In this document: positions 1 to 64,000 of the stretch, piece after piece | How positions within the stretch are numbered: position 1 is the stretch's first letter | Layout: every line of letters starts with the position of its first letter | Virus record (IMG/VR): IMGVR_UViG_3300036820_000009 | Span: 29,726 to 93,725 of that record | Strand: one strand, 5' to 3' | DNA from: a virus | DNA: 64,000 nt | Program-made: the position numbers and the translations under genes | Notes under the pieces: generated by a model | The model's input: the letters and a program-made list of their open reading frames with translations, nothing else | The model's database searches: none | Told to the model about the DNA's origin: nothing

Positions 1-315
1 GCGAAACATCGATTTGCTGATGTTCCAACCGAGACTTTCGCCTTTGTCGCTGACCTTGCCGCCGCTGACGGTGAACGAATGCCACAGTTTTCGCTTGGTA
101 TATTTGCCGAGAATCACGGTCAGTTCGGTGTCGAGATAATAGACATCGGATGACGTCGACGCCTTCATGATCATGCCGTCCGCCGGATCGGGACTGGCGT
201 AGTCGCCCGGCCGGATCGCCATTTTGACCTTGACGAAGGTCTTGTCGGGAATGAGCTCGCCGAAGCCCTCGTAGCCCGGCGTGTCCGCATAATCGAAGAA
301 GCCGCCGACAGACAT
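1..315 (-). CDS. DUF669-like phage recombination-associated protein (partial, 3' end outside window)
   Basis: Open from an ATG at 315 to the window edge, 105 residues seen. The start MSVGGFFDYADTPGY, then YYLDTELTVILG, KLWHSFTVSGG and SLGWNISKSMF, has the pattern of the small DUF669-type phage proteins that travel with Sak4/RecA-like ATPases: a short N-terminus, a beta-rich core ending in an aromatic W-x-x-F-x-x-SG segment, and a helix. The family is thought to aid single-strand handling, but its function is not settled. It lies 9 bp downstream of the ATPase gene at 325-1188, which supports the same role. The family assignment is by pattern only. Confidence 0.55.
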   Translation of the reverse strand, partial: MSVGGFFDYADTPGYEGFGELIPDKTFVKVKMAIRPGDYASPDPADGMIMKASTSSDVYYLDTELTVILGKYTKRKLWHSFTVSGGKVSDKGESLGWNISKSMFR

Positions 316-324
316 AGTTCCCTC

Positions 325-1188
325 CTATTGTGCCGCGGCCGCGATCGCGGCGGGCGGCGGATTGAGTTTGGCGATGATCTTGGTGAGGTTGGGTTCTTCG
401 ACCAGGTCGAGCCGGCCGTTGCCGCGATTCTTGCCCGGCAATCCCCATGGATTTTCGCCATAGCAACAGAGCGCGCGGATCTTGCCGTTGGGGAAACTGT
501 GAACCCAGCCGCCGGTCGGGCCCGACACGTAATCGAAATAGCTCATGGTGAAGATATTATCGACGATGCCGGCGAGCTCGCGTCCGATCCGCTGGCCCTC
601 CAATTGCATCTGCCATTCCACCTTGCCGAATTCGTCCTTCCATTGTTCCAGGATGCAGGTGAAGAACACGTTCACCATGGGCGCGCGCTGCAAATGCTTC
701 AGGAGGTCGAGCGTCTGCCGCGCCAATTCCCCGTAGGCACCGCGCAGATCCTCGCGACCGGTGCGTTCGCTGATGGCCGCGGGCGTGGTTTTCGCGAATT
801 CCATGCCCATGCGCGTCAGATCGGTCAGCGAATCGACGAACAAATTTCGATAGTTGGGCAGCGATGCGGCGATCTCCGGATATTGCTGCTTGACGAAGCC
901 GTAATGCGCTTCGCTGAAAAAATCCTGCTGTCGACGGCCGAGCACCGGGCCGCCCAGCAGGCAGGCGATATCGGTGACTTCGCGAAAATTTTCCGGCTTG
1001 ATTTCGGCAAACGGCACTTCCTGCACCGCCTTCAATCCCGCTTCGAGATTCACCACCAACGTCGTTTGCGGATCGAGCGTGCGAATGAGCGACGTCTTGC
1101 CGACATTGGTCGGACCGACGATCAGCGCCGTGTTCTTTTGTTGAAGCGTTATCAGCCGCTCTTCGGCGCCGATGATTTTGAGCGCCAC
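325..1188 (-). CDS. Sak4/RecA-like phage ATPase (single-strand annealing or recombination)
   Basis: 287 residues from a GTG at 1188 that overlaps the upstream stop codon by one base; an upstream ATG at 1281 would run through the previous gene. Near the N-terminus lies a Walker A motif GPTNVGKTSL, followed by TTLVVNLEAGLKAV, which fits the RecA-fold ATP-binding proteins of phages (Sak4 group). NLFVDSLTDLTRM, around residue 140, is the likely Walker B strand. Such proteins work with annealing proteins and DUF669 partners in phage recombination. The gene sits in a tight leftward operon between 1188-1664 and the DUF669-like gene. Confidence 0.75.
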   Translation of the reverse strand: MALKIIGAEERLITLQQKNTALIVGPTNVGKTSLIRTLDPQTTLVVNLEAGLKAVQEVPFAEIKPENFREVTDIACLLGGPVLGRRQQDFFSEAHYGFVKQQYPEIAASLPNYRNLFVDSLTDLTRMGMEFAKTTPAAISERTGREDLRGAYGELARQTLDLLKHLQRAPMVNVFFTCILEQWKDEFGKVEWQMQLEGQRIGRELAGIVDNIFTMSYFDYVSGPTGGWVHSFPNGKIRALCCYGENPWGLPGKNRGNGRLDLVEEPNLTKIIAKLNPPPAAIAAAAQ

Positions 1189-1664
1189 TATTTTTCTCCC
1201 GGAAATTCGATGGTGTATTTGGGTTTGCCGGGTTTCACCGTGCGCGCCGGTTCGAAGGTCGCGCGGATATCGGCCGGCCACGCGGTATAGTTCCGTTCCG
1301 GCACGTCATAGGTAATGTTGATGTAGGTCTTGGGATCGCGGCCGGAATTGGCGATCATGCGCGAGATTTCGGCAAGCTTTTCCTGATCCCATTCCACTTT
1401 TTTCGGCAGATCGCAGGAAATCGTCGCGGGTCCATCGAGGATTCGGATCACGCCGAAATCCTTCTGTTCCTCGGTTCGGCGCAGCGCCGCGCGCGTTTTG
1501 AATCGTTCGTCCAGCGCGCCGAACAGACCCTCGCTATAGGTTTTATATTGCAACGCGAGCGCGCCAAGTTCGTCGCCGAGCGCTTGCAGGCTCTCGATCG
1601 ACACTTCGCGTTTTTCTTCGGGCATCATGGCGATGAATTGTTCGAGCGTGATCGTATTGCGCAT
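1188..1664 (-). CDS. Conserved phage protein of unknown function, recombination operon
   Basis: 158 residues if it starts at the ATG at 1664, which stands about 7 bases behind a strong gaggggg ribosome-binding site; the ATG at 1670 is too close to that site. The start reads MRNTITLEQFIAMM. No catalytic motif was recognised. The middle (residues 35-60) is helical and charged, and the C-terminus is rich in Pro, Lys and aromatic residues (PGKPKYTIEF). Its stop codon overlaps the GTG of the ATPase gene, so the two are translationally coupled. Function unknown; the context suggests a recombination or replication accessory factor. Confidence 0.6.
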   Translation of the reverse strand: MRNTITLEQFIAMMPEEKREVSIESLQALGDELGALALQYKTYSEGLFGALDERFKTRAALRRTEEQKDFGVIRILDGPATISCDLPKKVEWDQEKLAEISRMIANSGRDPKTYINITYDVPERNYTAWPADIRATFEPARTVKPGKPKYTIEFPGEK

Positions 1665-1857
1665 CGCCATTCCCCCCTCTATCCAAGCGACAACCGGAAC
1701 TTGATCCCAGGAAATTGATTCCGAGTGCCGGCCTTTAGCGCGCACGCCTGGACATAGCCGAGCAGTTCCGGTGTCTTTGACTGGATAATTCTGGTCTCGC
1801 AATCGGCACGGGGATCAATCCGTGTATGGTTAACATTTGCACCGAGCCGGGTTTCGG

Positions 1858-2475
1858 TCAATCGGCTTTTATGATTTTTCGATAGATATTCACAGGAAGT
1901 TCCTTGTAGCCAGCGCGCCAAACGTACCAAGCGTGATTCTCACGCGGCGACGGTTTCGGCTTGCCGTTTTCGTCGTGAGTCGGCAGTCCAAGCCAGCGGA
2001 TGCGAAATCCGATCGGCACCTTGGCGTAGAACGGCGGCGCAAACAAATGGCCGCGGCTCGTCAGCGCAGTATCGAATGCGTGCGGCAACAGGAATGCCGC
2101 CATGCCACCGGTCTGGCGGATGATCGATAACGCACGTTCGATAAAAGCGTCCGCCAAATTGAACGGCGGATTGGTGATGACATGCTGCACACGAGGCGGC
2201 AGCAACATGGATCTGACGAAATCGAGGCCCTCGCTGTTGTGATCGAGATTCTCGCGAATATCGGATGTATAGCAGACATAGCCGTAATCCTTGATCACCT
2301 TGGCCATGTCGCCCGAGCCGGCCGCCGGTTCCCAAATATTGCCCGAGGCGGCCGGTGACGGAAAATTGATGTTCTCGAACAGGATTTTCGTCACCTGCGG
2401 CGGCGTGCGGTAATTGTCGAATTCGATGCGCTCATAGCCGCGCTCGCCGATCGCCGGCGAATTTCGCGCTTTCAT
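1858..2475 (-). CDS. DNA (adenine) methyltransferase, class I, NPPF type
   Basis: 205 residues from an ATG at 2475 behind agggagac. The SAM-binding motif I is WEPAAGSGDMAKVI, and the catalytic motif IV is NPPF in HVITNPPFNLADAF. This is the arrangement of amino-methyltransferases acting on adenine N6 (or cytosine N4). The YRTPPQVTKIL start, with TP just before the fold, is common in phage adenine methylases. No target recognition domain of any size and no restriction partner is visible, so a solitary phage methylase that masks the genome from host restriction is likely. The ATG overlaps the stop of the GP88 gene (ATGA). Confidence 0.8.
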   Translation of the reverse strand: MKARNSPAIGERGYERIEFDNYRTPPQVTKILFENINFPSPAASGNIWEPAAGSGDMAKVIKDYGYVCYTSDIRENLDHNSEGLDFVRSMLLPPRVQHVITNPPFNLADAFIERALSIIRQTGGMAAFLLPHAFDTALTSRGHLFAPPFYAKVPIGFRIRWLGLPTHDENGKPKPSPRENHAWYVWRAGYKELPVNIYRKIIKAD

Positions 2476-3347
2476 CTTGGCCGTCTCCCTTGAAACGCCG
2501 CGCCGTGAAGGATAAATCCGATGGTTTTGCGGCGCGCGGCTGGCGCCCAGCACAATCCGCAGGTCGCGCATGCGCGCGTCTTGCCGGTTTCAACCGGGCA
2601 CAGAATCACGTTCTTCGATCGCGGCGCCGCCGCATGGTCCAGCACGATAGCGCGTCGCGGGCCCGGCCGATCCGAGGAAAATCGAATGGCAAACCGTTCG
2701 AACCCGATAGTCTCGATCGCATGGCCAATGGTGCTGTCGCGGAAATGCGCCGTGTATCCGAAGACATGGATGTTGGGATAAAGCTGCAACCATCGTTGCC
2801 ACCGCCTGACATATTCGACCGAATAAAAATCGCCCAGCGTATGCAACCGGATCAGCGTTTTTCGGCGATTGAGAATCCTGAGCTCTTGCCCGATCTTCGC
2901 TTCGAGCGCGGGTCCGGCCTTGAACCGGATCGCGAAATTCATCGAATTGCCGTAGCACGTCAGCCATTGGGGACAGTGCCGCGGGCAAGTCGCGCGTTCT
3001 TCCAATGTGAGCGAATAGATCCGCGCGCCGGCGAGCGCACCCTTTTCGACCACATCGCCGAGTTTCCGATTGTCCTTACCCGGTTTGAAGACATCGAGAT
3101 CGGCGCGCACATCGCGCACGCGCGACTGATAGACCGCGCGGCCATCGCGCGCGGGGCCGCTTTCGGGACGCAAACCGATCACAGCTTCGGATTGCGCCGG
3201 ATAATGGAGATTGAGCCGCATCGACCGGCCCGCGACCTGGCCGATCCTCAATCCCATTTTTTCGGCGCAGACCGCGGAATTGGGCGTTACCGTCCAATGC
3301 CGCCGCAGTTCGTCGTCGCGGGCCGGCCAAGGACTATTACGACGCAC
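2472..3347 (-). CDS. GP88-family phage protein with an N-terminal helix-turn-helix-like extension
   Basis: 291 residues from a GTG at 3347 that overlaps the end of the DUF2303 gene by 11 bases. The main part matches the phage GP88 family: FKPGKDNRKLG, then IYSLTLEERATCPRHCPQW with CYGN, TLGDFYSVEYVRRW, and a late cysteine set CPVETGKTRACATCGLCW. These cysteines are likely metal or Fe-S ligands. Residues 7-45 (PARDDELRRHW ... GLRIGQVAGRSMRLNL) resemble a small HTH such as GcrA. If the internal ATG (MGLRIG) were used, most of this extension would be lost. The biochemical function of GP88 is unknown. Confidence 0.75.
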   Translation of the reverse strand: MRRNSPWPARDDELRRHWTVTPNSAVCAEKMGLRIGQVAGRSMRLNLHYPAQSEAVIGLRPESGPARDGRAVYQSRVRDVRADLDVFKPGKDNRKLGDVVEKGALAGARIYSLTLEERATCPRHCPQWLTCYGNSMNFAIRFKAGPALEAKIGQELRILNRRKTLIRLHTLGDFYSVEYVRRWQRWLQLYPNIHVFGYTAHFRDSTIGHAIETIGFERFAIRFSSDRPGPRRAIVLDHAAAPRSKNVILCPVETGKTRACATCGLCWAPAARRKTIGFILHGAAFQGRRPR

Positions 3348-4371
3348 CTTCCGGCCAGCCAAGCGTGAGCGGGCACGTGGTCGCGGTGGCAGCGCGCTGG
3401 GCTTCGTTGAGCGTCGCATTGTCCAGCACGCGACGCCATTCGAACAAGGTCAGGTACCATTCGATCGGGCCGCCCGCCTTGCGCCGATATTGCAGGCGTA
3501 CCGGCAGAATGATCTCGGACTCGTTTTGGAAAATCGGAATCCGGATCAGGAACATCTCGGGCACTTTGATTTTGCGGCCCGCCCGATCCTTGGTTTCGTG
3601 CTCTTCCTGGAAATTCACCACGCGTTCGCCGGTATTGTCGTCATAGCCTTCGGTCGATTTGGCGTTGACGGAAATCTCGATGGTGCGCGACATCTGAAGC
3701 AATCGCTGCGCGCTGCCGAACCGGATTTTGCGCAGCTTGTACAGCGCCGATCGCGGAATCAGCCGGTCGGCATCCTCGCCCTCTTCGGTGTCGTCGTCGA
3801 TGGTGCCGATATCGTCGGCCAGGTTGAGGATCCACAGCATGCGCGTGAGCGTATCGCCCTGCACCAGCATCCAGTCGACCGGCGGATTGACCAGGTCGAA
3901 TCGGCGTTCCTGCATGAAGGCGGCAAAATCCATATTGTTCATGCCGCCTTCGGACGCATCGCTCCAAGCCTTGAGCCGGTCCGATGGCTGAAACGTGTAG
4001 ATCGCGCGATGGGCGCCGAACCGCGGCTCGCTGGTGGCTTCGTGGAAATCGAGAACCGTCATCAATCGCGCGTTCCGCCCATGGTCCGATGGCGTCAAAA
4101 ACAGCCGCGTGCCGGCCGATTTGAAATTGTTGGTATAATCGATCAGCGAATCGACGGACAGCATGAGCGCCTTGGTTTCGATGCGGCGCGGCTTGTCGCG
4201 CAATTTGTCGAGATAGGGCTTGGCGTCCTCGATCTTCATGCCTTGCGGCATGACCAGCAGCCCAAGATTGTCTTGGGCAAAATCGGTGCCGGTAACGAGT
4301 TTCGGCTGATAGCTCTCTTTGGCGAATTGCAGCGCATCGCCGACATCCGTATTCGACTTGACCGGATCCAT
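3337..4371 (-). CDS. DUF2303 (YfdQ-like) phage protein
   Basis: 344 residues from an ATG at 4371 with a ggggag ribosome-binding site. It matches the DUF2303 family in length and in motifs such as LMLSVDSLIDYTNNFK, SRLFL-like GTRLFLTPSDHG, LMTVLDFHEA and RFGAHRAIYTFQPSDRLKAW. The C-terminal half contains two beta-rich blocks (VPEMFLIRIPIFQNES and IEWYLTLFEW). DUF2303 genes lie in recombination and early operons of lambdoid and other temperate phages; no activity is proven. It is co-oriented and coupled with the GP88 gene downstream. Confidence 0.8.
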   Translation of the reverse strand: MDPVKSNTDVGDALQFAKESYQPKLVTGTDFAQDNLGLLVMPQGMKIEDAKPYLDKLRDKPRRIETKALMLSVDSLIDYTNNFKSAGTRLFLTPSDHGRNARLMTVLDFHEATSEPRFGAHRAIYTFQPSDRLKAWSDASEGGMNNMDFAAFMQERRFDLVNPPVDWMLVQGDTLTRMLWILNLADDIGTIDDDTEEGEDADRLIPRSALYKLRKIRFGSAQRLLQMSRTIEISVNAKSTEGYDDNTGERVVNFQEEHETKDRAGRKIKVPEMFLIRIPIFQNESEIILPVRLQYRRKAGGPIEWYLTLFEWRRVLDNATLNEAQRAATATTCPLTLGWPEGAS

Positions 4372-4400
4372 GGACTTCTCCCCGTTTCCTCGAATTGAAA

Positions 4401-4766
4401 TCAGCCGGTGGCGCGGCCCGACGCGCGGCCGAGATCGGTGCCGGGCATCATCGTGTCGCGCGCCGGATCCTGCATGGTCAGGCGCCCTTCGTCGGTCAGG
4501 AACATGCGCTCGCGAATGACCGGCCGCGGCGGTTCCTTGATCTTGGTGTGCATCGTCACGTCGACGCCGTTTTCGTCGGCCGCCAGATCGATGACGATGG
4601 AGAATTGACCCTTATGCTTGCCGTGATAGCGCGAGACGCGCGTCGCCAGCAGCTCCATGAGATTGTTGAATTCCTGCGTCGCGATCGCGCCGTCGTCGCC
4701 ATGATTGATCGTGGCGATCAGCCGATCCGGCGTACGGATCTCCCATGCCTTATCGTTGTCGCTCAT
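4401..4766 (-). CDS. Hypothetical phage protein, early operon
   Basis: 121 residues from an ATG at 4766 behind agggagcc. The sequence reads as a small alpha/beta protein, with FNNLMELLATRVSRYHGKHKG and a strand-rich middle, GQFSIVIDLAADENGVDV. The last 30 residues are loop-like (MFLTDEGRLTMQDPARD). It looks like the small companion commonly found between a DUF2303 gene and the early regulator. I do not recognise a named family. Confidence 0.6.
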   Translation of the reverse strand: MSDNDKAWEIRTPDRLIATINHGDDGAIATQEFNNLMELLATRVSRYHGKHKGQFSIVIDLAADENGVDVTMHTKIKEPPRPVIRERMFLTDEGRLTMQDPARDTMMPGTDLGRASGRATG

Positions 4767-4787
4767 TATCGGCTCCCTTGTCGACGA

Positions 4788-5132
4788 TCAGAACAGGTCG
4801 GGCCGCAGCTCGTGCTCCGTTACGCGGTTTCCGCACGCAACCACGATTTTCGGCACCGCGTAGGCCGGCACCACGCCATCTTTGGAATGCAGCCAATGCC
4901 AGAGCGTCGCCTGCGAACATTCGATCGCATCCGCGAGTTTGTGCTGGCTGCCGACGATTTCGATTGCCTTCTTGAACGCGCGCAACACGCCCGGCAATTG
5001 GTTCTGGCGCAACGTATGAGTCGTGCGATCGACCTGGCGCCGCTTGGACGGTTTTGGCGCGATGCGAGCCTTGACGGATCGCTTGCGCGCGACGGGCGTC
5101 GCGCGCGCCTTTGTTTTTTTCAATTCCCCCAC
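4788..5132 (-). CDS. YdaS/Cro-like helix-turn-helix transcriptional regulator
   Basis: 114 residues from a GTG at 5132. Residues 1-40 are Lys/Arg-rich. The HTH is residues 55-110: FKKAIEIVGSQHKLADAI, CSQATLWHWLHSK, VPAYAVPKIVVACG and the ending VTEHELRPDLF, which is the hallmark of YdaS/Cro-type regulators (helix 2 KLADAIE, recognition helix SQATLWHWL). It probably represses or switches the early leftward operon it heads. A perfect 26-bp palindrome lies 59 bp upstream and is the obvious binding site. The weak ribosome-binding site and GTG suggest low expression. Confidence 0.8.
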   Translation of the reverse strand: MGELKKTKARATPVARKRSVKARIAPKPSKRRQVDRTTHTLRQNQLPGVLRAFKKAIEIVGSQHKLADAIECSQATLWHWLHSKDGVVPAYAVPKIVVACGNRVTEHELRPDLF

Positions 5133-5243
5133 CCGCGATTTGATTGCGTCGCGATTAGCGCAGATGCGATTCCGCTTGTCAAGAATCCGCTGATCGATTT
5201 CAATCGAAATCGATCACGTGAAAAATATGGAGGGAAATTGGGG
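5133..5243. promoter_or_regulatory. Divergent early control region
   Basis: The 111 bp between the divergent starts at 5132 (minus) and 5244 (plus). It is more AT-rich than the flanks and holds the palindrome at 5191-5216. On the minus strand there is a perfect TTGACA -35 box (5182-5177), with only weak -10 candidates (GCTAAT or TAATCG) 17-19 bases on. The same bases give TTGTCA on the plus strand. The plus gene has a clear ggaggga ribosome-binding site at 5229-5235. The layout is that of a phage regulator with an autoregulated divergent promoter. Confidence 0.6.
5191..5216. promoter_or_regulatory. Perfect 26-bp inverted repeat, candidate operator
   Basis: Two 11-bp arms, TGATCGATTTC and GAAATCGATCA, are exact reverse complements around a 4-bp centre (AATC). 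It lies in the control region between the YdaS-like regulator and the divergent plus gene, next to the TTGACA box. The symmetry and size fit a dimeric HTH repressor. That the YdaS-like protein binds it is an inference from position. Confidence 0.65.
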
Positions 5244-5573
5244 ATGCCAAAAACGCAATCGCCGCAGGAAATGCAAGTTCTGATTCGAATTCGCATGTCC
5301 GAAGACGCCAACCTGCTCGATCGGATTTCGACCGATGGCGCGGTTTCCACCGCCATGAAACAAATTCTGAAAGAGATGATCGCGCAGGCGGCCGAGTTCA
5401 AATTGCCGGTGACGATCGAGCAGCGCATCGCATCGGTGCGCGCGCCACGTAAATCGAGCACCGGCACGCGCAAGAAAAAGAATATAACGGAGGATCAGGC
5501 CGACAGCGGGAAACTAGCGGCGAATGTTTCCGCCGCGCAGCCTGTCAGGAATGCGCCGCCGGTCGAAGGCTAG
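5244..5573 (+). CDS. Small divergent early protein of unknown function, lysine-rich C-terminus
   Basis: 109 residues from an ATG at 5244 with a ggaggga site 8 bases upstream. Residues 9-55 (QEMQVLIRIRMSEDAN, then AMKQILKEMIAQAAEF) have a strand-helix-helix pattern that could be ribbon-helix-helix, although the arginine strand is atypical. The remainder is basic and disordered (SSTGTRKKKN). It takes the place of cro/cII opposite a repressor and may be a second regulator. Its stop lies 3 bp from the convergent stop at 5577. No family recognised. Confidence 0.6.
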   Translation: MPKTQSPQEMQVLIRIRMSEDANLLDRISTDGAVSTAMKQILKEMIAQAAEFKLPVTIEQRIASVRAPRKSSTGTRKKKNITEDQADSGKLAANVSAAQPVRNAPPVEG

Positions 5574-5576
5574 CTT

Positions 5577-5915
5577 CTAGCTGCCGAAAATCGGTTGCCG
5601 GTATTTGGCGATATCGGGCGACGCCTCGATACTGTCGAGCGGGATGCCGCGCGCCACGGCATCCTGCGCGCCATTGATATAGGCCTTCGCTTGCGGCGAT
5701 TCGCTCACCATCGTCGACGCCACTTTTTGAATGGCGCCGGCGAATACCGGATTTGCCAGCACTTCGGCGCCGCCCTCGGTGATCTTCAGCACGTCTTCCA
5801 AAATCAGGAACACGGTGGCGGCGCCGGGAAACAGGCTGGCGACGAGCGTGGCGCCTTCCAACAGGATGGATGCGCCCTTCTCGACGTCGCCGGCGATGGT
5901 GATGACGTCGGTCAT
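5577..5915 (-). CDS. Hypothetical phage protein, end of lysis cassette
   Basis: 112 residues; the ATG at 5915 overlaps the previous stop (ATGA). The N-terminal half is hydrophobic (GATLVASLFPGAATVFLILEDVL, a possible amphipathic or membrane-associated segment), followed by Ala-rich helices. It resembles the gene at 6166-6378 in composition (small, Asp/Ala/Leu-rich, helical). It is last in the lysis operon. Function unknown; a membrane-linked role in lysis is possible. Confidence 0.6.
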   Translation of the reverse strand: MTDVITIAGDVEKGASILLEGATLVASLFPGAATVFLILEDVLKITEGGAEVLANPVFAGAIQKVASTMVSESPQAKAYINGAQDAVARGIPLDSIEASPDIAKYRQPIFGS

Positions 5916-6169
5916 TGCGTGGCGGGCGCCGCGGCCGCGGGTGCCGCCGCTGGCGTGCTACTGCCGCCGACCGCCGAAATCAGATTGACCAGCGCCGAGC
6001 CGAAGGCCTGCACCGGCGCGATGACCGCCGACAGGAAGCTGGCCGTGGCGCTGGCATCGTTGGTGACCGTCGTGGTGGTGCCAGCGATGGTCGACTGTGT
6101 CGATTCCGATGTGCCGGCGCAGCCGCTCAGCGCAAGCGCCGCCGCAAACAGGATGAATCTTGTTCTCAC
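5912..6169 (-). CDS. Small lipoprotein, possible outer-membrane spanin subunit
   Basis: 85 residues with a clear lipoprotein signal: MRTRFILFAAALALSGC, with lipobox L-S-G-C and Cys17 as the modified residue. The mature part (about 68 residues) is rich in Ser, Thr, Ala and Pro, ending in a Pro-Ala repeat (TPAAAPAAAAPATQ). Size, lipobox and position downstream of an endolysin fit an o-spanin (Rz1-like), although Rz1 normally is nested in Rz. It is coupled by ATGA overlaps to both neighbours. A host-surface lipoprotein for superinfection exclusion is the alternative. Confidence 0.65.
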   Translation of the reverse strand: MRTRFILFAAALALSGCAGTSESTQSTIAGTTTTVTNDASATASFLSAVIAPVQAFGSALVNLISAVGGSSTPAAAPAAAAPATQ

Positions 6170-6378
6170 AATCCCTCCGCATCCGTGGCGATCTGCGCGC
6201 CATCGTTGAGAATTTTATTGATCAGCGCGAGATCGTCATCGCTGATCGAAAGCGGCTGACCGGCTCTCGCCGCGTCAACCAGGCCGGTGATCACCGCGGA
6301 TCCCTGCTTAAGATCGCCCGCCAGGCCGATCGCGGCGCTGCCCAGCTCGAACAGCTTGGGAATGTCGGCGAGATTCAT
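6166..6378 (-). CDS. Hypothetical 70-residue phage protein in lysis cassette
   Basis: Starts MNLADIPKLFELGSAAIGLAG at an ATG at 6378 preceded by gggagaac. The first 20 residues are mildly amphipathic; the rest (LSISDDDLALINKIL) is a short acidic helix. There are no signal peptide and no cysteine. Its stop overlaps the lipoprotein start. Function unknown. Confidence 0.55.
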   Translation of the reverse strand: MNLADIPKLFELGSAAIGLAGDLKQGSAVITGLVDAARAGQPLSISDDDLALINKILNDGAQIATDAEGL

Positions 6379-6393
6379 CGATAGTTCTCCCTT

Positions 6394-6639
6394 CTATTTC
6401 GACAGATTGTTGATGGTCTGGTCTTTCACGTGATTCGATGCCGATGAACCGAAGTAATAGTTGACAATACTGCCCAGCGCGCCAACGAGCGCGCCGGCAA
6501 TCACCATGAGCGCATTGGCGTTGCCGATCGGAACGGTGACGAAGCACAGCACCAGCACCAGCGCGATCAGGCCGAGTGCCACCAGCACGGTCAGCGCGAA
6601 CGGCACGCTGATGAATCGGCTCGGTTCATCGGCTGGCAT
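6394..6639 (-). CDS. Holin-like membrane protein with two transmembrane segments
   Basis: 81 residues if it starts at the ATG at 6639 (MPADEPSRF), which has a gggggc site; longer upstream readings overlap a non-coding stretch. Two hydrophobic spans, FALTVLVALGLIALVLVL and NALMVIAGALVGALGSIVN, are followed by YYFGSSASNHVKD, a tail seen in many phage holin-like proteins. Size, topology and position just after the endolysin gene fit a class II holin that releases the endolysin. Confidence 0.7.
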   Translation of the reverse strand: MPADEPSRFISVPFALTVLVALGLIALVLVLCFVTVPIGNANALMVIAGALVGALGSIVNYYFGSSASNHVKDQTINNLSK

Positions 6640-6810
6640 GGTTGCCCCCGGCGCAGCTACCACCAATGGAATTGTCCCCGATGTAAAAATGGGTCGAGCC
6701 GAGTTCCCCCTACTCGACCCAAGTTTGGGAGGAAACGCCCCTTGCGAAGCGCCGGGCGGTAGCATGTCCGAAAACCGCCCAGCCGTTTCACTATATCGAA
6801 TTGGCCGCCG

Positions 6811-7287
6811 TTACGCCATCGGTTCATTGCCCGCCGCGTAGGCGATTTGCATGAGCCGCTTGGTCCAGCCGTCATCGTACCGCGCGGCATCGGGCTCGGC
6901 GGCATAGCGCTTGGCGCGCAGCATCATGAAATAGGCGAAGCGTTCGGTCGACGCTTTCAGCAACGCCGCGATCGTCACCGGCCCGATATCGCCATCGGGC
7001 TTGAGGCCAAGCGCTTCCTGCGCATAAGGCACGGCCGCGGGCTCATTGACCGCCGTGTCGAAAATGCCGAGCGCCCATGGCCATGGCAATTCATCGCAAT
7101 TGTGCTTGGCCCAATAGGTCGACCGATAGATGTCGACCGCTTGCGCCAGTGTCGGCGGCCATGGAATCTTGGGATGCGCGCGGCGCGAAATCCCATAGAC
7201 CGTTTCGCCGCCCGGATCGTTCGGATCGTTGGAAGGCGCGCCTTCGATCGCCAGGATGATCGCGACCGCGGCCGCGCATTTATCCAT
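6811..7287 (-). CDS. Endolysin, GH108 N-acetylmuramidase
   Basis: 158 residues. The N-terminal motif ILAIEGAPSNDPNDPGGETVYGIS is the GH108 signature, with Glu15 the expected catalytic residue and the GG-x-T-x-x-GIS pattern retained. The C-terminal part (ALGLKPDGDIGPVTIAAL ... RFAYFMMLRAKRY ... GWTKRL) matches the peptidoglycan-binding half found in this family. There is no signal peptide, so it needs the holin. It overlaps the previous gene by 8 bp and is followed by an intergenic 171 bp before the holin-like gene. Confidence 0.88.
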   Translation of the reverse strand: MDKCAAAVAIILAIEGAPSNDPNDPGGETVYGISRRAHPKIPWPPTLAQAVDIYRSTYWAKHNCDELPWPWALGIFDTAVNEPAAVPYAQEALGLKPDGDIGPVTIAALLKASTERFAYFMMLRAKRYAAEPDAARYDDGWTKRLMQIAYAAGNEPMA

Positions 7288-7477
7288 AGCGGCGCATCAT
7301 TTCCGCGAAGGACGAGCGTGGCAGCTTCCAGGATCCGAGCCTGGACCCATCCTGCAATTCGCGTTTGACCGATTCGGCGCTGGTCAGCATTTCCTGCGCC
7401 GCGGCACGTCGCTGCGAGAGTTCGGGCGATTTGCTGCGCGGACTGCTGCGCAACATATCTAGCAGTTTGCGAATCAT
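7280..7477 (-). CDS. Small basic protein upstream of endolysin
   Basis: 65 residues from an ATG at 7477 (MIRKLLDMLRSS) behind agggagc. Helical and basic, with an Arg/Lys/Ser-rich middle and the end KLPRSSFAEMMRRYG. An amphipathic N-terminal helix might bind membranes. It is coupled to the endolysin by an 8-bp overlap. Function unknown. Confidence 0.5.
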   Translation of the reverse strand: MIRKLLDMLRSSPRSKSPELSQRRAAAQEMLTSAESVKRELQDGSRLGSWKLPRSSFAEMMRRYG

Positions 7478-7490
7478 GGTCGCTCCCTGT

Positions 7491-7775
7491 CTACGTACCA
7501 TGGCGCCCCCGAAGCATGGTAGCAATTTCGATCAATAAATCCCGTTGCGACCGCATTTCTTGTGCCAACTCATTGATTGAATTCGGCACTTGAAGAATCG
7601 CTTCGGCATTGGCACGAAGCGCCGCGGCGAGATCGCTGTCCACGTCGTGGAAAGTGTCGCGCTCGGCCTTCTCCCGCAAGCGGCGCTTGACGCCGCCATA
7701 GGTAACAAACGCGGCGGCAGCCGCACCTATCCCGGCTCCGATGTCTCTAATCGTATCAATTGGAGCCGATGACAT
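7491..7775 (-). CDS. Small membrane-anchored coiled-coil protein, possible i-spanin or holin accessory
   Basis: 94 residues from an ATG at 7775. Residues 8-30 (TIRDIGAGIGAAAAAFVTYGG) form a weak transmembrane segment, followed by a positively charged patch KRRLREKAER and a long helix through EAILQVPNSINELAQEM and RDLLIEIATML, which can form a coiled coil. This shape fits an inner-membrane spanin or another lysis accessory. It comes directly after the tail-fibre stop (7783). Confidence 0.5.
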   Translation of the reverse strand: MSSAPIDTIRDIGAGIGAAAAAFVTYGGVKRRLREKAERDTFHDVDSDLAAALRANAEAILQVPNSINELAQEMRSQRDLLIEIATMLRGRHGT

Positions 7776-7782
7776 CAGGTGT

Positions 7783-10125
7783 CTAGCCCGCGTTGAGGAC
7801 AACTGTCCAGGTCACCGGGCCTGAATTATCATCGTTGGTCAGGTTGCTCCATGTCACCGAACCGGACACCGAACTATTGGCCGGGATGCCAACTTGCCCG
7901 GCCGCGAAAAAATACGAGACGCCGCCGGTGCTCCAATGATTCGCGACAACCTCCGTGTAACCGGTAAAGGCCGGCGTCGCCGTATTGTCGAGATCGGCCA
8001 AAAACGAAAGCGCGATCGCGAGCGCGGGCCCAACATGGGGAATCGCGATCGGAAACGTCAGTGTATTTGTACTTTCGGCGCCGACTCCCGCGAAATTCGT
8101 GGCGGCGATATCGATCCCGCCGCAGTTCGACACTTCCAACCCAATGACACCCAGCGATAATTGCGCATTGAATGCCCATGACGCGCCATCGCCGGTTTGC
8201 ACGGCGCGCGTCGCAACCGTCAGGTAGACGCCTTCGTACTGGCCGAGAAAGTACGGATTGACGCCCGCCGGAAACCAGGCCGGCTTAAGCGCGCTGCGGC
8301 TGTCGCTATCGGTAAAAATGAAAAACAACAGCGTATTGCCGACAGTGGGCGCGCTGCCGAAGTCAATCGTGGCGGGACTGCCGGTAAGTGCTTCCGCGCT
8401 TGTCGATTGCACGATTGCCGGCTGCACGCCGCCGCTGCCGCCACCGCCGCCGGCGCCGCCGCCGACCGGCCCCGGATCCTCCCATGCGACAATCGCGACC
8501 TGCGTGTTCGAGCCGCGCGAATAAATGGCGAGGATGCCGGGCGTCTCGAAATCGATTTGGCCCTGGCCATTGACGCCGGTGCTGATACCGGAAAACTGAA
8601 GCGTCAGCGCGCCGCGATTGGTCGAAGTCGGCGTCGTGCTGAAATTGATGTTCGGATGCACCATCAGCAAGCCGTCATTGCTGCCGGTTTCTTGCAGATA
8701 GGCGCTGACAACCGCGCGGATCGCGAGCGGCGAACAGTATCCATTGGTCGCGAAATAACCCGGTCCGTAAGGGCCGCCGCTGATCAGGGACGGCGATGCG
8801 ACTTGCGCGCCTTGCGATACCCAATGGCCATAGCGACCATGATATTGATTTTGGGTGAGCGTGCCGTCGTTATTGGTGAAGATCCATGACATCTGCGCGA
8901 AATACACAAACCCGCTCGGCAATGTCGGCGATGTCGGATTGGTCGATGCAAGGCCGGCGACCGTTTGCGTCGTGGGATTGTAGATGAAATATTCGTAATA
9001 GTTGGTGCCGCCGGTAACGCTGCCCTGATCGATACCGTTCGCGCCGGTGGTCGCGTAATTGATGGTGACGTTCGGATTTTGGATGCGAATGACATCGCCG
9101 AATGCGTCCTGCAAAATGACGACACTGGCGGTCAGCGTCCGTTCGCTGGTGGATGCGCTCGGATTGTTGGCGGTGAACCCGGCCGCGGTGCCCCCGATGG
9201 TCGCGACCGATTCGCCGGCGAACGCGGTGACCTGGAACGCCACGCCATCGCTATAGAATTCGCCGGCCTGGCCATTCTGGAACGCGATCGATTGAACGCC
9301 GATGCCTGGCGAGGTCGGACCGCCGAAAATGACGTTGGGCTGACTGGTCAGCGGATCGGTTTGGGTTTGGACGGTGGTGCCGTTCGAAGCGCGCGAATAG
9401 ATCGGAAACGACAGGCCGCTGCATTCCGATGCCGGCGGCAAGGTGAAGGTCACGCCGACGACGTCTTTCTGCGCGACGCCGGTATCGGTCGCCACCAATG
9501 TCGTATTGACCGATACCGCGACGAAATTCTGATCCTTGAGCGCGGTCACCAGGTATGGGTGCGAGATATCGACAAACGTGATGGCGGTTTGGCCCGCGGT
9601 CAGCGTGACGCGGAACAATTCGAAAGTCGTGGTATTGTTGGCCGCCGTCAGCGTCGGCACGATCACCAAGCTGTCGGTCGACAGCGCATAGGCGGTGAAC
9701 GGCACGAAATCCGGATCGTAGTCGGGATGGCCCGGCGGTGGTCCGATCACCTGATAGGGACTTTGCGCGATCTGCGCATAGCTCGCGATCGCATAGGCGG
9801 TGACCGAGCCCGAGCCCGGCACCAGCGACGTGAAATCGAGCGCGTAGGATTGCGAGTCCTGGCCGGTGAGCGTGCCATGCGCCTGCGCGAAGATCGCGCC
9901 CAGCTCGTAATCGCTTTGCGGGAAGAACACGCCGAACGGTGGGCCGGCCGCGATCGTGACCGTCAAGCTGGCGAACGTGAACCCGAGCCGATCGGCGCGA
10001 ATGAGGCCGGCCGCATTGCTGAGCGCGCCGGCGAGCGCGGTGATGTTGTCCGCGATCGCGGCCGCCGCGGCATTCAATGCGCCGTCGTTAAGATATTCCT
10101 TGCTCGCGAAGTTCGGATTTTCCAT
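7783..10125 (-). CDS. Tail fibre / receptor-binding protein
   Basis: 780 residues from an ATG at 10125. The N-terminal 60 residues are Ala-rich and helical (LNDGALNAAAAAIADNI), then follow long beta-rich Ser/Thr/Gly/Ala repeats. Around residue 525-560 there is a Gly-rich hinge (GGGAGGGGGSGG), after which a separate C-terminal domain of about 200 residues begins, with SLGVIGLEVSNCGGID and a jelly-roll-like strand pattern. This is the usual shape of a fibre with a flexible joint and a receptor-binding tip. It is first in its own transcript, with an ATATAGG motif 46 nt before the ATG. Confidence 0.75.
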   Translation of the reverse strand: MENPNFASKEYLNDGALNAAAAAIADNITALAGALSNAAGLIRADRLGFTFASLTVTIAAGPPFGVFFPQSDYELGAIFAQAHGTLTGQDSQSYALDFTSLVPGSGSVTAYAIASYAQIAQSPYQVIGPPPGHPDYDPDFVPFTAYALSTDSLVIVPTLTAANNTTTFELFRVTLTAGQTAITFVDISHPYLVTALKDQNFVAVSVNTTLVATDTGVAQKDVVGVTFTLPPASECSGLSFPIYSRASNGTTVQTQTDPLTSQPNVIFGGPTSPGIGVQSIAFQNGQAGEFYSDGVAFQVTAFAGESVATIGGTAAGFTANNPSASTSERTLTASVVILQDAFGDVIRIQNPNVTINYATTGANGIDQGSVTGGTNYYEYFIYNPTTQTVAGLASTNPTSPTLPSGFVYFAQMSWIFTNNDGTLTQNQYHGRYGHWVSQGAQVASPSLISGGPYGPGYFATNGYCSPLAIRAVVSAYLQETGSNDGLLMVHPNINFSTTPTSTNRGALTLQFSGISTGVNGQGQIDFETPGILAIYSRGSNTQVAIVAWEDPGPVGGGAGGGGGSGGVQPAIVQSTSAEALTGSPATIDFGSAPTVGNTLLFFIFTDSDSRSALKPAWFPAGVNPYFLGQYEGVYLTVATRAVQTGDGASWAFNAQLSLGVIGLEVSNCGGIDIAATNFAGVGAESTNTLTFPIAIPHVGPALAIALSFLADLDNTATPAFTGYTEVVANHWSTGGVSYFFAAGQVGIPANSSVSGSVTWSNLTNDDNSGPVTWTVVLNAG

Positions 10126-10170
10126 GCATCTTCCCCGTGTTGCAAAGATAAACCCTGCCGCGCGGAAACG

Positions 10171-10177
10171 CCTATAT
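10171..10177 (-). promoter_or_regulatory. ATATAGG late-promoter-like motif before tail fibre and lysis genes
   Basis: On the minus strand the sequence reads GTGATATAGGCGTTTCC; the motif overlaps the TGA stop of the gpI-like gene (10177-10179) and ends 46 nt before the ATG at 10125. It is one of five matches, all at the head of late gene modules. Confidence 0.6.
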
Positions 10178-10875
10178 CACGGCCCGATCAGCGCCACGCC
10201 GGATGCCGCGAAACTCGGATTGAGCGTCGGGTCGATCAGGAATAGATCCGGCAAAAGCGGCTGCGCGTTATTCGTCGACGGCCCGATGCCGAGATCCTGC
10301 AAGGTGCCGCTGCCGCCCGCCAGGAACGCGCCGGCCGCGCGCGGCGCGTCGAGAAAATTGATGGTGGTCAGATAGGTGCCGGCGCCGCCGCCCGCGCCGC
10401 CGCCGCTTTCGACCAGTACCGTGAAAGGCACGCCGGCGGGCCGGACATACGCAATACTGAGAATCATCGCCACCAATTGCGGTGTCGTGACCACGGGCGG
10501 AAACAACAAGCTGTAGCCGACACCGGGAATATTTTCGGATATTTCCACCGTGATGCCGAAAACCACGCTGAGCCAGCGGATGATCTGCACCGGCGGGCCG
10601 CCGCTGACATTGACGGTATAGGCGATCTGGTTCGAATAATTGGCGTCGCGCTGATTCTGCTGGCGCGCGATGTTGAAGAGCAGGCCCCACGTATCGAGCC
10701 AGCCATATTGCGCCTGGCTGAAATCGGTGCCTTCGGCCGCGACGCCATCGGCCGCGATGCCGCCGCGCGTCAATGCCGACACCAGCGCATCGATGTATTG
10801 CAAAAACGGATTGCCCGGCCGGCGGAAGGTCGCGGGCAAATCGTTGAGAATGGTCTGGATCTGCTGAAAATTCAT
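10177..10875 (-). CDS. Baseplate protein, gpI/DUF2612-like
   Basis: 232 residues. The sequence ADGVAAEGTDFSQAQYGWLD, then WGLLFNIARQQNQRD and VQIIRWLSVVFG, resembles the DUF2612/gpI group of baseplate proteins that link the gpJ wedge to tail fibres. A Gly-rich stretch (ESGGGAGGGAGTY) occurs near residue 160. It follows the gpJ-like gene by 5 bp, the conserved J-I order of P2-like baseplates. Confidence 0.7.
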   Translation of the reverse strand: MNFQQIQTILNDLPATFRRPGNPFLQYIDALVSALTRGGIAADGVAAEGTDFSQAQYGWLDTWGLLFNIARQQNQRDANYSNQIAYTVNVSGGPPVQIIRWLSVVFGITVEISENIPGVGYSLLFPPVVTTPQLVAMILSIAYVRPAGVPFTVLVESGGGAGGGAGTYLTTINFLDAPRAAGAFLAGGSGTLQDLGIGPSTNNAQPLLPDLFLIDPTLNPSFAASGVALIGP

Positions 10876-10880
10876 GTCGA

Positions 10881-12074
10881 TTATCCGTTGTTGAGGCTAA
10901 TCGACAGGCTATTGAGCAGCACCCGGCTGATAGGCATCGGTTGCAGCAGCACCAAGGGATCGGTGGTGCCAGACGCATAGAGCGACACCGCGAGACTCGA
11001 CAGCAGGCCTTGCGCGGAATTGCCGACCACCGCCGCGATCTGGGCTTGCTCGGCGGGCGTGCCGAACGGCAGCGAAAAATAGCCCGATACCGCCTGCACC
11101 ATCGCGCCCGATACGACAGATTCGGTCGTAACCGAAATCGTGGTGCCGGAAATCGCGACGTCGGCATAGATCGGCGATACCGGGAACACGCCGTAGGGCA
11201 CGCCGGCATCGCGGTATTGTACGATGCCCGAGGCCGCGTCGGTGGATCCCGACACGGTCGGCCCGAGCTTCTGGATCACGGCCGCGATCAAGCCCGAGGT
11301 CGCGGCGCCTTGCCCGTTATCGATGTAGAGCTGCCAGCCCGCGGTGCCGCTGGCTTCGCCCGAGCCCGCCGCGATCCACGGTTCGAATAGCGTCGAGAAC
11401 ATGACGCGCTCGCCGGTATCGGGATCGGTAACGCCGATCGCGGCATTGGCGATCGCGACCGGCGAGGAAGCCGGCAGCGCCGCCACCGTCGATGCGAAGC
11501 GGGACAAGGTTTCCGACAGGGTTTCGGCATCGGCGCCGCCGCTGAGCGCCGCGGTATTGGTGACGAAAAGCGGATAGGGAATGCCGGTGACCAGCGTATT
11601 GACCGCGCCCGGCGGCACGTTGGTCGCGACGCCGGTTTTGACCGCGACGACGGGAATGGTCACGCTGCTCGATCCCGCCGCCAGCAATGCCGCTTGCGTG
11701 GTGACGAATTGAATGCCGCCGCTGGTCTGGACAATCGTATTTTGCGGGATCGTCACGTTTTGCGTCGCCGGCGGCGGCGTCGGCAGCAGGCTGGTCATGA
11801 ACGTGACCAAGCCGCTGGCGCCATTGCCCTGATTCGCGACGATCTGGAACAACGCCATGGCGCCATAGACCATGCCCTGGAACACCAGCGCGCGGGTCCA
11901 GATGCCTTGCGTTTCGGTCGCCGCGCCGACACTTTCCGCCCAGGTGCGGATCTGCGAGCCCGAATTGTAATCGGTGGTCACGCCGCTCAAGGCCGCCATG
12001 CTGGCCAGCAACGTCGCCGCGGTATCCTGCGTGGTCGGCGGCGCCGCGATCGTCGGTTCGTTGGTTATCGACAT
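10881..12074 (-). CDS. Baseplate wedge protein, gpJ family
   Basis: 397 residues. The N-terminus holds ATLLASMAALSGVTTDYNSG and RTWAESVGAATETQG, typical of Baseplate_J proteins, and the middle contains IPQNTIVQTSGGIQFVTTQ and GVATNVPPGAVNTL, the hallmark beta strands of the family. The central ARFASTVAAL-type segment is followed by GVTDPDTGERVMFSTLFEPWI. The protein forms part of the baseplate wedge that anchors the sheath (as P2 gpJ or T4 gp6). It lies between a gp25-like and a gpI-like gene. Confidence 0.85.
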   Translation of the reverse strand: MSITNEPTIAAPPTTQDTAATLLASMAALSGVTTDYNSGSQIRTWAESVGAATETQGIWTRALVFQGMVYGAMALFQIVANQGNGASGLVTFMTSLLPTPPPATQNVTIPQNTIVQTSGGIQFVTTQAALLAAGSSSVTIPVVAVKTGVATNVPPGAVNTLVTGIPYPLFVTNTAALSGGADAETLSETLSRFASTVAALPASSPVAIANAAIGVTDPDTGERVMFSTLFEPWIAAGSGEASGTAGWQLYIDNGQGAATSGLIAAVIQKLGPTVSGSTDAASGIVQYRDAGVPYGVFPVSPIYADVAISGTTISVTTESVVSGAMVQAVSGYFSLPFGTPAEQAQIAAVVGNSAQGLLSSLAVSLYASGTTDPLVLLQPMPISRVLLNSLSISLNNG

Positions 12075-12083
12075 GGCATCTCT

Positions 12084-13517
12084 CTATGGCAGCGGACTGA
12101 TCACTTCGTTGATTTCTGTGGGCAGCGCGCCGAAGCCCGCCGGCAACACGGTGCCCTGGAACGCCACCTTGCCATTGGATTGGAGCGCCGCGACCGCGGC
12201 GAGGATTTTCGACACGCGCGGATCCGAAAACAGGGCGCTCTTGCCGAACGCGGCGATGCGCTGCGGCGTCTGCGTTGCCTGCACCGCGCCGACCTGCGGC
12301 GGAATGCGGCTGCCGTAATCGGGATGATAGATCAGCGCGGACAAGGTGGTTTGCAGCCGCCGGCCCAACGCCCAAGCCAGATTGTTGTAGCCCGAAATCA
12401 CCTGGAAATCGCCGCTCCAAACCGGCATCGAGCCATTGATCGGGCCGACATAGACATCGGTGCCGAGAAAATTGATTTCATAGGAGGGCGGCAGCCCGGT
12501 CGCGGATTGTTGCGTGCCCGGCGACGGCAGAATGAGCTGCGTGCCCCAACCCGCGATACCCGACACGCTGAGCGGTCCGGTATAAGGCGGCGTCAGATTG
12601 TTGAGCGTCGCGATTTCGGTCCACAGCTCGAAATTGCCGAGCGCGCGCGCGGCCACGTCCATCAGGCTTTCGCCGTTGCGCAGCGTCGTCAGGTTGACGA
12701 TGGTCGATTGCGGCTTGCGCAGGATCAGCAGGAAATTCTCGACCTGCGCGGCGAGACTGAGCATGGCATAGCGAATGCAGGCCGATTGCTGATTCTGATA
12801 GAGGAACGGCGGCGTGCTGATGATCGATGCCGACATGGTCATCGCCGGCAGCACCGCCAATTCGTTCCACAATCCGCTGACCGACAGCGCCGCGGCTGAA
12901 AACGGGCTCGACGTGATTTGCTGAAGAATATAGGTGGCGGCATTCGCGCATGCCGATTCGCGTGTCGCGAAATCGTAGAGCTGATTGGGCGATGCGCCCT
13001 GGAACGCGATGATGGCGTTCGCGATCGCCGTGAAATTGGTGGCGACGCCCGATGCATAGGCGATGAGGCTGGCGGCCGCGACGCCGCTCGGCGGCGTTTC
13101 ATAATTGAAGTTTTCGTAAAATGCCAACAAGCCCATGTCCGGCACGATCGGCGTGCCGCTGCCGATGGTTTGCGCCGCGCCTTGAAACGGCGGCTGCGGC
13201 AGCAGTGCATTGAGCGCCAGCGCCGCGGAGATGTAGCTGTCGGTGCGGCTGAGCAGCGTATAGAGCGATGCGGGATTGAGCGTCAGCGGCAGCGTTTGGA
13301 TTTCCTGCAATCCGTTCGCGGCCGAATTCCACGAATAGACCATATTGTTCGCATTGATCGCGTCGATGCCATTGAGCAGGCTTTCGAGCATCGCGTTCGA
13401 CATCGCGGTAACGGTCGCCGGATCGGTCGCGGCCGCCAATTGGTCCATGTAATAGGAAAGCGCCTGGTAGATCGTCTGCCAGATGGTGCCGGAATAGGAG
13501 CCGAAGACATTCTGCAT
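12084..13517 (-). CDS. Baseplate wedge protein with gp53-like LysM segment and C-terminal gp25-like domain
   Basis: 477 residues. Residues 1-250 are mostly helical and of unknown fold. Around 275-320, TTLRNGESLMDVAARALG followed by FELWTEIATLNNLTPPYTG has the LysM pattern seen in T4 gp53. The C-terminal 110 residues (DFQVISGYNNLAWALGRR, LSALIYHPDYGSRIP) match the gp25-like lysozyme-fold wedge domain. Such domains are normally separate proteins, so this is a natural fusion of two wedge components. It lies just before the gpJ-like gene, as gp25 does in other phages. Confidence 0.75.
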   Translation of the reverse strand: MQNVFGSYSGTIWQTIYQALSYYMDQLAAATDPATVTAMSNAMLESLLNGIDAINANNMVYSWNSAANGLQEIQTLPLTLNPASLYTLLSRTDSYISAALALNALLPQPPFQGAAQTIGSGTPIVPDMGLLAFYENFNYETPPSGVAAASLIAYASGVATNFTAIANAIIAFQGASPNQLYDFATRESACANAATYILQQITSSPFSAAALSVSGLWNELAVLPAMTMSASIISTPPFLYQNQQSACIRYAMLSLAAQVENFLLILRKPQSTIVNLTTLRNGESLMDVAARALGNFELWTEIATLNNLTPPYTGPLSVSGIAGWGTQLILPSPGTQQSATGLPPSYEINFLGTDVYVGPINGSMPVWSGDFQVISGYNNLAWALGRRLQTTLSALIYHPDYGSRIPPQVGAVQATQTPQRIAAFGKSALFSDPRVSKILAAVAALQSNGKVAFQGTVLPAGFGALPTEINEVISPLP

Positions 13518-13522
13518 GGCGC

Positions 13523-14215
13523 TTACACCGCGAGCCCGATGGTCGCGAGGCCGCCAGGCGTGAATCCGGCATAGCTCGACAACGAGACATTGATGCTGGC
13601 CGACAGCGTCGCGGTGGCCTGGCTGGCGCCGATCGAGAAATCGGCCGCGATCGGATCCTGAAGCACGGTGACGGGCGGCGCCGCGAGATTCTGCACGCCA
13701 TAGAGCCGGAAATAATATTCGTAGAGCAGCGGCCGGCGTTCCGATTGGAAGATGCCCTGGCGGCCGATCGGCACTACCTGCCAGAATTCATTGGTGAAAT
13801 AGTCATAGAATTCGAGGGTGTAGAGCGGTTGATTCGATTGCGCCTGCGCGACATTGAGCTGCGCGTATTGCTCCACCAGGTTTTGAATCGCGAGTACCGA
13901 CTGCATGCCGGTCAGCGCGAACGCATCGGCCGAATGATATTGCCAGCCGGTGGTGCCCTCCAACGTATAGACCACCGGTTCGATGCCGTAGAAATCGATT
14001 AAGCGCTGCACGCCGTTTTGCTGCGCCGAGCCGGCGACCGAAAACGCATTGGCCTTCGACACGAATTCCTTGCGCACCGACGATGGCGTCAAGGGAAACG
14101 TATAGCTCGCGATCGGCGTGCCGCCGGAATTCGGCGCGATGATGGCCAGCCCATAAATCGGCTGCGTGAGATTCGGCAGCGGGATGGTGCTGAAGACTTG
14201 GTCGCCCGGCAGCAT
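13523..14215 (-). CDS. Phage tail/baseplate protein of unknown function
   Basis: 230 residues. The motifs LYTLEFYDYFTNEFWQVVPI and RRPLLYEYYFRLYGVQN resemble XkdP-type tail assembly proteins linking tube and baseplate: FYD-x-x-TNE-x-x-V then a strand ending in an aromatic-rich repeat. The start VFSTIPLPNLTQPIYG is followed by an alpha-helical turn. It is close to the gp25-like gene. Annotation by pattern and position; no enzyme motif. Confidence 0.55.
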   Translation of the reverse strand: MLPGDQVFSTIPLPNLTQPIYGLAIIAPNSGGTPIASYTFPLTPSSVRKEFVSKANAFSVAGSAQQNGVQRLIDFYGIEPVVYTLEGTTGWQYHSADAFALTGMQSVLAIQNLVEQYAQLNVAQAQSNQPLYTLEFYDYFTNEFWQVVPIGRQGIFQSERRPLLYEYYFRLYGVQNLAAPPVTVLQDPIAADFSIGASQATATLSASINVSLSSYAGFTPGGLATIGLAV

Positions 14216-14218
14216 TTT

Positions 14219-14845
14219 CTAGAACCTTGGCGCCAAGAGAAACATGCCCTTGGTCGGATCCGTGGCCGGGCCGGCCGACCAGGGCGAAAATCCCGCCGGC
14301 GGTGCATTGGTGAACAGCGCGGTAGTGTCCTGCAATCGCGCGGTGAAAGAAGGATTTTGCGCCACCGCGCCAACGGCCATCAAAGTACCGTTTACCGCGA
14401 TCTGATTCGCGATGCTGATGCCACCGGTATTGGTGCTGGGATCGGCGGTGCCGCTGTTGTTCCAGTCGCCGGTATTGGCGCGCACCCATAACATCGCATG
14501 CGTGAAATCGATCGCCCAGCCGAACACTGTCGCGGCCGTGAACGTGTAAGTCTCGACGGTTATGCTGTTGCTGGCGAGTGCGCCATCCGCCTGGATCCCG
14601 ATGGCATTATAACCATTATGCGTAATGTTGCCCGACGTCGATGTGCCGGCGCCAAATCCGATCTCGACCGAATTGTAGCCGCTGAATCCCGAGCCGGTGT
14701 TCAACAGCTCGCAATACCAAAGCCCGCTACTGTGGATCGTGGCGCCCAGCGCAACATTGGTCCCTTCGCCGCTATTGCCGGCGATATTCGGCCCGTCGAT
14801 GCCGGGGTTGCCAAAAAGTGGCGTGGGGTTCCAGCCGCTTGTCAT
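14219..14845 (-). CDS. SPRY-like tail accessory protein
   Basis: 208 residues, almost all beta. The middle is the SPRY-like pattern found in many phage tail proteins: GLWYCELLNTG, SVEIGFGAG, AIGIQADGAL, WAIDFTHAMLWVRANTGDWN and a GTADPSTNTGGI loop. SPRY folds bind proteins or glycans, so a role in tail-tip adhesion is likely. It sits between fibre and baseplate genes, coupled by 3-nt spacings. Confidence 0.7.
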   Translation of the reverse strand: MTSGWNPTPLFGNPGIDGPNIAGNSGEGTNVALGATIHSSGLWYCELLNTGSGFSGYNSVEIGFGAGTSTSGNITHNGYNAIGIQADGALASNSITVETYTFTAATVFGWAIDFTHAMLWVRANTGDWNNSGTADPSTNTGGISIANQIAVNGTLMAVGAVAQNPSFTARLQDTTALFTNAPPAGFSPWSAGPATDPTKGMFLLAPRF

Positions 14846-14848
14846 CGA

Positions 14849-16108
14849 TCAATAGCCGCGGCTATACGCCAAGAGACACCATTTGCTCAAATCGGCGCTG
14901 TATTGGACCATGACATAATCGACCAGATTGGCGCCGGTCGACGCGGTGAAACTGGTGACATCGGTGCCGAACGCGACGGAACTGTCAAACGCCACGGTGC
15001 GCGAACCGGTCGCATCCTGGATTAATTCGAGCAGCGCGATTTGACCATTGGTGCCGGCATCGAGCGTGAAGGTGACATTGCTTTCGAGCGTAATGGCGTA
15101 TTTGCCGACATCGGCCGCCATGGCCAGCGTTTCCGTGCTGCCGCTTACGGTAAGGGCGCTGACCACCGGCACCGCGTTCGGTGTCAGCGTCGCGGCGCTC
15201 GAACTGCCGCCAACCGTCATGTTCGTCGCGGTGATCTTGGTGACGCCGGTCAGATTATGCGTGCCATCGGTCAATTCGAGTGGCGCGCCGGCACCGCTCA
15301 CCGACAGAATGCCGCCGCTCACCGTGATCGTGCTGTTATCGGGCTGCACCAGGCCGGCCGCGCCGCTGGTGGCGAGCTGCACCGCTGGCGCCGCATCGGA
15401 AGGCATATAGGTCGCGGCCGTGCCATTGATCGCGACCGGGCCCGCCACGGCGGTCGGCACGCCGCTCGCCGCGCCCGCGCCGTCGCTCGCCGCGGTGATC
15501 TGCCCCTTGGCATTGACGGTGATGTTGGCGCTGACGAAGGTGCCGACATCGCTATTGACGGTATAGAGTGTGACCGCGCCGTCCGGCGCCAAGGTAGCAT
15601 CGCCGGACACGGTCACGCCGAGTGGCGCGCCCGATACTTGGCCAACGAGGATCTGGCCGCTGCCCAGCGCCGCGCCCGCCGGCGACGACGTGCTGTTCGA
15701 AATCACGACATCGTCGGTGGCGGGCCATACCACGCCGCCGCTGCCGCCGGCGACCGCGGAAATGATGCCGCCTTCGGAAATGGTGATGGTCGAGCCATCG
15801 GGCTGCACCAGGCCGGCCTGACCGATCGATGCGATCTGCACCGCCGGCGCCGCGTCGGAAGGCATATAGGTCGCGGCCGTGCCATTGATCGCGACCGGGC
15901 CCGCCACGGCGGTCGGATCGGCGCCGACCGGAATATCGGCCTGCATCGCGATTTGCACGCCGCCCGAGGTCACGCCGTCGAAAATCCACATCTTGCCGGT
16001 ATCGGTGACATAGACCGGCACATAGCTGATGCCGCCGGGCTGCGTCAGCGTCGCGCGCACCGCATCGGTCACGGAATTGATGCCGAGGATGTTGGGCGAG
16101 TCGGTCAT
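14849..16108 (-). CDS. Tail fibre-like protein with internal duplication
   Basis: 419 residues. The N-terminus (MTDSPNILGINSVTDAVRAT) is followed by beta strands. A segment TAVAGPVAINGTAATYMPSD occurs twice, at about residues 65 and 218, and is continued in both copies by AAPAVQ and a Gly-Leu-Val-Gln-Pro segment. The C-terminal 100 residues (VGKYAITLESNVTFTLDAG, then LVDYVMVQYSADLSKWCLLA) are a common tip domain of trimeric tail fibres. The ATGA overlap with the beta-propeller protein at 16105-16108 couples the two. Confidence 0.7.
   Translation of the reverse strand: MTDSPNILGINSVTDAVRATLTQPGGISYVPVYVTDTGKMWIFDGVTSGGVQIAMQADIPVGADPTAVAGPVAINGTAATYMPSDAAPAVQIASIGQAGLVQPDGSTITISEGGIISAVAGGSGGVVWPATDDVVISNSTSSPAGAALGSGQILVGQVSGAPLGVTVSGDATLAPDGAVTLYTVNSDVGTFVSANITVNAKGQITAASDGAGAASGVPTAVAGPVAINGTAATYMPSDAAPAVQLATSGAAGLVQPDNSTITVSGGILSVSGAGAPLELTDGTHNLTGVTKITATNMTVGGSSSAATLTPNAVPVVSALTVSGSTETLAMAADVGKYAITLESNVTFTLDAGTNGQIALLELIQDATGSRTVAFDSSVAFGTDVTSFTASTGANLVDYVMVQYSADLSKWCLLAYSRGY
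15338..15457. repeat. 120-bp direct repeat, copy 2 (in fibre gene)
   Basis: Matches 15797-15916 across about 120 bp; the last 60 bp, from ggaaggcatatagg to the cggtcgg end, are identical. The copies are 459 bp (153 codons) apart and in frame, so the repeat duplicates a protein segment. It differs most in its first third. Confidence 0.85.
15797..15916. repeat. 120-bp direct repeat, copy 1 (in fibre gene)
   Basis: See the copy at 15338-15457. The high identity at the DNA level points to a recent duplication or gene conversion inside the fibre gene, a known route for fibre length change. Confidence 0.85.
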
Positions 16109-18084
16109 GACAACACTCCAAGCCGCATGGTTTCGATCGGTGCCGGGCCCAATCCACCGCAGGGGAAAACGCCGCTCGCCGGCAAATCGTCAAGACTGCC
16201 GAGACTTAGATTGCCGCGCGCGAAATACGGAATCATCATGAACGGACTGGTGCTAAACATGAGCTGGAGGCTCGATCCGCTGCCCAGGATCTCGACCAGC
16301 GAATCGTTGAGGCTGGTCACGCCATAGAGCGTGTCGTCGAGCCACAACAGCCGCGACAGGCCGATTGGCGTCCCTTGCGGCTGCCCCGAGAATTGAGGAA
16401 TTTGGCCGGTGCCGCTCGCCAGCACGCCGCTGGCCGGATTGATCGTGTAGAGCGTGTTCATGAACGTGGCGACGCTGATATTGCCGGACGGATCCCATGC
16501 CATCGCTTCCGGCAACTGGCCGGCCGCGAGCGTCTGCGTGGTCCATCCGCTGCCCTGATAGATCGATACCAGGCCGAGCCGCGCCGGTTCCAATTGATAG
16601 GGCGACGTGAACTGGAATTCGAAGGTTTCGCTGGCGCTCGACACCAGCAGATAGGGCAGCGCGAACGCCATCGCGGTCATCGCCGCGGAAATCGATTTGG
16701 CGGTTGCCGGCACGAACCCGACGCCGGTCACGTTCGGCTGATAGACATTGATCGTTTCATCGCCGGCGATGACGAGCTGGCCCTGGATCCAGGCGACGCC
16801 CGACGCGATGCCGCTGAAGCTACCGGTGGCGATCAGCGCCGCGTCGCCCATCATGGCGTAATAGCCGAGCGCGCCGCTGGTGCCGACCGCATAGAGATTT
16901 TCGTTCGGATCGACCGCGAACGCGGCGGGCACGAACGGCAGCGCGATGGTGCCGCCCAGCACCCAGCCGCTCGCGCCGAGATCGATGAACGCGACGCCGC
17001 CGGAATAGCCCGCCACCATCTGCGTCGCGGTCAACGGAAACAGGCTGGCGACGCCGGTCAGCGGAATGATGGCGCCGCTTGTCCACAGCGTCGTGTTGTC
17101 GAATACCGTGATCTGATTCAGCGACGGTTGCGCCACCAGCGCATAGTCCGACGACGGCGCGATCGCGATCGGGCCGGCGCCGGACAGCGGAATGGTCTGC
17201 GCCAGCGCCAGGATCGTGGTGATGTAGCTCGCGACATAGACGTTGCCCGATGCCGGATCCGACACCAGCAGCCCGAGCCCGTTCGGAATCCAGGCCACCT
17301 GGTCGGGACCGCCGAGGCCCGATAGCGATTGGTTGAGCGACCAGCCGCCGCCGGACGCGGGCACCCAAAGCCCGAGCAGCCCGGATGCCGGCGTCACGGT
17401 GCCGAGCAAGGTGGCGCCGGCATTCGGCGCCATCGCCGCGAATCCCGAGCCGATGGTATAGACGCTCCAACCGCCGACCGCGACCGCGCCCGAGGTCGCT
17501 GCGAGACAGAACGGATGGGCCATCGGCGTGGCGATCATGCCGGACGTGCCGCTGGTGGCGCTCGACAGCGCGAACGTGCCGAGCCCCGATACCGCCGGCA
17601 ACAGCGTGAACAGCGTGGTGCCGGACGCGTCGAGCCCAAACGCCGGCGCCGAACCGAATGCCGGCGCCGGCGCGACCGCGGCGATCGCGGCGCCGCTCAC
17701 GGTGTAGAGATCGGCCTTCGAATTGACGATGTAGGGCTCGGCATAGCCGCTGACGAAAGCCAGGCCGTTAAAAGCCGCGCCAGAGCCACCAGGAAGCGCG
17801 TAGGAGAGGAAGCCGCCGCTCGCCGCATACTTGACCAGCGCGTCGACATGCTGGCTGAAATAGACGTTCCCCGACGCGTCCGCGCCCGCCGTCGAAAACC
17901 CGCCCGACACCGCGCCGGACGGATTGAGCGGCAGTCCCGACACACCGGTTTGGATCAGCACGCCATCCTGGAGCAACCAGGCATCGATATCGTACCAGGC
18001 CGGCACGAACGGCGCGCCGCTGAACGCGGTCAGCGCCATCGCCTGAAGATCGATGTTGGGCGTCGGACGAAAGAAAATCGACAT
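16105..18084 (-). CDS. Large beta-propeller-like tail-associated protein
   Basis: 659 residues. The sequence repeats a pattern of short strands ending in D-x-S-G-x-x or P-x-x-x-N-x-Y, for example GADASGNVYFSQHVDALVKY, DPASGNVYVASYITTILAL, DPNENLYAVGTSGALG, DPSGNISVATFMNTLYTINP. This is the repeat style of NHL/SMP-30-like beta-propellers, with roughly 10-12 blades implied by length. There is no signal peptide. It lies between the spike and fibre genes and is probably a baseplate-mounted adhesion or plug protein; catalytic motifs are not evident. Confidence 0.6.
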   Translation of the reverse strand: MSIFFRPTPNIDLQAMALTAFSGAPFVPAWYDIDAWLLQDGVLIQTGVSGLPLNPSGAVSGGFSTAGADASGNVYFSQHVDALVKYAASGGFLSYALPGGSGAAFNGLAFVSGYAEPYIVNSKADLYTVSGAAIAAVAPAPAFGSAPAFGLDASGTTLFTLLPAVSGLGTFALSSATSGTSGMIATPMAHPFCLAATSGAVAVGGWSVYTIGSGFAAMAPNAGATLLGTVTPASGLLGLWVPASGGGWSLNQSLSGLGGPDQVAWIPNGLGLLVSDPASGNVYVASYITTILALAQTIPLSGAGPIAIAPSSDYALVAQPSLNQITVFDNTTLWTSGAIIPLTGVASLFPLTATQMVAGYSGGVAFIDLGASGWVLGGTIALPFVPAAFAVDPNENLYAVGTSGALGYYAMMGDAALIATGSFSGIASGVAWIQGQLVIAGDETINVYQPNVTGVGFVPATAKSISAAMTAMAFALPYLLVSSASETFEFQFTSPYQLEPARLGLVSIYQGSGWTTQTLAAGQLPEAMAWDPSGNISVATFMNTLYTINPASGVLASGTGQIPQFSGQPQGTPIGLSRLLWLDDTLYGVTSLNDSLVEILGSGSSLQLMFSTSPFMMIPYFARGNLSLGSLDDLPASGVFPCGGLGPAPIETMRLGVLS

Positions 18085-18130
18085 CGCGCGCGATCATATC
18101 GCGGCTATCCGGGATTACCGATCACAGCGC

Positions 18131-18973
18131 CTAATTGCTGATGTCGATGATGGTCGAGCCCACGCCGGCGCCGGTGATCGGCGCGCTCGGCGGACTGCTT
18201 TCGCCGGATGGCGTCGGATGGGTGTGCGCGTTGTAGGCCGCCACCAGTTTCGATGCGAGCACCAGGAAATCGTTCGGCGCGCCGCCGCCTTGGGTGATGT
18301 TGAACTTGTCGGCGCCTGCCAGCGCCAGTGTGGCATTGCCGCTGGAATCGATTTTCAGCGACGATTGGCCGAATACCAGCGAGATGCTGGCCATGGCGCC
18401 GCCGGACACCAGGAAATTGCCGCTGCTGTCGAGCCGCACCGTGAGTCCTGAGCCGGCCTGGACGAAACTGCCCTGGAATGGCGGCGGCGGTGTCGCCACG
18501 CGCTGCGCGAACGTCAGGGCTTGTTGTTGCTGTTGGTTGTTTTCGACGATATGTCTATAAATCGTCGGTAGTATAGCGCCCGATCCGAAGGTCGCATAAC
18601 TTCCGTCAGCGAACTGCTGTGCATAATTTCCTTTTCCATCAAGGAGATGCCAGTTCCCGGAGAAGTGTGCATCATAATCGATGAACGGATCGGTCGCGTC
18701 GCCTGTCGTATGGATGGCGTCTAGCATGCTGGGATAGTAGGAACGTAGCCAGATACCATTGCGGGGATCGCCAGAGGGAAACGCCGCGAGTCCCCATGTG
18801 CCGATGCCTGGTAGCGGTTTTTGGCTAACCCGCAACGCATCCGCCGCATTATTGAAGCCGATGAAGATCGGAATGCCAGGGATATTGGCCTGCGAGATAA
18901 GCTGCACCATCATTTGCTGGCGCTGCGGCAGGTGCGCAATAACCTGGACCTTCGCGAGCAACGGCATATCCAT
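18131..18973 (-). CDS. Baseplate spike protein, gpV/gp5-like
   Basis: 280 residues. The N-terminal part (LLAKVQVIAHLPQRQQMM) leads to an OB-fold region, and the tail carries beta repeats (DSSGNFLVSGG, IDSSGNATLALAGAD). Close to the end is YNAHTHPTPSGESSPP: an H-x-H with a following Pro-rich turn, which is the metal-binding signature at the tip of gp5/gpV spikes. The protein forms the membrane-piercing needle. In other phages it follows the hub gene directly; here an HNH and two sugar genes separate them. Confidence 0.72.
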   Translation of the reverse strand: MDMPLLAKVQVIAHLPQRQQMMVQLISQANIPGIPIFIGFNNAADALRVSQKPLPGIGTWGLAAFPSGDPRNGIWLRSYYPSMLDAIHTTGDATDPFIDYDAHFSGNWHLLDGKGNYAQQFADGSYATFGSGAILPTIYRHIVENNQQQQQALTFAQRVATPPPPFQGSFVQAGSGLTVRLDSSGNFLVSGGAMASISLVFGQSSLKIDSSGNATLALAGADKFNITQGGGAPNDFLVLASKLVAAYNAHTHPTPSGESSPPSAPITGAGVGSTIIDISN

Positions 18974-18976
18974 GGG

Positions 18977-19321
18977 CTACGATTCCCGTAATAGCTGTGG
19001 CACGGGCTGACGCCTTAATTCCCGCATCCTATTTAATAGCCGATGCAAAGCACGATGATGCAACGGGCAAACCCAGAAAACTCGCCAATGATCATGATAA
19101 TCTGGATGGTGCATCTCGCTGGGCACACCACAAAAAATACACGGTTCTGGAATTAAAATACCACGAATTTTCAACTGTCGCGATGCGACACGGGCCCGTA
19201 TTTTCTGTTTTTTGACCTCACTCAACGTACTGTAGGGAATCGGGTAATCATGGCGCCAAGACCGCATGTTGGCCGCATGGCAGGCGCCGCAATACGAGTG
19301 CGGATAACCGTTTCGGCGCAT
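18977..19321 (-). CDS. HNH-type endonuclease with zinc ribbon (likely lost its normal start)
   Basis: 114 residues from an ATG at 19321. It ends with PCIFCGVPSEMHHPDYHDHW and VCPLHHRALH, a Cys-x2-Cys followed by HH-x-DY and C-x2-HH, as in the phage HNH/zinc-ribbon family. Upstream in frame the DNA still codes for C-Y-S-C-G-A-E-H-S-R, matching the first zinc pair that homologues have, but no ATG, GTG or TTG precedes it after the nearest stop; only ATT is available. Either ATT is used or the gene has lost its start. It may act as a homing nuclease. It lies in a region with lower GC. Confidence 0.65.
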   Translation of the reverse strand: MRRNGYPHSYCGACHAANMRSWRHDYPIPYSTLSEVKKQKIRARVASRQLKIRGILIPEPCIFCGVPSEMHHPDYHDHWRVFWVCPLHHRALHRLLNRMRELRRQPVPQLLRES

Positions 19322-19436
19322 GCGTGAGTGTTCTGCGCCGCAACTATAACATGTAGTCGAAATCGATGCCTCGAAACAGAAATCTCTAACCTATTGTTTT
19401 TGGCCTGTTCCTTGTGAAACAATCCCGCAATAGGTG

Positions 19437-20063
19437 TTAAGCATCGTCATAGGCGGGACTGACATCGAACCGTGCGGCATTCCGGTCTTTTGCCGACATG
19501 GTGAGGTTGGCACCATGTCCAATCGGCCAGCGGATGTCCAGCGTCGGATCATCCCACCGAATGGCGCGATCGTAGGCCGGATTGTGATAGCTGGTGGTCA
19601 TGTAGACCACGCTGGCGCCGAGCTCGAACGTCATGAATCCGTGTGCGAAGCCAGGCGGCACATAGAGGGCGCATGGCGTCATTTCGTCGAGAATCGCGGT
19701 ACAATGCTTGCCGAAGGTCGGCGAATGGCGACGCAGGTCGATCGCGACATCGAAAATTTTGCCCTGGATGATCTGCACCAGTTTGCCTTGCGGCCGGGGG
19801 TGCTGATAGTGCAAACCGCGCAGCACATAGGGCCGCGACCGTGAGAAGTTGCTTTGGACAAACCGGACCGGGTCCGCTGACGGGATGGCATCCATCAGCT
19901 CGGTCGCGCGAAAAAATTCGGTGAATACGCCGCGACTATCCCAGGTCACGCGGTTGGGGATGATCAAAAATACTTCCGGAATTTCGAGCGGCTTGATGCG
20001 AAATTTAGTCTCGACCGTGACCTGCGCGACAATCCCTTGTGTCGCGCCCGCGCTCTCTGTCAT
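19437..20063 (-). CDS. rmlC: dTDP-4-dehydrorhamnose 3,5-epimerase (RmlC-like)
   Basis: 208 residues from an ATG at 20063 with a gaggggaat ribosome-binding site. It keeps the cupin and active-site signatures of RmlC: VLRGLHYQ with the catalytic His, KLVQIIQGKIFDVAIDLR, VPPGFAHGF, and a C-terminal SYHNPAYDRAIRWDDP with the conserved tyrosine and aspartates. It would epimerise a dTDP-keto-sugar in dTDP-rhamnose or related deoxysugar synthesis. No RmlA, RmlB or RmlD is seen, so it depends on host precursors. The divergent sugar dehydratase starts 29 bp away. The gene lies inside the hub-spike interval. Confidence 0.85.
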   Translation of the reverse strand: MTESAGATQGIVAQVTVETKFRIKPLEIPEVFLIIPNRVTWDSRGVFTEFFRATELMDAIPSADPVRFVQSNFSRSRPYVLRGLHYQHPRPQGKLVQIIQGKIFDVAIDLRRHSPTFGKHCTAILDEMTPCALYVPPGFAHGFMTFELGASVVYMTTSYHNPAYDRAIRWDDPTLDIRWPIGHGANLTMSAKDRNAARFDVSPAYDDA

Positions 20064-20092
20064 GATTCCCCTCCGGTGTGCAGGGGGAAAGC

Positions 20093-21166
20093 ATGACACT
20101 AGGAACTCCATCGGACAAGTCGGCCGGTATCGAGGGTGTCGCGCCCAAGAAAATTTTGTGCATCGGTGGTGGCGGCTATATCGGCAGCCGATTGGTGCCG
20201 ATCCTGCTGGCGGCCGGTCACCATGCCGAAGTGCTGGACACGTTTTGGTTCGGCGATCGCGGCGATGCGGCATGGAAAACAGCGGACGATGCGTGGAATC
20301 TCGATCTTAATACGCTGAGTGCGTTCGATTGCGTGATCTGGTTGGCCGGCATGTCCAATGATCCGATGGCCGATTTTTCGCCGGCGATGAACTTCATCGA
20401 GAATGCCGCGGCACCCTGCTACATCGCGCACCTGGCGAAGCGCGCCGGCGTGCGTCGGTTCATCAATGCGAGCTCGTGCTCGGTCTATGGCTTCGCGCCG
20501 GACCATCAAAGCATCGAGCGGTCGCAACCCCAAACCATGTTTCCCTACGGCATCGGCAAGCTGATGGCGGAACGCGGCTGCCATCAATTGGTCGACGAGA
20601 ATTTTTCGGTGATTTCGCTGCGCAAGGGCACGGTGTCGGGCTATAGCCCGCGCATGCGGTTCGATCTTATCGTCAACACCATGTTCCGCGATGCGGTGCG
20701 AGCGCATGCCATCCACGTCGCGCCGGGTGAAATCTGGCGGCCGATCGTCGCGATGACCGACGCGGTGCGCGCCTATCTGCTGGCGGTGGAAGTCGGCGCG
20801 GCGCTGAGCGGCGTGTTCAACATCGTGACCGAGAACGCGACCGTGTTCGATGTTGCACAGCGCGTGCAACAGCGTGTCAAGACGCAGCTTGGCATCAATG
20901 CGGTGCTGATCGAACGACCAGTGATCGAGAACAAGCGCAGCTATCGCGCATCCGGCCTGCGCGCGAAAGACGCGCTCGATTTCGTGCCAACCGGATCGGT
21001 CGAATCGATCGTCGACGAATTGTGCGCGCGGCTTGACGAATGGCCGGATTTCGCCGACCCGATGTATTACAACATCGAGATCTTCAAGGGATTGCGCCTG
21101 ACGCGCCAGTCATTTGGGGTGTCGCATATATCTGCGCCGAGAGAGCCAGCCACGACGCAAAATTAG
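20093..21166 (+). CDS. NAD-dependent sugar epimerase/dehydratase, extended SDR family
   Basis: 357 residues from an ATG at 20093 behind aggggga. The Rossmann motif is ILCIGGGGYIGSRLVP (G-x2-G-x2-G), followed by LDLNTLSAFDCVIWLAGMSN; the catalytic site is NASSCSVYG and Y-G-I-G-K (Y-x3-K). The end, YYNIEIFKGLRL, fits nucleotide-sugar SDRs; the final 15-20 residues look like an extension created where it overlaps the hub gene. It is on the opposite strand to its phage neighbours. Likely product: a modified dTDP/GDP/UDP sugar; exact substrate not clear. Confidence 0.82.
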   Translation: MTLGTPSDKSAGIEGVAPKKILCIGGGGYIGSRLVPILLAAGHHAEVLDTFWFGDRGDAAWKTADDAWNLDLNTLSAFDCVIWLAGMSNDPMADFSPAMNFIENAAAPCYIAHLAKRAGVRRFINASSCSVYGFAPDHQSIERSQPQTMFPYGIGKLMAERGCHQLVDENFSVISLRKGTVSGYSPRMRFDLIVNTMFRDAVRAHAIHVAPGEIWRPIVAMTDAVRAYLLAVEVGAALSGVFNIVTENATVFDVAQRVQQRVKTQLGINAVLIERPVIENKRSYRASGLRAKDALDFVPTGSVESIVDELCARLDEWPDFADPMYYNIEIFKGLRLTRQSFGVSHISAPREPATTQN

Positions 21167-22775
21167 AATAGCTGATGCCCTGAAGCGTGGTGCCGCTGGT
21201 CGGATTGCCGACGACGTACTTCCCTTCCTGCCGCATCATATTTCCTTTCAGCGCATTCATCAGCATGCCGCCGATCGAAGTATCGGCATAAACCGTTGTC
21301 GGAAGGCCGCGCGATAGGCTGATCTCGGTACTCGACGGACCGCCGAAAACCCAATGGTTTTTTACTTCGTCGATATAGAAATCATAGGTCGGTTCATTCT
21401 TGAAGGGTTGGCAGCGAAACCGACAGCCAGGAAAAATATCTGGACGCAGCGGCAACATCTGTACGCCGCGCGCCATGATCGCGACCGGTTCATAATAGGC
21501 CGAGAATTGACCGAGCAGATCGGCGACAATCTGACCGAGCGGCTGTTGCTGGGTACCGCTCGGATCGTTGAACCAAGACACGGTGCCGTTCGCCGGCCGA
21601 TAGCCATAACGATGAATCGACGCGATGTCGCCAGCCATGCCGTTGCTGATCAAGAGCGGCGCGATACCGCCATTGCCGCCGCCCTGAGCATTGCCGCCAT
21701 AGAGCGCGGTCGCTGGCGTCGCGTTCACCGTGAAGACATTGACAACTTGCTCTTCGGTGAAATTGATGCCGCTTTCGAGGAACGGAAACAGACTCGCCGG
21801 CGCGGGGCTATCGACATAGAACAGCGGCAATGCGTTCCATAATGATGCGTCGATGCCATCGAGCGGCGCGCCGTTGCCGCCACCGTCCGAACTGTTGGTA
21901 AGTCGCGGCTGCGGGTTGACGCGACAGATCAGCATCGGGCCCGCGCTCGCCGCGCTGCCTAATTCTGCCGATGAAAATTGATAGCCCGCGGTGGCGCCGG
22001 GATAAAGGCTAGCGGGCGCGCTAATAATGAAAACCTCGTACCAGGGGAATGGCAGAATATCGTGGAATTTTTTAATCCATGGTCCTTCGCTGCCGATGAA
22101 TACATCGGCGTCGGGAATTTGGTAAACGGACGATGGGTAGGGTTGAAAATAGGTGCCCATCGCGGTGCCGAACGGCACGCGACTATCCTGATACGGGACA
22201 TAGGTTTGCGACAGGATACCGGACGTGCCGGCCATCACATTGTTATACCAAGCACTTGCAATCTGATCGGGCGGCCCAGCCAAATAGGCCAGCGACGATT
22301 GATAGGGCCATGTGCCGGCGCCGCTGGCTGGCGGCAGCGTCGCGGCGCCACCGAAGATCGATAGATACCAGAGCGCATAGAACGAAAACGATTCGAAGAA
22401 ACTGCCGAAATCCTTTCCGGTCACCGTGATCGATCGAGTGACCGGTCCTTCGCTTTCCCATGCTTGGCTTTCGTAAATCTTGGTGACAATGCCGACCATG
22501 GAAACGGCGATCTCGCCCATGCGCGCCATCGCGATGATGGCGAGCGAACGCGGCGTGATTATTTCGGTCCATGATGGCACGCTATCGACGCCGGCAGGGC
22601 CGCCGGGAACCAGCTCGATCGAAAATTCACCGCAAGTTTCGCCGATGTTTTTGCGCGTTATGCATTCGAGAATCTGTGCCCCTTGCAATGTGTAGGTGCC
22701 GCCTTCGAACGGATAGATATCGACCGTGCAAAGCGGCATCGCGACGGGTGAAAACATGCCTTCCGCGACGCTCAT
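21084..22775 (-). CDS. Baseplate hub protein (gpD/gp27-like)
   Basis: 563 residues. The start (VDIYPFEGGTYTLQGAQ) and SITVTGKDFGSFFESF, then VADLLGQFSAYYEPV and PGCRFRCQPFKNEPTYDFYI followed by DEVKNHW and TEISLSRG, fit a late-control-D/hub protein: the double tube-like fold that joins tail tube to spike. The ATG overlaps the end of the tape measure gene (4 bp). Its C-terminus overlaps the convergent SDR gene by 83 bp, so the last 25 residues may be altered by the insertion. Confidence 0.75.
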   Translation of the reverse strand: MSVAEGMFSPVAMPLCTVDIYPFEGGTYTLQGAQILECITRKNIGETCGEFSIELVPGGPAGVDSVPSWTEIITPRSLAIIAMARMGEIAVSMVGIVTKIYESQAWESEGPVTRSITVTGKDFGSFFESFSFYALWYLSIFGGAATLPPASGAGTWPYQSSLAYLAGPPDQIASAWYNNVMAGTSGILSQTYVPYQDSRVPFGTAMGTYFQPYPSSVYQIPDADVFIGSEGPWIKKFHDILPFPWYEVFIISAPASLYPGATAGYQFSSAELGSAASAGPMLICRVNPQPRLTNSSDGGGNGAPLDGIDASLWNALPLFYVDSPAPASLFPFLESGINFTEEQVVNVFTVNATPATALYGGNAQGGGNGGIAPLLISNGMAGDIASIHRYGYRPANGTVSWFNDPSGTQQQPLGQIVADLLGQFSAYYEPVAIMARGVQMLPLRPDIFPGCRFRCQPFKNEPTYDFYIDEVKNHWVFGGPSSTEISLSRGLPTTVYADTSIGGMLMNALKGNMMRQEGKYVVGNPTSGTTLQGISYSNFASWLALSAQIYATPQMTGASGAIP

Positions 22776-24994
22776 TGCGGCGGCGCGCCGGTGACACGGG
22801 TCGATTGCTGCGGATGCCTGACCCAGGGGGACATGCGCGGACCGCTGCGAGCGGATGCCTGTTCAATCGCCCTTATCATGCCGTCGAATCCCTGTTTCAT
22901 CGCGCGCGCGCCGTCGATCATTTGGGTAATGGTATCGCTGGCATATTTTACGGCCGGCAAAAAAACATTCGCGGCACGTTCCGATCCAGCCATTTCCATT
23001 TGCGACGCGCTCGACAACGCCGGATTGAACCAAGGCTGATCGCCGCCGCCCAAGGGAACATTGCCCGTATGCTCAAGCGCGGCGGCGCCGGCATGCTGCC
23101 TGATCGTCGCGACGTAATTATGGGTTTCGCCGATCGGAATGGCGGCCGCGAAAGCGGCATCGCTGAGTTGGCCGGTGCGCGGATCGCCAATCGTCTTCAG
23201 CCAGCCCCGATGATAAATGCCGCTTTTGTCGCGATAGCCTTCGAGCCGCCCCATGCCGGCATTATAGGCAGTTAGAGCAAGCGTCGTGTCGCCGTTATAT
23301 CGTTTCAGCAGCATATTCATATAGAATTGGCCGAGCTTTCGATTATAGGCGGCATCGGTCCGCGCAAGCTGGCGATCGACCGGCGCACCCGTCGCGCGTT
23401 CGATATCCTTGATCGCGCCCTCGGTAATTTGCATGACGCCGAAGGCTCCCTTCGACGACGTCAATGTGTGGCCTTTGGTGTCGAATTGATTGCCGCCGCT
23501 TTCCGTTCGCTCCATGGCGTGAAAAAGATCGCTGCTGGATGCTCCACCCGCGGCGCCGGCGAGCGGACCGCCGGTATGCATGAGCGCGAGCGCTTGATCC
23601 ATCGACGAAGTGCTGGTATCGCCGAATCCCATCTGCGCCAGAACGCGCGCGCGAATACCCGGCGACAATCCCGGCAGAATCGATCCCGCGATATTTTGCA
23701 CGGTCTGCAACAACTGCGGCGAACCGCGGCCTAGCTTGAACAGCAAATCGATCGCGTTACCGGTATGACCCAGCCGGAATTCCGTCTGAATCATGCCGAT
23801 CTGTTCGTTCCAATAACTTTGCTCGACCTTGTCTGGCTTGCCACCAATCAATGCCTCGATATCACCCTTCGATCGAAAACCGTTGAATTGCCGCATCAGC
23901 GGGCCGGCCATGAGCAGTGCCGTGGGATTGCTCATGATATTGCCGAAATTCGCGGCCGCCGATGTTGCGATGTTGGCGCCCAATTCACCGGTCATCGCTT
24001 GCGGTGTGCCGATGCGGCCGGTTTGCAGGAGGAAATTCATCATCCAACTGCTGCCGCCTTGCGGACCGCCCATGCGCGCGACGGTTTCCATCGCATCGAG
24101 CATGGAATTCAGTACCTTTGATTTATCGAGCCCTTCCGCTTGCGCTTGTACCAATGCGGCATTGATTCGCGTCAAATATTGTTCAATGCCGGCGCCGGTC
24201 GGTTGAATGAAGCCGCGACCGAGGGCTTCGCGCGTGACATTGCCGGCAGTCCCGTCCGGCAGATTGGCGAAGCCTTCCGATCGCATTGCGAGCGATACCG
24301 CGCGAGCGGCGCGGTCGGGGCTCGCATATCGATTGATGCCGCGCGCGCGCGCTTCCGGAAGCACGCCGACACTCCCAAGATTTCGGATCGCCTCTTCCGG
24401 TGAAACATTATATTTGAGCATCCAACCGGGGATATCCATGCCGCCATGCGGATTTCCGAGCGTATAGAATTGCCGCATGAATGAATCGGCGCCATAGCCA
24501 CCAGCACGCGCCACTTCATAGGCGCTGCCGGCGAAGCCGGTGAATCGCTGCGCTGGGCCTGTCGCCATTTTCCAAAATTGCGACATGATCGTTTGCGGCA
24601 TGAAGGTCGCGGTGCCGAGGCCTAGGATCGCGAGCAATTCCGGCGCCATCATGCCCATGGCGCCGCTTATCATCCCGCCAGCACTCCCGGCGCCAGCAAG
24701 GAACGATAGCGCGCGGCCACGCATGCCACCGCCACCACCGCCGCCACCGCCGCCGCCCGGTCCAGGTCCACCGGGGCCACCGGGGCCACCGGGAACGTTG
24801 CCGGATCCGGTGGCATTCAGCGTGACATTGGCTTGCGCGACATGGATGACGGCCTGATTGATGAACAGTACCGCGCGACCGATATTTCCGGTGAATTGGG
24901 CTTGTTGTCCGTTCTGATAAGCATTACGCCACGGATCGCCGCCGCTAGTCGTCGCGGGTACGTTGCCGCGTCCCCACATATTGATAACCGGCAT
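22772..24994 (-). CDS. Tail tape measure protein with lytic transglycosylase domain
   Basis: 740 residues from an ATG at 24994. Residues 60-95 hold an exceptional Gly/Pro run (GGPGGPGG then more than ten Gly). A long helical region follows. At about residue 490 begins a soluble lytic transglycosylase: AMERTESGGNQFDTKGHTL with the catalytic Glu of the E-S-G-G-N motif, SKGAFGVMQI, YNRKLGQFYMNMLL and ALTAYNAGMGRL. This domain opens the peptidoglycan during DNA entry. The gene lies right after the frameshifted chaperone, the usual position. It is short for a tape measure, implying a tail of roughly 100 nm. Confidence 0.85.
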   Translation of the reverse strand: MPVINMWGRGNVPATTSGGDPWRNAYQNGQQAQFTGNIGRAVLFINQAVIHVAQANVTLNATGSGNVPGGPGGPGGPGPGGGGGGGGGGGMRGRALSFLAGAGSAGGMISGAMGMMAPELLAILGLGTATFMPQTIMSQFWKMATGPAQRFTGFAGSAYEVARAGGYGADSFMRQFYTLGNPHGGMDIPGWMLKYNVSPEEAIRNLGSVGVLPEARARGINRYASPDRAARAVSLAMRSEGFANLPDGTAGNVTREALGRGFIQPTGAGIEQYLTRINAALVQAQAEGLDKSKVLNSMLDAMETVARMGGPQGGSSWMMNFLLQTGRIGTPQAMTGELGANIATSAAANFGNIMSNPTALLMAGPLMRQFNGFRSKGDIEALIGGKPDKVEQSYWNEQIGMIQTEFRLGHTGNAIDLLFKLGRGSPQLLQTVQNIAGSILPGLSPGIRARVLAQMGFGDTSTSSMDQALALMHTGGPLAGAAGGASSSDLFHAMERTESGGNQFDTKGHTLTSSKGAFGVMQITEGAIKDIERATGAPVDRQLARTDAAYNRKLGQFYMNMLLKRYNGDTTLALTAYNAGMGRLEGYRDKSGIYHRGWLKTIGDPRTGQLSDAAFAAAIPIGETHNYVATIRQHAGAAALEHTGNVPLGGGDQPWFNPALSSASQMEMAGSERAANVFLPAVKYASDTITQMIDGARAMKQGFDGMIRAIEQASARSGPRMSPWVRHPQQSTRVTGAPPQ

Positions 24995-25000
24995 GGCGCA

Positions 25001-25342
25001 TCATCCTTTCGGCGTTCTAGCCTTGCGTTTGAGCTGGGCAAAATCCGTCTTCATCTGCGCCAATCGCGCGCGCGTCTTTTCGCTGATTTTGAATGGCGCC
25101 ATGAAATTCTCATGCGCTTTGCCGATCAGCCGATGTTCCAGCGCTGCCCGTTGTTCCATCGCGTTTTTTGGTTTATCGCCGCCGCGGGAGAAGGTGCCGC
25201 GCTTCGGATCGTCCTTCACCCACATCTCAAGAATGAAATCGAGATGCGTTTCGCTGAGATCGAGCAGCTCAGCCTTGAACGGGTTCCTGTGTCCCTGAAT
25301 CTCCGCTACCTGCCACAGCTTGATCAGTAGGCGGTTTTGGAT
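25001..25342 (-). CDS. Tail assembly chaperone, frameshifted extension (made by +1 shift from 25269-25724)
   Basis: The 113 residues in this frame begin with IQNRLLIKLWQVAEIQG and end KRKARTPKG. There is no start codon of its own: the nearest upstream ATG of the frame is at 25630, inside the reverse reading of the main gene and followed by arginine-rich nonsense. A +1 shift at a CCC-T site (25346-25343) would fuse 127 residues of the main product to this part, giving a 240-residue protein. This matches the known two-product tail chaperones before the tape measure gene. Expressed only through frameshifting, if the model is right. Confidence 0.65.
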   Translation of the reverse strand: MQNRLLIKLWQVAEIQGHRNPFKAELLDLSETHLDFILEMWVKDDPKRGTFSRGGDKPKNAMEQRAALEHRLIGKAHENFMAPFKISEKTRARLAQMKTDFAQLKRKARTPKG

Positions 25343-25724
25343 AGGGAAACCGGTTCCTCCGAAAGGTGGCAAGTTGGGTCTGGAAGTCGTAATAGACCTC
25401 CATGACCTCTTCCGTCCTATCCGTTGAAAATTTTGTCGAATCGATCGTCGGACCGGTCGCGCCCGGTTGATATACCCAGCTTGCCGACGTTTTTTCGAGC
25501 AGGATCTCGAACGCCGCGCACGCGCGGAGCATTTCCGACGTGCCAAAATCGATGCCGACTTCCGAGATGGAAACGGTCGGATCAATGCGAATGCGGATAT
25601 CGCGCATCCGCAGGCCGAGCTTGATGTCATCGGCGATCGATGGAATTCGAAAGATGAATTCGTCGTCTTTATAGCGCGCCAGTTTGACCGAAAGATGCGT
25701 CTTGAGAACGTCGGTTTCAGCCAA
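25269..25724 (-). CDS. Tail assembly chaperone (short product, frameshift donor)
   Basis: 151 residues from an ATG at 25724. It has an N-terminal beta-rich region (FIFRIPSIADDIKLGLRMR) and helices (FGTSEMLRACAAFEILLEK), then EEVMEVYYDFQTQLATFRRN. It lies between the tail tube and tape measure genes, which is the diagnostic position for gpG/gpE-like chaperones. Residues after 127 (PYPKPPTDQAVAGSG) are loop-like, while the +1 frame continues with a plausible helical domain. Short and long forms coat the tape measure during tail assembly. Confidence 0.75.
   Translation of the reverse strand: MAETDVLKTHLSVKLARYKDDEFIFRIPSIADDIKLGLRMRDIRIRIDPTVSISEVGIDFGTSEMLRACAAFEILLEKTSASWVYQPGATGPTIDSTKFSTDRTEEVMEVYYDFQTQLATFRRNRFPYPKPPTDQAVAGSGDSGTQEPVQG
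25343..25349 (-). other. Candidate +1 programmed frameshift site (TTT CCC T)
   Basis: On the minus strand the zero frame reads TTT CCC TAT CCA; the tRNA on CCC can slip forward to CCT, after which reading continues ATC CAA AAC CGC in the frame that leads to the chaperone extension. CCC-T is a known +1 slippery site in a phage tail gene (Listeria phage PSA). No stop codon follows directly. The exact site is an inference: the two frames stay open together from 25630 to 25269. Confidence 0.5.
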
Positions 25725-25746
25725 GAACCATTCCCCCTACCAGGCG

Positions 25747-26283
25747 CTATAGCGACGCCGAAGCCGCGATATTGAGGCCGAGGCCGTTTCCGGCGACCGC
25801 CGTGGTCGACGGCAATTGGAAGGCGCCTGGGATATTCAAGAGGGAATTTCCGTCCTGGTCAAGCACGTCCATGGCCAAGAATGTCAGCGCATCCGACACC
25901 GGCTGGTTGGCGGGAATGTTTTCGTCGAAACTCGACGATACGCAGCCGATATAGGAAAATAAAACTTCCTGCGCCAATCCATCGATCACCGCGATATCGA
26001 ACGAATTGTTCGACAGCAATGCGGCGAGACTGGCGCCGCCGGTAATCAGGGCCTCGCCGGCCTGCGTTAGCGCGAATTCGTTGAGCGTGATGGTCGGACC
26101 GACGCGGAGCTGCTGGATTTCCTGCGGCTTCGCGGAACCGACGCCATAGATGCCCGTCGTGGTGTAGCCGAAGCTGTGATTGACGGTTTGCGCGAACGCG
26201 ACGGCAATATCGCCAATATACATCGCGACGGAATTCGCATTCCGCGCGTTGTATTGGAGTTGCTTGGCGTTGAAACCTGGCAT
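25747..26283 (-). CDS. Tail tube protein
   Basis: 178 residues from an ATG at 26283. The sequence (AVAFAQTVNHSFGYTTTG, IQQLRVGPTITLNEFAL, SLLNIPGAFQLP) is mostly beta with the length usual for phage tail tubes. It directly follows the sheath gene and precedes the chaperone, the conserved sheath-tube-chaperone-tape order. No family signature beyond this could be proven by eye. Confidence 0.75.
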   Translation of the reverse strand: MPGFNAKQLQYNARNANSVAMYIGDIAVAFAQTVNHSFGYTTTGIYGVGSAKPQEIQQLRVGPTITLNEFALTQAGEALITGGASLAALLSNNSFDIAVIDGLAQEVLFSYIGCVSSSFDENIPANQPVSDALTFLAMDVLDQDGNSLLNIPGAFQLPSTTAVAGNGLGLNIAASASL

Positions 26284-26298
26284 CGCTCAAAACTCCTG

Positions 26299-28134
26299 TT
26301 AGGCCGCGATCGCCGTGCCGGTATTGGTGAGCGTGGTCGTAAAATTGAGCGGCTGGATCGGCACGAAGATGGTGATGAAGCGGTTCTGACCGACCAGCGT
26401 GATATTGACCGATAGCGCCGCCGTCTGATTGATGCCGGTATAGACGATTTGCAGCGTGCTCGAATCCCAGGACGCCAGCACGCCGAGGCCGGTGCCGGTA
26501 TAGACCAGCGCATTGAGCGCTTTCTGCGCGGCGCGCAGGATGTTGACTTCGCCGTTCGGCGCCGCGATGCCGCCGGCGTAGGGCTGAATCGCATTGACCA
26601 GCGTATAGGCGGTGAAATCGCGGCACGCGATCTGCTGGTTGAACACGTTGGCCGGATTGGCGTCGTTCTGCCAGGTGGTGAAGTCCGATGCGATCGTCGG
26701 AATGCCGGGCGTGTTGCTCGGAATATAGATCGGCATCACGCCGGCTTGCTGAAGCTCGTTGATTTGGTCGACGCCAAGCGACAGCTCGACGCCGGTGCCG
26801 GTGACCTGCTTGTTGGTCAGCGGCATGTTCGCCGGATTGCCGGTGGCCATGCCGGCCGCCATCGCCGCGACATAGAGGCCTTCGAACAGCGTGTTGACGC
26901 CGGTGGTCGGATCGTTGGCATAGATGCCGGGATAGGCAAACGTGGTACGCGACGAGGCCTGTGCCTGCGCGGTGGTGACGGCGGTCGAAATCGAGGCGCC
27001 TTGGCTCGATCCGGTGAAGAACCGGCGCCATTTGGCATTGACGGTTTCGCTCGCGGTCAAGGCGTGCTGGGTGCCCAGCGCGATCACGCCCGAGCTGTTG
27101 CTGTCCGCGAACACCGACCAGGCCGGCAGCGTCAGCGCCAGATTGAATGCGTTGGCGTAATCGTCGAGTACCGGCGGCACGCTGACCGCGCCCGAAAACG
27201 AAGTGAACGGAATGACATTGGGCAGCAGCGCCGCGATCGGCACGACGCCGCTGGTGGCGGTGGCGATCGCCATCGGATTGCCGTTCTGGCCCAACGCGAA
27301 ATTGTTGATCCAGTAAACCGGATCGAGCATCGACGCGGTAACGTCGACATATTGCGGTTGGCCCATGACCGGCACGGGCAACGCGATGCCGCTGGTCACG
27401 TTGTCCAGCATCGCGGCCGGCAATTGGCCGTTGGTCGAACTGAGCGGAATCGCCGAATACAAACCGGTGCCGTTCAAATATTCGACGACGGCCTGCACGG
27501 TGCCGTACTCGGCCGAGCTGAGCGGAATGGTGACCGATTCGCCGGACGTCGAACTCGACACATTGAAGCTGGTGGCAACACCGCCCGAATAGGCGACGGT
27601 GTAAGCGACGGCACTTGCCGCACCGAGATACGCGAGCAGGAACGGCACGCCGAGATCGTCGCCCTGCTGCGCGATGTTGGAATAGGCATCGTACAGCGTG
27701 ATGAACACGCCGGCGGTCGAGCCCGCCTGCACCTGGATCTGAAGCAGGTTGGACGGCAATCCATAATCGGCCGAAATCAGGCTCGCGACGCCCGACGTGG
27801 CGCCGGTCGCGCCGGCGTAGAGCTCCAGCGCCGATTGCGTGTTCTCGCCGACATTGATGAACGTGATCTGCTGCGCGCCGTTGAGGTTCGGCGATGGATT
27901 GGTCAGGAACGGCACGAAGCCCGAACATGGGCCGCCGCGAATTGCCGCCAGCAAATCGTTCGGATCGATATAGGTGTTCGCGGTTTGCGGCTTGGTGCCA
28001 TAGCCATAACCGATGAAAATCAGCGGCGGACTGGTCGGCGGCTGCGCTTGCAGCACCGCGCTGACGTTGTCCGCGTAATAGGCGCCCGGAATGACAAGGG
28101 TCTGGCCCTCGAACTGGACGTTCATGTTGGGCAT
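26299..28134 (-). CDS. Contractile tail sheath protein
   Basis: 611 residues. The N-terminus (PNMNVQFEGQTLVIPGAYYADNVSAV) and the C-terminal part (VNAIQPYAGGIAAPNGEVN, IQPLNFTTTLTNTGTAI) suit tail sheath proteins, as do segments like TTFAYPGIYANDPTTGV and AAMAAGMATGNPANMPLTN. A protein of this size followed by a tube gene establishes the contractile (myovirus) morphology. It starts 4 bp after the 90-residue gene 28138-28410. Confidence 0.85.
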   Translation of the reverse strand: MPNMNVQFEGQTLVIPGAYYADNVSAVLQAQPPTSPPLIFIGYGYGTKPQTANTYIDPNDLLAAIRGGPCSGFVPFLTNPSPNLNGAQQITFINVGENTQSALELYAGATGATSGVASLISADYGLPSNLLQIQVQAGSTAGVFITLYDAYSNIAQQGDDLGVPFLLAYLGAASAVAYTVAYSGGVATSFNVSSSTSGESVTIPLSSAEYGTVQAVVEYLNGTGLYSAIPLSSTNGQLPAAMLDNVTSGIALPVPVMGQPQYVDVTASMLDPVYWINNFALGQNGNPMAIATATSGVVPIAALLPNVIPFTSFSGAVSVPPVLDDYANAFNLALTLPAWSVFADSNSSGVIALGTQHALTASETVNAKWRRFFTGSSQGASISTAVTTAQAQASSRTTFAYPGIYANDPTTGVNTLFEGLYVAAMAAGMATGNPANMPLTNKQVTGTGVELSLGVDQINELQQAGVMPIYIPSNTPGIPTIASDFTTWQNDANPANVFNQQIACRDFTAYTLVNAIQPYAGGIAAPNGEVNILRAAQKALNALVYTGTGLGVLASWDSSTLQIVYTGINQTAALSVNITLVGQNRFITIFVPIQPLNFTTTLTNTGTAIAA

Positions 28135-28137
28135 GGA

Positions 28138-28410
28138 TTAACCCCTGCTATAGGCCGGCTGCCGGCGATAGCCGTCGATCAGCGCCATCCATTGCGAGAA
28201 GGTGCGGCCGCCAACATGATTCTGGCGCAACAGGCTGAGATAGACCTCGTCTTTGGTGGCGCGCAAATGCGTGGCGAAGGTCGAGAGGGTCATGATCAGT
28301 TCCGGCCCGCGCGGCGCCTGCGGCGATTTGAGCGGGCCGCGGATCGCGGCCCGCACGCTCGCTTTGACAGGCGGCCGTTTCGGCACGACTCGTGGGAATG
28401 GATTCGGCAT
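28138..28410 (-). CDS. Small basic protein upstream of sheath
   Basis: 90 residues from an ATG at 28410 (MPNPFPRVVPKRPPVK) behind gaggga. The first 35 residues are Pro/Arg/Lys-rich and disordered; the end (STFATHLRATKDEVYLSL and FSQWMALIDGYRRQ) is helical. It heads the tail module, with an ATATAGG motif 53 nt upstream. Function unknown, perhaps a tail completion or chaperone-type factor. Confidence 0.55.
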   Translation of the reverse strand: MPNPFPRVVPKRPPVKASVRAAIRGPLKSPQAPRGPELIMTLSTFATHLRATKDEVYLSLLRQNHVGGRTFSQWMALIDGYRRQPAYSRG

Positions 28411-28462
28411 GATATTCCCTCTTCGGCGTCGGCGCGCATCCTAAGCCCAAGCGGGAAATCCA

Positions 28463-28469
28463 CCTATAT
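28463..28469 (-). promoter_or_regulatory. ATATAGG late-promoter-like motif before tail module
   Basis: Minus strand reads GACTGTGCGGCGATATAGGTGG. It lies in a 69-bp gap after the structural gene stop at 28480. It shares the upstream block GACTGTG, five bases before ATATAGG, with the site at 37618-37624. Confidence 0.6.
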
Positions 28470-28479
28470 CGCCGCACAG

Positions 28480-29367
28480 TCAGCCGGCGATCGGCACCTC
28501 GACCTGAATCTCGGCCGCGGGCACGCCGCTCGGCGCGCCGCACACGGTGGCCGCCATGGTGATGGTGCTGATCACGCCATAGCTGCCGGTGATGATCAGG
28601 TTCATCGTGCCGGTCAGCTCGATCATGATTTCGGCAAACCAGAAGCCCGGAAGGTTTTGCGCCGGCTCGTTGGAAACCTGGCCGGTCGATGCCTGGTAGC
28701 GATGGGTAACGTCAAGCCCGATTTGCGCGAATGTCGACGGCAGCACAGCATTGAAAATGCCGATAACCGCGTTTTTGTAGAAATCGCGCTCGACAACACT
28801 ATCGGCCAGCACGGAAACGCGCCAGATTCTTTTGGCGAATCCCGTCATCACCCATTCGTTCTTGGCGTTGTAATTGGCAACATCCTGCCCGATCGGAATC
28901 TGATCCTGTTGTTCGAGGTCCAGATTGACGGTGACGAACGGCATCGGCGGCAAGCCGCCCAGCGGCATCGACGACAGCACCTTGGCGCGGCGCACGCCGG
29001 CGGGATTCGGCACCATGGAATTGATGCCGGCCTGCAACAGCCGGATCAGGATTTCGGTCAGCGGCGACGGCAGCAGCGTCAGCGCCGCCACGGGTTGAAT
29101 CGCCGGCGTCTGCACGGTGCCGTCGACGTCGGTGAGCTGGTAGACGTAAAGCTGCGTCGGATCGAGCGGTTCGGGCAGGCCGTCGCCGGTGTCGAGATAG
29201 AGGCGTAACGGATCCGTTACGTCCGCGCTGTACAATATGGTGAACGCGCCGAGCCCGCTGCTGCCGGACACCGCGCGTTCCAGCGTCACGGTGCCGCTCG
29301 GCGCGGTATCAATCGATAGCGTGATGGCACCGCCGGTCGGTACCACGGTGCCGGAAATTCTAGGCAT
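28480..29367 (-). CDS. Phage structural protein, neck or tail-completion region
   Basis: 295 residues. Beta-rich N-terminus (GTVVPTGGAITLSIDTAPSG, then LYLDTGDGLPEPLD); the middle has EILIRLLQAGINSMVP, PFVTVNLDLEQQDQIP and IWRVSVLADSVVERDFY, a pattern typical of proteins just before the sheath gene, where tail terminators and neck proteins lie. It is followed by a promoter-like motif, so it is the end of the neck module. Precise role not assigned. Confidence 0.6.
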   Translation of the reverse strand: MPRISGTVVPTGGAITLSIDTAPSGTVTLERAVSGSSGLGAFTILYSADVTDPLRLYLDTGDGLPEPLDPTQLYVYQLTDVDGTVQTPAIQPVAALTLLPSPLTEILIRLLQAGINSMVPNPAGVRRAKVLSSMPLGGLPPMPFVTVNLDLEQQDQIPIGQDVANYNAKNEWVMTGFAKRIWRVSVLADSVVERDFYKNAVIGIFNAVLPSTFAQIGLDVTHRYQASTGQVSNEPAQNLPGFWFAEIMIELTGTMNLIITGSYGVISTITMAATVCGAPSGVPAAEIQVEVPIAG

Positions 29368-29907
29368 TCAAATGCCCCATGTTTTGCGCATCAGGTTGGA
29401 AAAATACTCGGCTGGCGCATAGGCCGCCATCGGCGGAATGATCCAGCCCGACATCGGCCGCGCCTCGCCGGCTTTGGGTGTCGCCGCAAATCCGCTGAAA
29501 CCGGTGCCGCGAATTTGCGCCCAGATGTTATTGCGCAGCGCGCGCGTCGACCGGTCGAACCGCGGCGCGCCACCACCCCCGCCGAACGGACCGGCGCCCC
29601 CGCGGTGCATGGGATAGACGCGGCCCGGTTCGAGATAGCGCTTCATATCGATCGCGCCATGGCCCGATTCGATTATCGCGGCTTCCGGCGCGCGCCATTC
29701 GTCGACGATGACCGCGACATGGCCCGGTCCTTTCGAGTCGATCCGGATCGCCGATGCATAGCGGCCGGTCGGATGCGCGATGCGCTTGCCATTGATTTCC
29801 AAGCCGCCCATCGCGAAATCGACCCACATGCGGAAGATTTCAAGCCCGACGCGGGTCAGCGAATCATGCGATAGGTCGGTATAGACGTTGAGCTCTGGTA
29901 GTGGCAT
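29368..29907 (-). CDS. Minor structural / neck protein (HK97 gp10-like position)
   Basis: 179 residues. Reads ELNVYTDLSHDSLTRVGLE, then IAHPTGRYASAIRIDSKG and VAVIVDEWRAPEAAIIESG, with a Gly-rich loop (GAGPFGGGGGAP) near residue 105. Proteins of this kind lie between head completion and tail genes. Stop and next start are adjacent (29368/29367). Its ATG follows an AT-rich insertion and has no good ribosome-binding site, so the insertion may have replaced the original leader. Confidence 0.5.
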   Translation of the reverse strand: MPLPELNVYTDLSHDSLTRVGLEIFRMWVDFAMGGLEINGKRIAHPTGRYASAIRIDSKGPGHVAVIVDEWRAPEAAIIESGHGAIDMKRYLEPGRVYPMHRGGAGPFGGGGGAPRFDRSTRALRNNIWAQIRGTGFSGFAATPKAGEARPMSGWIIPPMAAYAPAEYFSNLMRKTWGI

Positions 29908-30020
29908 TCAGCAGCTATTTTTGTCGTCTAATATTTGATTTATCATAACCATGATTTGATCCGTGAAAAAATGGCGACGAACCGAATCTGAAATTGCCGA
30001 AATCGCTGTTCGACATTTTG

Positions 30021-31868
30021 TCAGAATGCCCGCGCATTGAAGGTCACGAGGTCGGCGGATGCCATGGTGCCGGTGAAGGTGCAGGAAGTGGTCGAGTAGG
30101 CCGATTGCTTCATCGCATCTGCCATGGTCGTCAGATCGTTCGCTTCGCAATACCAACCATGGGGAGCGGTCGCGGAGAAAGTGAGTATGACTGTCCCCGC
30201 CGCACACGCTCCATTAGCTTGGAAAGAGCCGGTAGTATTGCCGCCAACTTGGGTGTTGATGGGACAAGTGCCGGTCGGCGTCGGGGGCGAACCGCCAGCC
30301 GCCATGTTGTTCATCGTGCCCATTGTGGCGGGATTGATCGTCACGGTGCCGGTGCCGGTCGGCGAAATCAGAACATTAAAATTGGATGGATCAAGGTTGA
30401 CAGTGCCTCCGGTAATGATCGCACCACCTTGAAGCAAGGTGGTGCCGCTAGAAACCTTCAACGCGCGTGCGGTCCCGATGGTTACATTCATGCCTGCCAC
30501 CGGCGGCCCGGTGATCACCACGGTATCCGCATCATTGTAAGTGGTGGGGCTGCTGGCGACGAGCGTCGGCGCCGTCATCACATAGTCAAAATTCGTGGCG
30601 ACCGTTCCGCTCGAACTCGTGTCCGTCAGGGTCGCGGCGGCGCCTTGAAACTGTAGTCCCGCCGAACCCCACGCGGCGGACGAAATATTGCCCTGCAACA
30701 GCAATTCGCGCGTCAGGACTTCTTGATTGAAGAAGCCCTCGCCAGCCATCGTGACAAAAAATTCCTCGGCGGAATTTTCGGCGTTGGAAACCCGGAAGGC
30801 CCGATTGGTCGTATAGTCGGTATCGTCTGCGGGATAGGCATAGAATCCGGCGCCGCCCGCCGTTCCGGTGACATTTGCGATGTAGGCCACGCCGTCGTTG
30901 ACGGAGACGACCACTGCGTTTTTGGTGCCGTCGACTGTTGCCTCAATCGCGTGACCGTTTGCACAGTAGGGCACATACCCCGCAGGCGTGCTGCCGCACA
31001 AATTGAAGACCGAGAGAGCGTTCCCGCCGCCCTCCTGATTGATCCAAATGCCGCTTGTATCCCCACCATTGTCGGGCGGCGTGTAGAGCGAGATGGCGAT
31101 GCCACCAGTGTTGATCAGGCCGATGGCGCTTTGCGTGCCGGTTTGTGATCCCGTCGTGTTGACGGCCGAGCCGCTCGGGGTCGTAGAGATCTCAAAGGTA
31201 TTTGTCGTGATCGACGATCCGACCACATAATAATTCGTTCCGGTCGCCAAGCCGGTCGGGAGGGCGCCAGTGGTGTAGAACTGCACCTCGGCATTCGCGG
31301 CAAGCCCGTGGTTGGCCCACGTCACAACACCGGGAGATGCTATCGAGATCGTCACGACGGTTGGGACCGTCCTGACGTTCATCGTGATGCCTCTCTTGAC
31401 GTAATTCGAGAGGTTGGTCAGGTCGAAATCCAACGGCGCATTCAGCCACGTATTGGTATTGAGCCCCCCCGCCTCGCTGTAGCGCATATAGGCTTGAGTA
31501 TCGGAGATCCCGACACCCGGCATGTCTTGTGCGGTAATTTCCCCGTTTACGGTAATCGTATTAAAGGTTTGCAAACCGCTCCAAGTGTTTGGGTTGGTAA
31601 GATTGATATCCAATTCGGTATTGATTGTTGTGCCGCTAACTGTAAGCGTACTATTCGGTGACGTGATAGTGTCACCACTGCCTTCACCGGTAATATTTAA
31701 TTTCAAATTGCCATTGGCGTCACATTGTAGTGGCGCAGTTTGACCAGGTAGCAGAAGGATTGGGTTTTCGTTATATTGACAAAGAATGGCCGCTTTTGCT
31801 TGTTGTGAGATACTTATCAGTGAATGTATCCCTAAGCAAATAATGGCTATTGCTGTAAACTTTTTCAT
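30021..31868 (-). CDS. Secreted beta-rich protein with Sec signal peptide, AT-rich insertion
   Basis: 615 residues. A Sec signal (MKKFTAIAIICLGIHSLISI, cleavage near AKA) is followed by CQYNENPILLLPGQTAPLQC and DANGNLKLN, the start module also seen in the upstream small gene. The rest is a long beta-structured Ser/Thr/Gly repeat region (TSPNSTLTVSGTTINTELD) and a C-terminal domain with several cysteines (ANGACAAGTVILTFSATAPHGWYCEANDL). It could be a surface adhesin or a fibre exported to the host envelope. A signal peptide on a phage gene in the neck module is unusual. Overlaps the upstream gene by ATGA. Confidence 0.65.
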   Translation of the reverse strand: MKKFTAIAIICLGIHSLISISQQAKAAILCQYNENPILLLPGQTAPLQCDANGNLKLNITGEGSGDTITSPNSTLTVSGTTINTELDINLTNPNTWSGLQTFNTITVNGEITAQDMPGVGISDTQAYMRYSEAGGLNTNTWLNAPLDFDLTNLSNYVKRGITMNVRTVPTVVTISIASPGVVTWANHGLAANAEVQFYTTGALPTGLATGTNYYVVGSSITTNTFEISTTPSGSAVNTTGSQTGTQSAIGLINTGGIAISLYTPPDNGGDTSGIWINQEGGGNALSVFNLCGSTPAGYVPYCANGHAIEATVDGTKNAVVVSVNDGVAYIANVTGTAGGAGFYAYPADDTDYTTNRAFRVSNAENSAEEFFVTMAGEGFFNQEVLTRELLLQGNISSAAWGSAGLQFQGAAATLTDTSSSGTVATNFDYVMTAPTLVASSPTTYNDADTVVITGPPVAGMNVTIGTARALKVSSGTTLLQGGAIITGGTVNLDPSNFNVLISPTGTGTVTINPATMGTMNNMAAGGSPPTPTGTCPINTQVGGNTTGSFQANGACAAGTVILTFSATAPHGWYCEANDLTTMADAMKQSAYSTTSCTFTGTMASADLVTFNARAF

Positions 31869-32050
31869 TCGCTAACCCCCAATAGATTTCCATTCTTGTC
31901 GCATTGAAGCGGTGCTGATTTTCCAGGCAAAATAATAATCGAACTGGAATTATATTGACAAGTTGCAGCTTCCTGCGCGATCGACTCGCGATCCGCATAA
32001 AAATTCAAAATCAATGCAATAAGAAGGAAAAATAAAATCACCTGTTTCAT
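31865..32050 (-). CDS. Small secreted protein, truncated paralogue of 30021-31868
   Basis: 61 residues from an ATG at 32050 (MKQVILFFLLIALILNFY) behind gggag. A hydrophobic signal segment is followed by ATCQYNSSSIIILPGKSAPL and QCDKNGNLLGVSE. The mature part aligns to residues about 29-57 of the next protein (CQYN-x4-I-x-LPG-x2-APLQCD-x-NGNL), so the two arose by duplication and this one ends right after the shared module. It could be a remnant or a short exported peptide. Very low GC. Confidence 0.6.
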   Translation of the reverse strand: MKQVILFFLLIALILNFYADRESIAQEAATCQYNSSSIIILPGKSAPLQCDKNGNLLGVSE

Positions 32051-32074
32051 CGATATATCTCCCAATCAAGGCAG

Positions 32075-32854
32075 TTATAAGCCGGTCGGCGGATCGCCTG
32101 GGAATCGCGCGCGCGTCCACAGATCGAGCGTTTGCAGCATGAATCGGCGCGGCTCGTCGAGATTGCCGAAGGGCCGCATGTGCGTCATGCCGCCGACGCG
32201 CCGAAACGCGACATAGGTCGGCGCCGCGGTGAAATCGACGATTAGCGATGTGCCGCTGACGATGCCGCCGGATACCGTGATCGACACGCCGGACACGGTA
32301 TAGCCCAGCACCGGCACCACGATCTTGTTCACCGGATCGTACATGGTCACGGCGCCGCTCGGCGCGATCGTCACGCTTTGCTGGTAGGGCACCGACATGC
32401 GATAGGGATATTCGAGCTGCGCGTTGAACCGTTCGAGCGCGTTCACTTCGGTAAAAGCGTCGTACAGATTCGCCTCGCCATAGACATCGCCGGCAATCGA
32501 TGGAATCGTCAGCGTCGGCGTGGCATGCTGGATCAGGCCGCGATGCGTATCCATCAGCGCGCCAGGTTCATCCGGCGCCGGCGCGAAATGCGCCCATGTG
32601 ATCAGCCCGATAAACGGCGCGGCCGGCAGATCCCAATAGAAGCCGCGGCCGAAACATGTCTCGCATGCCGGATCCGGCGAACCTTCCACCGGACCGCCGA
32701 ACAGGCAGGGGCAGGTGTGCGATTTGCTCCAAAGCAGCGTGATGCCATAGGCGGTGATCAATTGATCGAACGGCGCCGTTGGCAGCACATAGGGATCGAT
32801 CGGCGGAAGATACGGAACGAAATCGCTTGGGGTTGGCGGGCCGCTCATGGTCAC
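32075..32854 (-). CDS. Head-neck structural protein with Cys motif
   Basis: 259 residues. Near residue 45-75, SHTCPCLFGGPVEGSPD and ACETCFGRGFYWD give a C-x-C ... C-x2-C set that may bind zinc. The C-terminal half is beta-rich (SVTIAPSGAVTMYDP, TVSGVSITVSGGIVSG) and ends in FMLQTLDLWTRARFPGD. It overlaps the upstream gene by ATGA. Probably a head-tail connector or neck component; no named family. Confidence 0.55.
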   Translation of the reverse strand: MTMSGPPTPSDFVPYLPPIDPYVLPTAPFDQLITAYGITLLWSKSHTCPCLFGGPVEGSPDPACETCFGRGFYWDLPAAPFIGLITWAHFAPAPDEPGALMDTHRGLIQHATPTLTIPSIAGDVYGEANLYDAFTEVNALERFNAQLEYPYRMSVPYQQSVTIAPSGAVTMYDPVNKIVVPVLGYTVSGVSITVSGGIVSGTSLIVDFTAAPTYVAFRRVGGMTHMRPFGNLDEPRRFMLQTLDLWTRARFPGDPPTGL

Positions 32855-33858
32855 ACCATATTGATCACAGGACCGGCCACCATGTTCTTCGCGCGGTCCA
32901 TCAAGCGATCGCGCATTTTTTGGAAATTATTGATCAGGCCGGCATAGGCGCCAAGTTTATCGAATTCGCGGCGCTGCAACAGGCCGTCGACCTGCGTCGT
33001 CATCGCCGCGGTGCCGAGATTGATCGTGCCCTGGATCGACGACAGCGCGATCGTCGCCGCTTCCGCAAGCACAAGCTGCTTCATGAACGAAAATCGATTG
33101 TTGTAATCGAACGGCGTCAGGCCCGCCGTGTATTGCAGCCATATCGCGCCCGGCACGTTCTCGGCGAAGCCCATGAACGCGAGCTGCATCGCGAACAGCG
33201 GCAACATCTGGACATTGGCGGCGGGCACATAGCGCACCAATCCGAAATCGCGATCCTCCACGTTCCAGGTCCGCGGCATCCGGAAGTAAGTATTGAGCAG
33301 CGGATAGATGAAGGCCGTGTTCTTGATCGCGGTATAGTTCAAGGGATCGTAGCTGAAACTCTGCACCGGCCGATAGCGCAGCGTCAGGTACATCCAGCCT
33401 TCGTCTTGCGCGCGCGAAAACATGAAATCGTAGGCGGCATCGGGCAGGTCGTAATCGATACCCTGATTCTGATAGCCGCCCGAACCGCTCGATACCAGCA
33501 GCCCGACCGCATTGGTGCTCTCGGGCGTCGGCGTCGGCGGCGACGCGACCCAGGTCTGGCACAGCAGGATGCTGGTGTCTTGCTCGACGGTGTCTTCGGC
33601 GTCGCGGATCCAGCCGAGAATGGTGCTCGGGTCGACCGGCACCGGCGGATTGCCGTAATAATAGAGCGGCACGCCGACGAAATTCTGAAGATCGGTCGCC
33701 TGCAAGCCGGTCTTGGTGTTGGTGTAGACGCCATTGCCCTGCGGATAGCCCGATACGCTCGGAATCGGCGCGCCGGACGTCGGCGTGGTCCACAGCCACA
33801 AGGCTTGCGTCGGAATGAACGGGGTATTGCCCTGTCCAAAGGCAGTGTCGTTCGGCAT
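32851..33858 (-). CDS. Structural protein, head-tail connector region
   Basis: 335 residues. The sequence TILGWIRDAEDTVEQDTSIL, YDFMFSRAQDEGWMYLTLRY and FSFMKQLVLAEAATIALSSI, ending with FDKLGAYAGLINNFQKMRDR, is typical of the larger connector proteins found after the capsid gene in unusual myoviruses. No enzymatic motif. It is coupled with both neighbours: ATGA downstream, immediate adjacency upstream. Confidence 0.55.
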   Translation of the reverse strand: MPNDTAFGQGNTPFIPTQALWLWTTPTSGAPIPSVSGYPQGNGVYTNTKTGLQATDLQNFVGVPLYYYGNPPVPVDPSTILGWIRDAEDTVEQDTSILLCQTWVASPPTPTPESTNAVGLLVSSGSGGYQNQGIDYDLPDAAYDFMFSRAQDEGWMYLTLRYRPVQSFSYDPLNYTAIKNTAFIYPLLNTYFRMPRTWNVEDRDFGLVRYVPAANVQMLPLFAMQLAFMGFAENVPGAIWLQYTAGLTPFDYNNRFSFMKQLVLAEAATIALSSIQGTINLGTAAMTTQVDGLLQRREFDKLGAYAGLINNFQKMRDRLMDRAKNMVAGPVINMV

Positions 33859-34272
33859 TTACCGCTCGGTATGTGCCTCGGCTTCATGCTGGGCCGCATC
33901 TTCATGCTGGGCGACGTCGCCGGCGCGTGCCGGCGCCGCGCTGGCCATCGGCGGCGGCGGCGATGGCGGGCTCACGGATTTCGGTGGCGGCGGCGGTGGC
34001 GGTGGCGGGCTGGTGGATTCCAGCGATGCCGATTTGGAATCCAATTTGGTCGCGGCGATCGCGGCCGGCGCCGGCGCGGTGCCCATGGTTTCAATGGTCA
34101 CCTGCGGATGCGATCCGACCGCGGCGAGTTGATGCGGTTCGAGATCGGCGGCGACGAAAACCTTGCCGCGGCGCCGGAACAGCACGCCGCCGATGGCGCC
34201 GGCCTGCCGGCCCTGTCGGCGCCACATGCGGTCGATTTCGGATCCGGCCCTGAGAATGGCGTGCATGATCAT
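33859..34272 (-). CDS. Proline-rich small protein after capsid gene
   Basis: 137 residues from an ATG at 34272 (MIMHAILRAGSEIDRMW) behind agggagc. The first 60 residues are folded (GGVLFRRRGKVFVAADLEPH). From about 85 there is a Pro-run (nine consecutive prolines, then SPPSPPPP) and a His/Glu-rich end. The ATATAGG motif lies 53 nt upstream, after the capsid terminator. Its likely role is a capsid-associated or neck factor; unknown family. Confidence 0.55.
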   Translation of the reverse strand: MIMHAILRAGSEIDRMWRRQGRQAGAIGGVLFRRRGKVFVAADLEPHQLAAVGSHPQVTIETMGTAPAPAAIAATKLDSKSASLESTSPPPPPPPPPKSVSPPSPPPPMASAAPARAGDVAQHEDAAQHEAEAHTER

Positions 34273-34324
34273 CGGCGCAGCTCCCTTCAATCCGGCGCCA
34301 TCTTACCGCGCGGCGCCGCGATAC

Positions 34325-34331
34325 CCTATAT
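34325..34331 (-). promoter_or_regulatory. ATATAGG late-promoter-like motif after capsid terminator
   Basis: Minus strand reads GGGTCGCATATAGGGTATCG, just downstream of the terminator poly-U and 53 nt before the ATG at 34272. Its placement directly after an intrinsic terminator is the strongest positional argument that the motif starts transcription. Confidence 0.6.
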
Positions 34332-34338
34332 GCGACCC

Positions 34339-34371
34339 AAAAAAACATGGCCGTCCCGAGGGACGGCCATG
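34339..34371 (-). terminator. Rho-independent terminator after major capsid gene
   Basis: Minus strand: perfect 11-bp stem CATGGCCGTCC / GGACGGCCATG with a 4-base loop, followed by seven U. It lies 24 bp after the capsid stop (34395). Confidence 0.9.
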
Positions 34372-34394
34372 AAGTTTGCGCGCCTGTTTTCCGG

Positions 34395-36173
34395 TCAGGA
34401 CGCGTTTGGATTCGGCTGCAACGGATTGAAGTCCGGATTGTCCGGGATGAAGTTGAGAATGGCGCCATGGAATTTCGGAATCTTGACGCGCACCGATCCG
34501 ATCATCGCGACCGCCCACGGCATGAAGAGGTTCTGCGCGAACAGGTCGATCTTGGTCAGCGGCAATAGATAGCGGAAATCGAGCGCCGCGTCATTCTCGT
34601 CGAGATCGAGCAGGAACAGCGTCTCGCCGCCCGGTTTCACCGTGTTGAGATCGGTGAAAGTGACGTTCGAGCCGGCATTCGCGGCCACGGTGCCGATGTA
34701 GCGGTACGATGCCGGGTTGGCCGCGCCGCTCGATGTCGGCACATAGCCGAGGCCCGACCGATAGATGCGGAACGAATTGTCGGTGGCTTCGGCGGGCTCG
34801 ACGGTGACGATATAGGCGCCGCCAACGGCCACGCCCGAAATCGACAGGCCGGTCATGTAGGTCAGGTACGATTCGTTCATCGACGCATCGCACGCGGCCG
34901 CGGCGTAGGAATAGATGCCGCTGCCGGCGGTATAGGTCGCATCCCATTCGCTGCCGGCGGCGACGCCGGTGGCCGCCACGGTCACGGCGGTCGGCCGCGT
35001 CGGGTTCGCGAGGAACGCCGCGTTGCTGCCATCCTCATAGATAATGGCCTGGGCGGGCTTCAGCCGCGCATCGATGTAGAGGTCGATCGGGAACTGGATC
35101 TCGCCGAACCGGGTGCGCATGCCCTGGAGATCGCCGTCGACGACAATGCCGGTCAGCCGCTCTTGGGACGGCGTGATGATGCTGACGATATTGTTCAGGA
35201 CGGTGGTGACCAGGCTTTGCAGCGAACCGGCGGTGATCGGCGACATGAACGCGTGCGTGATCCGGCCGAACTGGCGGTAGCTGGTGATCTGCGCGGCCGC
35301 CTCGTAGATCAGGTTGAAGAGCGTCTGCGACGCCGACCAGCCATGCGATGCCGTCGCCTGCTGGAATTCGTAAAAATCGAAGATATTGGCGGTCGGCAAT
35401 ACGCCGAGAATGCCTTGCGTCTGATTGGCGTACAGCGCCGGGTTGCCGTAATAGGTCGCCCAATTGACCGATTCGAGCACGGTCAGCGCGGCATTGATGT
35501 TTTCCTGCGCCGTGATGTCGACGAAGGAGTTTTGCGCCGCCAACGCGGTGGTGATCGCGCGGCCGTTCACCGCCAGCTTCAGCGTGATGTTGTACAGGCT
35601 GTACTTGCCCGCGCTGGTGTTGAGCTGGCCGGTCGACACGTTGCCGAACGCCTGGAACGCCGTGCCGGGCAGTCCGCCGCCGGTATCCCACGCATACGGC
35701 CAATAATCGACCACCTGGAACGCGCCGCTTTTCGGCAAGCACTGATAGAGCGTGAACGAATTCGGCCGCACGGTGCCGCGCGCCATCTGCGTGTCGAGCG
35801 ACACGTAGCCGAGCGATTGGCCGCCGGTGATCTGCGCGAAGTTGGTCAGCGTGCCGACGTCGAGCACCGCTTTCGAGATCTCGCCGGCCTTGGCGAGTTC
35901 CTGAAGCGACTTGAATTGCCGGGCGCGCACATTGGCGCGGAACGCGCGCGACACCGCGTTGAGCGGCTTGACGATGTCGTCGAGCCGCTTCAGGACGTTC
36001 TGGATGTCCGCCTTGCGCATCTCCGGCGGCTGGCACATGCCGAGAAAGAGATCGCGGAACCCGGTCGGCAAATCCTGCGGAATCGCGCTCAGGATCCCCG
36101 TCATTGCCTTCTGAAGGGCAAAGTCTTGCTCGTTCCGGGATCCACCGCTGAGCATGTAGGCGCCGCCGTCCAT
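34395..36173 (-). CDS. Major capsid protein
   Basis: 592 residues, starting MDGGAYMLSGGSRNEQDF. The gene follows scaffold and protease genes, and ends at a strong terminator. FRANVRARQFKSLQELAKAG, the SFTLYQCLPKSGAF region and LQSLVTTVLNNIVSIITPSQ suit an HK97-fold capsid. Between about residues 389 and 511 there is an inserted module (TAVTVAATGVAAGSEWDATY ... FRIYRSGLGYVPTS ... TFTDLN) with the strand pattern of an Ig/fibronectin-III-like domain, likely exposed on the capsid surface. The end (LLDLDENDAALDFRYLLPLT) returns to the core fold. Confidence 0.82.
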   Translation of the reverse strand: MDGGAYMLSGGSRNEQDFALQKAMTGILSAIPQDLPTGFRDLFLGMCQPPEMRKADIQNVLKRLDDIVKPLNAVSRAFRANVRARQFKSLQELAKAGEISKAVLDVGTLTNFAQITGGQSLGYVSLDTQMARGTVRPNSFTLYQCLPKSGAFQVVDYWPYAWDTGGGLPGTAFQAFGNVSTGQLNTSAGKYSLYNITLKLAVNGRAITTALAAQNSFVDITAQENINAALTVLESVNWATYYGNPALYANQTQGILGVLPTANIFDFYEFQQATASHGWSASQTLFNLIYEAAAQITSYRQFGRITHAFMSPITAGSLQSLVTTVLNNIVSIITPSQERLTGIVVDGDLQGMRTRFGEIQFPIDLYIDARLKPAQAIIYEDGSNAAFLANPTRPTAVTVAATGVAAGSEWDATYTAGSGIYSYAAAACDASMNESYLTYMTGLSISGVAVGGAYIVTVEPAEATDNSFRIYRSGLGYVPTSSGAANPASYRYIGTVAANAGSNVTFTDLNTVKPGGETLFLLDLDENDAALDFRYLLPLTKIDLFAQNLFMPWAVAMIGSVRVKIPKFHGAILNFIPDNPDFNPLQPNPNAS

Positions 36174-36198
36174 ATGATATCTCCCGTGTCCGAGCCGG

Positions 36199-37824
36199 TT
36201 ACGCCGCCAACTTCATGGCGTGCGGTTCGAAGAGGTTGCGAATGATCGTCGGTGCCTTCTGGATCCGATCGCGCACGATCGTCGAATCGATCTGGCCTTT
36301 GTTCGCGGCTTCCAGTTGGTTGAGAATGTCCTTGGCCGCGAATTCATTGACCTGGTCGAGCTGGCCGTTGCCGACCATTTCCTCGATCTGCTGATGCAGC
36401 GACAGCGCCGCCGCCTCCTGGTCGGCTTTCGCCAGCGCCGGCATCGCGGCGGTACCGGCGGACCGGTTGCGCATGACGTCGAACATCTGGCCGATGGTCA
36501 TCTGAAGCATGCCGAGTCCATCGGTCGCTTTCTTGACCTGCTCTTGCAGCGTGGTGAGCTGCTGCGCCTTGGCCGCATCGTCCTGATTGCCGGTGGCGGG
36601 ATCCTTGCGATCGGCCTGGTTGCCGGTGGTGTCGGTCACCGCCTTTTCGGCGGTGCCGGCCGCCGCGGCGACCGCCGGCGTTGCGGCCGCGGCGGCAACC
36701 GCGGGGACCGCGGCGGCGATGGTGGCGGCGGTCGCGGTCGCGGCCTTCGCCTTTTCCTCGTCGTCTTCCTCGTCTTCCTCGTCTTCCTGCACGACGTTGA
36801 CGTCCGCCTTCAACATGGCGTCGGCGCCGCCGATGAGGTCGGTGATCGATTTGCGCAGCGGCGCGCCGGCCTTGCCCGCCGCGCTGGCATGGAGCCGCGC
36901 CTTGACGAGCAGCTTGGCGGCCGATTTACGCAGCGCCTTGATTTGCGCCTTGGCCTTTTTCTTCTCTTCCTTGTCCTCTTCGTCCTCCATCTCGGCCTTG
37001 ATGGCCTCGATCGACGCGAGCTGCGCGCGCGCCTTGGCGAACAGCTTCTTGGCCTTCGAGGCGTTGATTTCGACGACTTCGGAATCCTCTTCCTCTTCCT
37101 CTTCGTCGTCTTCGGCGGCCTTGATGATCGCGGCGATGAAAGTGCCATGGCCCTTCATCTGCTCGATCAATGCCGACAGCGCGCGGCCCTGCGCCTTCAC
37201 GGAACTGGCGACCGGCGCCAGCATCCGCTGAAAATCCTCGGCTTCGAGCTGGATGCCGTGCTGCCCGGCCGGTCGCGAATAATCGCGCACCATCTTCTCG
37301 GCGCCGCCGCCGGACGATGCTTCGGATGGGCCGGTCTTGAGTTCCTCGCGGGTCGGGTTCTTGTGAACTTCGCCGGCGCGCCAACGATCGGTGACGATTT
37401 CGCCGGCTTCGAGATCCTGCGAGCGCAGCGCCTCGACCGCTTTTTCGAGCGCGCTATCATCGACGAGCGACGCAATCACGCCGGGATCCGCTCCCTTGAG
37501 CACCTTGAGCGCATTGGCGATCACGGGCACGCTTGCGAGCTTCATCGATTTCTCCTGAGCAGCGCAGTCTTCACAACAAGCCATGTTTCCGCCTTTTATC
37601 GCGGAATCAAAAAATCGCCTATATCGGGTCACAGTCGCCGCGACATGGCTCTTGCCGCCGGGATGCACGGTTTTGCCGGCCGCGTGAATGCATGCGCGGA
37701 TCGCATCCTGATCGGATCCGCCGCCGCGCAGCACCGCGTTGGCCGCGCGCGTGCATTTCTTCTTGGCTTCCTTATCCCAATTCTTTGCCGGCCTGGGCAC
37801 GTTGCCGGGATAGCGCCATGGCAT
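36199..37824 (-). CDS. Scaffold (prohead core) protein, with an N-terminal small module fused in frame
   Basis: 541 residues from an ATG at 37824 with a GGAGG site, one base after the protease stop. Residues 1-55 (MPWRYPGNVPRPAKNWDKEA ... AIRACIHAAGK) match a small phage module usually seen alone. The remainder is highly acidic and helical, with Glu/Asp runs (EDDEEEEEEDSEVVE), Lys/Ala coiled-coil helices and long Ala stretches: typical scaffold character. Alternative starts are at 37584 (MACCED) and 37545 (MKLASV, with an excellent aggaga site), both downstream of an ATATAGG motif. Thus two products, 541 and about 448-461 residues, are likely. Confidence 0.72.
   Translation of the reverse strand: MPWRYPGNVPRPAKNWDKEAKKKCTRAANAVLRGGGSDQDAIRACIHAAGKTVHPGGKSHVAATVTRYRRFFDSAIKGGNMACCEDCAAQEKSMKLASVPVIANALKVLKGADPGVIASLVDDSALEKAVEALRSQDLEAGEIVTDRWRAGEVHKNPTREELKTGPSEASSGGGAEKMVRDYSRPAGQHGIQLEAEDFQRMLAPVASSVKAQGRALSALIEQMKGHGTFIAAIIKAAEDDEEEEEEDSEVVEINASKAKKLFAKARAQLASIEAIKAEMEDEEDKEEKKKAKAQIKALRKSAAKLLVKARLHASAAGKAGAPLRKSITDLIGGADAMLKADVNVVQEDEEDEEDDEEKAKAATATAATIAAAVPAVAAAAATPAVAAAAGTAEKAVTDTTGNQADRKDPATGNQDDAAKAQQLTTLQEQVKKATDGLGMLQMTIGQMFDVMRNRSAGTAAMPALAKADQEAAALSLHQQIEEMVGNGQLDQVNEFAAKDILNQLEAANKGQIDSTIVRDRIQKAPTIIRNLFEPHAMKLAA
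37618..37624 (-). promoter_or_regulatory. ATATAGG late-promoter-like motif inside the scaffold reading frame
   Basis: Minus strand reads GACTGTGACCCGATATAGGCG. It is 34 nt before the in-frame ATG at 37584 and 73 nt before 37545. It shares GACTGTG at the same spacing with the site at 28463. Confidence 0.55.
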
Positions 37825-37825
37825 G

Positions 37826-38716
37826 TCACGCCTCCATTGCGCGCTTTTTTTCGAGCAGCAGGTGATACATCAGCGCATGCGCGAACAACGCGGCCTGATC
37901 CGCCGGCGCGCCACAGCACAGCGAAAAATGATCGTGGAATCCCTTGACCGAATTGACGCCCTTGGTGAATGGGCAATCGCCCTTCATGTGCCGGTGATAT
38001 TGGCCGACCGCGCCATCGAGGTTGAACGGCATGGCCAGCGACATCGCCGGCGCCATGCCCGCCATTCCTTCGTTGAGACCGAGTGTTCCGGGCATTAGCG
38101 GCGATGCTCCCTTCAAGAATTCGATAAAGGCTTTCGCGGTGACGATTTTGGCATAGCCCTTGAGATCGGTGTTCACGGGGTTGCGCGTGAAGGCCAGGCT
38201 GCGCCAATCGATGCCCTTGACCAGGTAGCGCGTCGCGCCGCCGCCGCAGCTTTCCTGCGAGCAGTCGACCGTCATGCCCGCCTTGGGAAACCCATAGATC
38301 GATGCGCGCCATTTCACCGGCGGCTCGCTTTGCATCGATTGCCAGAATTCATCGTATTTGTATCGATCGGGACTGAAGGATCCGTCCTGCGATCGCATGA
38401 TTTCGCCGGTAACGCCGGTGCGGCCGTTGCCAAGATCCACCACTTCGGTCGGCCGGCCGACGATATAGGAGCTCGGATTCACGATGCCGATGCGCGCGCC
38501 GATTTCGGAAAAATGCTCCAGGTCGAGATGCCCGTTCTTGATGAAGTCGGGCGCCGAATCCATCAGTGCCTTTTGCAGGATGACATCGCCTTCGGCGTCC
38601 ACCGCCTCGCTCGACGCTTCCACCTTGACCAGCCGGCGCTCGCCTTCCGTGCTGGCCTTGATCAGCGCCGGAAACTGGATGATCACCGGGTTCTTCGTGA
38701 TGTCCGAGCTATACAT
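37826..38716 (-). CDS. Prohead maturation protease (XkdF/S78-like)
   Basis: 296 residues from an ATG at 38716 (MYSSDITKNPVIIQFPA). VEASSEAVDAEGDVILQKAL and FIKNGHLDLEHF, VGRPTEVVDLGNGRTGV, then WRSLAFTRNPVNTDLKGYAK, follow the pattern of XkdF-type and S78 phage proteases. The His in LDLEH, Asp and Ser form the expected site but could not be assigned with certainty. The C-terminal 90 residues add a His/Cys-rich part (YHRHMKGDCPFTKG, FSLCCGAPADQ). The gene precedes the scaffold and capsid genes, as expected. Confidence 0.72.
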   Translation of the reverse strand: MYSSDITKNPVIIQFPALIKASTEGERRLVKVEASSEAVDAEGDVILQKALMDSAPDFIKNGHLDLEHFSEIGARIGIVNPSSYIVGRPTEVVDLGNGRTGVTGEIMRSQDGSFSPDRYKYDEFWQSMQSEPPVKWRASIYGFPKAGMTVDCSQESCGGGATRYLVKGIDWRSLAFTRNPVNTDLKGYAKIVTAKAFIEFLKGASPLMPGTLGLNEGMAGMAPAMSLAMPFNLDGAVGQYHRHMKGDCPFTKGVNSVKGFHDHFSLCCGAPADQAALFAHALMYHLLLEKKRAMEA

Positions 38717-39410
38717 GATAGGGCCCGATCGCAAAAAAGCCTTTGCCGTCGACGCCTTGCTCGACGACGCCGGCCGTCCAATCCTCTTCGATTTCGGCGA
38801 ACCGCTCCGGTCCGAAAACGATGTCGCCGCGGTAGGGTTCGACCTTGGCCAGGTCGACCGATCCCTGGTCATAGGTGATCGTCACGTGCGGCTTATAATC
38901 CGGCCAGGATGAGGTTGCGCCCTTGTCCAGGATTTCCTGTTGGCGCCGGCTGAGATCGTCGCACCGGAACCGCAGCACGATCGCGCCTTCCGGCCCGAGC
39001 TGCTGGACTTTGCGCGCCTTGGGTAGGCCGCTGGCGCGCACTTCGTCGAACGAATCGCCGAGGCCATCCCAATCCACGGCGGTTTTGCTATACACGATCG
39101 TCACGTGCATGTCGGCCGGCGGCAGGGTTTTCTCGAAGCCCTGCCGCTTGGCCCAGCCGATCAATTTATCGGCATTGGCCACCGGCCGCGACAGATAGAG
39201 ATTCCGTTTTGCCGCCTTGGCCAGCAAATGCACGTCGACCGATGTCGGCCGCGGCATGGCCAGCCGCTCGACCGACATGCCTTTGCTCAAATCGACGATA
39301 CGATAGGCGATACGGCGATCTGGCATGGTCGCTTTCACCGCGGCGAACGCCGGCGCGTCGAGCACCGCGATGATGGTAAGTCGTCCCTTTGCCCACGATG
39401 TTCGGATCAC
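38709..39410 (-). CDS. Acb1-like 2H phosphoesterase, candidate anti-CBASS protein
   Basis: 233 residues from a GTG at 39410 with a gggagcggct site. Two H-x-T motifs lie 73 residues apart: PPADMHVTIVYSKTAVDW and WPDYKPHVTITYD. In T4 Acb1 (gp57B) the catalytic H-x-T pairs are 69 residues apart, and Acb1 cleaves the cyclic nucleotides that trigger CBASS. The start LYLSRPVANADKLIGWAKRQ and the segment AIVLRFRCDDLSRRQQEIL, before the second motif, also match the Acb1-type layout. An N-terminal 75-residue extension precedes the 2H domain. A LigT-like RNA 2',3'-phosphodiesterase is the alternative. It overlaps the protease gene by 8 bp. Confidence 0.7.
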   Translation of the reverse strand: MIRTSWAKGRLTIIAVLDAPAFAAVKATMPDRRIAYRIVDLSKGMSVERLAMPRPTSVDVHLLAKAAKRNLYLSRPVANADKLIGWAKRQGFEKTLPPADMHVTIVYSKTAVDWDGLGDSFDEVRASGLPKARKVQQLGPEGAIVLRFRCDDLSRRQQEILDKGATSSWPDYKPHVTITYDQGSVDLAKVEPYRGDIVFGPERFAEIEEDWTAGVVEQGVDGKGFFAIGPYHV

Positions 39411-39456
39411 AGCCGCTCCCCTGCGCGGCAAGCATACCGCCAAACGGCGGCAACCC

Positions 39457-39463
39457 CCTATAT
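39457..39463 (-). promoter_or_regulatory. ATATAGG late-promoter-like motif before Acb1-like gene
   Basis: Minus strand reads GCGTGATATAGGGGGTTGC; it overlaps the TGA stop of the HTH gene (39463-39465), exactly as at 10171, and ends 47 nt before the GTG at 39410. Confidence 0.6.
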
Positions 39464-40095
39464 CACGCGGTCGCGAATCCGCTTACGGCAAGTGTTGCGG
39501 TTTGCCGCGACTTGGAAAACCAGCTTCCGACTGTATTGAAATGACACCCAAAATAATCGGCGATCTGTTTTTGCGTCCAGTGTTGATTGTTATACAGATC
39601 CAGTGCCTCTTTTTTCTCTTCGCTGGAATAGATGATCGGGTGTTCTTTTTTCTTCCGGCCCAGCATGAGATCGCCAAGTTTCCGGGATCCTTGAAGCTCG
39701 GCGCCTTTCGCGAAAATTTCCTCGTAGAGATTGATCCAGTGGTCGACGCTGATTTGCGGCGAAATCGAATTCCACCAATTGTCGCTATAGTCTTGCGACA
39801 GGATCACGCGGTCCAGTAGCCATGCCATGCGCTGAATCCCATCATGGCATTCCGCGGCATGGAATGAAAATTCGCAATAGAGTTCGCGCTTACTGTCGGC
39901 CGCGCGATATTTTCCCTGCGCGATGCGCATCGTCTTGCAGTCGGCGCAATAACAATTGCGCGCATGCCCGGAAACGCGTCGCTTCGCCTGCTTGATTACT
40001 TCGAACTTGGCGCGCCAATCGACGCACACCAGGCATGAGCAATCCGGATCGACAGCCGAATAGTCGCTGTGCGCCAGGGCGCTACGCTGTACCAC
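39463..40095 (-). CDS. Cys-rich protein with C-terminal helix-turn-helix
   Basis: 210 residues from a GTG at 40095 (VVQRSALAHSDYSAVD) behind gggag. Residues 15-60 hold CSCLVC and HARNCYCADCKTMR, likely a zinc site; the middle is helical (FSFHAAECHDGIQRMAWLLD). The end, SSEEKKEALDLYNNQHWTQK followed by QIADYFGCHFNTVGSWF, is a classic HTH. A DNA-binding regulator or homing-related protein is possible; not a known family to me. It overlaps the glycosyltransferase end by 14 bp. Confidence 0.6.
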   Translation of the reverse strand: MVQRSALAHSDYSAVDPDCSCLVCVDWRAKFEVIKQAKRRVSGHARNCYCADCKTMRIAQGKYRAADSKRELYCEFSFHAAECHDGIQRMAWLLDRVILSQDYSDNWWNSISPQISVDHWINLYEEIFAKGAELQGSRKLGDLMLGRKKKEHPIIYSSEEKKEALDLYNNQHWTQKQIADYFGCHFNTVGSWFSKSRQTATLAVSGFATA

Positions 40096-43000
40096 TTGGT
40101 TCCGATCTCCCCACCGGCAGCGCGATGCCATTGCCGCGATATACCGCATCGATGGCATCGATATAATCCGAACTTTCGATTCCGTTCAAGTCAACCGAGA
40201 CAATGTCTTCGTTGAAGAAGCGCATCCATTCCGCGAGCCAGCTCATGACCGCGATATGGCCATGGCTGCTGCCGAACGTGTCGAGACACATCTGGCAGGC
40301 GCCCTTGCGATAGCCCTGATCGCAGGATCGGCCGTTTTGCATGAGGTCGCGGCGCGCGCATACCGATTCGGCATTGATCGGCCGGTATTCCACCGGCACG
40401 CCGAGCCGCACCAGGAACCCGAGCATCGCCGGCGGCGCTTCGCCGAGCTCGGTCACGACGATCTTATCGATGCCCATCAGCGCGATCGACGGCACCGCCG
40501 CTTTCGGATTGCGGATATCGAACGGCAGCGTGTTTTCGAGCGGCGGCTTGGCGAACCGCGCCTTGAATCCGGTGACCTCCAACTCATAGATCGCGTCGCC
40601 ATCGCGCCATTCGTCGAACATGGAGCGGTCCGGTCCGAGCATCAGAATCCGCTGGAACGGCCAATCCTGGTCGCGCCAGGGCCAAGGCAACGGCGGCCAG
40701 ACAAAATGATCCATGTTGAGGCCCGCCACCACCATGCCGCCCTGAAGCAGGTAGATCACCAGGTTCGAATTCCAGTAGCGATCGATATCGGGATAGCGTT
40801 CGCCGATGATGGTGCCTTCGTCGCGCAAGAGCCGCATGCCCTCTTCGCTGTTGGACTTGGTACGCGTCACGCCTTCGAAGTGCTGAAGCTGCGCGCGACA
40901 GGCGACGATATTGAAATAGTTTCGCCGGCGCAGTTCGAGGCAGAACGCGACGTCGTTGTAATTGTGTGACAGATATTCCGGGAATCCGCCGACTTCATCG
41001 AAAAGCTGCCGCCGCACCACCATGCAGGCGCCGGTGACGCACGAATTTTCGTGCGACAGCATCGCCAGCCCGTGATAGCCCGGCAAATGCGCCGGCAGGC
41101 CTTTGTGCAGGTGGCCATTGTTGCCGCGGTGCGAAATCACGCCGATGTGCTGGATGGCGCCATGCGGATAGAGCAGTTTGGCGCCAATCGCGCCGGCGCC
41201 TGGCGCGTAGGTTGCCGCCACCATCTCGCTGAGCCAGATCGGCGCCAGGATCCGCGTGTCGTCATTGAGGAAACACAGAATTTCGCTGTCGGTCTGGCTC
41301 ACCGCGAAATTGTTGAGTTTCGACCAATTATAGGGCTCGGCCCATACCAGGATCTCGATCCGCTTGTCGGTCAACGAATCCAGGTAGCTGAGCATTTCCG
41401 GATTGTCGCTGCCGTTGTCGACGATCAGCACGTCGAAATTCTTGTATGTCGTCATGCTCAGCAGCGTGTTGAGGCACGGCATCAGCATTTCGACGCGATT
41501 CTTGGTCGGAATGATAATCGTGACTTTCGGCTCTTCGCGATAGCCACCGACATATTGGACTTCGTGGCAGTCGTGAATCACCGGATGCTGGCAGACATTG
41601 ACCGGCATGCCATATCGCTTGGCATGCGCATCGGCGAGCGCGGCTTTCTTAGGCGCGTTCGCGCGCAACACGGCGGGATCGACCGGCGCCAGATGCGCGC
41701 AAATCCGCTGCACGTGACCGATACTGTCGCGGCCACAGGTTTCGATCGTGCGCAGCGCCAATTCGTAAAACAGCACATCGCTGTCGGTATCGGCGGCGCA
41801 CGCCGGCAGCAACCGCGATGCCAGCAGGCCTTCGATCGCCATCAGCGGCGTCACGTAATCCAGGCCGAGGAAATAATGGTGATCGAAGTCGGGCTTGAAA
41901 TGATGATCGCCACGCAGGCCCTTTTCGTTGAGGATATCGTGATCGCTATAGATCAGCTTGACGGCGAGATTCTTTTCCAGCTCCGTGACATAGATGCTGA
42001 AGAAGTCGTCGATTTCGGTGGTGGCGGCCGCGCACACGATCCAATCGATATTGGCATCGATCGCGGCCTGGAGCTCGGCGCGATCGTGCGCGATCGTCAT
42101 GGTCGGCATGCCGGCCAGCGCTTTCCATTTTTCGATGGCCGCGAGATCGCGCGGGCCCGGCGTATCGAAGATCGCGGCCCATAGCGGATATTCGGTCCGA
42201 TGCCGCTGTTCCGGCAATCCGCGGTACCGCAATCGGTGAAACGCGAGTTCGAGTTCCTGGCGCGCCTGCGTAATGGCGGGCTGATCGGCCTTGCCCGGTG
42301 GCCACCGCAAGCCCATGCGCAGCGCGATTTCATTGGCCAGCGTCGCCGGCGTGCCGCGCGGTTCCTTCGAATAGAGATAGAAATCGAACCGAATCACATT
42401 TTCGAATCCGCGCGCCGCCGCCATGCCGCTCCATTCGATGATCGCCATTTCCGTGTTGCCGATGCGGAAATCGGGAAATCCGATCGTTTCCAGCGCGGCG
42501 CGCCGGATCAGCATGCAGGGTCCGGTCGCGATGCCGGTGCTGGCAACCTGATCCTCGAAAATATCCTTGGCGGTTTCGTGGATGCCGTCAGCGGTGGCCG
42601 CATCGATCGCGGTAAACGAATTCATCTTGGGAAACCCGGTATAGGCGCCATCGTTCGAGAAGAACGAAATTGTTGCCAGTTTCGGATTTCCGGTGCGCCG
42701 CAACCGCTCGATCATGTCGGGCGGCAGCACGATCGAATCGCGGACGTAGAGAATATCGGCCGTGGTGTCTTCGCAGATCGATTGCAGATCGGACACCGTC
42801 GTCGTGATGCCATTGACCGTGGCTTGCTTGCCGACGACGACAATGACGCCGTTCTTGCCGCCGGCGCGCGCCGCGGCGCTATCGAGCGCGGGCTCGAAGG
42901 CGCGGATTCCCTTGGGCAACCAGCCTTCCATGCGCTCGGCCGCCTTGGTGTCGAGACAATAATGGCGCTTGGCCCAGGTATGAAGCCGCTGCGCATGATC

Positions 43001-43954
43001 GCCACGCTGCGAATCGGACAGCGTCATGAACATGGCGATGGCGGCGATCCATTCGTCGGCGGTGGCGCAATGCGCATAAACCGGCGGCGCGTTCTCGACA
43101 TAGGGCGCGACCCGCGACGCGATCACCGGATAGACGCAGGCGCCGGCTTCGATCAATCGCAGGTTCGATTTGCAGCGATTGAAATGATTGTCGTCGAGCG
43201 GCGCGATCATCAAATCGACATCGAGATTCGCCAGCGCCACCAGATATTGGTTCGGCGGTACCGCGCCGGCGAAAAACTTCGATACGCCCAGCGGCGTGTC
43301 CGGATCCATGCCGAGAAAGCACCAATCCACCGTGTCGCCGAAATGTTCGAAGACGGGCTTCATCATGCCGAAATCGGCGGTGTGCCCGATGCCGCCGCCC
43401 CAGCCGATGCGAAACTTATTGTGCTTTTTCGGCGGCCGTTGGCGCGGGTTCCGCGCGGCGAACCGCGCCTGATGCGCATTCTCGAAATCGTCGATGCCGA
43501 GCATGTTGGGAATGACGCGGACATCGATATCGCCACAGATATCGCGCATATGGGTCGCGAGATTGCGCGTGGTGACCGATACCGCATCGCACAGCGCGAC
43601 GCTATTCTTGATGCCGCGATTGATGTTGGGCGGCAGGAACGGTTTGTGCCAGCTCGTATCCGGCACGTCGGCGATCGCGTCGTCGATCTCGTAAACGAAA
43701 AACGCATCGGGCAGCGCGGTCCGATAGCGCTGCATCATTTCGAGCTGGCCATCGCCCTGCCGCTGCCATACCACGACGTCCGGTGCCAGCACCTTGAGAT
43801 ACTGCTCGGGCATGAAATTGAATTCGGCGCGGCCGGTGGCGACGCCGGCGCGCATCATGATTTCGAGCGGCCGCAGAATGCGATGATAGCCACAGCCCTG
43901 ATTGTCGCCGGGATGGGCCAGGATATAGGGCGGACGATTCAATCTGCTGGACAC
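40082..43954 (-). CDS. Giant multi-domain glycosyltransferase (GT-B plus GT2 modules)
   Basis: 1290 residues from a GTG at 43954 (ggagctcac site). Residues 1-390 are a GT-B fold: AHPGDNQGCGYHRILRPLEI, the donor-site region FRIGWGGGIGHTADF near 186 and APLDDNHFNRCKSNLRLIEA near 252. Residues 390-620 resemble an inactive or partial GT-A (LYVRDSIVLPPDMIERL, CMLIRRAALETIGFP). At about 806-1060 lies a GT2 domain: VTIIIPTKNRVEMLMPCLNT, VDNGSDNPEML, FLNDDTRI at about 897 as the nucleotide-metal motif, and CVTGACMVVRRQLFDEVGGF. The C-terminal 230 residues add a Cys-rich unknown domain. It would transfer sugars to a glycan or virion protein. Placement between protease and portal is unusual. Confidence 0.78.
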   Translation of the reverse strand: MSSRLNRPPYILAHPGDNQGCGYHRILRPLEIMMRAGVATGRAEFNFMPEQYLKVLAPDVVVWQRQGDGQLEMMQRYRTALPDAFFVYEIDDAIADVPDTSWHKPFLPPNINRGIKNSVALCDAVSVTTRNLATHMRDICGDIDVRVIPNMLGIDDFENAHQARFAARNPRQRPPKKHNKFRIGWGGGIGHTADFGMMKPVFEHFGDTVDWCFLGMDPDTPLGVSKFFAGAVPPNQYLVALANLDVDLMIAPLDDNHFNRCKSNLRLIEAGACVYPVIASRVAPYVENAPPVYAHCATADEWIAAIAMFMTLSDSQRGDHAQRLHTWAKRHYCLDTKAAERMEGWLPKGIRAFEPALDSAAARAGGKNGVIVVVGKQATVNGITTTVSDLQSICEDTTADILYVRDSIVLPPDMIERLRRTGNPKLATISFFSNDGAYTGFPKMNSFTAIDAATADGIHETAKDIFEDQVASTGIATGPCMLIRRAALETIGFPDFRIGNTEMAIIEWSGMAAARGFENVIRFDFYLYSKEPRGTPATLANEIALRMGLRWPPGKADQPAITQARQELELAFHRLRYRGLPEQRHRTEYPLWAAIFDTPGPRDLAAIEKWKALAGMPTMTIAHDRAELQAAIDANIDWIVCAAATTEIDDFFSIYVTELEKNLAVKLIYSDHDILNEKGLRGDHHFKPDFDHHYFLGLDYVTPLMAIEGLLASRLLPACAADTDSDVLFYELALRTIETCGRDSIGHVQRICAHLAPVDPAVLRANAPKKAALADAHAKRYGMPVNVCQHPVIHDCHEVQYVGGYREEPKVTIIIPTKNRVEMLMPCLNTLLSMTTYKNFDVLIVDNGSDNPEMLSYLDSLTDKRIEILVWAEPYNWSKLNNFAVSQTDSEILCFLNDDTRILAPIWLSEMVAATYAPGAGAIGAKLLYPHGAIQHIGVISHRGNNGHLHKGLPAHLPGYHGLAMLSHENSCVTGACMVVRRQLFDEVGGFPEYLSHNYNDVAFCLELRRRNYFNIVACRAQLQHFEGVTRTKSNSEEGMRLLRDEGTIIGERYPDIDRYWNSNLVIYLLQGGMVVAGLNMDHFVWPPLPWPWRDQDWPFQRILMLGPDRSMFDEWRDGDAIYELEVTGFKARFAKPPLENTLPFDIRNPKAAVPSIALMGIDKIVVTELGEAPPAMLGFLVRLGVPVEYRPINAESVCARRDLMQNGRSCDQGYRKGACQMCLDTFGSSHGHIAVMSWLAEWMRFFNEDIVSVDLNGIESSDYIDAIDAVYRGNGIALPVGRSEPSGTA

Positions 43955-44349
43955 GTGAGCTCCGTTTTTGGATCGGAAAGAAAGGAATGGCTGAGGTTGC
44001 GGGTGAAATAATTGGTGCTGACGGGATCGTCCGACGCGCCTTCGGCGCCGCCGTAATGGACGCATAGATCGTCGGTCCCGGCTTCGTAGGTCCGGCAGGC
44101 GTGTGGCCGATTGGCGTAATCGCCGCAGCGACCGTTCGGCAACAGATTAAAGCACCACCAGACCCAATTGCCGTCACGGCGCCGATAGAGCGGCATGAAC
44201 GATAAAGGATGTTCCTCGAATCCGCTTTGCGCCGCCATCTGCACGATCGCTTCGAGTGCGGTCTCGACCGTGGCGACCCGCGGATCACCCGATAGGATTA
44301 CCGCGCGACAGCAATTGCCCGGCACGAAACACGAATCGCAAACCGACAT
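43939..44349 (-). CDS. YkgJ-like cysteine-cluster protein
   Basis: 136 residues; its ATG (44349) overlaps the portal stop (TGATG). It has VCDSCFVPGNCCRAVIL, and later CFNLLPNGRCGDYANRPHAC and TDDLCVHYGG: the multi-Cys layout (C-x2-C, CC, C, C) of YkgJ-type putative Fe-S or zinc proteins. The second YkgJ-like gene is at 49611-50240. Function in phages is unknown; metal binding is probable. Confidence 0.6.
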   Translation of the reverse strand: MSVCDSCFVPGNCCRAVILSGDPRVATVETALEAIVQMAAQSGFEEHPLSFMPLYRRRDGNWVWWCFNLLPNGRCGDYANRPHACRTYEAGTDDLCVHYGGAEGASDDPVSTNYFTRNLSHSFLSDPKTELTCPAD

Positions 44350-46058
44350 CAAGCCGCCCGTTTTGTTTCGGTCGCACTATTCCGTCTGACGCCGCTGATC
44401 TTGCCGTGCGCCTCGGACCGCGCCGGATCCTTCGATGGCTTGAACGGCGCACCCGCGGACTCGCCATCCTTGCCATCGGTATCGAGGCCCAACATGGCTT
44501 CGAGCATGGTGGCGGCCATGGTCTGGAACGCATTGGTTTTGCCCGGATCCGCGGGGCAGAGCCCGAGAATGATCGCCAGCGGTTCCAGTTCCTTGTGATC
44601 CTTCACCATTTCGACCAGCTTCGGCCTGCCCGCCATGACGCGCTGTTCGTCGAAGGTGCAGGCATTCATTTTCGCTTCGTATTGCCGCGCATCCTCTTTT
44701 GGATTTTTGCCGGTAAACACAAACTGCAAATGCGGCCAGCGCGACCACAGCAGATATTCGTTGATGAAGGCTTCGATGTGCCCGAGCAGCGGCGCCAGGC
44801 CGGGATCGTCTTCATCGACCGCGTTGCCCGATGAATCCGGCAACGGTTCGGTATCGCGGCCCTTGCCGCTGATCCGATAGCCGAGCCGGCGCGCCGGGAA
44901 TCGATAGATGCAGCAGAACAGGCCGGCCAGCATGTTCATCCATTCCTCGTAATATCCCTCCATCCCTTTGACCGATGAGAGATCGACGAGTTCGAATTTC
45001 GCTTCGCCCGACAGGCCGACCACCGGCATCGCCCATGCCTTGGTGATACCGCGCTTCATGTTGGTCCACAGCCGATTGAAAATGTCGAGCTGGCGCTGCG
45101 TGACCGAGCCGCCGGTGATGGTCAGGATCGCGTTCGGAATGCCATTGCGATTGAACACGTCGACATTGAGATCGATCGCGTTCTGGAACCCTTGAATCAG
45201 CCGGATCGCGATTTCGATTTCGCTATAGCCGTAGCCCGACGCAAAGAGATCGCCGGATACCGCGACGTCCGTCCGCGTGTTGCGGACATAGAAAGTGAGC
45301 TGTTCGCGCGTAAATTCCTGGACAACCTTGCCGCCCTGGTCGACGCCGACCGCGAAGATCTTCGGATCGCCTTTGTAGCCGCGCTTCGCGGTCAGCCGGA
45401 TATTGCCGGCGGGCAGCAGCGAATAGCCCTTGACCTTGTCGTCGCCGGTCATGTCGGTCCACAGCGCCAGCCCGTCATAGGTCAGCATGTCGCGCACCGC
45501 GGCCGCCAGGAAATTCTTGAACCCAAGACACCGCGCTTCGTCGCGCTTGCGGGCTTGCGCATATGTCGTTTCGGCATTGGAATTGAGAATGAAGCGCTGC
45601 GCTTCCAGGATTTCCTTCGCCAGCGTATCGGACTGCTCTTCCTTTTTCTCGCGCGCCTCGATGCGCCAGCCCGGTTTCCAGATCTCCGTCGACAGATCCG
45701 AATAACGCTGCACGTCATCGCAGCGCATGCCGATCACGACTTGCGGCGCCACGTTCTCGCGCGCGATTTTTTGCAGCGCTTCCGGCGCGATGCCGGGCCA
45801 TGGCAGTACGCCGGTCGCATTGGGATCCGGCATGTATTCGATGCGGCCATAGGCGAAATCGCCCGGCGGCAGATTGAGCGATTTCAGCGCGGCGGGAAGC
45901 CCGCTCCCGCCCATGTCCTTGAACAGGCCCTCGAAAAAGCTGACATAGCCTTCGTGATCGAGCGCGGTAACATTGCCGATCGATCCGGCACTCGGCAGCC
46001 TAACCGCCGAGTCCCCCTGATTCGCGTCAAATGGTTCGCGTGTCGGACCTTCTGACAT
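44349..46058 (-). CDS. Portal protein
   Basis: 569 residues from an ATG at 46058 (MSEGPTREPFDANQ). It follows the terminase and precedes the capsid module. The stem, VFNRNGIPNAILTITGGSVT, then RLWTNMKRGITKAWAMPVVG, EGYYEEWMNMLAGLFCCIYR and FPARRLGY, fits the clip, stem and crown elements of dodecameric portals, including the conserved long helix before DSSGNAVDEDDPGLAP. The C-terminal tail is disordered (SKDPARSEAHGKISG). It overlaps the terminase end by 32 bp. Confidence 0.82.
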   Translation of the reverse strand: MSEGPTREPFDANQGDSAVRLPSAGSIGNVTALDHEGYVSFFEGLFKDMGGSGLPAALKSLNLPPGDFAYGRIEYMPDPNATGVLPWPGIAPEALQKIARENVAPQVVIGMRCDDVQRYSDLSTEIWKPGWRIEAREKKEEQSDTLAKEILEAQRFILNSNAETTYAQARKRDEARCLGFKNFLAAAVRDMLTYDGLALWTDMTGDDKVKGYSLLPAGNIRLTAKRGYKGDPKIFAVGVDQGGKVVQEFTREQLTFYVRNTRTDVAVSGDLFASGYGYSEIEIAIRLIQGFQNAIDLNVDVFNRNGIPNAILTITGGSVTQRQLDIFNRLWTNMKRGITKAWAMPVVGLSGEAKFELVDLSSVKGMEGYYEEWMNMLAGLFCCIYRFPARRLGYRISGKGRDTEPLPDSSGNAVDEDDPGLAPLLGHIEAFINEYLLWSRWPHLQFVFTGKNPKEDARQYEAKMNACTFDEQRVMAGRPKLVEMVKDHKELEPLAIILGLCPADPGKTNAFQTMAATMLEAMLGLDTDGKDGESAGAPFKPSKDPARSEAHGKISGVRRNSATETKRAA

Positions 46059-47163
46059 AGCCCCCGCCATCCGAAACTGGCCGGTCCACCAGCTCGACAT
46101 GTTCGCAACAATCCATCGGAATCATAGGACGGCGCCAGAGTCCGCACCAGCCTTTTTCATAATGCGTACAGTTCGAACAGCTCGTCGCGTAGGGATCGAC
46201 CACCATCGACGGCAGCTCGTCGATGAACATGAGGGCTTCGAGCCGCGGATCGGCGATGCCGTGATTGACCGCCTTGCTCGCCTCGATCAGGTCCGGCGGC
46301 GCGGTGTCGGGCGACCAATCGCTGGGCAGCAGCATGGTCTTGGCGCCCAACTGGATCGCATAGGTGACGAGATGCACGAACGCGTCGACCTGATCGCTGA
46401 CCGCGTCATCGATGCCCGAGAAATCCTTGAGCTCGGTTTCGAACGTCTTGAGCCAGCGCGCGGTTTGCGGGAATAGCACCCGATGCTGCCGGCACCAGCC
46501 CTGAACCGAGCCGGCTTCGGTGCCGCTGATCGCGCGCGCGCGCTTGCCTTCCTTGGCTTCGACGCCCTGGATGTTGATGTTGGCGCCGGGCATCGATTGC
46601 AGAATCGAGATACCGGATGCGCGGTTCTCGACCAGCACCAGCTCCGGCCGCCACTTCATGTGCTGTTGCCGCACCGCGAGCGGCAGGCTGCCCCAATCCA
46701 TCTTCTTGCGGAACACGTCAAGAATCAGCACGTCGAAATGGGCATCGCATGGCCCATTGATCTTCTCGTCTTCGCCGCAGTGATACTTGCTGCACGGTAG
46801 CAGCAATCCGGTCACGCAGACCGACCAGGCCGAGCCCGCGGTTTCGGAAAACGCCGTATCCCATGCCTGGAAAATGCCGTGCCCATGTTCGCAGAATTTA
46901 GCGACCGATGGCGCATTGATGCCGTACCACAGCGCTTCCGGCGGCACGTAATAGAGAAAATCCTTTTTGAGGAAGATCGAGCCTTCGCGCGCGCCCGGCC
47001 GCTGCTGATAGATGGCTTCGAAATCGGCGGGACTGTTGCGGCGAACCGCGGTGACTTCGCGTCGTTTCTGATCGGAGGTCGGCCAAAAAAACGCTTCGTT
47101 CCGATCCGCCCACGCTTCATCATAGCCGTAGGTGACTTTGAGTTTGATCAGGCCGTCGCTCAT
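46027..47163 (-). CDS. Large terminase, nuclease half (C-terminal part of a split gene)
   Basis: 378 residues from an ATG at 47163. It begins where terminases pass from ATPase to nuclease: YGYDEAWADRNEAFFWPTSD, then DFEAIYQQRPGAREGSIF. The RNase-H-like nuclease is FQAWDTAFSETAGSAWSV (Asp of the first metal site), FDVLILDVFRKKMDWGSLP, RPELVLVENRASGISIL and DAVSDQVDAFVHLVTYAI (third Asp). The last 65 residues add a Cys motif (CSNCTHYEKGWCGLW, DCCEHVEL). No Walker motifs are present; these are in 47987-48808. No ribosome-binding site is evident upstream. Confidence 0.85.
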   Translation of the reverse strand: MSDGLIKLKVTYGYDEAWADRNEAFFWPTSDQKRREVTAVRRNSPADFEAIYQQRPGAREGSIFLKKDFLYYVPPEALWYGINAPSVAKFCEHGHGIFQAWDTAFSETAGSAWSVCVTGLLLPCSKYHCGEDEKINGPCDAHFDVLILDVFRKKMDWGSLPLAVRQQHMKWRPELVLVENRASGISILQSMPGANINIQGVEAKEGKRARAISGTEAGSVQGWCRQHRVLFPQTARWLKTFETELKDFSGIDDAVSDQVDAFVHLVTYAIQLGAKTMLLPSDWSPDTAPPDLIEASKAVNHGIADPRLEALMFIDELPSMVVDPYATSCSNCTHYEKGWCGLWRRPMIPMDCCEHVELVDRPVSDGGGYVRRSDTRTI

Positions 47164-47177
47164 TGTTGGGGCATACC

Positions 47178-48023
47178 ATGCGACAGAAAATTATTCTACG
47201 GCGGGCTGGCGCGCTCGGCGACGTGCTGTGCGCCACGCCGATCGCGCGGCGCCTGCGGCAGCTCAACCCCGCTGCCGAAATCGTCGGCCAGACCAATGTG
47301 CCGGAAGCGCTCGCGGAAAATATCTGGATTGACCGCGTCATCCCGATGAATCAGCGGGAACCGGATGCCGAGCTGATCGATCTCGATCTCGCCTATGAGC
47401 GGCGCCCCACCATGCATATCGTCGATGCCTACATGGAAGCCGCCGGCATCGACGGCGATAAGACGCCCTGCTTCGGCCGGTTCCATCCAACAGGCACAAC
47501 CCACAAGATCGAGTTCATCGCCATCCATGCCGCGCGCGCGTGGCCGAGCCGGACATTCAGCCCGGCGTTTTGGGATACGGTGATCACCGTGCTGCTCCAC
47601 AAATTTTCCTATCCGATTGTCTTGGTCGGCCACGGCGGCGATTATCGTGTCGCGCATGACCGGGTGATCAATATGGTGGGCCGGCTGACGCTGGCCGAAA
47701 CCCGGCTCATGATCGAAACAGCCGGCCTGCTCGTGTGCAACGATTCGGGCATGCTGCACCTGGCCGGCACCACGCGCGCCGCCATTGTCGGCTTGTTCAC
47801 GTCGGTCAAGGCGGCCTATCGATTGCCGTATCGCGATGGCGTGCTCGGCTGGAATTGCGCGGCGATCGAGGCACCGATCGGCTGCTACGGGTGTCTCGCC
47901 GAGGCGCCGGTGCCGAGCACCAATCTGGTTTGCCGCCGCGGCGACAATGCCTGCGTGACATCGATCGAGCCGGCGGCGGTGGTGGATCAGGTCGCAACTT
48001 TCGTCGCCGGCAACGCAATGTGA
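47178..48023 (+). CDS. Heptosyltransferase-like glycosyltransferase, GT9 family, inserted in terminase
   Basis: 281 residues from an ATG at 47178. RRAGALGDVLCATPIARRL is the GT9 N-terminal motif and CNDSGMLHLAGTTRAAIVG the C-terminal donor motif. PIVLVGHGGDYRVAHDRVIN lies between the two domains. The end, CYGCLAEAPVPSTNLVCRRG then DNACVTSIEP, contains cysteines found in related proteins. It runs opposite to all its neighbours, starts 14 bp from the nuclease half and overlaps the ATPase half by 37 bp. It may add heptose or another sugar to lipopolysaccharide or a virion glycan. Confidence 0.8.
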   Translation: MRQKIILRRAGALGDVLCATPIARRLRQLNPAAEIVGQTNVPEALAENIWIDRVIPMNQREPDAELIDLDLAYERRPTMHIVDAYMEAAGIDGDKTPCFGRFHPTGTTHKIEFIAIHAARAWPSRTFSPAFWDTVITVLLHKFSYPIVLVGHGGDYRVAHDRVINMVGRLTLAETRLMIETAGLLVCNDSGMLHLAGTTRAAIVGLFTSVKAAYRLPYRDGVLGWNCAAIEAPIGCYGCLAEAPVPSTNLVCRRGDNACVTSIEPAAVVDQVATFVAGNAM

Positions 48024-48808
48024 TCGGTGAAGCAGCATTTGAGATCGGCCGGCAGCGTCACATCCCAAAACAGCTCGTTGGTGCCCTCGCGAATCGCCTG
48101 CAATTCCATGGTGACAAATTCGCCGCCATCGCGCCAATGCCCGTAGACGTCGTCTTCGTGCCAGCGCCGGCCAGCGCCGATGAAGCGCGCGCCGTTGGGA
48201 TCGGCGCGGCCGATCAGCGTGTCGTAATAGATATCGCGCACGATTTCGCATTGCTTGGCGTTGGCGGAATTTTCGCGGTTGTGGATGTCATCCATCAGGA
48301 TGACGCTGCCGTGCTTGCCGGTGATGACGCTCGATGTCACGCCGGCCACGAAATACGATGAATCGGGGTTGCCGAGATTGCGGCCGGTGACATAGATCCC
48401 GCGCTCGGTCGACCAGCCCGCCACCTTGTCGGGCATGACGGTCGGAAAGAACATGCGCCATTCCGGCGACCATTCGATCCAATCCATCACCGTTTTGAGG
48501 AAGCCTTGCATCAGCGTTTCGCCGGCGCTGGTGCCGAGCACGGTGCTGTCGGGCCGTTGGCCGATTTCGAATGCCGGGAACGCGCATGACAGCAGCAGCG
48601 ATTTGCCGGATCCCGGCGCTTGCAGAATCAGCAATTTTAGAATTCGCGGATCCATGAGCGCGTGCGCGACCGGATAGAGATGCGGCGGCAGCCCGAATCC
48701 GCGCGACTTGAACATGGCATTGTAGAAAGTGATTAATCCTTCGGCGCTATACGGCAGTATCGGCTGGACTTGTTTCTGCCGGCGCGACTGTGTCGCTTCC
48801 TTCGCCAT
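47987..48808 (-). CDS. Large terminase, ATPase half (N-terminal part of a split gene)
   Basis: 273 residues from an ATG at 48808 (MAKEATQSRRQKQ) with a gggga site. LILQAPGSGKSLLLSCAFPA is Walker A; SVILMDDIHNRENS is Walker B; IGAGRRWHEDDVYGHW is the coupling/arm motif before the nuclease domain. The chain then breaks: after ELFWDVTLPADLK the last 16 residues are encoded against the 3' end of the GT9 gene. The sequence continues functionally in 46027-47163. Confidence 0.85.
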   Translation of the reverse strand: MAKEATQSRRQKQVQPILPYSAEGLITFYNAMFKSRGFGLPPHLYPVAHALMDPRILKLLILQAPGSGKSLLLSCAFPAFEIGQRPDSTVLGTSAGETLMQGFLKTVMDWIEWSPEWRMFFPTVMPDKVAGWSTERGIYVTGRNLGNPDSSYFVAGVTSSVITGKHGSVILMDDIHNRENSANAKQCEIVRDIYYDTLIGRADPNGARFIGAGRRWHEDDVYGHWRDGGEFVTMELQAIREGTNELFWDVTLPADLKCCFTDHIALPATKVAT

Positions 48809-49349
48809 AGAATTCCCCATCGTCGACGGAGTGACCTTCCCCATCGATCGTTGGCGCGTCGACAATCGACACGCGCATGAAATCGCGCGATTTGGCCAGC
48901 GAGTCCTCGAACATCGTCTTGAGCTCGGACCGCAACATTTCGCGAACTTTTTCCTCGCCGTGATCGATTTGGATGACCTGTTTTTCGTTCCATCCGAATT
49001 GAGTCTTGGCGAGGAATTCCAGCAACCGCGGATTCGGCGCGCGTTCCGCCTGCACCATGTTGTTGCTGGCATCGAATTCCGCCGGCGCGCCGATCGCGGT
49101 GGTGAACACGGCTTTCGACAGATTGGCCTTCATCAGCACGGCGCCGGTCTGGACTTCGCGATCGAAAATCCGGTGCATGGTCGCCTTGGAGATCGGCCGG
49201 CCGGTCGCCGGATTGATGATCAGCAGGCAGATTTCGTCATGGCCGAGCGTGCTATAGCCAATGAGCCGCTCGACGAGATCGCGCTGGAATTTCGTCGGAT
49301 AGAAGGTCGCGTCGGGATCGGCGACAGGCAATGACGGGACAGCAGTCAT
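48747..49349 (-). CDS. Terminase small subunit-like DNA-binding protein
   Basis: 200 residues from an ATG at 49349. FYPTKFQRDLVERLIGYSTL and then PATGRPISKATMHRIF give a helix-rich DNA-binding region. EARPN-type text ERAPNPRLLEFLAKTQFGWN leads to acidic helices. The end (EGHSVDDGEFYGEGSDTVAP) overlaps the ATPase-half start. Position directly before the large subunit is the main argument; it likely recognises packaging sites. Confidence 0.7.
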   Translation of the reverse strand: MTAVPSLPVADPDATFYPTKFQRDLVERLIGYSTLGHDEICLLIINPATGRPISKATMHRIFDREVQTGAVLMKANLSKAVFTTAIGAPAEFDASNNMVQAERAPNPRLLEFLAKTQFGWNEKQVIQIDHGEEKVREMLRSELKTMFEDSLAKSRDFMRVSIVDAPTIDGEGHSVDDGEFYGEGSDTVAPAETSPADTAV

Positions 49350-49609
49350 GCTTCATCATTTGCGCCAAATCGCGTGCCCGTCAACCGCGAGAGCGCTTGC
49401 GGATGCGGCACCGGCCGCCACGGCTCGATGCGATCGGGACAGAATACCAGCCGCAAATAGGTTTCATCCAGCACGCACGGCGGTTGCCGGATGCCGAAAT
49501 GCAGCCACCGCCGCCAGCCGGTGCGCGCATGCCGCGGATGGTAGCAGCGCCAGGATCCGCCGTGATAGGGCCGTTCCAGGAATACGCAGGTCGTTGGCCT
49601 GGTTTGCAT
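49346..49609 (-). CDS. Small conserved phage protein before terminase
   Basis: 87 residues from an ATG at 49609. Aromatic and Cys rich: TTCVFLERPYHGGSWRCYHP, then GWRRWLHFGIRQPPCVLDET and YLRLVFCPDRIEPWRPVPHP. It overlaps the next gene by ATGA and follows the YkgJ-like stop by one base. No family recognised; packing of W, P and C suggests a small folded domain, possibly metal-binding. Confidence 0.55.
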   Translation of the reverse strand: MQTRPTTCVFLERPYHGGSWRCYHPRHARTGWRRWLHFGIRQPPCVLDETYLRLVFCPDRIEPWRPVPHPQALSRLTGTRFGANDEA

Positions 49610-49610
49610 G

Positions 49611-50240
49611 TCAGGTACCCGTGCCCCAATGCGATAGGCCGAGCCGCGTCTTTTCCCATTCCTGATCGGAATCGTCCGCCACCTGTGGATTCATGATTTG
49701 CCATTCGCCGGCCATGCTCGGCGGCACCACGAAAATCGCCATGGCGCCCAAGCGGATCAGCGAAGCGAGCCCGCGCTTGCCGGCTTCGTTCATTTGCGCC
49801 ATCACCGCCGGCGCGCGCCACGCCGCGGGATAGCCGCTGTCGACCCAAACCTGGATTACCCGAATGGTTTTCTTGTTGCCGTATTCATCGGTCGCGATTA
49901 CGTCATCCTCCATAATGTCGAATACCACATGCGATCGATTGGGCTTCAGCCCGTCCGGCATATCCGATTTGACCAGCCACATGCAGGACCATAAATGGCA
50001 ATCGATCGGCCGCGTGTCATAAATCGCGCAGCAGGTGCCGGCCTTTCCGATCCGCGCATGATCACACCATTTGTTGCGTACCTTCGCGATCGATTTGACC
50101 GGCAGCAATTTGCAGCACAGCGCGCAGTCGCCACAGGCGCGCTTCGGCACCGGAAAATTCGGAATGACGTCTTGCGGGCGCACCTCGCCGGCTTTTATGC
50201 GTCGCATGTTTTTATCGTGTTCTTCCTGGGTATAGTTCAT
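49611..50240 (-). CDS. YkgJ-like cysteine-cluster protein (second copy)
   Basis: 209 residues. ACGDCALCCKLLPVKSIAKV, then WCDHARIGKAGTCCAIYDTR and PIDCHLWSCMW carry the C-x2-C-x2-CC ... C ... CC ... C ... C set of YkgJ proteins (putative Fe-S or zinc). The C-terminal part forms strands (VIQVWVDSGYPAAWRAPA). The family is common in bacteria but its role is unknown; two in one phage segment is notable. Coupled by ATGA upstream. Confidence 0.68.
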   Translation of the reverse strand: MNYTQEEHDKNMRRIKAGEVRPQDVIPNFPVPKRACGDCALCCKLLPVKSIAKVRNKWCDHARIGKAGTCCAIYDTRPIDCHLWSCMWLVKSDMPDGLKPNRSHVVFDIMEDDVIATDEYGNKKTIRVIQVWVDSGYPAAWRAPAVMAQMNEAGKRGLASLIRLGAMAIFVVPPSMAGEWQIMNPQVADDSDQEWEKTRLGLSHWGTGT

Positions 50241-50599
50241 CGCAACAGCCCGATGATGTTCTTGATGGTCGACGCCAGCTCCGTGTCGGACAGGCCGGCC
50301 AGCACCTTTGGAATAGCCCCTCTATCGATCGATTCCAGCGTTAATTGGTTAGCGCCGGTCCGGTAATTGGCCACGCGTTTGTAAATCGCGGCTTCCTCGG
50401 TCGCCAATGCGCGCCTGGCGCCCATATGCAGAATAATGTCGGCCGCGATGGTCAATCGTGTATCGGTCAGTTTGACGCGTATTTCCGATTCCGGATCGAC
50501 AAGATTCGCCACCGGGAATTCGACATGGCCTTTGAGCGCGGTCACGATCAGCCGCACCGCTTCCTCGACTTCGGCCGGTTCGAAAACGATATCAGGCAT
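50237..50599 (-). CDS. Hypothetical phage protein
   Basis: 120 residues from an ATG at 50599 (MPDIVFEPAEVEEAVRL), which overlaps the previous gene by 8 bases. Helical, with an alpha/beta core (SEIRVKLTDTRLTIAADIIL) and DRGAIPKVLAGLSDTELAST. No motif recognised. Part of the dense small-gene block. Confidence 0.5.
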   Translation of the reverse strand: MPDIVFEPAEVEEAVRLIVTALKGHVEFPVANLVDPESEIRVKLTDTRLTIAADIILHMGARRALATEEAAIYKRVANYRTGANQLTLESIDRGAIPKVLAGLSDTELASTIKNIIGLLR

Positions 50600-50909
50600 G
50601 CCGCCGCTTCTTTTTCTTGGCTTGGCGGCGCATTGCCGAAAACCGGTCGAGATCGTCGCGCGATAGCATGATGGTCTTGATCGCCGGCCGGCGATGCGCC
50701 GGCACGCCGAGGAACACATAAAGCCGCCGCACTTGCGCGGCCGACAGCATGCCGCGATTGCGGCGCAGTGCCGCCCATTCCGGTTGGCGCATTTTCAGAA
50801 AGAAATCGGGCGGAATCGCGAGTTGCCGCACAGCCAGGTCGCCGGCGCAGGCATGCGGCGTATCCGCCAGCACCATCGCGCCACAACCGGGACATTGCTG
50901 TAAATCCAT
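50592..50909 (-). CDS. Small zinc-finger-like protein
   Basis: 105 residues; the ATG (50909) directly abuts the previous stop. An N-terminal QQCPGCGAMVLADTPHAC motif (C-x2-C ... H-x-C) is followed by helices and a very basic tail (RQAKKKKRRHA). Such finger-plus-basic proteins may bind nucleic acids. Unknown family. Confidence 0.5.
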   Translation of the reverse strand: MDLQQCPGCGAMVLADTPHACAGDLAVRQLAIPPDFFLKMRQPEWAALRRNRGMLSAAQVRRLYVFLGVPAHRRPAIKTIMLSRDDLDRFSAMRRQAKKKKRRHA

Positions 50910-51209
50910 TTACGCGCGCTTCGGCAGCGGCTTGATCGATGCGATTTCGCGATCTTCCATGTCCAGCGTGCGCGCCAATGACCAATCGCGATGAAAATCC
51001 ATCCACAGTTTCGGCGACGTCGACGTCAAGCGCGCGAGCCGCAACGCGATCGATGGCGTGAGGCCGCGCCGGCCGCCCACCAGTTCGTTGATGGTCAGAC
51101 GGCTGACGTGGATGGCGTCGGCCAGCTCGCCTTGGGTCAAGCCATATTCCTCCAACAGGCGCGCGACAAAGGTGCCGACATGAGGTGCGTCCGCGACAGC
51201 GATCGTCAT
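50910..51209 (-). CDS. HigA-like antitoxin / XRE regulator (no partner toxin seen)
   Basis: 99 residues. VARLLEEYGLTQGELADAIH, SRLTINELVGGRRGLTPSIA and LARLTSTSPKLWMDFHRDW are the HigA/VapI-type HTH (helix 2 TQGELADAI, recognition helix SRLTINELV). HigA normally pairs with the HigB mRNA interferase; none is found next to it. It may act as a regulator, or counter a host HigB toxin. Coupled by ATGA to the gene upstream. Confidence 0.8.
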   Translation of the reverse strand: MTIAVADAPHVGTFVARLLEEYGLTQGELADAIHVSRLTINELVGGRRGLTPSIALRLARLTSTSPKLWMDFHRDWSLARTLDMEDREIASIKPLPKRA

Positions 51210-51778
51210 TGCGGTGGCTTCTCGCCAAACTCCTTGATCAAATATTCCATGCTGATCAGCGGTACGCGCTGCGCGAACGCGGCAACCAATTTTTTATGTT
51301 CGTCGGTCGAAAAATAATCCATGCCCGATGGCGTGACCATGAACACGCATAGTCTTGGATGATAGAAAATATGCTGGTGCCTGATTGCTTCGCACATCGC
51401 CATGCCGACGATATCGCGGCTGCGGCGGCCTTGCGCCCTGACAAATGCGGCGGCCTGTTCTTCGGGTTTCAATCCATCGAACAGCCGATTCGCGATTACC
51501 ATGTTATTGACTGCGTTATAGGCGCGCCGGATTTCCGCGTGCGTCATCAAAACGCGATAGGTCACTTCATCCGGCACGATCAGCTTTAGATCCCGATCGA
51601 ACAGGCAAAGCGTGCCGCAATTGAGGCAACAGGAAACATCGCCAGGTTCCGGCGACTTTATCGGATCGGTCACGCCGGTCGCGGCATCCATCATGCTATG
51701 GCAATTCGGACAGGCTTGCGGCACGACACCCGTTCGCGGATCGCGCGGCTTGAATTTTGTCCACGGGCTATCGGTCAT
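51206..51778 (-). CDS. Zinc-ribbon-containing hypothetical protein
   Basis: 190 residues. Cysteine pairs at the N-terminus (ACPNCHSMMDAATG and CCLNCGTLCLFD) form a zinc ribbon. The middle is helical (THAEIRRAYNAVNNMVIANR) and the C-terminus has EAIRHQHIFYHPRLCVFMVT. ATGA overlaps on both sides. No family recognised. Confidence 0.55.
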   Translation of the reverse strand: MTDSPWTKFKPRDPRTGVVPQACPNCHSMMDAATGVTDPIKSPEPGDVSCCLNCGTLCLFDRDLKLIVPDEVTYRVLMTHAEIRRAYNAVNNMVIANRLFDGLKPEEQAAAFVRAQGRRSRDIVGMAMCEAIRHQHIFYHPRLCVFMVTPSGMDYFSTDEHKKLVAAFAQRVPLISMEYLIKEFGEKPPQ

Positions 51779-52206
51779 GGCGTTGTCATTATAAGCTCGT
51801 TTGACACGTTAAAGGGCCCCTGATAGCCACGGAACGGGATCGGCTGCTTGAACACGCGATAATTTCCACGCTTGAACGCAAAGCGATCGGGTCCGAAATT
51901 GCCGCACGCAAGATCGATATCGTTCGCCGCGCACGGCATGTCATGCTCATCGAGCGTCGGAATCGCCGCCACGATATCGACGGTGCCGATCAGCGCGCCG
52001 AAAGGCAGCGCCAAATCCCAGCCCGCGCCGAGAAAATCGGTACAGATCCGCGCCAGCTCGCTATCGTCGTACAGATGCGCGCGGGTCTTGGCGGCATGCA
52101 CGGCGATCGTCCCGCGCGTTGTCAGCCGCCAGGCGCGCGTTTCATGGATCTTGGCCGGCGAGCACCAGAGCGAGGCCCATGGCTGGTGAAGCGACAGTGC
52201 GATCAT
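51775..52206 (-). CDS. ASCH/PUA-like domain protein
   Basis: 143 residues. MIALSLHQPWASLWCSPAKI followed by HETRAWRLTTRGTIAVHAAK is the ASCH signature (L-x-Q-PWAS-L ... K-x-x-ETR-x-W ... G-x-x-A-x-H-A). ALIGTVDIVAAIPTLDEHD and FAFKRGNYRVFKQPIPFRGY complete the beta-barrel. ASCH domains bind RNA and some act on modified nucleotides or mRNA; phage versions are frequent. Its role here is unproven. Confidence 0.8.
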   Translation of the reverse strand: MIALSLHQPWASLWCSPAKIHETRAWRLTTRGTIAVHAAKTRAHLYDDSELARICTDFLGAGWDLALPFGALIGTVDIVAAIPTLDEHDMPCAANDIDLACGNFGPDRFAFKRGNYRVFKQPIPFRGYQGPFNVSNELIMTTP

Positions 52207-52223
52207 GATTCGTGCTGATTCTC

Positions 52224-52421
52224 TTAAAGCTTTTCGATGATCGTTTTGGTGAACTCGATTTTCGATCCGATGTAAACCTGCCGATCGTCGACCACGTATT
52301 TGAAATCCCGGCGCGCCAGTTCCTCGATCGTATCGCGCAGATCGTAAAACAATTTCCGCGCTTTTTTGGCCAGCTCTTCGTCCTTCATGCCGCGCAATAC
52401 GTATCGCTCGTCTTCGTTCAT
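52224..52421 (-). CDS. Small helical hypothetical protein
   Basis: 65 residues from an ATG at 52421 (MNEDERYVLRGMKDEELAKK) that overlaps the DUF1643 stop (ATGA). The middle, ARKLFYDLRDTIEELARRDF, is a long amphipathic helix. The rest has KYVVDDRQVYIGS. No motif. Confidence 0.5.
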   Translation of the reverse strand: MNEDERYVLRGMKDEELAKKARKLFYDLRDTIEELARRDFKYVVDDRQVYIGSKIEFTKTIIEKL

Positions 52422-52960
52422 GCCGGCACCCATGGCGTGATCGATACCGTATCCGGCAGCCGCATTTTACCGCGTGCCAGCGGATGAATCGGCGCGCGCT
52501 GTCCGGTCAAGCCGAACACATGAAGCGGAATCTCGGAGTTCGCCAACATCCGCCAGAACAGGCGCACCCAAGGATCTTCCCAATAGCAATTGCCGGATGC
52601 CGCCACGACGATGCCGCCGGCGCCGATGGTTTCCCGGCAGATGCCCAAGGCGGTTTGAAAGCATTGACGCTTATAGGCATCGCGTTCCGCCAGCGTGGTC
52701 GCCATGTCATACCAGCGATAGAGCTCGACCGGTTGCGACGCGCGCCGCGTATGCGCATTGAATCCGATGAATCGGCCATAGCCGAGATGCCGCGAGAAAT
52801 TGTGCAGCCGCGCGATGGTCGGATCGTTCTTGCCATCGATATCGGCTTCCGCCGTCGACGGATTCTGCATGCCGACCGCCATGACGCCAGGCAGCGCGGC
52901 ATCGACAATGCGATCGAGCCGCTGCCGAAAATTCGGTTCGCCGAAAACGAATTCCGTCAT
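52418..52960 (-). CDS. DUF1643 family protein
   Basis: 180 residues. The family signature is present: MAVGMQNPSTAEADIDGKND with PTIARLHNFSRHLGYGRFIG, then the late WRMLANSEIPLHVFGLTGQ and RAPIHPLARG. The N-x-x-STA and GYG motifs fit DUF1643 proteins found in phages and mobile elements. Function unknown. ATGA couplings on both sides. Confidence 0.85.
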   Translation of the reverse strand: MTEFVFGEPNFRQRLDRIVDAALPGVMAVGMQNPSTAEADIDGKNDPTIARLHNFSRHLGYGRFIGFNAHTRRASQPVELYRWYDMATTLAERDAYKRQCFQTALGICRETIGAGGIVVAASGNCYWEDPWVRLFWRMLANSEIPLHVFGLTGQRAPIHPLARGKMRLPDTVSITPWVPA

Positions 52961-53229
52961 TGAATGCTATGCGCCGGCAAGTCCGGCATGCCTTTCTTCC
53001 GTCGCTCGATCATGCCTTCCAACACCGTGATCACCTCGGCGCGCGCGGCGGTGCTGATGTAGCTGCATCGCGGTTCGGTCCAGACGAACAAGCTGAAATG
53101 CACTCGCTCGCCGGCGACGTCGACAATCATTTCGTCGATCGTGCGCGCGATATCCTGCATGCCGCGCGATACCCGATCCATCGCATTGTCGCCGGTCACG
53201 ATATGCGCCTTATTTTCGGTTCCAGCCAT
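52957..53229 (-). CDS. Hypothetical phage protein
   Basis: 90 residues (MAGTENKAHIVTGDNAMDRV). A helix (MQDIARTIDEMIVDVAGERV) is followed by strands (HFSLFVWTEPRCSYIST) and AEVITVLEGMIERRKKG. Small alpha/beta protein of no known family. It overlaps the previous gene by 34 bp and the next by ATGA. Confidence 0.5.
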   Translation of the reverse strand: MAGTENKAHIVTGDNAMDRVSRGMQDIARTIDEMIVDVAGERVHFSLFVWTEPRCSYISTAARAEVITVLEGMIERRKKGMPDLPAHSIQ

Positions 53230-53516
53230 TCCGGCGGATCGGCGCCGCCGTCTTGCACGATTTCGAACACGGTGCCATTGCCTTTTTTTTCGATGATCAT
53301 TTTGGCGCCGCGCTTACATTCGCGACAAGTCCCGCCGTCCGCCATATCCTGCTCCGCGGCCACAAGGCGAATGGTCATAAATCCCGCCGCCCCACAAAAC
53401 GGACATGGCAATATCGAGCGGGTATCGGCCGAGTAGCCGGCGAATTGCGTATTGTTTTGGCAGCGGCGCGTCAGTTCTTCCATATTGGTCGGCGGTTTAT
53501 CGATCGGCATGGCCAT
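53196..53516 (-). CDS. Lar-like zinc-binding protein
   Basis: 106 residues. LPCPFCGAAGFMTIRLVAAE followed by GGTCRECKRGAKMIIEKKG gives two C-x2-C pairs in the layout of Lar (restriction alleviation) and related phage zinc proteins. The N-terminus (NMEELTRRCQNNTQFAGYS) is helical. Anti-restriction activity is possible but not shown. It overlaps both neighbours. Confidence 0.55.
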   Translation of the reverse strand: MAMPIDKPPTNMEELTRRCQNNTQFAGYSADTRSILPCPFCGAAGFMTIRLVAAEQDMADGGTCRECKRGAKMIIEKKGNGTVFEIVQDGGADPPEWLEPKIRRIS

Positions 53517-53739
53517 CGCTTTCTCTTAGCGCGCGCGCTAGCGCGCGCGCGTTGCGTTCCACCAGCATCGCGTCAGCCATGTCATAGGCATTGCGCGCGA
53601 CTATTTCGGCCCAATTGGTTTCGTCATAGTTTTTATCGCGAGCGGCGACGATATTTGCGCCGAGCGGCGTGAATATCGAGGCCATCGCCATCGCCGCGAA
53701 CAAATCGCGCAATTCGAACCCAGGGCTTTTATCGGCCAT
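53497..53739 (-). CDS. Hypothetical phage protein
   Basis: 80 residues, helical: ELRDLFAAMAMASIFTPLGA then WAEIVARNAYDMADAMLVER and ARALARALRESDG. The AMAMAS segment and the aspartate-rich middle match a recurrent small phage protein. The coding DNA near its end contains a perfect 22-bp GC palindrome (53529-53550). Confidence 0.5.
   Translation of the reverse strand: MADKSPGFELRDLFAAMAMASIFTPLGANIVAARDKNYDETNWAEIVARNAYDMADAMLVERNARALARALRESDGHADR
53529..53550. repeat. 22-bp perfect GC palindrome
   Basis: Arms GCGCGCGCGCT and AGCGCGCGCGC meet with no spacer. It lies within the last codons of 53497-53739 and just upstream of the start at 53516, where a hairpin could affect translation. Confidence 0.8.
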
Positions 53740-54391
53740 AATTTCCTCGTTTGGATTTCGTGCCGGCCAGGATCAGCCGCGGTTCGACTTGCGGCGGCAG
53801 CGGCGCGGCCAGGGCATCGGCGACGATCGCAAGCCCGGCCTGATCCGGCAGGCGCGCGCCATCGCGCCAGAATTCCACGTGCAGCAACGGCTTGATCGGC
53901 CGGATCCTTATGTCGACGGTACGGTCCGACGCGATGAGCGTTTGCCCATGCGCCATGCCGAGCACAAACAGTTTCGGCCGCGTCGGCATGACGGATTCAT
54001 CGATAAATAAATAATGCTCGGTTTTCTCGACATCGACCTGTTTGGCATCGATGCGGTGGCTATAGACCGGCGCCGCAAGATAGGGACATACCTGAAGCGC
54101 GTAGACCGCGCATTCGCGATGCACCGCCGAATCGATATAGAGCCCGTCCGGATGGAATGCGCTCAGCGGCCCGCCGACGAACCACCGGCCACGGAACAGC
54201 TTGCCGCCGCAAATCGAGCATTCGTCGCGGACGATCAGGCCTTGCCGGATATCGGAATCGTTGATGGTAAAATGCGGCATGCCGTCGCGATCGCGCAGCA
54301 CCACCGCCGGAATGGGATAGCCGCGGCGATCGCGCGGCAGGTGCTTCATCCGCGACGGTACCGGCACATCGAACCAGGTGCGGTCGGTCAT
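53729..54391 (-). CDS. Hypothetical protein with Cys pair
   Basis: 220 residues. CSICGGKLFRGRWFVGGPLS and HRECAVYALQVCPYLAAPVY give spaced cysteines that could bind zinc. Strands KLFVLGMAHGQTLIASDRTV and IRPIKPLLHVEFWRDGARLP follow. It is one of the longer genes in the block. No family recognised. Coupled by ATGA to the MazG-like gene. Confidence 0.55.
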   Translation of the reverse strand: MTDRTWFDVPVPSRMKHLPRDRRGYPIPAVVLRDRDGMPHFTINDSDIRQGLIVRDECSICGGKLFRGRWFVGGPLSAFHPDGLYIDSAVHRECAVYALQVCPYLAAPVYSHRIDAKQVDVEKTEHYLFIDESVMPTRPKLFVLGMAHGQTLIASDRTVDIRIRPIKPLLHVEFWRDGARLPDQAGLAIVADALAAPLPPQVEPRLILAGTKSKRGNYGR

Positions 54392-54702
54392 GGCTTCCTG
54401 GTTTGAAGGAAGCGCTGAAGCTGTTCGACCTTCAACAGTCGGCCCTCCATGATATCGGTCATGTTGAGCATGCCGTGCGCCACCAGCATCGTGACCATGA
54501 GATCGAGATTGCCGATTTCCATGGCCAGGCGGCGCGCATTGTCGTCAGGCTGGCCCGGTTGGGTTTCCTTGGCGCCGAACCGCAACAGCTTGGTGCCGAG
54601 CTGCGCCACTTCCGCCGCTTCCTCGATCAGAATGGTCACCAACTCGCGCTCGTAAGGCGTCGGCAATTCCGCTGGCGTGACATAGCGCTCGATATCGGTC
54701 AT
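54388..54702 (-). CDS. MazG-like nucleotide pyrophosphohydrolase-type protein
   Basis: 104 residues. VTILIEEAAEVAQLGTKLLR followed by RRLAMEIGNLDLMVTMLVAH is the MazG/NTP-PPase pattern, E-E-x-x-E ... E-x-x-(N/D)-x-x-x-M (canonical E-x-x-D is ExxN here, which may alter metal binding). Such phage proteins hydrolyse (d)NTPs or lower ppGpp effects. The LLRFGAKETQPGQPDDNARR loop also matches. Coupled to neighbours by ATGA overlaps. Confidence 0.75.
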   Translation of the reverse strand: MTDIERYVTPAELPTPYERELVTILIEEAAEVAQLGTKLLRFGAKETQPGQPDDNARRLAMEIGNLDLMVTMLVAHGMLNMTDIMEGRLLKVEQLQRFLQTRKP

Positions 54703-54881
54703 TTTTCTCCCCGCAATGCCTTATTGATCGTGTTGACGTGAAGCCCCAATCGTTCGGCGATGAATCGCGGTTCCACGCCTTGCGCATTCAGCCGTTTGAT
54801 TTTCTGGATCGTGGCGTCATCGAGCATGATATCGCTGCGTTTTTTCGCGGTTGCCGTTTTAGCGTTTTGTCTTGCCGCCAT
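54699..54881 (-). CDS. Small helix-turn-helix protein
   Basis: 60 residues from an ATG at 54881 (MAARQNAKTATAKKRSD). The last 35 residues, TIQKIKRLNAQGVEPRFIAE then RLGLHVNTINKALRG, form a resolvase-type HTH. The N-terminus is basic. Likely a small regulator; it overlaps the previous gene by 23 bp. Confidence 0.6.
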   Translation of the reverse strand: MAARQNAKTATAKKRSDIMLDDATIQKIKRLNAQGVEPRFIAERLGLHVNTINKALRGEK

Positions 54882-55113
54882 TGCCGGTCCCCGACTTGAG
54901 ATAGAGCTGATCAAGCTGCTCCAGCGCCTTAATCACGGTTCGGCAGGCTCTCATCGGCACGCCGCTGGCGTCCTGTATCAACAAAATCAGCGCGCGATCG
55001 TTGAGGCCGCCCCTGCGAATGCGCCGCACGCCTTCGGCGATGTCGCGAATGCTGGTCGCGAGAATTTCGGTCGCTACTTCGTCTTCCGGCTTTTGCTTGA
55101 TGCTCACTGTCAT
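54859..55113 (-). CDS. Hypothetical phage protein, helical
   Basis: 84 residues: VATEILATSIRDIAEGVRRI, LNDRALILLIQDASGVPMRA and CRTVIKALEQLDQLYLKSG. All helical. The ATG overlaps the previous stop (ATGA). No known family. Confidence 0.5.
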   Translation of the reverse strand: MTVSIKQKPEDEVATEILATSIRDIAEGVRRIRRGGLNDRALILLIQDASGVPMRACRTVIKALEQLDQLYLKSGTGNGGKTKR

Positions 55114-55277
55114 TGGATTGTCCTGTTAAGCGATTCGACGCGTTCATCGATCTCGGCGCGCAGCCAGGTTTCGACTTGGTCCTGGATGGTTTGCGCCAGA
55201 TCCGCGACCAGCTTCGGCGTCATCTTGGTGCCCAGGAAATACCGCGCCAGATCCTCGCACTTCGGATCGTATGCCAT
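55110..55277 (-). CDS. Hypothetical phage protein, 55 residues
   Basis: From an ATG at 55277 (MAYDPKCEDLARYFLGTKMT). PKLVADLAQTIQDQVETWLR then EIDERVESLNRTIQ are two amphipathic helices. Length and pattern match small helical proteins common in alphaproteobacterial phages. One base separates it from the stop of 55279-55452. Confidence 0.55.
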   Translation of the reverse strand: MAYDPKCEDLARYFLGTKMTPKLVADLAQTIQDQVETWLRAEIDERVESLNRTIQ

Positions 55278-55278
55278 G

Positions 55279-55452
55279 CTATCCGCGGCCCAACGTATCC
55301 GCGATGCGTTCGAGCGACCTGGCGATCGACGCAATTTCATCGCGCGCGCTCATCAACTCGTCGAACAGCAAACCGGTCGCTTCCTGATCTCTATCTTTTT
55401 CCGCTCCGACAATGCGCGAGCGGAGGATGAGGCGTTGTTCCGGTGTCAGCAT
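55279..55452 (-). CDS. Small helical protein, 57 residues
   Basis: Translates as MLTPEQRLILRSRIVGAEKD, then RDQEATGLLFDELMSARDEI and ASIARSLERIADTLGRG. It has a ggggag ribosome-binding site, its ATG overlaps the previous stop (TAATG), and its stop is one base from the next start: a real gene too short for common length cut-offs. Amphipathic helices; function unknown. Confidence 0.6.
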   Translation of the reverse strand: MLTPEQRLILRSRIVGAEKDRDQEATGLLFDELMSARDEIASIARSLERIADTLGRG

Positions 55453-55700
55453 TATTTAGCTCCCCGTCGCGATTTGACCGTTGAATTGTAAACCGTTTTT
55501 CCGCTGGCCTTCCCGGCGAATGCGGCCACCGCGTTCATCACGGTTTCCACGTCGTCGACGTTGTGCGTCCAGCCGGTACAGTTCTTGCCATTTTGGCACT
55601 CGCTTGTGCATTCGCCGCCGTTTTTGACGCAGAGCGCGCGCGCCGCGAATTCGATGACGGCGCCGTTCGGGCCGTCGACATAGGTGATGATTCTTGCCAT
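55452..55700 (-). CDS. Small Cys-rich hypothetical protein
   Basis: 82 residues. MARIITYVDGPNGAVIEFAA leads to LCVKNGGECTSECQNGKNC, four cysteines within 16 residues, a likely zinc or disulfide knot. The end is basic (NSTVKSRRGAK). Coupled by TAATG overlaps on both sides. Confidence 0.5.
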   Translation of the reverse strand: MARIITYVDGPNGAVIEFAARALCVKNGGECTSECQNGKNCTGWTHNVDDVETVMNAVAAFAGKASGKTVYNSTVKSRRGAK

Positions 55701-55963
55701 TACGCGGTTCCCGCCTTTCCGTTTTTCCGCATGAGCTCCGTGCCGATCGCGATCAATTGGCTGCCCAGCTTCAGCGCGGTATCCGCCGAAAAATGCGCAT
55801 GCGCGAATGCCTTGTTCTCGTCGTCGAAAAAATCGATGCAGGCCGATTCATCGGCGAGCTCGCCGCACATGCCCGCCGCGACATGCGACGCATTGAGCAT
55901 GCCGGTCGAGCCGATCCGGAATTTTCCGGTGAGCGTCACTTTGCTTCTGCGCTTCGCCGGCAT
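55700..55963 (-). CDS. Hypothetical phage protein
   Basis: 87 residues from an ATG at 55963 (MPAKRRSKVTLTGKFRIGST). Strand-rich start, then CGELADESACIDFFDDENKA and a helix ending LGSQLIAIGTELMRKNG. The ATG overlaps the previous stop (TGATG). No family. Confidence 0.5.
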   Translation of the reverse strand: MPAKRRSKVTLTGKFRIGSTGMLNASHVAAGMCGELADESACIDFFDDENKAFAHAHFSADTALKLGSQLIAIGTELMRKNGKAGTA

Positions 55964-56193
55964 CAGGTTCGCCGCTCGACGATCTGTTTGACGGTCAGGT
56001 CCGGCGATATTTTCAGCATCTCCACGATCTCTTGCATGCTCAGGTGCGGCGCATCGGCCATGATCTGGAAATGGCAGCCGGGATGCGCGACGTCGAAATC
56101 CCGCATGTGCTGGAGCCACGCGCGCGCCAGCGCCGGCGGCACCTGCGCGATCGCCCAAATCGTGAGCGGCTTAGTATTTGGTTCCGAATCCAT
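55963..56193 (-). CDS. Hypothetical phage protein
   Basis: 76 residues from an ATG at 56193 (MDSEPNTKPLTIWAIAQVPP). Contains ARAWLQHMRDFDVAHPGCHF and MQEIVEMLKISPDLTVKQIV. The W-A-I start and the HPGCHFQIM strand resemble a small alpha/beta domain. It overlaps the previous gene by 23 bp. Unknown family. Confidence 0.5.
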   Translation of the reverse strand: MDSEPNTKPLTIWAIAQVPPALARAWLQHMRDFDVAHPGCHFQIMADAPHLSMQEIVEMLKISPDLTVKQIVERRT

Positions 56194-56431
56194 CGTCCGC
56201 TCGTTTCGCCATGGAAGGCCGCCGCGCCGGCAGCGCGGCCTTGCGCGCGGCCGCGAGCGTGTCGTCGGCATAGCTGCCGATGTCCGCCAATTCCTGGATC
56301 AGGTCATCCACGCTGACGGCCGCCGTGCCGATCGGCCGCACCGAGGCCGTCATGGCCGCGTCGTGCGCGCGATCGGCGATATGTCTCAATCCGAATCTCA
56401 TGATCTCCAGCGGCGTGGGTGCCTGCCTCAT
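56171..56431 (-). CDS. Hypothetical phage protein, helical
   Basis: 86 residues: MRQAPTPLEIMRFGLRHIAD, then SVDDLIQELADIGSYADDTL and AARKAALPARRPSMAKRADD. Helical with a basic end. It overlaps both neighbours. No known family. Confidence 0.45.
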   Translation of the reverse strand: MRQAPTPLEIMRFGLRHIADRAHDAAMTASVRPIGTAAVSVDDLIQELADIGSYADDTLAAARKAALPARRPSMAKRADDGFGTKY

Positions 56432-56772
56432 TCTCGCGATAAATCGTTAATGGCCTGATCCTGCGCGGCATGCACCGCGAGGTCATGCTGGAATCGGGTC
56501 GCCGGCAGTTCGGTGAACCGCATCCGGCCATCGGTTTCGGGATAGCCGCGGCAGACTTCATGCAACTCCCCGCCGTGGACGTAGCCATCGATGCAACCGA
56601 GGCACAATACCGCGCAGGCGCCATCCGGCGGCAGGCCGCATTCCAGACAGCCCCAGCCGTGCCCTGGCACGGCCGCCACGCGGTCGAGCAGCACGATCAG
56701 CGTCGCGGGTGCCTTGAGGCAGATGCAGCACGGGCCCAGCGCCGGCGGCGCGCCCGGTGCGTCGTCGGTCAT
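56428..56772 (-). CDS. Cys-rich zinc-binding hypothetical protein
   Basis: 114 residues. LGPCCICLKAPATLIVLLDR, WGCLECGLPPDGACAVLCLG and CIDGYVHGG supply eight cysteines as C-x2-C pairs, in the style of a RING or treble-clef domain. The last third (RMRFTELPATRFQHDLAVHA) is helical. Protein or nucleic-acid binding is probable. ATGA overlaps on both sides. Confidence 0.55.
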   Translation of the reverse strand: MTDDAPGAPPALGPCCICLKAPATLIVLLDRVAAVPGHGWGCLECGLPPDGACAVLCLGCIDGYVHGGELHEVCRGYPETDGRMRFTELPATRFQHDLAVHAAQDQAINDLSRE

Positions 56773-56990
56773 GGGCTCAGCACCTTCCGGATTTCCTGGA
56801 GCATGGCGCCAAACGCGTCGCCGGTGCCGTAGTAATTGGCATTGGCGAGCGCGGGCTGCGCCAAGGCCAGCAACCGTTGCGCGAGCCGGCGCTCGCCTTC
56901 CCGGCGATACTGCTCATGGCGGTCCGCCGCGCGCAGCGAGCGCGTGCCCAGGAACAGGATATTGCCGGCCTTCAGTCGATCGTCCGCCAT
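56769..56990 (-). CDS. Small helical hypothetical protein
   Basis: 73 residues: DRLKAGNILFLGTRSLRAAD, then RREGERRLAQRLLALAQPAL and GDAFGAMLQEIRKVLSP. Arg-rich amphipathic helices. Overlaps the previous gene by 19 bp. No family. Confidence 0.45.
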   Translation of the reverse strand: MADDRLKAGNILFLGTRSLRAADRHEQYRREGERRLAQRLLALAQPALANANYYGTGDAFGAMLQEIRKVLSP

Positions 56991-57202
56991 GTCTCGTCGC
57001 CATTATCGGTACGGAATTCTCCCTCGAAACTTTCGCGGCCGGCGATGCACACGCCCACTATTTCGCTCGGAATGCACGCATAGCACATTAGGGCTTCGAT
57101 GAAGCCGACGCGCGCGGCCGCGCCGTGCAGGCCGATGGCCGCGATCGCGCAGCTATCGCCGCGGTCAAGCAGTTGACGCGCTTTTGCCTGACTGATCGGC
57201 AT
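56972..57202 (-). CDS. Hypothetical phage protein
   Basis: 76 residues (MPISQAKARQLLDRGDSCAI). ARVGFIEALMCYACIPSEIV and CIAGRESFEGEFRTDNGDET follow. It overlaps both neighbours by 19-38 bp. No motif. Confidence 0.45.
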   Translation of the reverse strand: MPISQAKARQLLDRGDSCAIAAIGLHGAAARVGFIEALMCYACIPSEIVGVCIAGRESFEGEFRTDNGDETWRTID

Positions 57203-57452
57203 CGGGCGGCTCCGGAAGCGTTTCGATCAATTCGCCGGGCAGGAATCGAACCAGGAAGCAGGCCTGCCCGGTCATTTTCCAGTGTGCCAGCGCCAGTGCG
57301 CGCAACGCGGTGCGCGCGATTTTTTCGTTGCGGCTGATCAGCGGCGTATGGCTCGTGCCGACCATGGCGCCGATATTGCCAATGGTGCCGTCGGGATAAA
57401 GCGACAGCCATGCCCACAGCGTGAAATCCCGCAGTTTTTCAGGTTCCGGCAT
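57165..57452 (-). CDS. Hypothetical phage protein
   Basis: 95 residues from an ATG at 57452 (MPEPEKLRDFTLWAWLSLYP). Contains GTIGNIGAMVGTSHTPLISR, KIARTALRALALAHWKMTGQ and FLVRFLPGELIETLPEPPDA. A small alpha/beta protein. Overlaps the previous gene by 14 bp. No family recognised. Confidence 0.45.
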   Translation of the reverse strand: MPEPEKLRDFTLWAWLSLYPDGTIGNIGAMVGTSHTPLISRNEKIARTALRALALAHWKMTGQACFLVRFLPGELIETLPEPPDADQSGKSASTA

Positions 57453-58200
57453 TGGCGCGGTTCCTGCGTTCCTTGAGATCGTGGATTTTCGCGAACGCAT
57501 GCTTGCCGTAATCGTCGCCATGCTCGAACCATAGTCCGATCAGCCAATGCAGCACGAATGCCTGCTCCACTTCGGCGTTGGATTTGATTTTGGCGCCGGC
57601 ATCCCGGAACAATTGCGCGATCGCGCCGCTTTCCCAAATCATTGGGCTCAACAGGTCTATCAGCGCCGGCGTGAGCGTGGCGGGCCATCGCGAGGTATGC
57701 CGCGCGCCGATATCGGCGCCGGTTTCCAAGGCCTCTTTCAGCAACGCATAGATCTTCCGCATATCGAGCATGCCGGCTTCGGAGGCTTCGTGCGCGCGTT
57801 CGGAAAACCCCTCGTGCATCGCATGGATTTCGGCGTCGATCGCTTCCTTGGTCGCGTTGGCGGCCGGTACCCTGGCGGCGGCATCGATCCGGCACGCGGC
57901 AAAATGCGGCGCCAGCGATACGACGCGCGCGGCTTCCGCTTCTTCGTCGGTGTCGTATTCTTCGGGATCCCGCGCCGTTTCGGCCAGCCACCGCTTGGCG
58001 CGCGCGATATCGAGCTCGGTCACCGGAATCGCGGGCGCCGGATTTTCGGCGACCGGCGCGGGTATATCCGCCGCATCGATCGCGGCGGCGGCTCGCAGGA
58101 ACAGGGCGGCGATCGCTTGGGCGGGGGCGGCATCGACCACAAGATAGATGGCCTGCGATGCCTTGCGCAGTTCGGCGACGAGCGCGGCGGTATCGGACAT
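57439..58200 (-). CDS. Hypothetical helical protein
   Basis: 253 residues from an ATG at 58200 (MSDTAALVAELRKASQAIYL) behind aaggga. The N-terminus is Ala-rich and helical; RAKRWLAETARDPEEYDTDE follows, then KEAIDAEIHAMHEGFSERAH and TLTPALIDLLSPMIWESGAI. The end (EVEQAFVLHWLIGLWFEHGD, KHAFAKIHDLKER) is helical with aromatic residues. No family recognised. It is one of the larger genes of the block. Confidence 0.5.
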   Translation of the reverse strand: MSDTAALVAELRKASQAIYLVVDAAPAQAIAALFLRAAAAIDAADIPAPVAENPAPAIPVTELDIARAKRWLAETARDPEEYDTDEEAEAARVVSLAPHFAACRIDAAARVPAANATKEAIDAEIHAMHEGFSERAHEASEAGMLDMRKIYALLKEALETGADIGARHTSRWPATLTPALIDLLSPMIWESGAIAQLFRDAGAKIKSNAEVEQAFVLHWLIGLWFEHGDDYGKHAFAKIHDLKERRNRANAGT

Positions 58201-58202
58201 GG

Positions 58203-58496
58203 TCACATTCCCTTCGATGGCCGGCGGGCCTGGATATCGATTTTGCCGCGCCGGATTTCGTCTTTCGCATTGACGCCAGCCGCGTCCGGCGGCGGCCGGC
58301 CGCGATCGATGCCGGCATCGGCCGGCTCGCGCGGCCGCACCACGTCGGCGATATGCATGCCGGCCAGCGTGACGCGGATGCCGTCGATTTCGCGTCGGTC
58401 GAGCTGCAACAGCCGGAATTCGATATCGGCCGCCAATTGGCCCGCGGCCAGGGTCGGCATGCGATTGCGCCGGATCGGCTGATCTTCGCGCGCCAT
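58203..58496 (-). CDS. Hypothetical phage protein
   Basis: 97 residues from an ATG at 58496 (MAREDQPIRRNRMPTLAAGQ). ADIEFRLLQLDRREIDGIRV and LAGMHIADVVRPREPADAGI lead to a basic end. Strand-helix pattern; no motif. One base from the previous stop. Confidence 0.45.
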   Translation of the reverse strand: MAREDQPIRRNRMPTLAAGQLAADIEFRLLQLDRREIDGIRVTLAGMHIADVVRPREPADAGIDRGRPPPDAAGVNAKDEIRRGKIDIQARRPSKGM

Positions 58497-58497
58497 G

Positions 58498-58731
58498 CTA
58501 GCGATCCTTCGGAATACGGTCGACGCCGTCATATGCCAGCGCGGCCACGCCGCAAAAATCCTCTTTCTCGTAGCCGCGACAGAGATGCGCCATTTTCATT
58601 TCGAACCGTTGCCGCGCGGTTTCGCCGGCCGCGAATCCGGTATCGTAGTCGGATGCATTCAGCGTATAGCCCGCGACAAAGCCCATGGCCGGCAACGCCA
58701 CCACCGCGATCATGACCAGCGTCACGCGCAT
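58498..58731 (-). CDS. Small membrane-anchored or secreted protein
   Basis: 77 residues. MRVTLVMIAVVALPAMGFVA is a signal peptide or anchor, followed by GYTLNASDYDTGFAAGETAR and helix MAHLCRGYEKEDFCGVAALA with two cysteines. It may act in the periplasm. GAGGAAA ribosome-binding site. Unknown family. Confidence 0.55.
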   Translation of the reverse strand: MRVTLVMIAVVALPAMGFVAGYTLNASDYDTGFAAGETARQRFEMKMAHLCRGYEKEDFCGVAALAYDGVDRIPKDR

Positions 58732-58734
58732 CGA

Positions 58735-59490
58735 TCAGGTTTCCTCGCGATAGCCGGGCCACAGCGCCGGCGCAATTTCCTTCAGGTCGGGTTCTTCCTC
58801 GTCGGCCAGCTCGATGCCGTCGATCGCGATCAGCGGATCGACCTGCCGCAGCAGGCCGGCCAGCACTTTCGCCTTGCCGGTTTCGTCCTGCACCAGGCCA
58901 TGATCCCAACGCACGCGTTCGGCCATGCGCGCGATCACCTTGCCGAGCGAGGCCGGCGCGATGGTGTAGCCGCGATGCCCGAATTTCAGCACGCGCAGCA
59001 TGGAGCCGCCGGCGTCCTCGTTGCGCGCCGGCGCCATGTAGCGCAGCCGTTTGGCCGCGAGATCGGTGTAGAACAAATCGTCGCAGGCGCCCATCCATTG
59101 AAAGTCGCCCGCGGGCGGCGGCGCCGGTACCGCCCAAATCGCGGCGCGCGCGATGGTAAAATCGAAACTGGCGATGCAATTGGCGGCGTCGTCGAACAGC
59201 CAACGCGTGATGAATTGCACCGGCATCCGGCCCACCGCATGCACGGTGATGGCGTTTTTGGAGCGATGCGGCTTTTCGATCTTGTAGAGCAGCGCCAATT
59301 CGGTCGCGGCATGTTTCAGCTTCTCGATCGTGTCGCCGAACAAATCGATGTCGGTGATCGATTCCTGCGCGACGATGGACCGGATGAACCCGCCGGCCAG
59401 GATCAGCCGGTCGCGCGCGACGATCTTGCGCAGCGCGTCCGGCACAAACGATACGACGCGGTGAACGTCTTCCGGCAGAAGATTGGCCAT
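58735..59490 (-). CDS. DNA polymerase beta-like nucleotidyltransferase
   Basis: 251 residues from an ATG at 59490 (MANLLPEDVHRVVSFVPDAL). The core is RLILAGGFIRSIVAQESITD followed by IDLFG: GG-x9-13-D-x-D of the nucleotidyltransferase superfamily; the third acidic residue is probably in IASFDFTIARAAIW. The remaining half resembles tRNA-nucleotidyltransferase or PAP-type helices (RYMAPARNEDAGGSMLRVLK). Phages carry such enzymes for tRNA repair, RNA tailing or protein modification; the substrate is unknown here. Confidence 0.7.
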   Translation of the reverse strand: MANLLPEDVHRVVSFVPDALRKIVARDRLILAGGFIRSIVAQESITDIDLFGDTIEKLKHAATELALLYKIEKPHRSKNAITVHAVGRMPVQFITRWLFDDAANCIASFDFTIARAAIWAVPAPPPAGDFQWMGACDDLFYTDLAAKRLRYMAPARNEDAGGSMLRVLKFGHRGYTIAPASLGKVIARMAERVRWDHGLVQDETGKAKVLAGLLRQVDPLIAIDGIELADEEEPDLKEIAPALWPGYREET

Positions 59491-59491
59491 C

Positions 59492-60040
59492 TTAGATTTT
59501 CCCCTCGTTTTTTTCATCCAACAGCGATCGGTGCCATCGGGCGATCGCCGCGGCGGTTTCGACCGAGTGATGGAGCGCGGCATCGATTTCATCCAATACG
59601 ACGCTTCGATAGGCGAGCAGCGCGCGGACCGCGATTCGATGAAGCCACGCATCGCCGGTCATGATTCGGTCGGCGGCCAGATCGGCTTTCGCGGCCGCGC
59701 GTTTGGCGCCATCCCAAAACGCTTCCAATTCGGGCTGGTCGATCAGCGCGCGCAGCCGCGCGATTTCCGCGCTCATGCGCTCGATCGTCTCGGCCTGTTC
59801 CTGCAACGCCTTGCTGCCGAGCTCGCCGACGATCGCGGTGCCGTCCGGCCGCAGGTCGACGGTGCGGCCTTCGTCCATGGCGCGCTCGATGTCGGCCACG
59901 GATACGCGTTTCGGCGGGTCGGACATTGGCGTTCCTTTCGGTTGCGGCGAGCAGTTCATGGTGCAAAACCATGTCCCGGCCATGCTGACGCAATCCCCGC
60001 AGGGATAACCGCCCTCGGCGAGGGTTCGATAGAAATCCAT
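59492..60040 (-). CDS. Hypothetical protein with Cys start and coiled coil
   Basis: 182 residues from an ATG at 60040, whose TGATG overlaps the previous stop. MDFYRTLAEGGYPCGDCVSM and TWFCTMNCSP carry a C-x2-C ... C-x3-C motif. A second start at 59926 (MSDPPKRVSVADI, with an aaagga site) could give a shorter form. The rest is one long helix (LQEQAETIERMSAEIARLRA). Unknown function. Confidence 0.5.
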   Translation of the reverse strand: MDFYRTLAEGGYPCGDCVSMAGTWFCTMNCSPQPKGTPMSDPPKRVSVADIERAMDEGRTVDLRPDGTAIVGELGSKALQEQAETIERMSAEIARLRALIDQPELEAFWDGAKRAAAKADLAADRIMTGDAWLHRIAVRALLAYRSVVLDEIDAALHHSVETAAAIARWHRSLLDEKNEGKI

Positions 60041-60195
60041 CACCGGAACACCTTGCCGCATTCGCAGGCCACCAGCGTCGTGCGGCTATGGGCGGTAAAG
60101 GTGATTTCCCGGTGCAAGCAGGCGATCGGCCGGAACGGATGCGCGTAAATCAGCAGCGCTTGGCCCAGCGCGCGCGCCGGCAGCGCGCCGGTCAT
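60040..60195 (-). CDS. Small hypothetical protein, 51 residues
   Basis: MTGALPARALGQALLIYAHP then FRPIACLHREITFTAHSRTT and LVACECGKVFR. The ATG at 60195 overlaps the previous stop (ATGA) and its stop overlaps the next start, so the reading frame is supported by coupling. Cysteines C-x-C near the end. Confidence 0.5.
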   Translation of the reverse strand: MTGALPARALGQALLIYAHPFRPIACLHREITFTAHSRTTLVACECGKVFR

Positions 60196-60428
60196 GATTC
60201 CACCAGCGTCAAATCGAAGGGCGCGACGCGGCTGATATGCACCGCGACGCCGCAGGCCGGACACGCATCCGTGGTCAGTCGGCAGCGGCCGATCGTGGTT
60301 TCGACGACGGTGCAGACCGTGCCGGCCGGAATGGTCATCAGTCCGCTCCATAGCCGCCGCTTGAGCTTGACGCGCAAGCCGACCCAATCGCGTTGCAGCC
60401 GCGGCCAGCCTGGCGGTGCCTTGCTCAT
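60192..60428 (-). CDS. Small beta-rich hypothetical protein
   Basis: 78 residues from an ATG at 60428 (MSKAPPGWPRLQRDWVGLRV). The middle GLMTIPAGTVCTVVETTIGR is an SH3-like strand pattern, followed by DACPACGVAVHISRVAPF with a C-x2-C pair. Coupled by ATGA on both sides. Confidence 0.5.
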   Translation of the reverse strand: MSKAPPGWPRLQRDWVGLRVKLKRRLWSGLMTIPAGTVCTVVETTIGRCRLTTDACPACGVAVHISRVAPFDLTLVES

Positions 60429-60934
60429 GAGCGCGGTGGCCAAGTCCAGTAATTTTTCTGGATGACCTCATGCTCGCGGTCGATCAGCTTCGACACTCCC
60501 CTGACATGCCATATTTGTCCCGGTCCGCATATCGTCAGATCGGCCAGATCGGCGATGCCGGCGTCCACGCGCGTCACGATCGCGGGATAGGGATCGAGCT
60601 GGAATTCGATGGTGTGATCGTAATAGTGAACGATGCGGCCGACGCCGAGCGCCGGCGCCAGGGTTTCCTTGAGGCGATACACCGATTCGATTTCTTCGAG
60701 CATGACCGATGGGCCGCCCGGCATCGCGATCGGCGGCGTCGGCGCAAATCCCGCGTTGCGCAATGCCGTCTCAAGATCGGCCGAAAATTCCGGATCGAGC
60801 GGCCGCCGGCGCTGCGCGTATAGCCACAGCAGGTCTTGCGCGGATTTGTCCGCCACGCTCAGCGGCACCTTGCCGCGCGGCGTGGTCGGATATTTGTCGC
60901 TTTGGAATTCCCCGTCGATCAGATGCGCGCCCAT
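60425..60934 (-). CDS. Hypothetical phage protein
   Basis: 169 residues from an ATG at 60934 (MGAHLIDGEFQSDKYPTTPR) with an aaaggct site. LSVADKSAQDLLWLYAQRRR, ADLETALRNAGFAPTPPIAM and strands EFQLDPYPAIVTRVDAGIAD, IWHVRGVSKLIDREHEVIQK. The GEFQSDKYP start is a phrase common to small phage proteins. Unknown function. Confidence 0.55.
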   Translation of the reverse strand: MGAHLIDGEFQSDKYPTTPRGKVPLSVADKSAQDLLWLYAQRRRPLDPEFSADLETALRNAGFAPTPPIAMPGGPSVMLEEIESVYRLKETLAPALGVGRIVHYYDHTIEFQLDPYPAIVTRVDAGIADLADLTICGPGQIWHVRGVSKLIDREHEVIQKNYWTWPPRS

Positions 60935-60980
60935 GACAGCCTTTCAATCCAGCGGCAATATTTGCATTCGTTAGGTTGCG

Positions 60981-61238
60981 TCATTCCGTCGCCTTGGCGA
61001 GGGCGCGTATGCGCGTCGCCAAGAACTCAATCGTCGCGGTTTTGCCGTCACGCTCGATTTCTTGCGCCGCCTGTTCCAGCCAGTATGCGCGACAGGCGAG
61101 GAAGCCGGCAGCAAATCTGCAATTATTACCGGCCTCGCCGCCGCATTGCGGAAATGCGCATCCCGGCGGCCATGGGGTATCGTCGTCGCACGCCGTCCGC
61201 ACCGCTTCGGCGAGCCGAGGATCGGGCGCGGCGGTCAT
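60981..61238 (-). CDS. Small hypothetical protein with Cys-rich motif
   Basis: 85 residues. MTAAPDPRLAEAVRTACDDD leads to PWPPGCAFPQCGGEAGNNCR and the helix LACRAYWLEQAAQEIERDGK. Three cysteines may form a small zinc site. ATGA overlap upstream. 46-bp gap to the next gene. Confidence 0.5.
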   Translation of the reverse strand: MTAAPDPRLAEAVRTACDDDTPWPPGCAFPQCGGEAGNNCRFAAGFLACRAYWLEQAAQEIERDGKTATIEFLATRIRALAKATE

Positions 61239-61426
61239 GGCCGTTTCGCCTCATCGTCCGGAACGGTTAATTCAGGGTGATTTAATCCGTGCATCGCAAC
61301 CGCTCGCCGTAGAACATCGTGCAAAAACCGCATTTCGTCATCGGTCGCGCGGCGATTGAAATAAAAGCAAAGCGCCGCCGCGTTATCTTTGTCGCGCCCA
61401 ACGCCGGGCACCCGAAGCTCAATCAC
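61235..61426 (-). CDS. Small hypothetical protein, 63 residues
   Basis: Starts at a GTG at 61426 that overlaps the previous stop (GTGA). Reads VIELRVPGVGRDKDNAAALC then FYFNRRATDDEMRFLHDVLR and LNHPELTVPDDEAKRP. No motif. The long ATG reading starting at 61792 is arginine-rich nonsense and is not used. Confidence 0.45.
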   Translation of the reverse strand: MIELRVPGVGRDKDNAAALCFYFNRRATDDEMRFLHDVLRRAVAMHGLNHPELTVPDDEAKRP

Positions 61427-61701
61427 TTCGCGGCTTCGTCGTCGGCGAGAATAGCCACCGGCCGATCGTGGGCCCAGCGCAGCGTTTCGATCGCGCCCAA
61501 GAGATCGTCCTCGGACATCACCAGATCCTTCTTGAAATCCGGCGCGCCCGGCATGCGAACCACCAGCGTCAGCTTGACGTCGGCCGCGAATAGGCCGCCG
61601 ATCGCGTCGAGATGCCGCGCGATGCGGCAGCGTAGCCGCGCCAGTCGCGCCAGGCTTTCCGGCGAATGCGTCGGCGCGTCCGTCGCTTGCGTCTCGGTCA
61701 T
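61423..61701 (-). CDS. Hypothetical phage protein
   Basis: 92 residues from an ATG at 61701 (MTETQATDAPTHSPESLARL). LARLRCRIARHLDAIGGLFA, VKLTLVVRMPGAPDFKKDLV and EDDLLGAIETLRWAHDRPVA follow. Overlaps both neighbours by 4 bp. A small alpha/beta protein, no family. Confidence 0.5.
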   Translation of the reverse strand: MTETQATDAPTHSPESLARLARLRCRIARHLDAIGGLFAADVKLTLVVRMPGAPDFKKDLVMSEDDLLGAIETLRWAHDRPVAILADDEAAK

Positions 61702-61952
61702 GCGTTGCCCGGCCATGCCGGATCCGGCGCCTTCGAGGTCGCGGCGAGCCAGCCGCCATCCGGCGAGATTTCGAATTCGCAGCGCCGGCCATCGGTCAGC
61801 CACACGCATTTGCCGCCGCCGTCGAGACTGCCCTCGAACCGCAAATCCATCTTGGCCAAATCCAGCACCAGGCATTGCACCGCGCCGAGACTGCCGCGCA
61901 GCATCGCCGGCACCCCCGGCGACAACGGCGCGATCGTCACCAGCCGCTTCAT
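61698..61952 (-). CDS. Hypothetical phage protein, beta-rich
   Basis: 84 residues (MKRLVTIAPLSPGVPAMLRG). LGAVQCLVLDLAKMDLRFEG, KCVWLTDGRRCEFEISPDGG and WLAATSKAPDPAWPG. Beta-strand rich, ATGA overlap downstream. No family. Confidence 0.5.
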   Translation of the reverse strand: MKRLVTIAPLSPGVPAMLRGSLGAVQCLVLDLAKMDLRFEGSLDGGGKCVWLTDGRRCEFEISPDGGWLAATSKAPDPAWPGNA

Positions 61953-61964
61953 GCGCGAGCCCCT

Positions 61965-62276
61965 TCAACCGGCATTCTTGAACCCCGGCAGATACCGAAC
62001 GCCCACCGTCGCCATCACCGCCGGTCGCCACACATGCCCGCACCCTTGGCACGCATGCGTGTGATGCGGCCGTACCGCGAATTGGCCCTCGTCGACATGC
62101 AGCATGTCGCACAGCGGACAATGCAAGCGCATCGGCGCGCCCACGTTAAGGCCCAGCGTGCCCGCGTCGCGCAGCCGATCCTCCAACTCCGACGAGGCCG
62201 CCGCCAGCAATTCCGCTACCCGCGCGCTCGGCAGGCCGAGATTCAGCGCGGCGCACGCGTCGGCAAATTTTCCCAT
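61965..62276 (-). CDS. Zinc-finger-like hypothetical phage protein
   Basis: 103 residues from an ATG at 62276 (MGKFADACAALNLGLPSARV) behind ggggtgg. Helical start, then LHCPLCDMLHVDEGQFAVRP and HHTHACQGCGHVWRPAVMAT: C-x2-C and H-x3-C-x2-C-x-H ligands. Probably a zinc domain. Overlaps the upstream gene by 34 bp. Confidence 0.6.
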   Translation of the reverse strand: MGKFADACAALNLGLPSARVAELLAAASSELEDRLRDAGTLGLNVGAPMRLHCPLCDMLHVDEGQFAVRPHHTHACQGCGHVWRPAVMATVGVRYLPGFKNAG

Positions 62277-62602
62277 GCCACCCCCGATGCCGCCGGCAAA
62301 GCATTCAGCGTCCCATGTCCCATCGCCTCGACCGGCTGAAACGCCAGCTCCGGATACCGCGCGTGCAACCATTCGTCCAGCGCCGCCAAATACGCGCGGT
62401 CGTAATCGTCACGGCTGAAATACAAACTGCACTCGCACTGCACGCGGCACAACAACACATCGATCAACCGCTTCCCCACCAGCCATATCGCCGCCTCCCG
62501 CCGCGCGCGCGCCACCGCCCGCGCGCCGAAATTCGCCGGAAACAATCGATCGATCAATGCATCGAACATCCGCCGCATCTGTAATGCCGTAACATGCGGC
62601 AT
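62243..62602 (-). CDS. Hypothetical phage protein, first gene of leftward cluster
   Basis: 119 residues from an ATG at 62602, or shorter from ATGs at 62578 (MRRMFDALIDR) or 62569. RLFPANFGARAVARARREAA, IWLVGKRLIDVLLCRVQCEC then SLYFSRDDYDRAYLAALDEW. No ribosome-binding site is clear for any of them. It opens the small-gene block next to the divergent control region. Confidence 0.5.
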   Translation of the reverse strand: MPHVTALQMRRMFDALIDRLFPANFGARAVARARREAAIWLVGKRLIDVLLCRVQCECSLYFSRDDYDRAYLAALDEWLHARYPELAFQPVEAMGHGTLNALPAASGVAWENLPTRAPR

Positions 62603-62940
62603 GTCAACGATGGATTTTGGGAAATATCCGCGGAAGGGGGTGAGCCGATATACCCCGGTATTTTACGGCGCCGCCCCACCTGGCACCCCCATCGCCCCGT
62701 CGCAGTCACATTTGATTAACCCCGGCGCCCCATGAACGAATGATTAATATTGCCTTCAATTGTTGTGCTTTATTAATCACGGCATGCAATGGCCGTACCA
62801 ATCGATTTAGCTCAAATGCCATCTAATCAAATGCAATGCGATATCTGTCAATCGCCTGCGGAATGTTTTGCTTTTTGGAAACTGTTGCCTTATAACTTGG
62901 TGCTGCCGGGCAATCCCGCCCGACCATCGGAGTCTAGGAC
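62603..62940. promoter_or_regulatory. Divergent AT-rich control region (no gene)
   Basis: 338 bp without a supported gene between the leftward cluster and the rightward operon. The part 62705-62900 is AT-rich. It contains four TGATTAA-like sites (62713-62719, 62741-62747, then inverted at 62773-62779 and 62824-62830), an ATACC-CC-GGTAT inverted repeat at 62650-62661, and a sigma-70-like promoter facing right at 62868-62896. On the minus strand a TTGACA lies directly before the ATG at 62602. Probable operator/origin-type control region. Confidence 0.6.
62868..62896 (+). promoter_or_regulatory. Sigma-70-like promoter for the rightward operon
   Basis: -35 TTGCTT (62868-62873) and -10 TATAAC (62891-62896) with an exact 17-bp spacer. 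The start codon at 62941 is 44 bp downstream of the -10. Just after it lies a short GC inverted repeat (CGGGC ... GCCCG). Confidence 0.65.
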
Positions 62941-63081
62941 ATGCTCATTCAAACCTATAAGGGCCGCCGCTATTACGCCACGCCGGAGGCCGCCACGCCG
63001 CGTCGTTCCATGGCGGCAGGCCTGTACCTCGCCGGCCTATCGTCCGGCCTGCTCGCCTTTGCCGCGATGGTGCTGGCATGA
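62941..63081 (+). CDS. Small membrane protein, 46 residues
   Basis: Starts with MLIQTYKGRRYYATPEAATP; a hydrophobic helix, AAGLYLAGLSSGLLAFAAMV, fills the second half. GGAG ribosome-binding site 10 bp upstream, downstream of the promoter. Its stop overlaps the next ATG (ATGA). A single transmembrane protein of unknown role. Confidence 0.55.
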   Translation: MLIQTYKGRRYYATPEAATPRRSMAAGLYLAGLSSGLLAFAAMVLA

Positions 63082-63218
63082 CCGATCATGCTGTCGGCCT
63101 CATGGCGCCGGTGCATTTCTGGAACGTGTCTTTCCGCAAGGTCGGCGGCCTGCACTTCCTCAAGATCGGTCGGTTTTGTGTCTCGTTTTGCGTTACCGCC
63201 GAATATCGGTCGCTGTAG
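63078..63218 (+). CDS. Small hypothetical protein, 46 residues
   Basis: Reads MTDHAVGLMAPVHFWNVSFR then KVGGLHFLKIGRFCVSFCVT and AEYRSL. It is coupled to the previous gene by ATGA and has two cysteines. Small phage proteins of similar F-R-K-x-x-x-x-x-H-F style are frequent. No function known. Confidence 0.5.
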   Translation: MTDHAVGLMAPVHFWNVSFRKVGGLHFLKIGRFCVSFCVTAEYRSL

Positions 63219-63225
63219 GACGAAA

Positions 63226-63246
63226 CGCGGGACGCCATGTCCCGCG
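63226..63246 (+). other. RNA hairpin before the MoxR-like gene
   Basis: Perfect 8-bp stem CGCGGGAC / GTCCCGCG with a 5-base loop, between two genes of the rightward operon. No U-run follows, so it is not an intrinsic terminator; a processing or stability element is possible. Confidence 0.6.
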
Positions 63247-63296
63247 TCGCGGCGTTATGCGTCGCCTGACGAGTCCAACCCCTAGGAGTCTATCGT

Positions 63297-64000
63297 ATGA
63301 AACCCTCACAGCTTGCCACGGCGCTACAGGTGATGATGTCGGCCGACGTGCCGACGCATCTATGGGGCGCGCCCGGCATCGGTAAGTCGTCAATCGTCCA
63401 CCAGGTCGCCAAGAAATTGAATCTCGAATTGCGCGATATTCGCGCGGTGCTGACCGATCCGGTCGATTGGCGCGGATTGCCTGTCGTCAAGAATGGCCGC
63501 GCGTCATGGGCAATGCCCGATTTCCTGCCGCACGATCCGGACAGCAAGGGCATTCTCTTTCTCGACGAATTGAACGCGGCGCCGCCCATCGTGCAAGCGG
63601 CGTGCTACCAGCTTGTGCTTGATCGCCGGCTTGGCGATTATCGGTTGCCTGCCGGTTGGCGCATTGTTGCCGCCGGAAACAATGAGAAAGATGGCGCCGT
63701 CGTGCATCGCATGTCGAGTGCGTTGCGGTCGCGGTTCCAGCATCTCCAATGCGAGATTGACGTTTCCGATTGGCTCGCATGGGCGCTGGGCGCCAATGTC
63801 CGGACCGAGATTCTGGCATTCATCAAATTCCGGCCGGAACTGTTGCACAAATTCGCACGCGACGCGCAAAGCTTCCCATGCCCGCGCACGTGGGAATTCG
63901 CGTCGCGGATTCTCGACAGCAAGGCGCCCGCCGATATCGAATTGCCGCTGTATACGGGCACGATTGGCGAGGGCGCGGCGGCCGAGCTAATGGCATTCCT
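63297..64000 (+). CDS. MoxR-like AAA+ ATPase (partial, 3' end outside window)
   Basis: Starts at an ATG at 63297 with an aggag site and runs off the window, 234 residues seen. HLWGAPGIGKSSIVHQVAKK is Walker A; GILFLDELNAAPPIVQAACY is Walker B (D-E) with sensor text AAGNNEKDGAVVHRMSSALR. VDVSDWLAWA-like ID-V-SDWLAWALG then AFIKFRPELLHKFARDA and FPCPRTWEFASRIL follow, as in MoxR/CobS-like phage ATPases. Such proteins normally pair with a VWA-domain protein to remodel complexes; that partner should lie to the right. Confidence 0.82.
   Translation, partial: MKPSQLATALQVMMSADVPTHLWGAPGIGKSSIVHQVAKKLNLELRDIRAVLTDPVDWRGLPVVKNGRASWAMPDFLPHDPDSKGILFLDELNAAPPIVQAACYQLVLDRRLGDYRLPAGWRIVAAGNNEKDGAVVHRMSSALRSRFQHLQCEIDVSDWLAWALGANVRTEILAFIKFRPELLHKFARDAQSFPCPRTWEFASRILDSKAPADIELPLYTGTIGEGAAAELMAF

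Follow-up and report, generated by a model that had tools for sequence, protein, structure and literature searches.

A large terminase encoded as two genes in a phage lineage, with the junction as a variable gene slot

How does a phage manage with a large terminase (TerL) whose ATPase and nuclease are encoded by two genes, with an unrelated gene on the opposite strand between them? The split matters because the two domains are thought to act as one covalent machine. A comparative survey describes the C-terminal nuclease domain of TerL as a universal feature across Caudovirales (PMC7824862), and in the T4 motor model ATP hydrolysis moves the two TerL domains across a flexible hinge, pushing DNA (PMC8589836). 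The locus lies in a window of 64,000 nucleotides, the end portion of a metagenomic IMG/VR record of 93.7 kb, and its features are collected in Table 1. Checked against the sequence, the coordinates and strands that the original prediction gave for the three reading frames are all correct, as are the overlap of the GT9 and ATPase frames and the distance from the GT9 start to the nuclease start at 47163 on the minus strand.

Table 1. Features of the terminase region, in positions of the window.
Feature	Position	Strand	Basis or remark
Giant glycosyltransferase, GT2-containing, up to 1327 aa	40082..44065	-	PF00535, E 1.9e-18
Portal protein	44349..46100	-	phrog_15361, E 5.4e-17; phrog_12, E 3.7e-14
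TerL nuclease half, 378 aa	46027..47163	-	phrog_38; terminase-nuclease fold match; alignment A4
Gap between divergent GT9 and nuclease start codons, 14 bp	47164..47177	.	Sequence
GT9-family glycosyltransferase, 281 aa	47178..48023	+	PF01075; homologues in L002, L171 and L172 at the same site
3'-3' overlap of GT9 and ATPase frames, 37 bp	47987..48023	.	Sequence
TerL ATPase half, 273 aa	47987..48808	-	phrog_38; fold match to PhiV-1 terminase 8dgc; alignment A3
200-aa ORF	48747..49349	-	Upstream of and overlapping the ATPase gene; candidate small terminase, judged by position alone

The TerL profile phrog_38 matches the ATPase half over columns 270-490 (E 2.5e-36) and the nuclease half over columns 489-714 (E 1.7e-21); these columns are consecutive and thus no part of TerL is missing. 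The ATPase half carries a Walker A motif (APGSGKS), a Walker B-like motif (LMDDIH) and a coupling motif (GRRW), all conserved or invariant in the six-row alignment A3, and ends in ..LKCCFTDHIALPATKVAT*. The nuclease half carries the active-site motifs WDTA, VLVENRASG and SDQVDAF together with a C-terminal four-cysteine motif, and its residues D102, E179, D257 and D260 are invariant in the seven-row alignment A4. Profiles and alignments therefore bear out the earlier assignment of the Walker and coupling motifs to one frame and of the nuclease acidic residues to the other. In fold searches the nuclease half, from a low-confidence model (mean pLDDT 60), matched the terminase nucleases RB49 gp17, G20c and HSV pUL15 (E approximately 3e-6 to 2e-5), and the ATPase half, from a model of modest to low confidence (pLDDT 68), matched the PhiV-1 terminase (E 7.5e-6) and, more weakly, T4 gp17. 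The order of P-loop ATPase and RNase H-like nuclease, with its motifs, is that of fused TerL proteins (T4 gp17, T7 gp19, phrog_38), but here there are two genes with two start and two stop codons, and an antisense gene between them. As the domains occupy separate reading frames, we regard the pair as a TerL homologue in two chains and not as a canonical TerL. Across the whole 93.7-kb record phrog_38 matched one ATPase and one nuclease, and no second large terminase was found. The portal gene, which overlaps the 3' end of the nuclease gene, is the conserved downstream neighbour; the 200-aa frame upstream gave no match in family searches of Pfam and PHROGs. Among its virion genes the window phage has those for the portal, the major head protein, the maturation protease, the tail sheath and the baseplate wedge, and this gene set indicates a contractile-tailed phage.

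Repeated rounds of searching with alignments of the nuclease, the ATPase and the portal gathered 21 lineage records, window included, which are metagenomic and incomplete. TerL is split in 13 of them (the window, L002, L171, L172, L173, L174, L175, L166, L181, L182, L184, L186 and the MAG contig L104) and fused in the other eight (L167, L168, L176, L177, L179, L180, L183 and L187); L177 and L178, whose proteins are near-identical, were counted once. The split point is the same in all 13 and falls in the interdomain linker, between "..CCFT(D/E)" and "YGxDP..GFFWP", the region in which the domains of the fused L177 protein join as ..LECCFTEGAAQEVKTDDPKYRQFRAYYGVDPKKEGFFWP... In split members the ATPase stops soon after CCFT/CVFT and the nuclease starts shortly before the YGxDP..FFWP stretch; the conserved residues are all retained. 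Four relatives are split without any insert: stop and start codons meet in canonical overlaps in L175 (ATGA) and L173 (TAATG), the frames share 44 nt out of frame in L182, and they also overlap in L174. The ATGA, TAATG and 44-nt overlaps are, as sequence arrangements, typical of two translated cistrons. The original prediction had asked whether close relatives are unsplit, and the answer is mixed: eight are fused, but the others share the split at the same linker, insert-free members among them.

These searches found no cultured member of the lineage. The isolates that come nearest match parts of the proteins, the two TerL halves included, at approximately 33% identity at most, and the more distant TerL proteins are almost all fused, as are those of the isolates StM171 and QH16, which gave partial nuclease matches and were checked for a split. 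Two apparently split outgroup records (L018 and L086) were set aside, as their low-similarity overlapping frames could be sequencing frameshifts.

The recurrence of the split in 12 other records, and of the GT9 insertion in three, excludes chance. It also bears on the suggestion that the element is inactive, with a broken TerL, or that the GT9 gene is an assembly chimera. The metagenomic origin and the single window would allow such a reading, which we consider most improbable: homologous GT9 genes sit at the same junction in three independent contigs from other metagenomes, 13 records are split, the catalytic motifs are invariant in the split members aligned, and the portal, major head protein, tail sheath and baseplate genes are intact.

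The split was originally attributed to the GT9 gene, and this attribution fails. In L182, L175, L173 and L174 the break falls in the same linker with no insert present, other relatives carry different genes there, and eight relatives in the lineage are unsplit. On the sequences compared, the split is real and is not specific to GT9, and the junction is a gene slot of varying content. Its contents range from 0 to 5.9 kb, lie on either strand and comprise unrelated genes. The window holds the antisense GT9 gene only. The 2.8-kb slot of L002 has two plus-strand frames followed by antisense GT9, TylF-type and class-11/23 methyltransferase genes. In L171 (3.0 kb) a sense methyltransferase, a CxxCxxCC-type protein and GT9 precede antisense SLOG and GT34 genes, and in L172 (5.9 kb) a sense 571-aa DUF4214 frame precedes antisense GP88, CxxCxxCC, GT9 and methyltransferase genes. 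The 3.6-kb slot of L166 carries nrdA, nrdB and a D12-class adenine methylase (dam), that of L186 a Mom-like DNA modification gene (L186:7424-8086), and those of L181 and L184 frames of 204 and 108 aa, respectively. A 257-aa frame of L002, considered as a NUMOD3 homing protein, found no support in Pfam or PHROGs. Some slot cargo also has homologues at other sites of the window, for GP88 near 2.5-3.4 kb and for CxxCxxCC at 43.9 kb, between the portal and the giant glycosyltransferase, which indicates that accessory genes move between sites.

The nrdA and nrdB genes lie between the ATPase and nuclease genes at L166:8954-12396, and also in L250 and L104, both from the MAG G010. There one contig ends in the ATPase followed by an nrdA-like frame, and the other begins with nrdB, a 157-aa frame and the nuclease; this is probably the layout of L166 spread over two contigs.

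Terminase genes are known sites of interruption. ICP1 terL carries an intron and is spliced (PMC10448857), in KASIA an HNH gene with group I intron-like sequence divides TerL (PMC8541194), Mic1 TerL is interrupted by inteins (PMC7156551), and herpesvirus UL15 consists of two exons around antisense UL16/UL17 (PMC3079670). Such precedents favor reading the two halves as exons from which an unrecognised intron, with its antisense cargo, is spliced out. We consider this quite unlikely, as Rfam searches at the gathering threshold in the window and five relatives returned no group I or II intron, the overlapping frames of the four insert-free relatives leave no room for one, and no element is common to inserts so varied in length, content and strand. 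For ICP1, KASIA and Mic1, removal of the interruption by splicing has been reported or proposed, whereas no splicing element was recognised at the junction here, and the slot cargo (GT9, MTase, RNR or Mom genes) is unlike theirs. By analogy, UL15 is the nearest structural parallel, as in both cases the terminase coding sequence is interrupted by unrelated antisense genes and the content of the gap is lineage-specific; UL15 is joined by RNA splicing, whereas the window halves are complete reading frames. Our search of the open-access literature for a clade-wide two-gene TerL or split terminase found only intron or intein cases; a two-gene TerL with a cargo slot may have been described earlier beyond that literature.

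Rejoining of the two chains by a split intein, through protein trans-splicing, is very improbable. Insertions of the LAGLIDADG or Hint type do occur in the lineage: L173 has an intein-like insertion with a LAGLIDADG domain near Walker A of the ATPase (L173:3538-5706), L180 a Hint insertion in the nuclease domain (L180:1578-4397) and L186 a LAGLIDADG insertion in the portal (L186:9254-12112). However, Pfam searches of the two window halves gave neither a Hint nor an intein domain, and most split members have tails of just 2 to 25 residues or so past the conserved core, which is too little for half an intein. A further intein-like insertion near Walker A of the L186 ATPase (L186:5705-7411) has no family match.

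The GT9 frame scores 37.3 bits against PF01075 (E 2.4e-9), above the gathering cut-off of 22, and thus belongs to the family. It resembles the heptosyltransferases WaaC/WaaF in this domain and in its PDB matches (3tov and 1psw), but its scores of 33.1, 30.8 and 30.6 bits against the heptosyltransferase II, III and I equivalogs fall far under their cut-offs (134.6, 170.2 and 185.3 bits). The GT9 proteins of L002, L171 and L172 are 42-45% identical to that of the window, share its motif residues and show conservation similar to, or slightly under, that of TerL and portal. Among 2.9 million viral contigs these three, all in the TerL slot, were the only close homologues, alongside one distant match; at other sites of the phage records searched no GT9 of this kind turned up, and a search of phage records gave no relative of GT9. 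In a simple gene call, no plus-strand gene other than GT9, whatever its length, was scored with confidence between approximately 5.2 and 62 kb. A scan for sigma-70-like promoters near GT9 gave nothing above chance. By its length, the 14-bp gap has no room for two promoters; a weak ribosome site precedes the nuclease start.

From these data we propose, with a probability of roughly three in four, that the large terminase gene underwent fission in its interdomain linker, yielding an ATPase and a nuclease as two proteins, and that the junction became a tolerated insertion slot inside the packaging operon. A late minus-strand transcript would run through the small-terminase candidate, the ATPase, the antisense GT9, the nuclease and the portal, and the two TerL chains would be made as separate proteins that come together non-covalently on the portal to form a two-subunit motor. 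The GT9 gene would be expressed off the other strand, probably early, and be shut off by late transcription, and its product, with the giant glycosyltransferase, would modify a host or phage glycan. Given the 14-bp gap and the chance-level promoter scans, the nuclease message would either read through antisense GT9 or start inside it. The two-chain motor raised in the original prediction thus stands as the best reading: TerL is encoded as two proteins, and we infer assembly in trans, as well as operon transcription, timing and the role of GT9. In T4, translocation depends on the C-terminal domain of TerL, and ATP hydrolysis shifts the domains relative to one another (PMC8589836); this counts against the reading, as a two-chain motor would have to transmit force without the covalent link. 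A more demanding version, in which an obligate and long-lived two-chain motor assembles in trans, the junction serves as a cargo slot and the glycosyltransferase is expressed reciprocally to packaging from a noncontiguous operon, is one we hold only tentatively.

The antisense gene nested between same-strand genes has the arrangement of noncontiguous operons such as S. aureus menE-menC (reviewed in PMC7154746) and tha/ith of phage 80alpha (PMC11087260), in which the flanking genes are likewise functionally linked; the likeness here is one of gene layout. Unlike in those cases, the linked genes on either side are the halves of a single enzyme. Within our preferred reading it is a sub-question whether the orientation of GT9 carries regulatory meaning. 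The slot may instead accept genes in either direction, with the nuclease served by its own promoter, a serious possibility if short of an even chance. The GT9 copy of L171 is sense and those of the window, L002 and L172 are antisense, and the RNR, Mom and other inserts are sense, in keeping with a neutral slot; the antisense orientation of three of the four GT9 copies and the mere 14 bp between the GT9 and nuclease starts argue the other way, neither decisively.

A two-chain TerL in a natural lineage that also has fused relatives makes the need for a covalent linker in coupling the ATPase to DNA binding directly testable. The slot further indicates how genes for accessory functions, in glycan modification, nucleotide metabolism and DNA modification, can be lodged in an essential module of a phage, at a place usually taken up by a single gene.

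A three-gene tree places the window within a clade of six split phages (support 99/98) and four others in a second split clade (100/99); L181 and L182 pair, and L174 groups with the fused L176 and L187. Constraining all split members to a single clade lowers the log-likelihood by 20 units (p-AU 0.06), and thus several fissions at one linker, or a single fission followed by refusions, are both possible. Four of the six phages in the window's clade carry GT9, which suggests a gain at the base of that clade and loss in L173 and L186. The LAGLIDADG and Hint insertions in L173, L180 and L186 indicate that homing elements act on the TerL and portal genes, which makes endonuclease-driven breakage a plausible cause of the slot at the linker.

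The cysteine motif of the nuclease half (CxxC..C..C; C329, C332, C340 and C353) is a possible zinc site. It is common to split and fused lineage nucleases, with variant spacing in L167, and was absent from all four more distant TerL proteins examined; its presence in fused members led us to reject it as an adaptation to being split. Two fused members have unusual layouts: the terminase of L183 (L183:7733-9673) lies on the strand opposite to the portal, and the TerL frame of L167 (L167:6939-9767) has approximately 350 extra N-terminal residues. A giant GT2 glycosyltransferase (approximately 950-1350 aa in complete copies) lies near the portal or terminase across a large part of the lineage; homologues were found in most members, split and fused alike.
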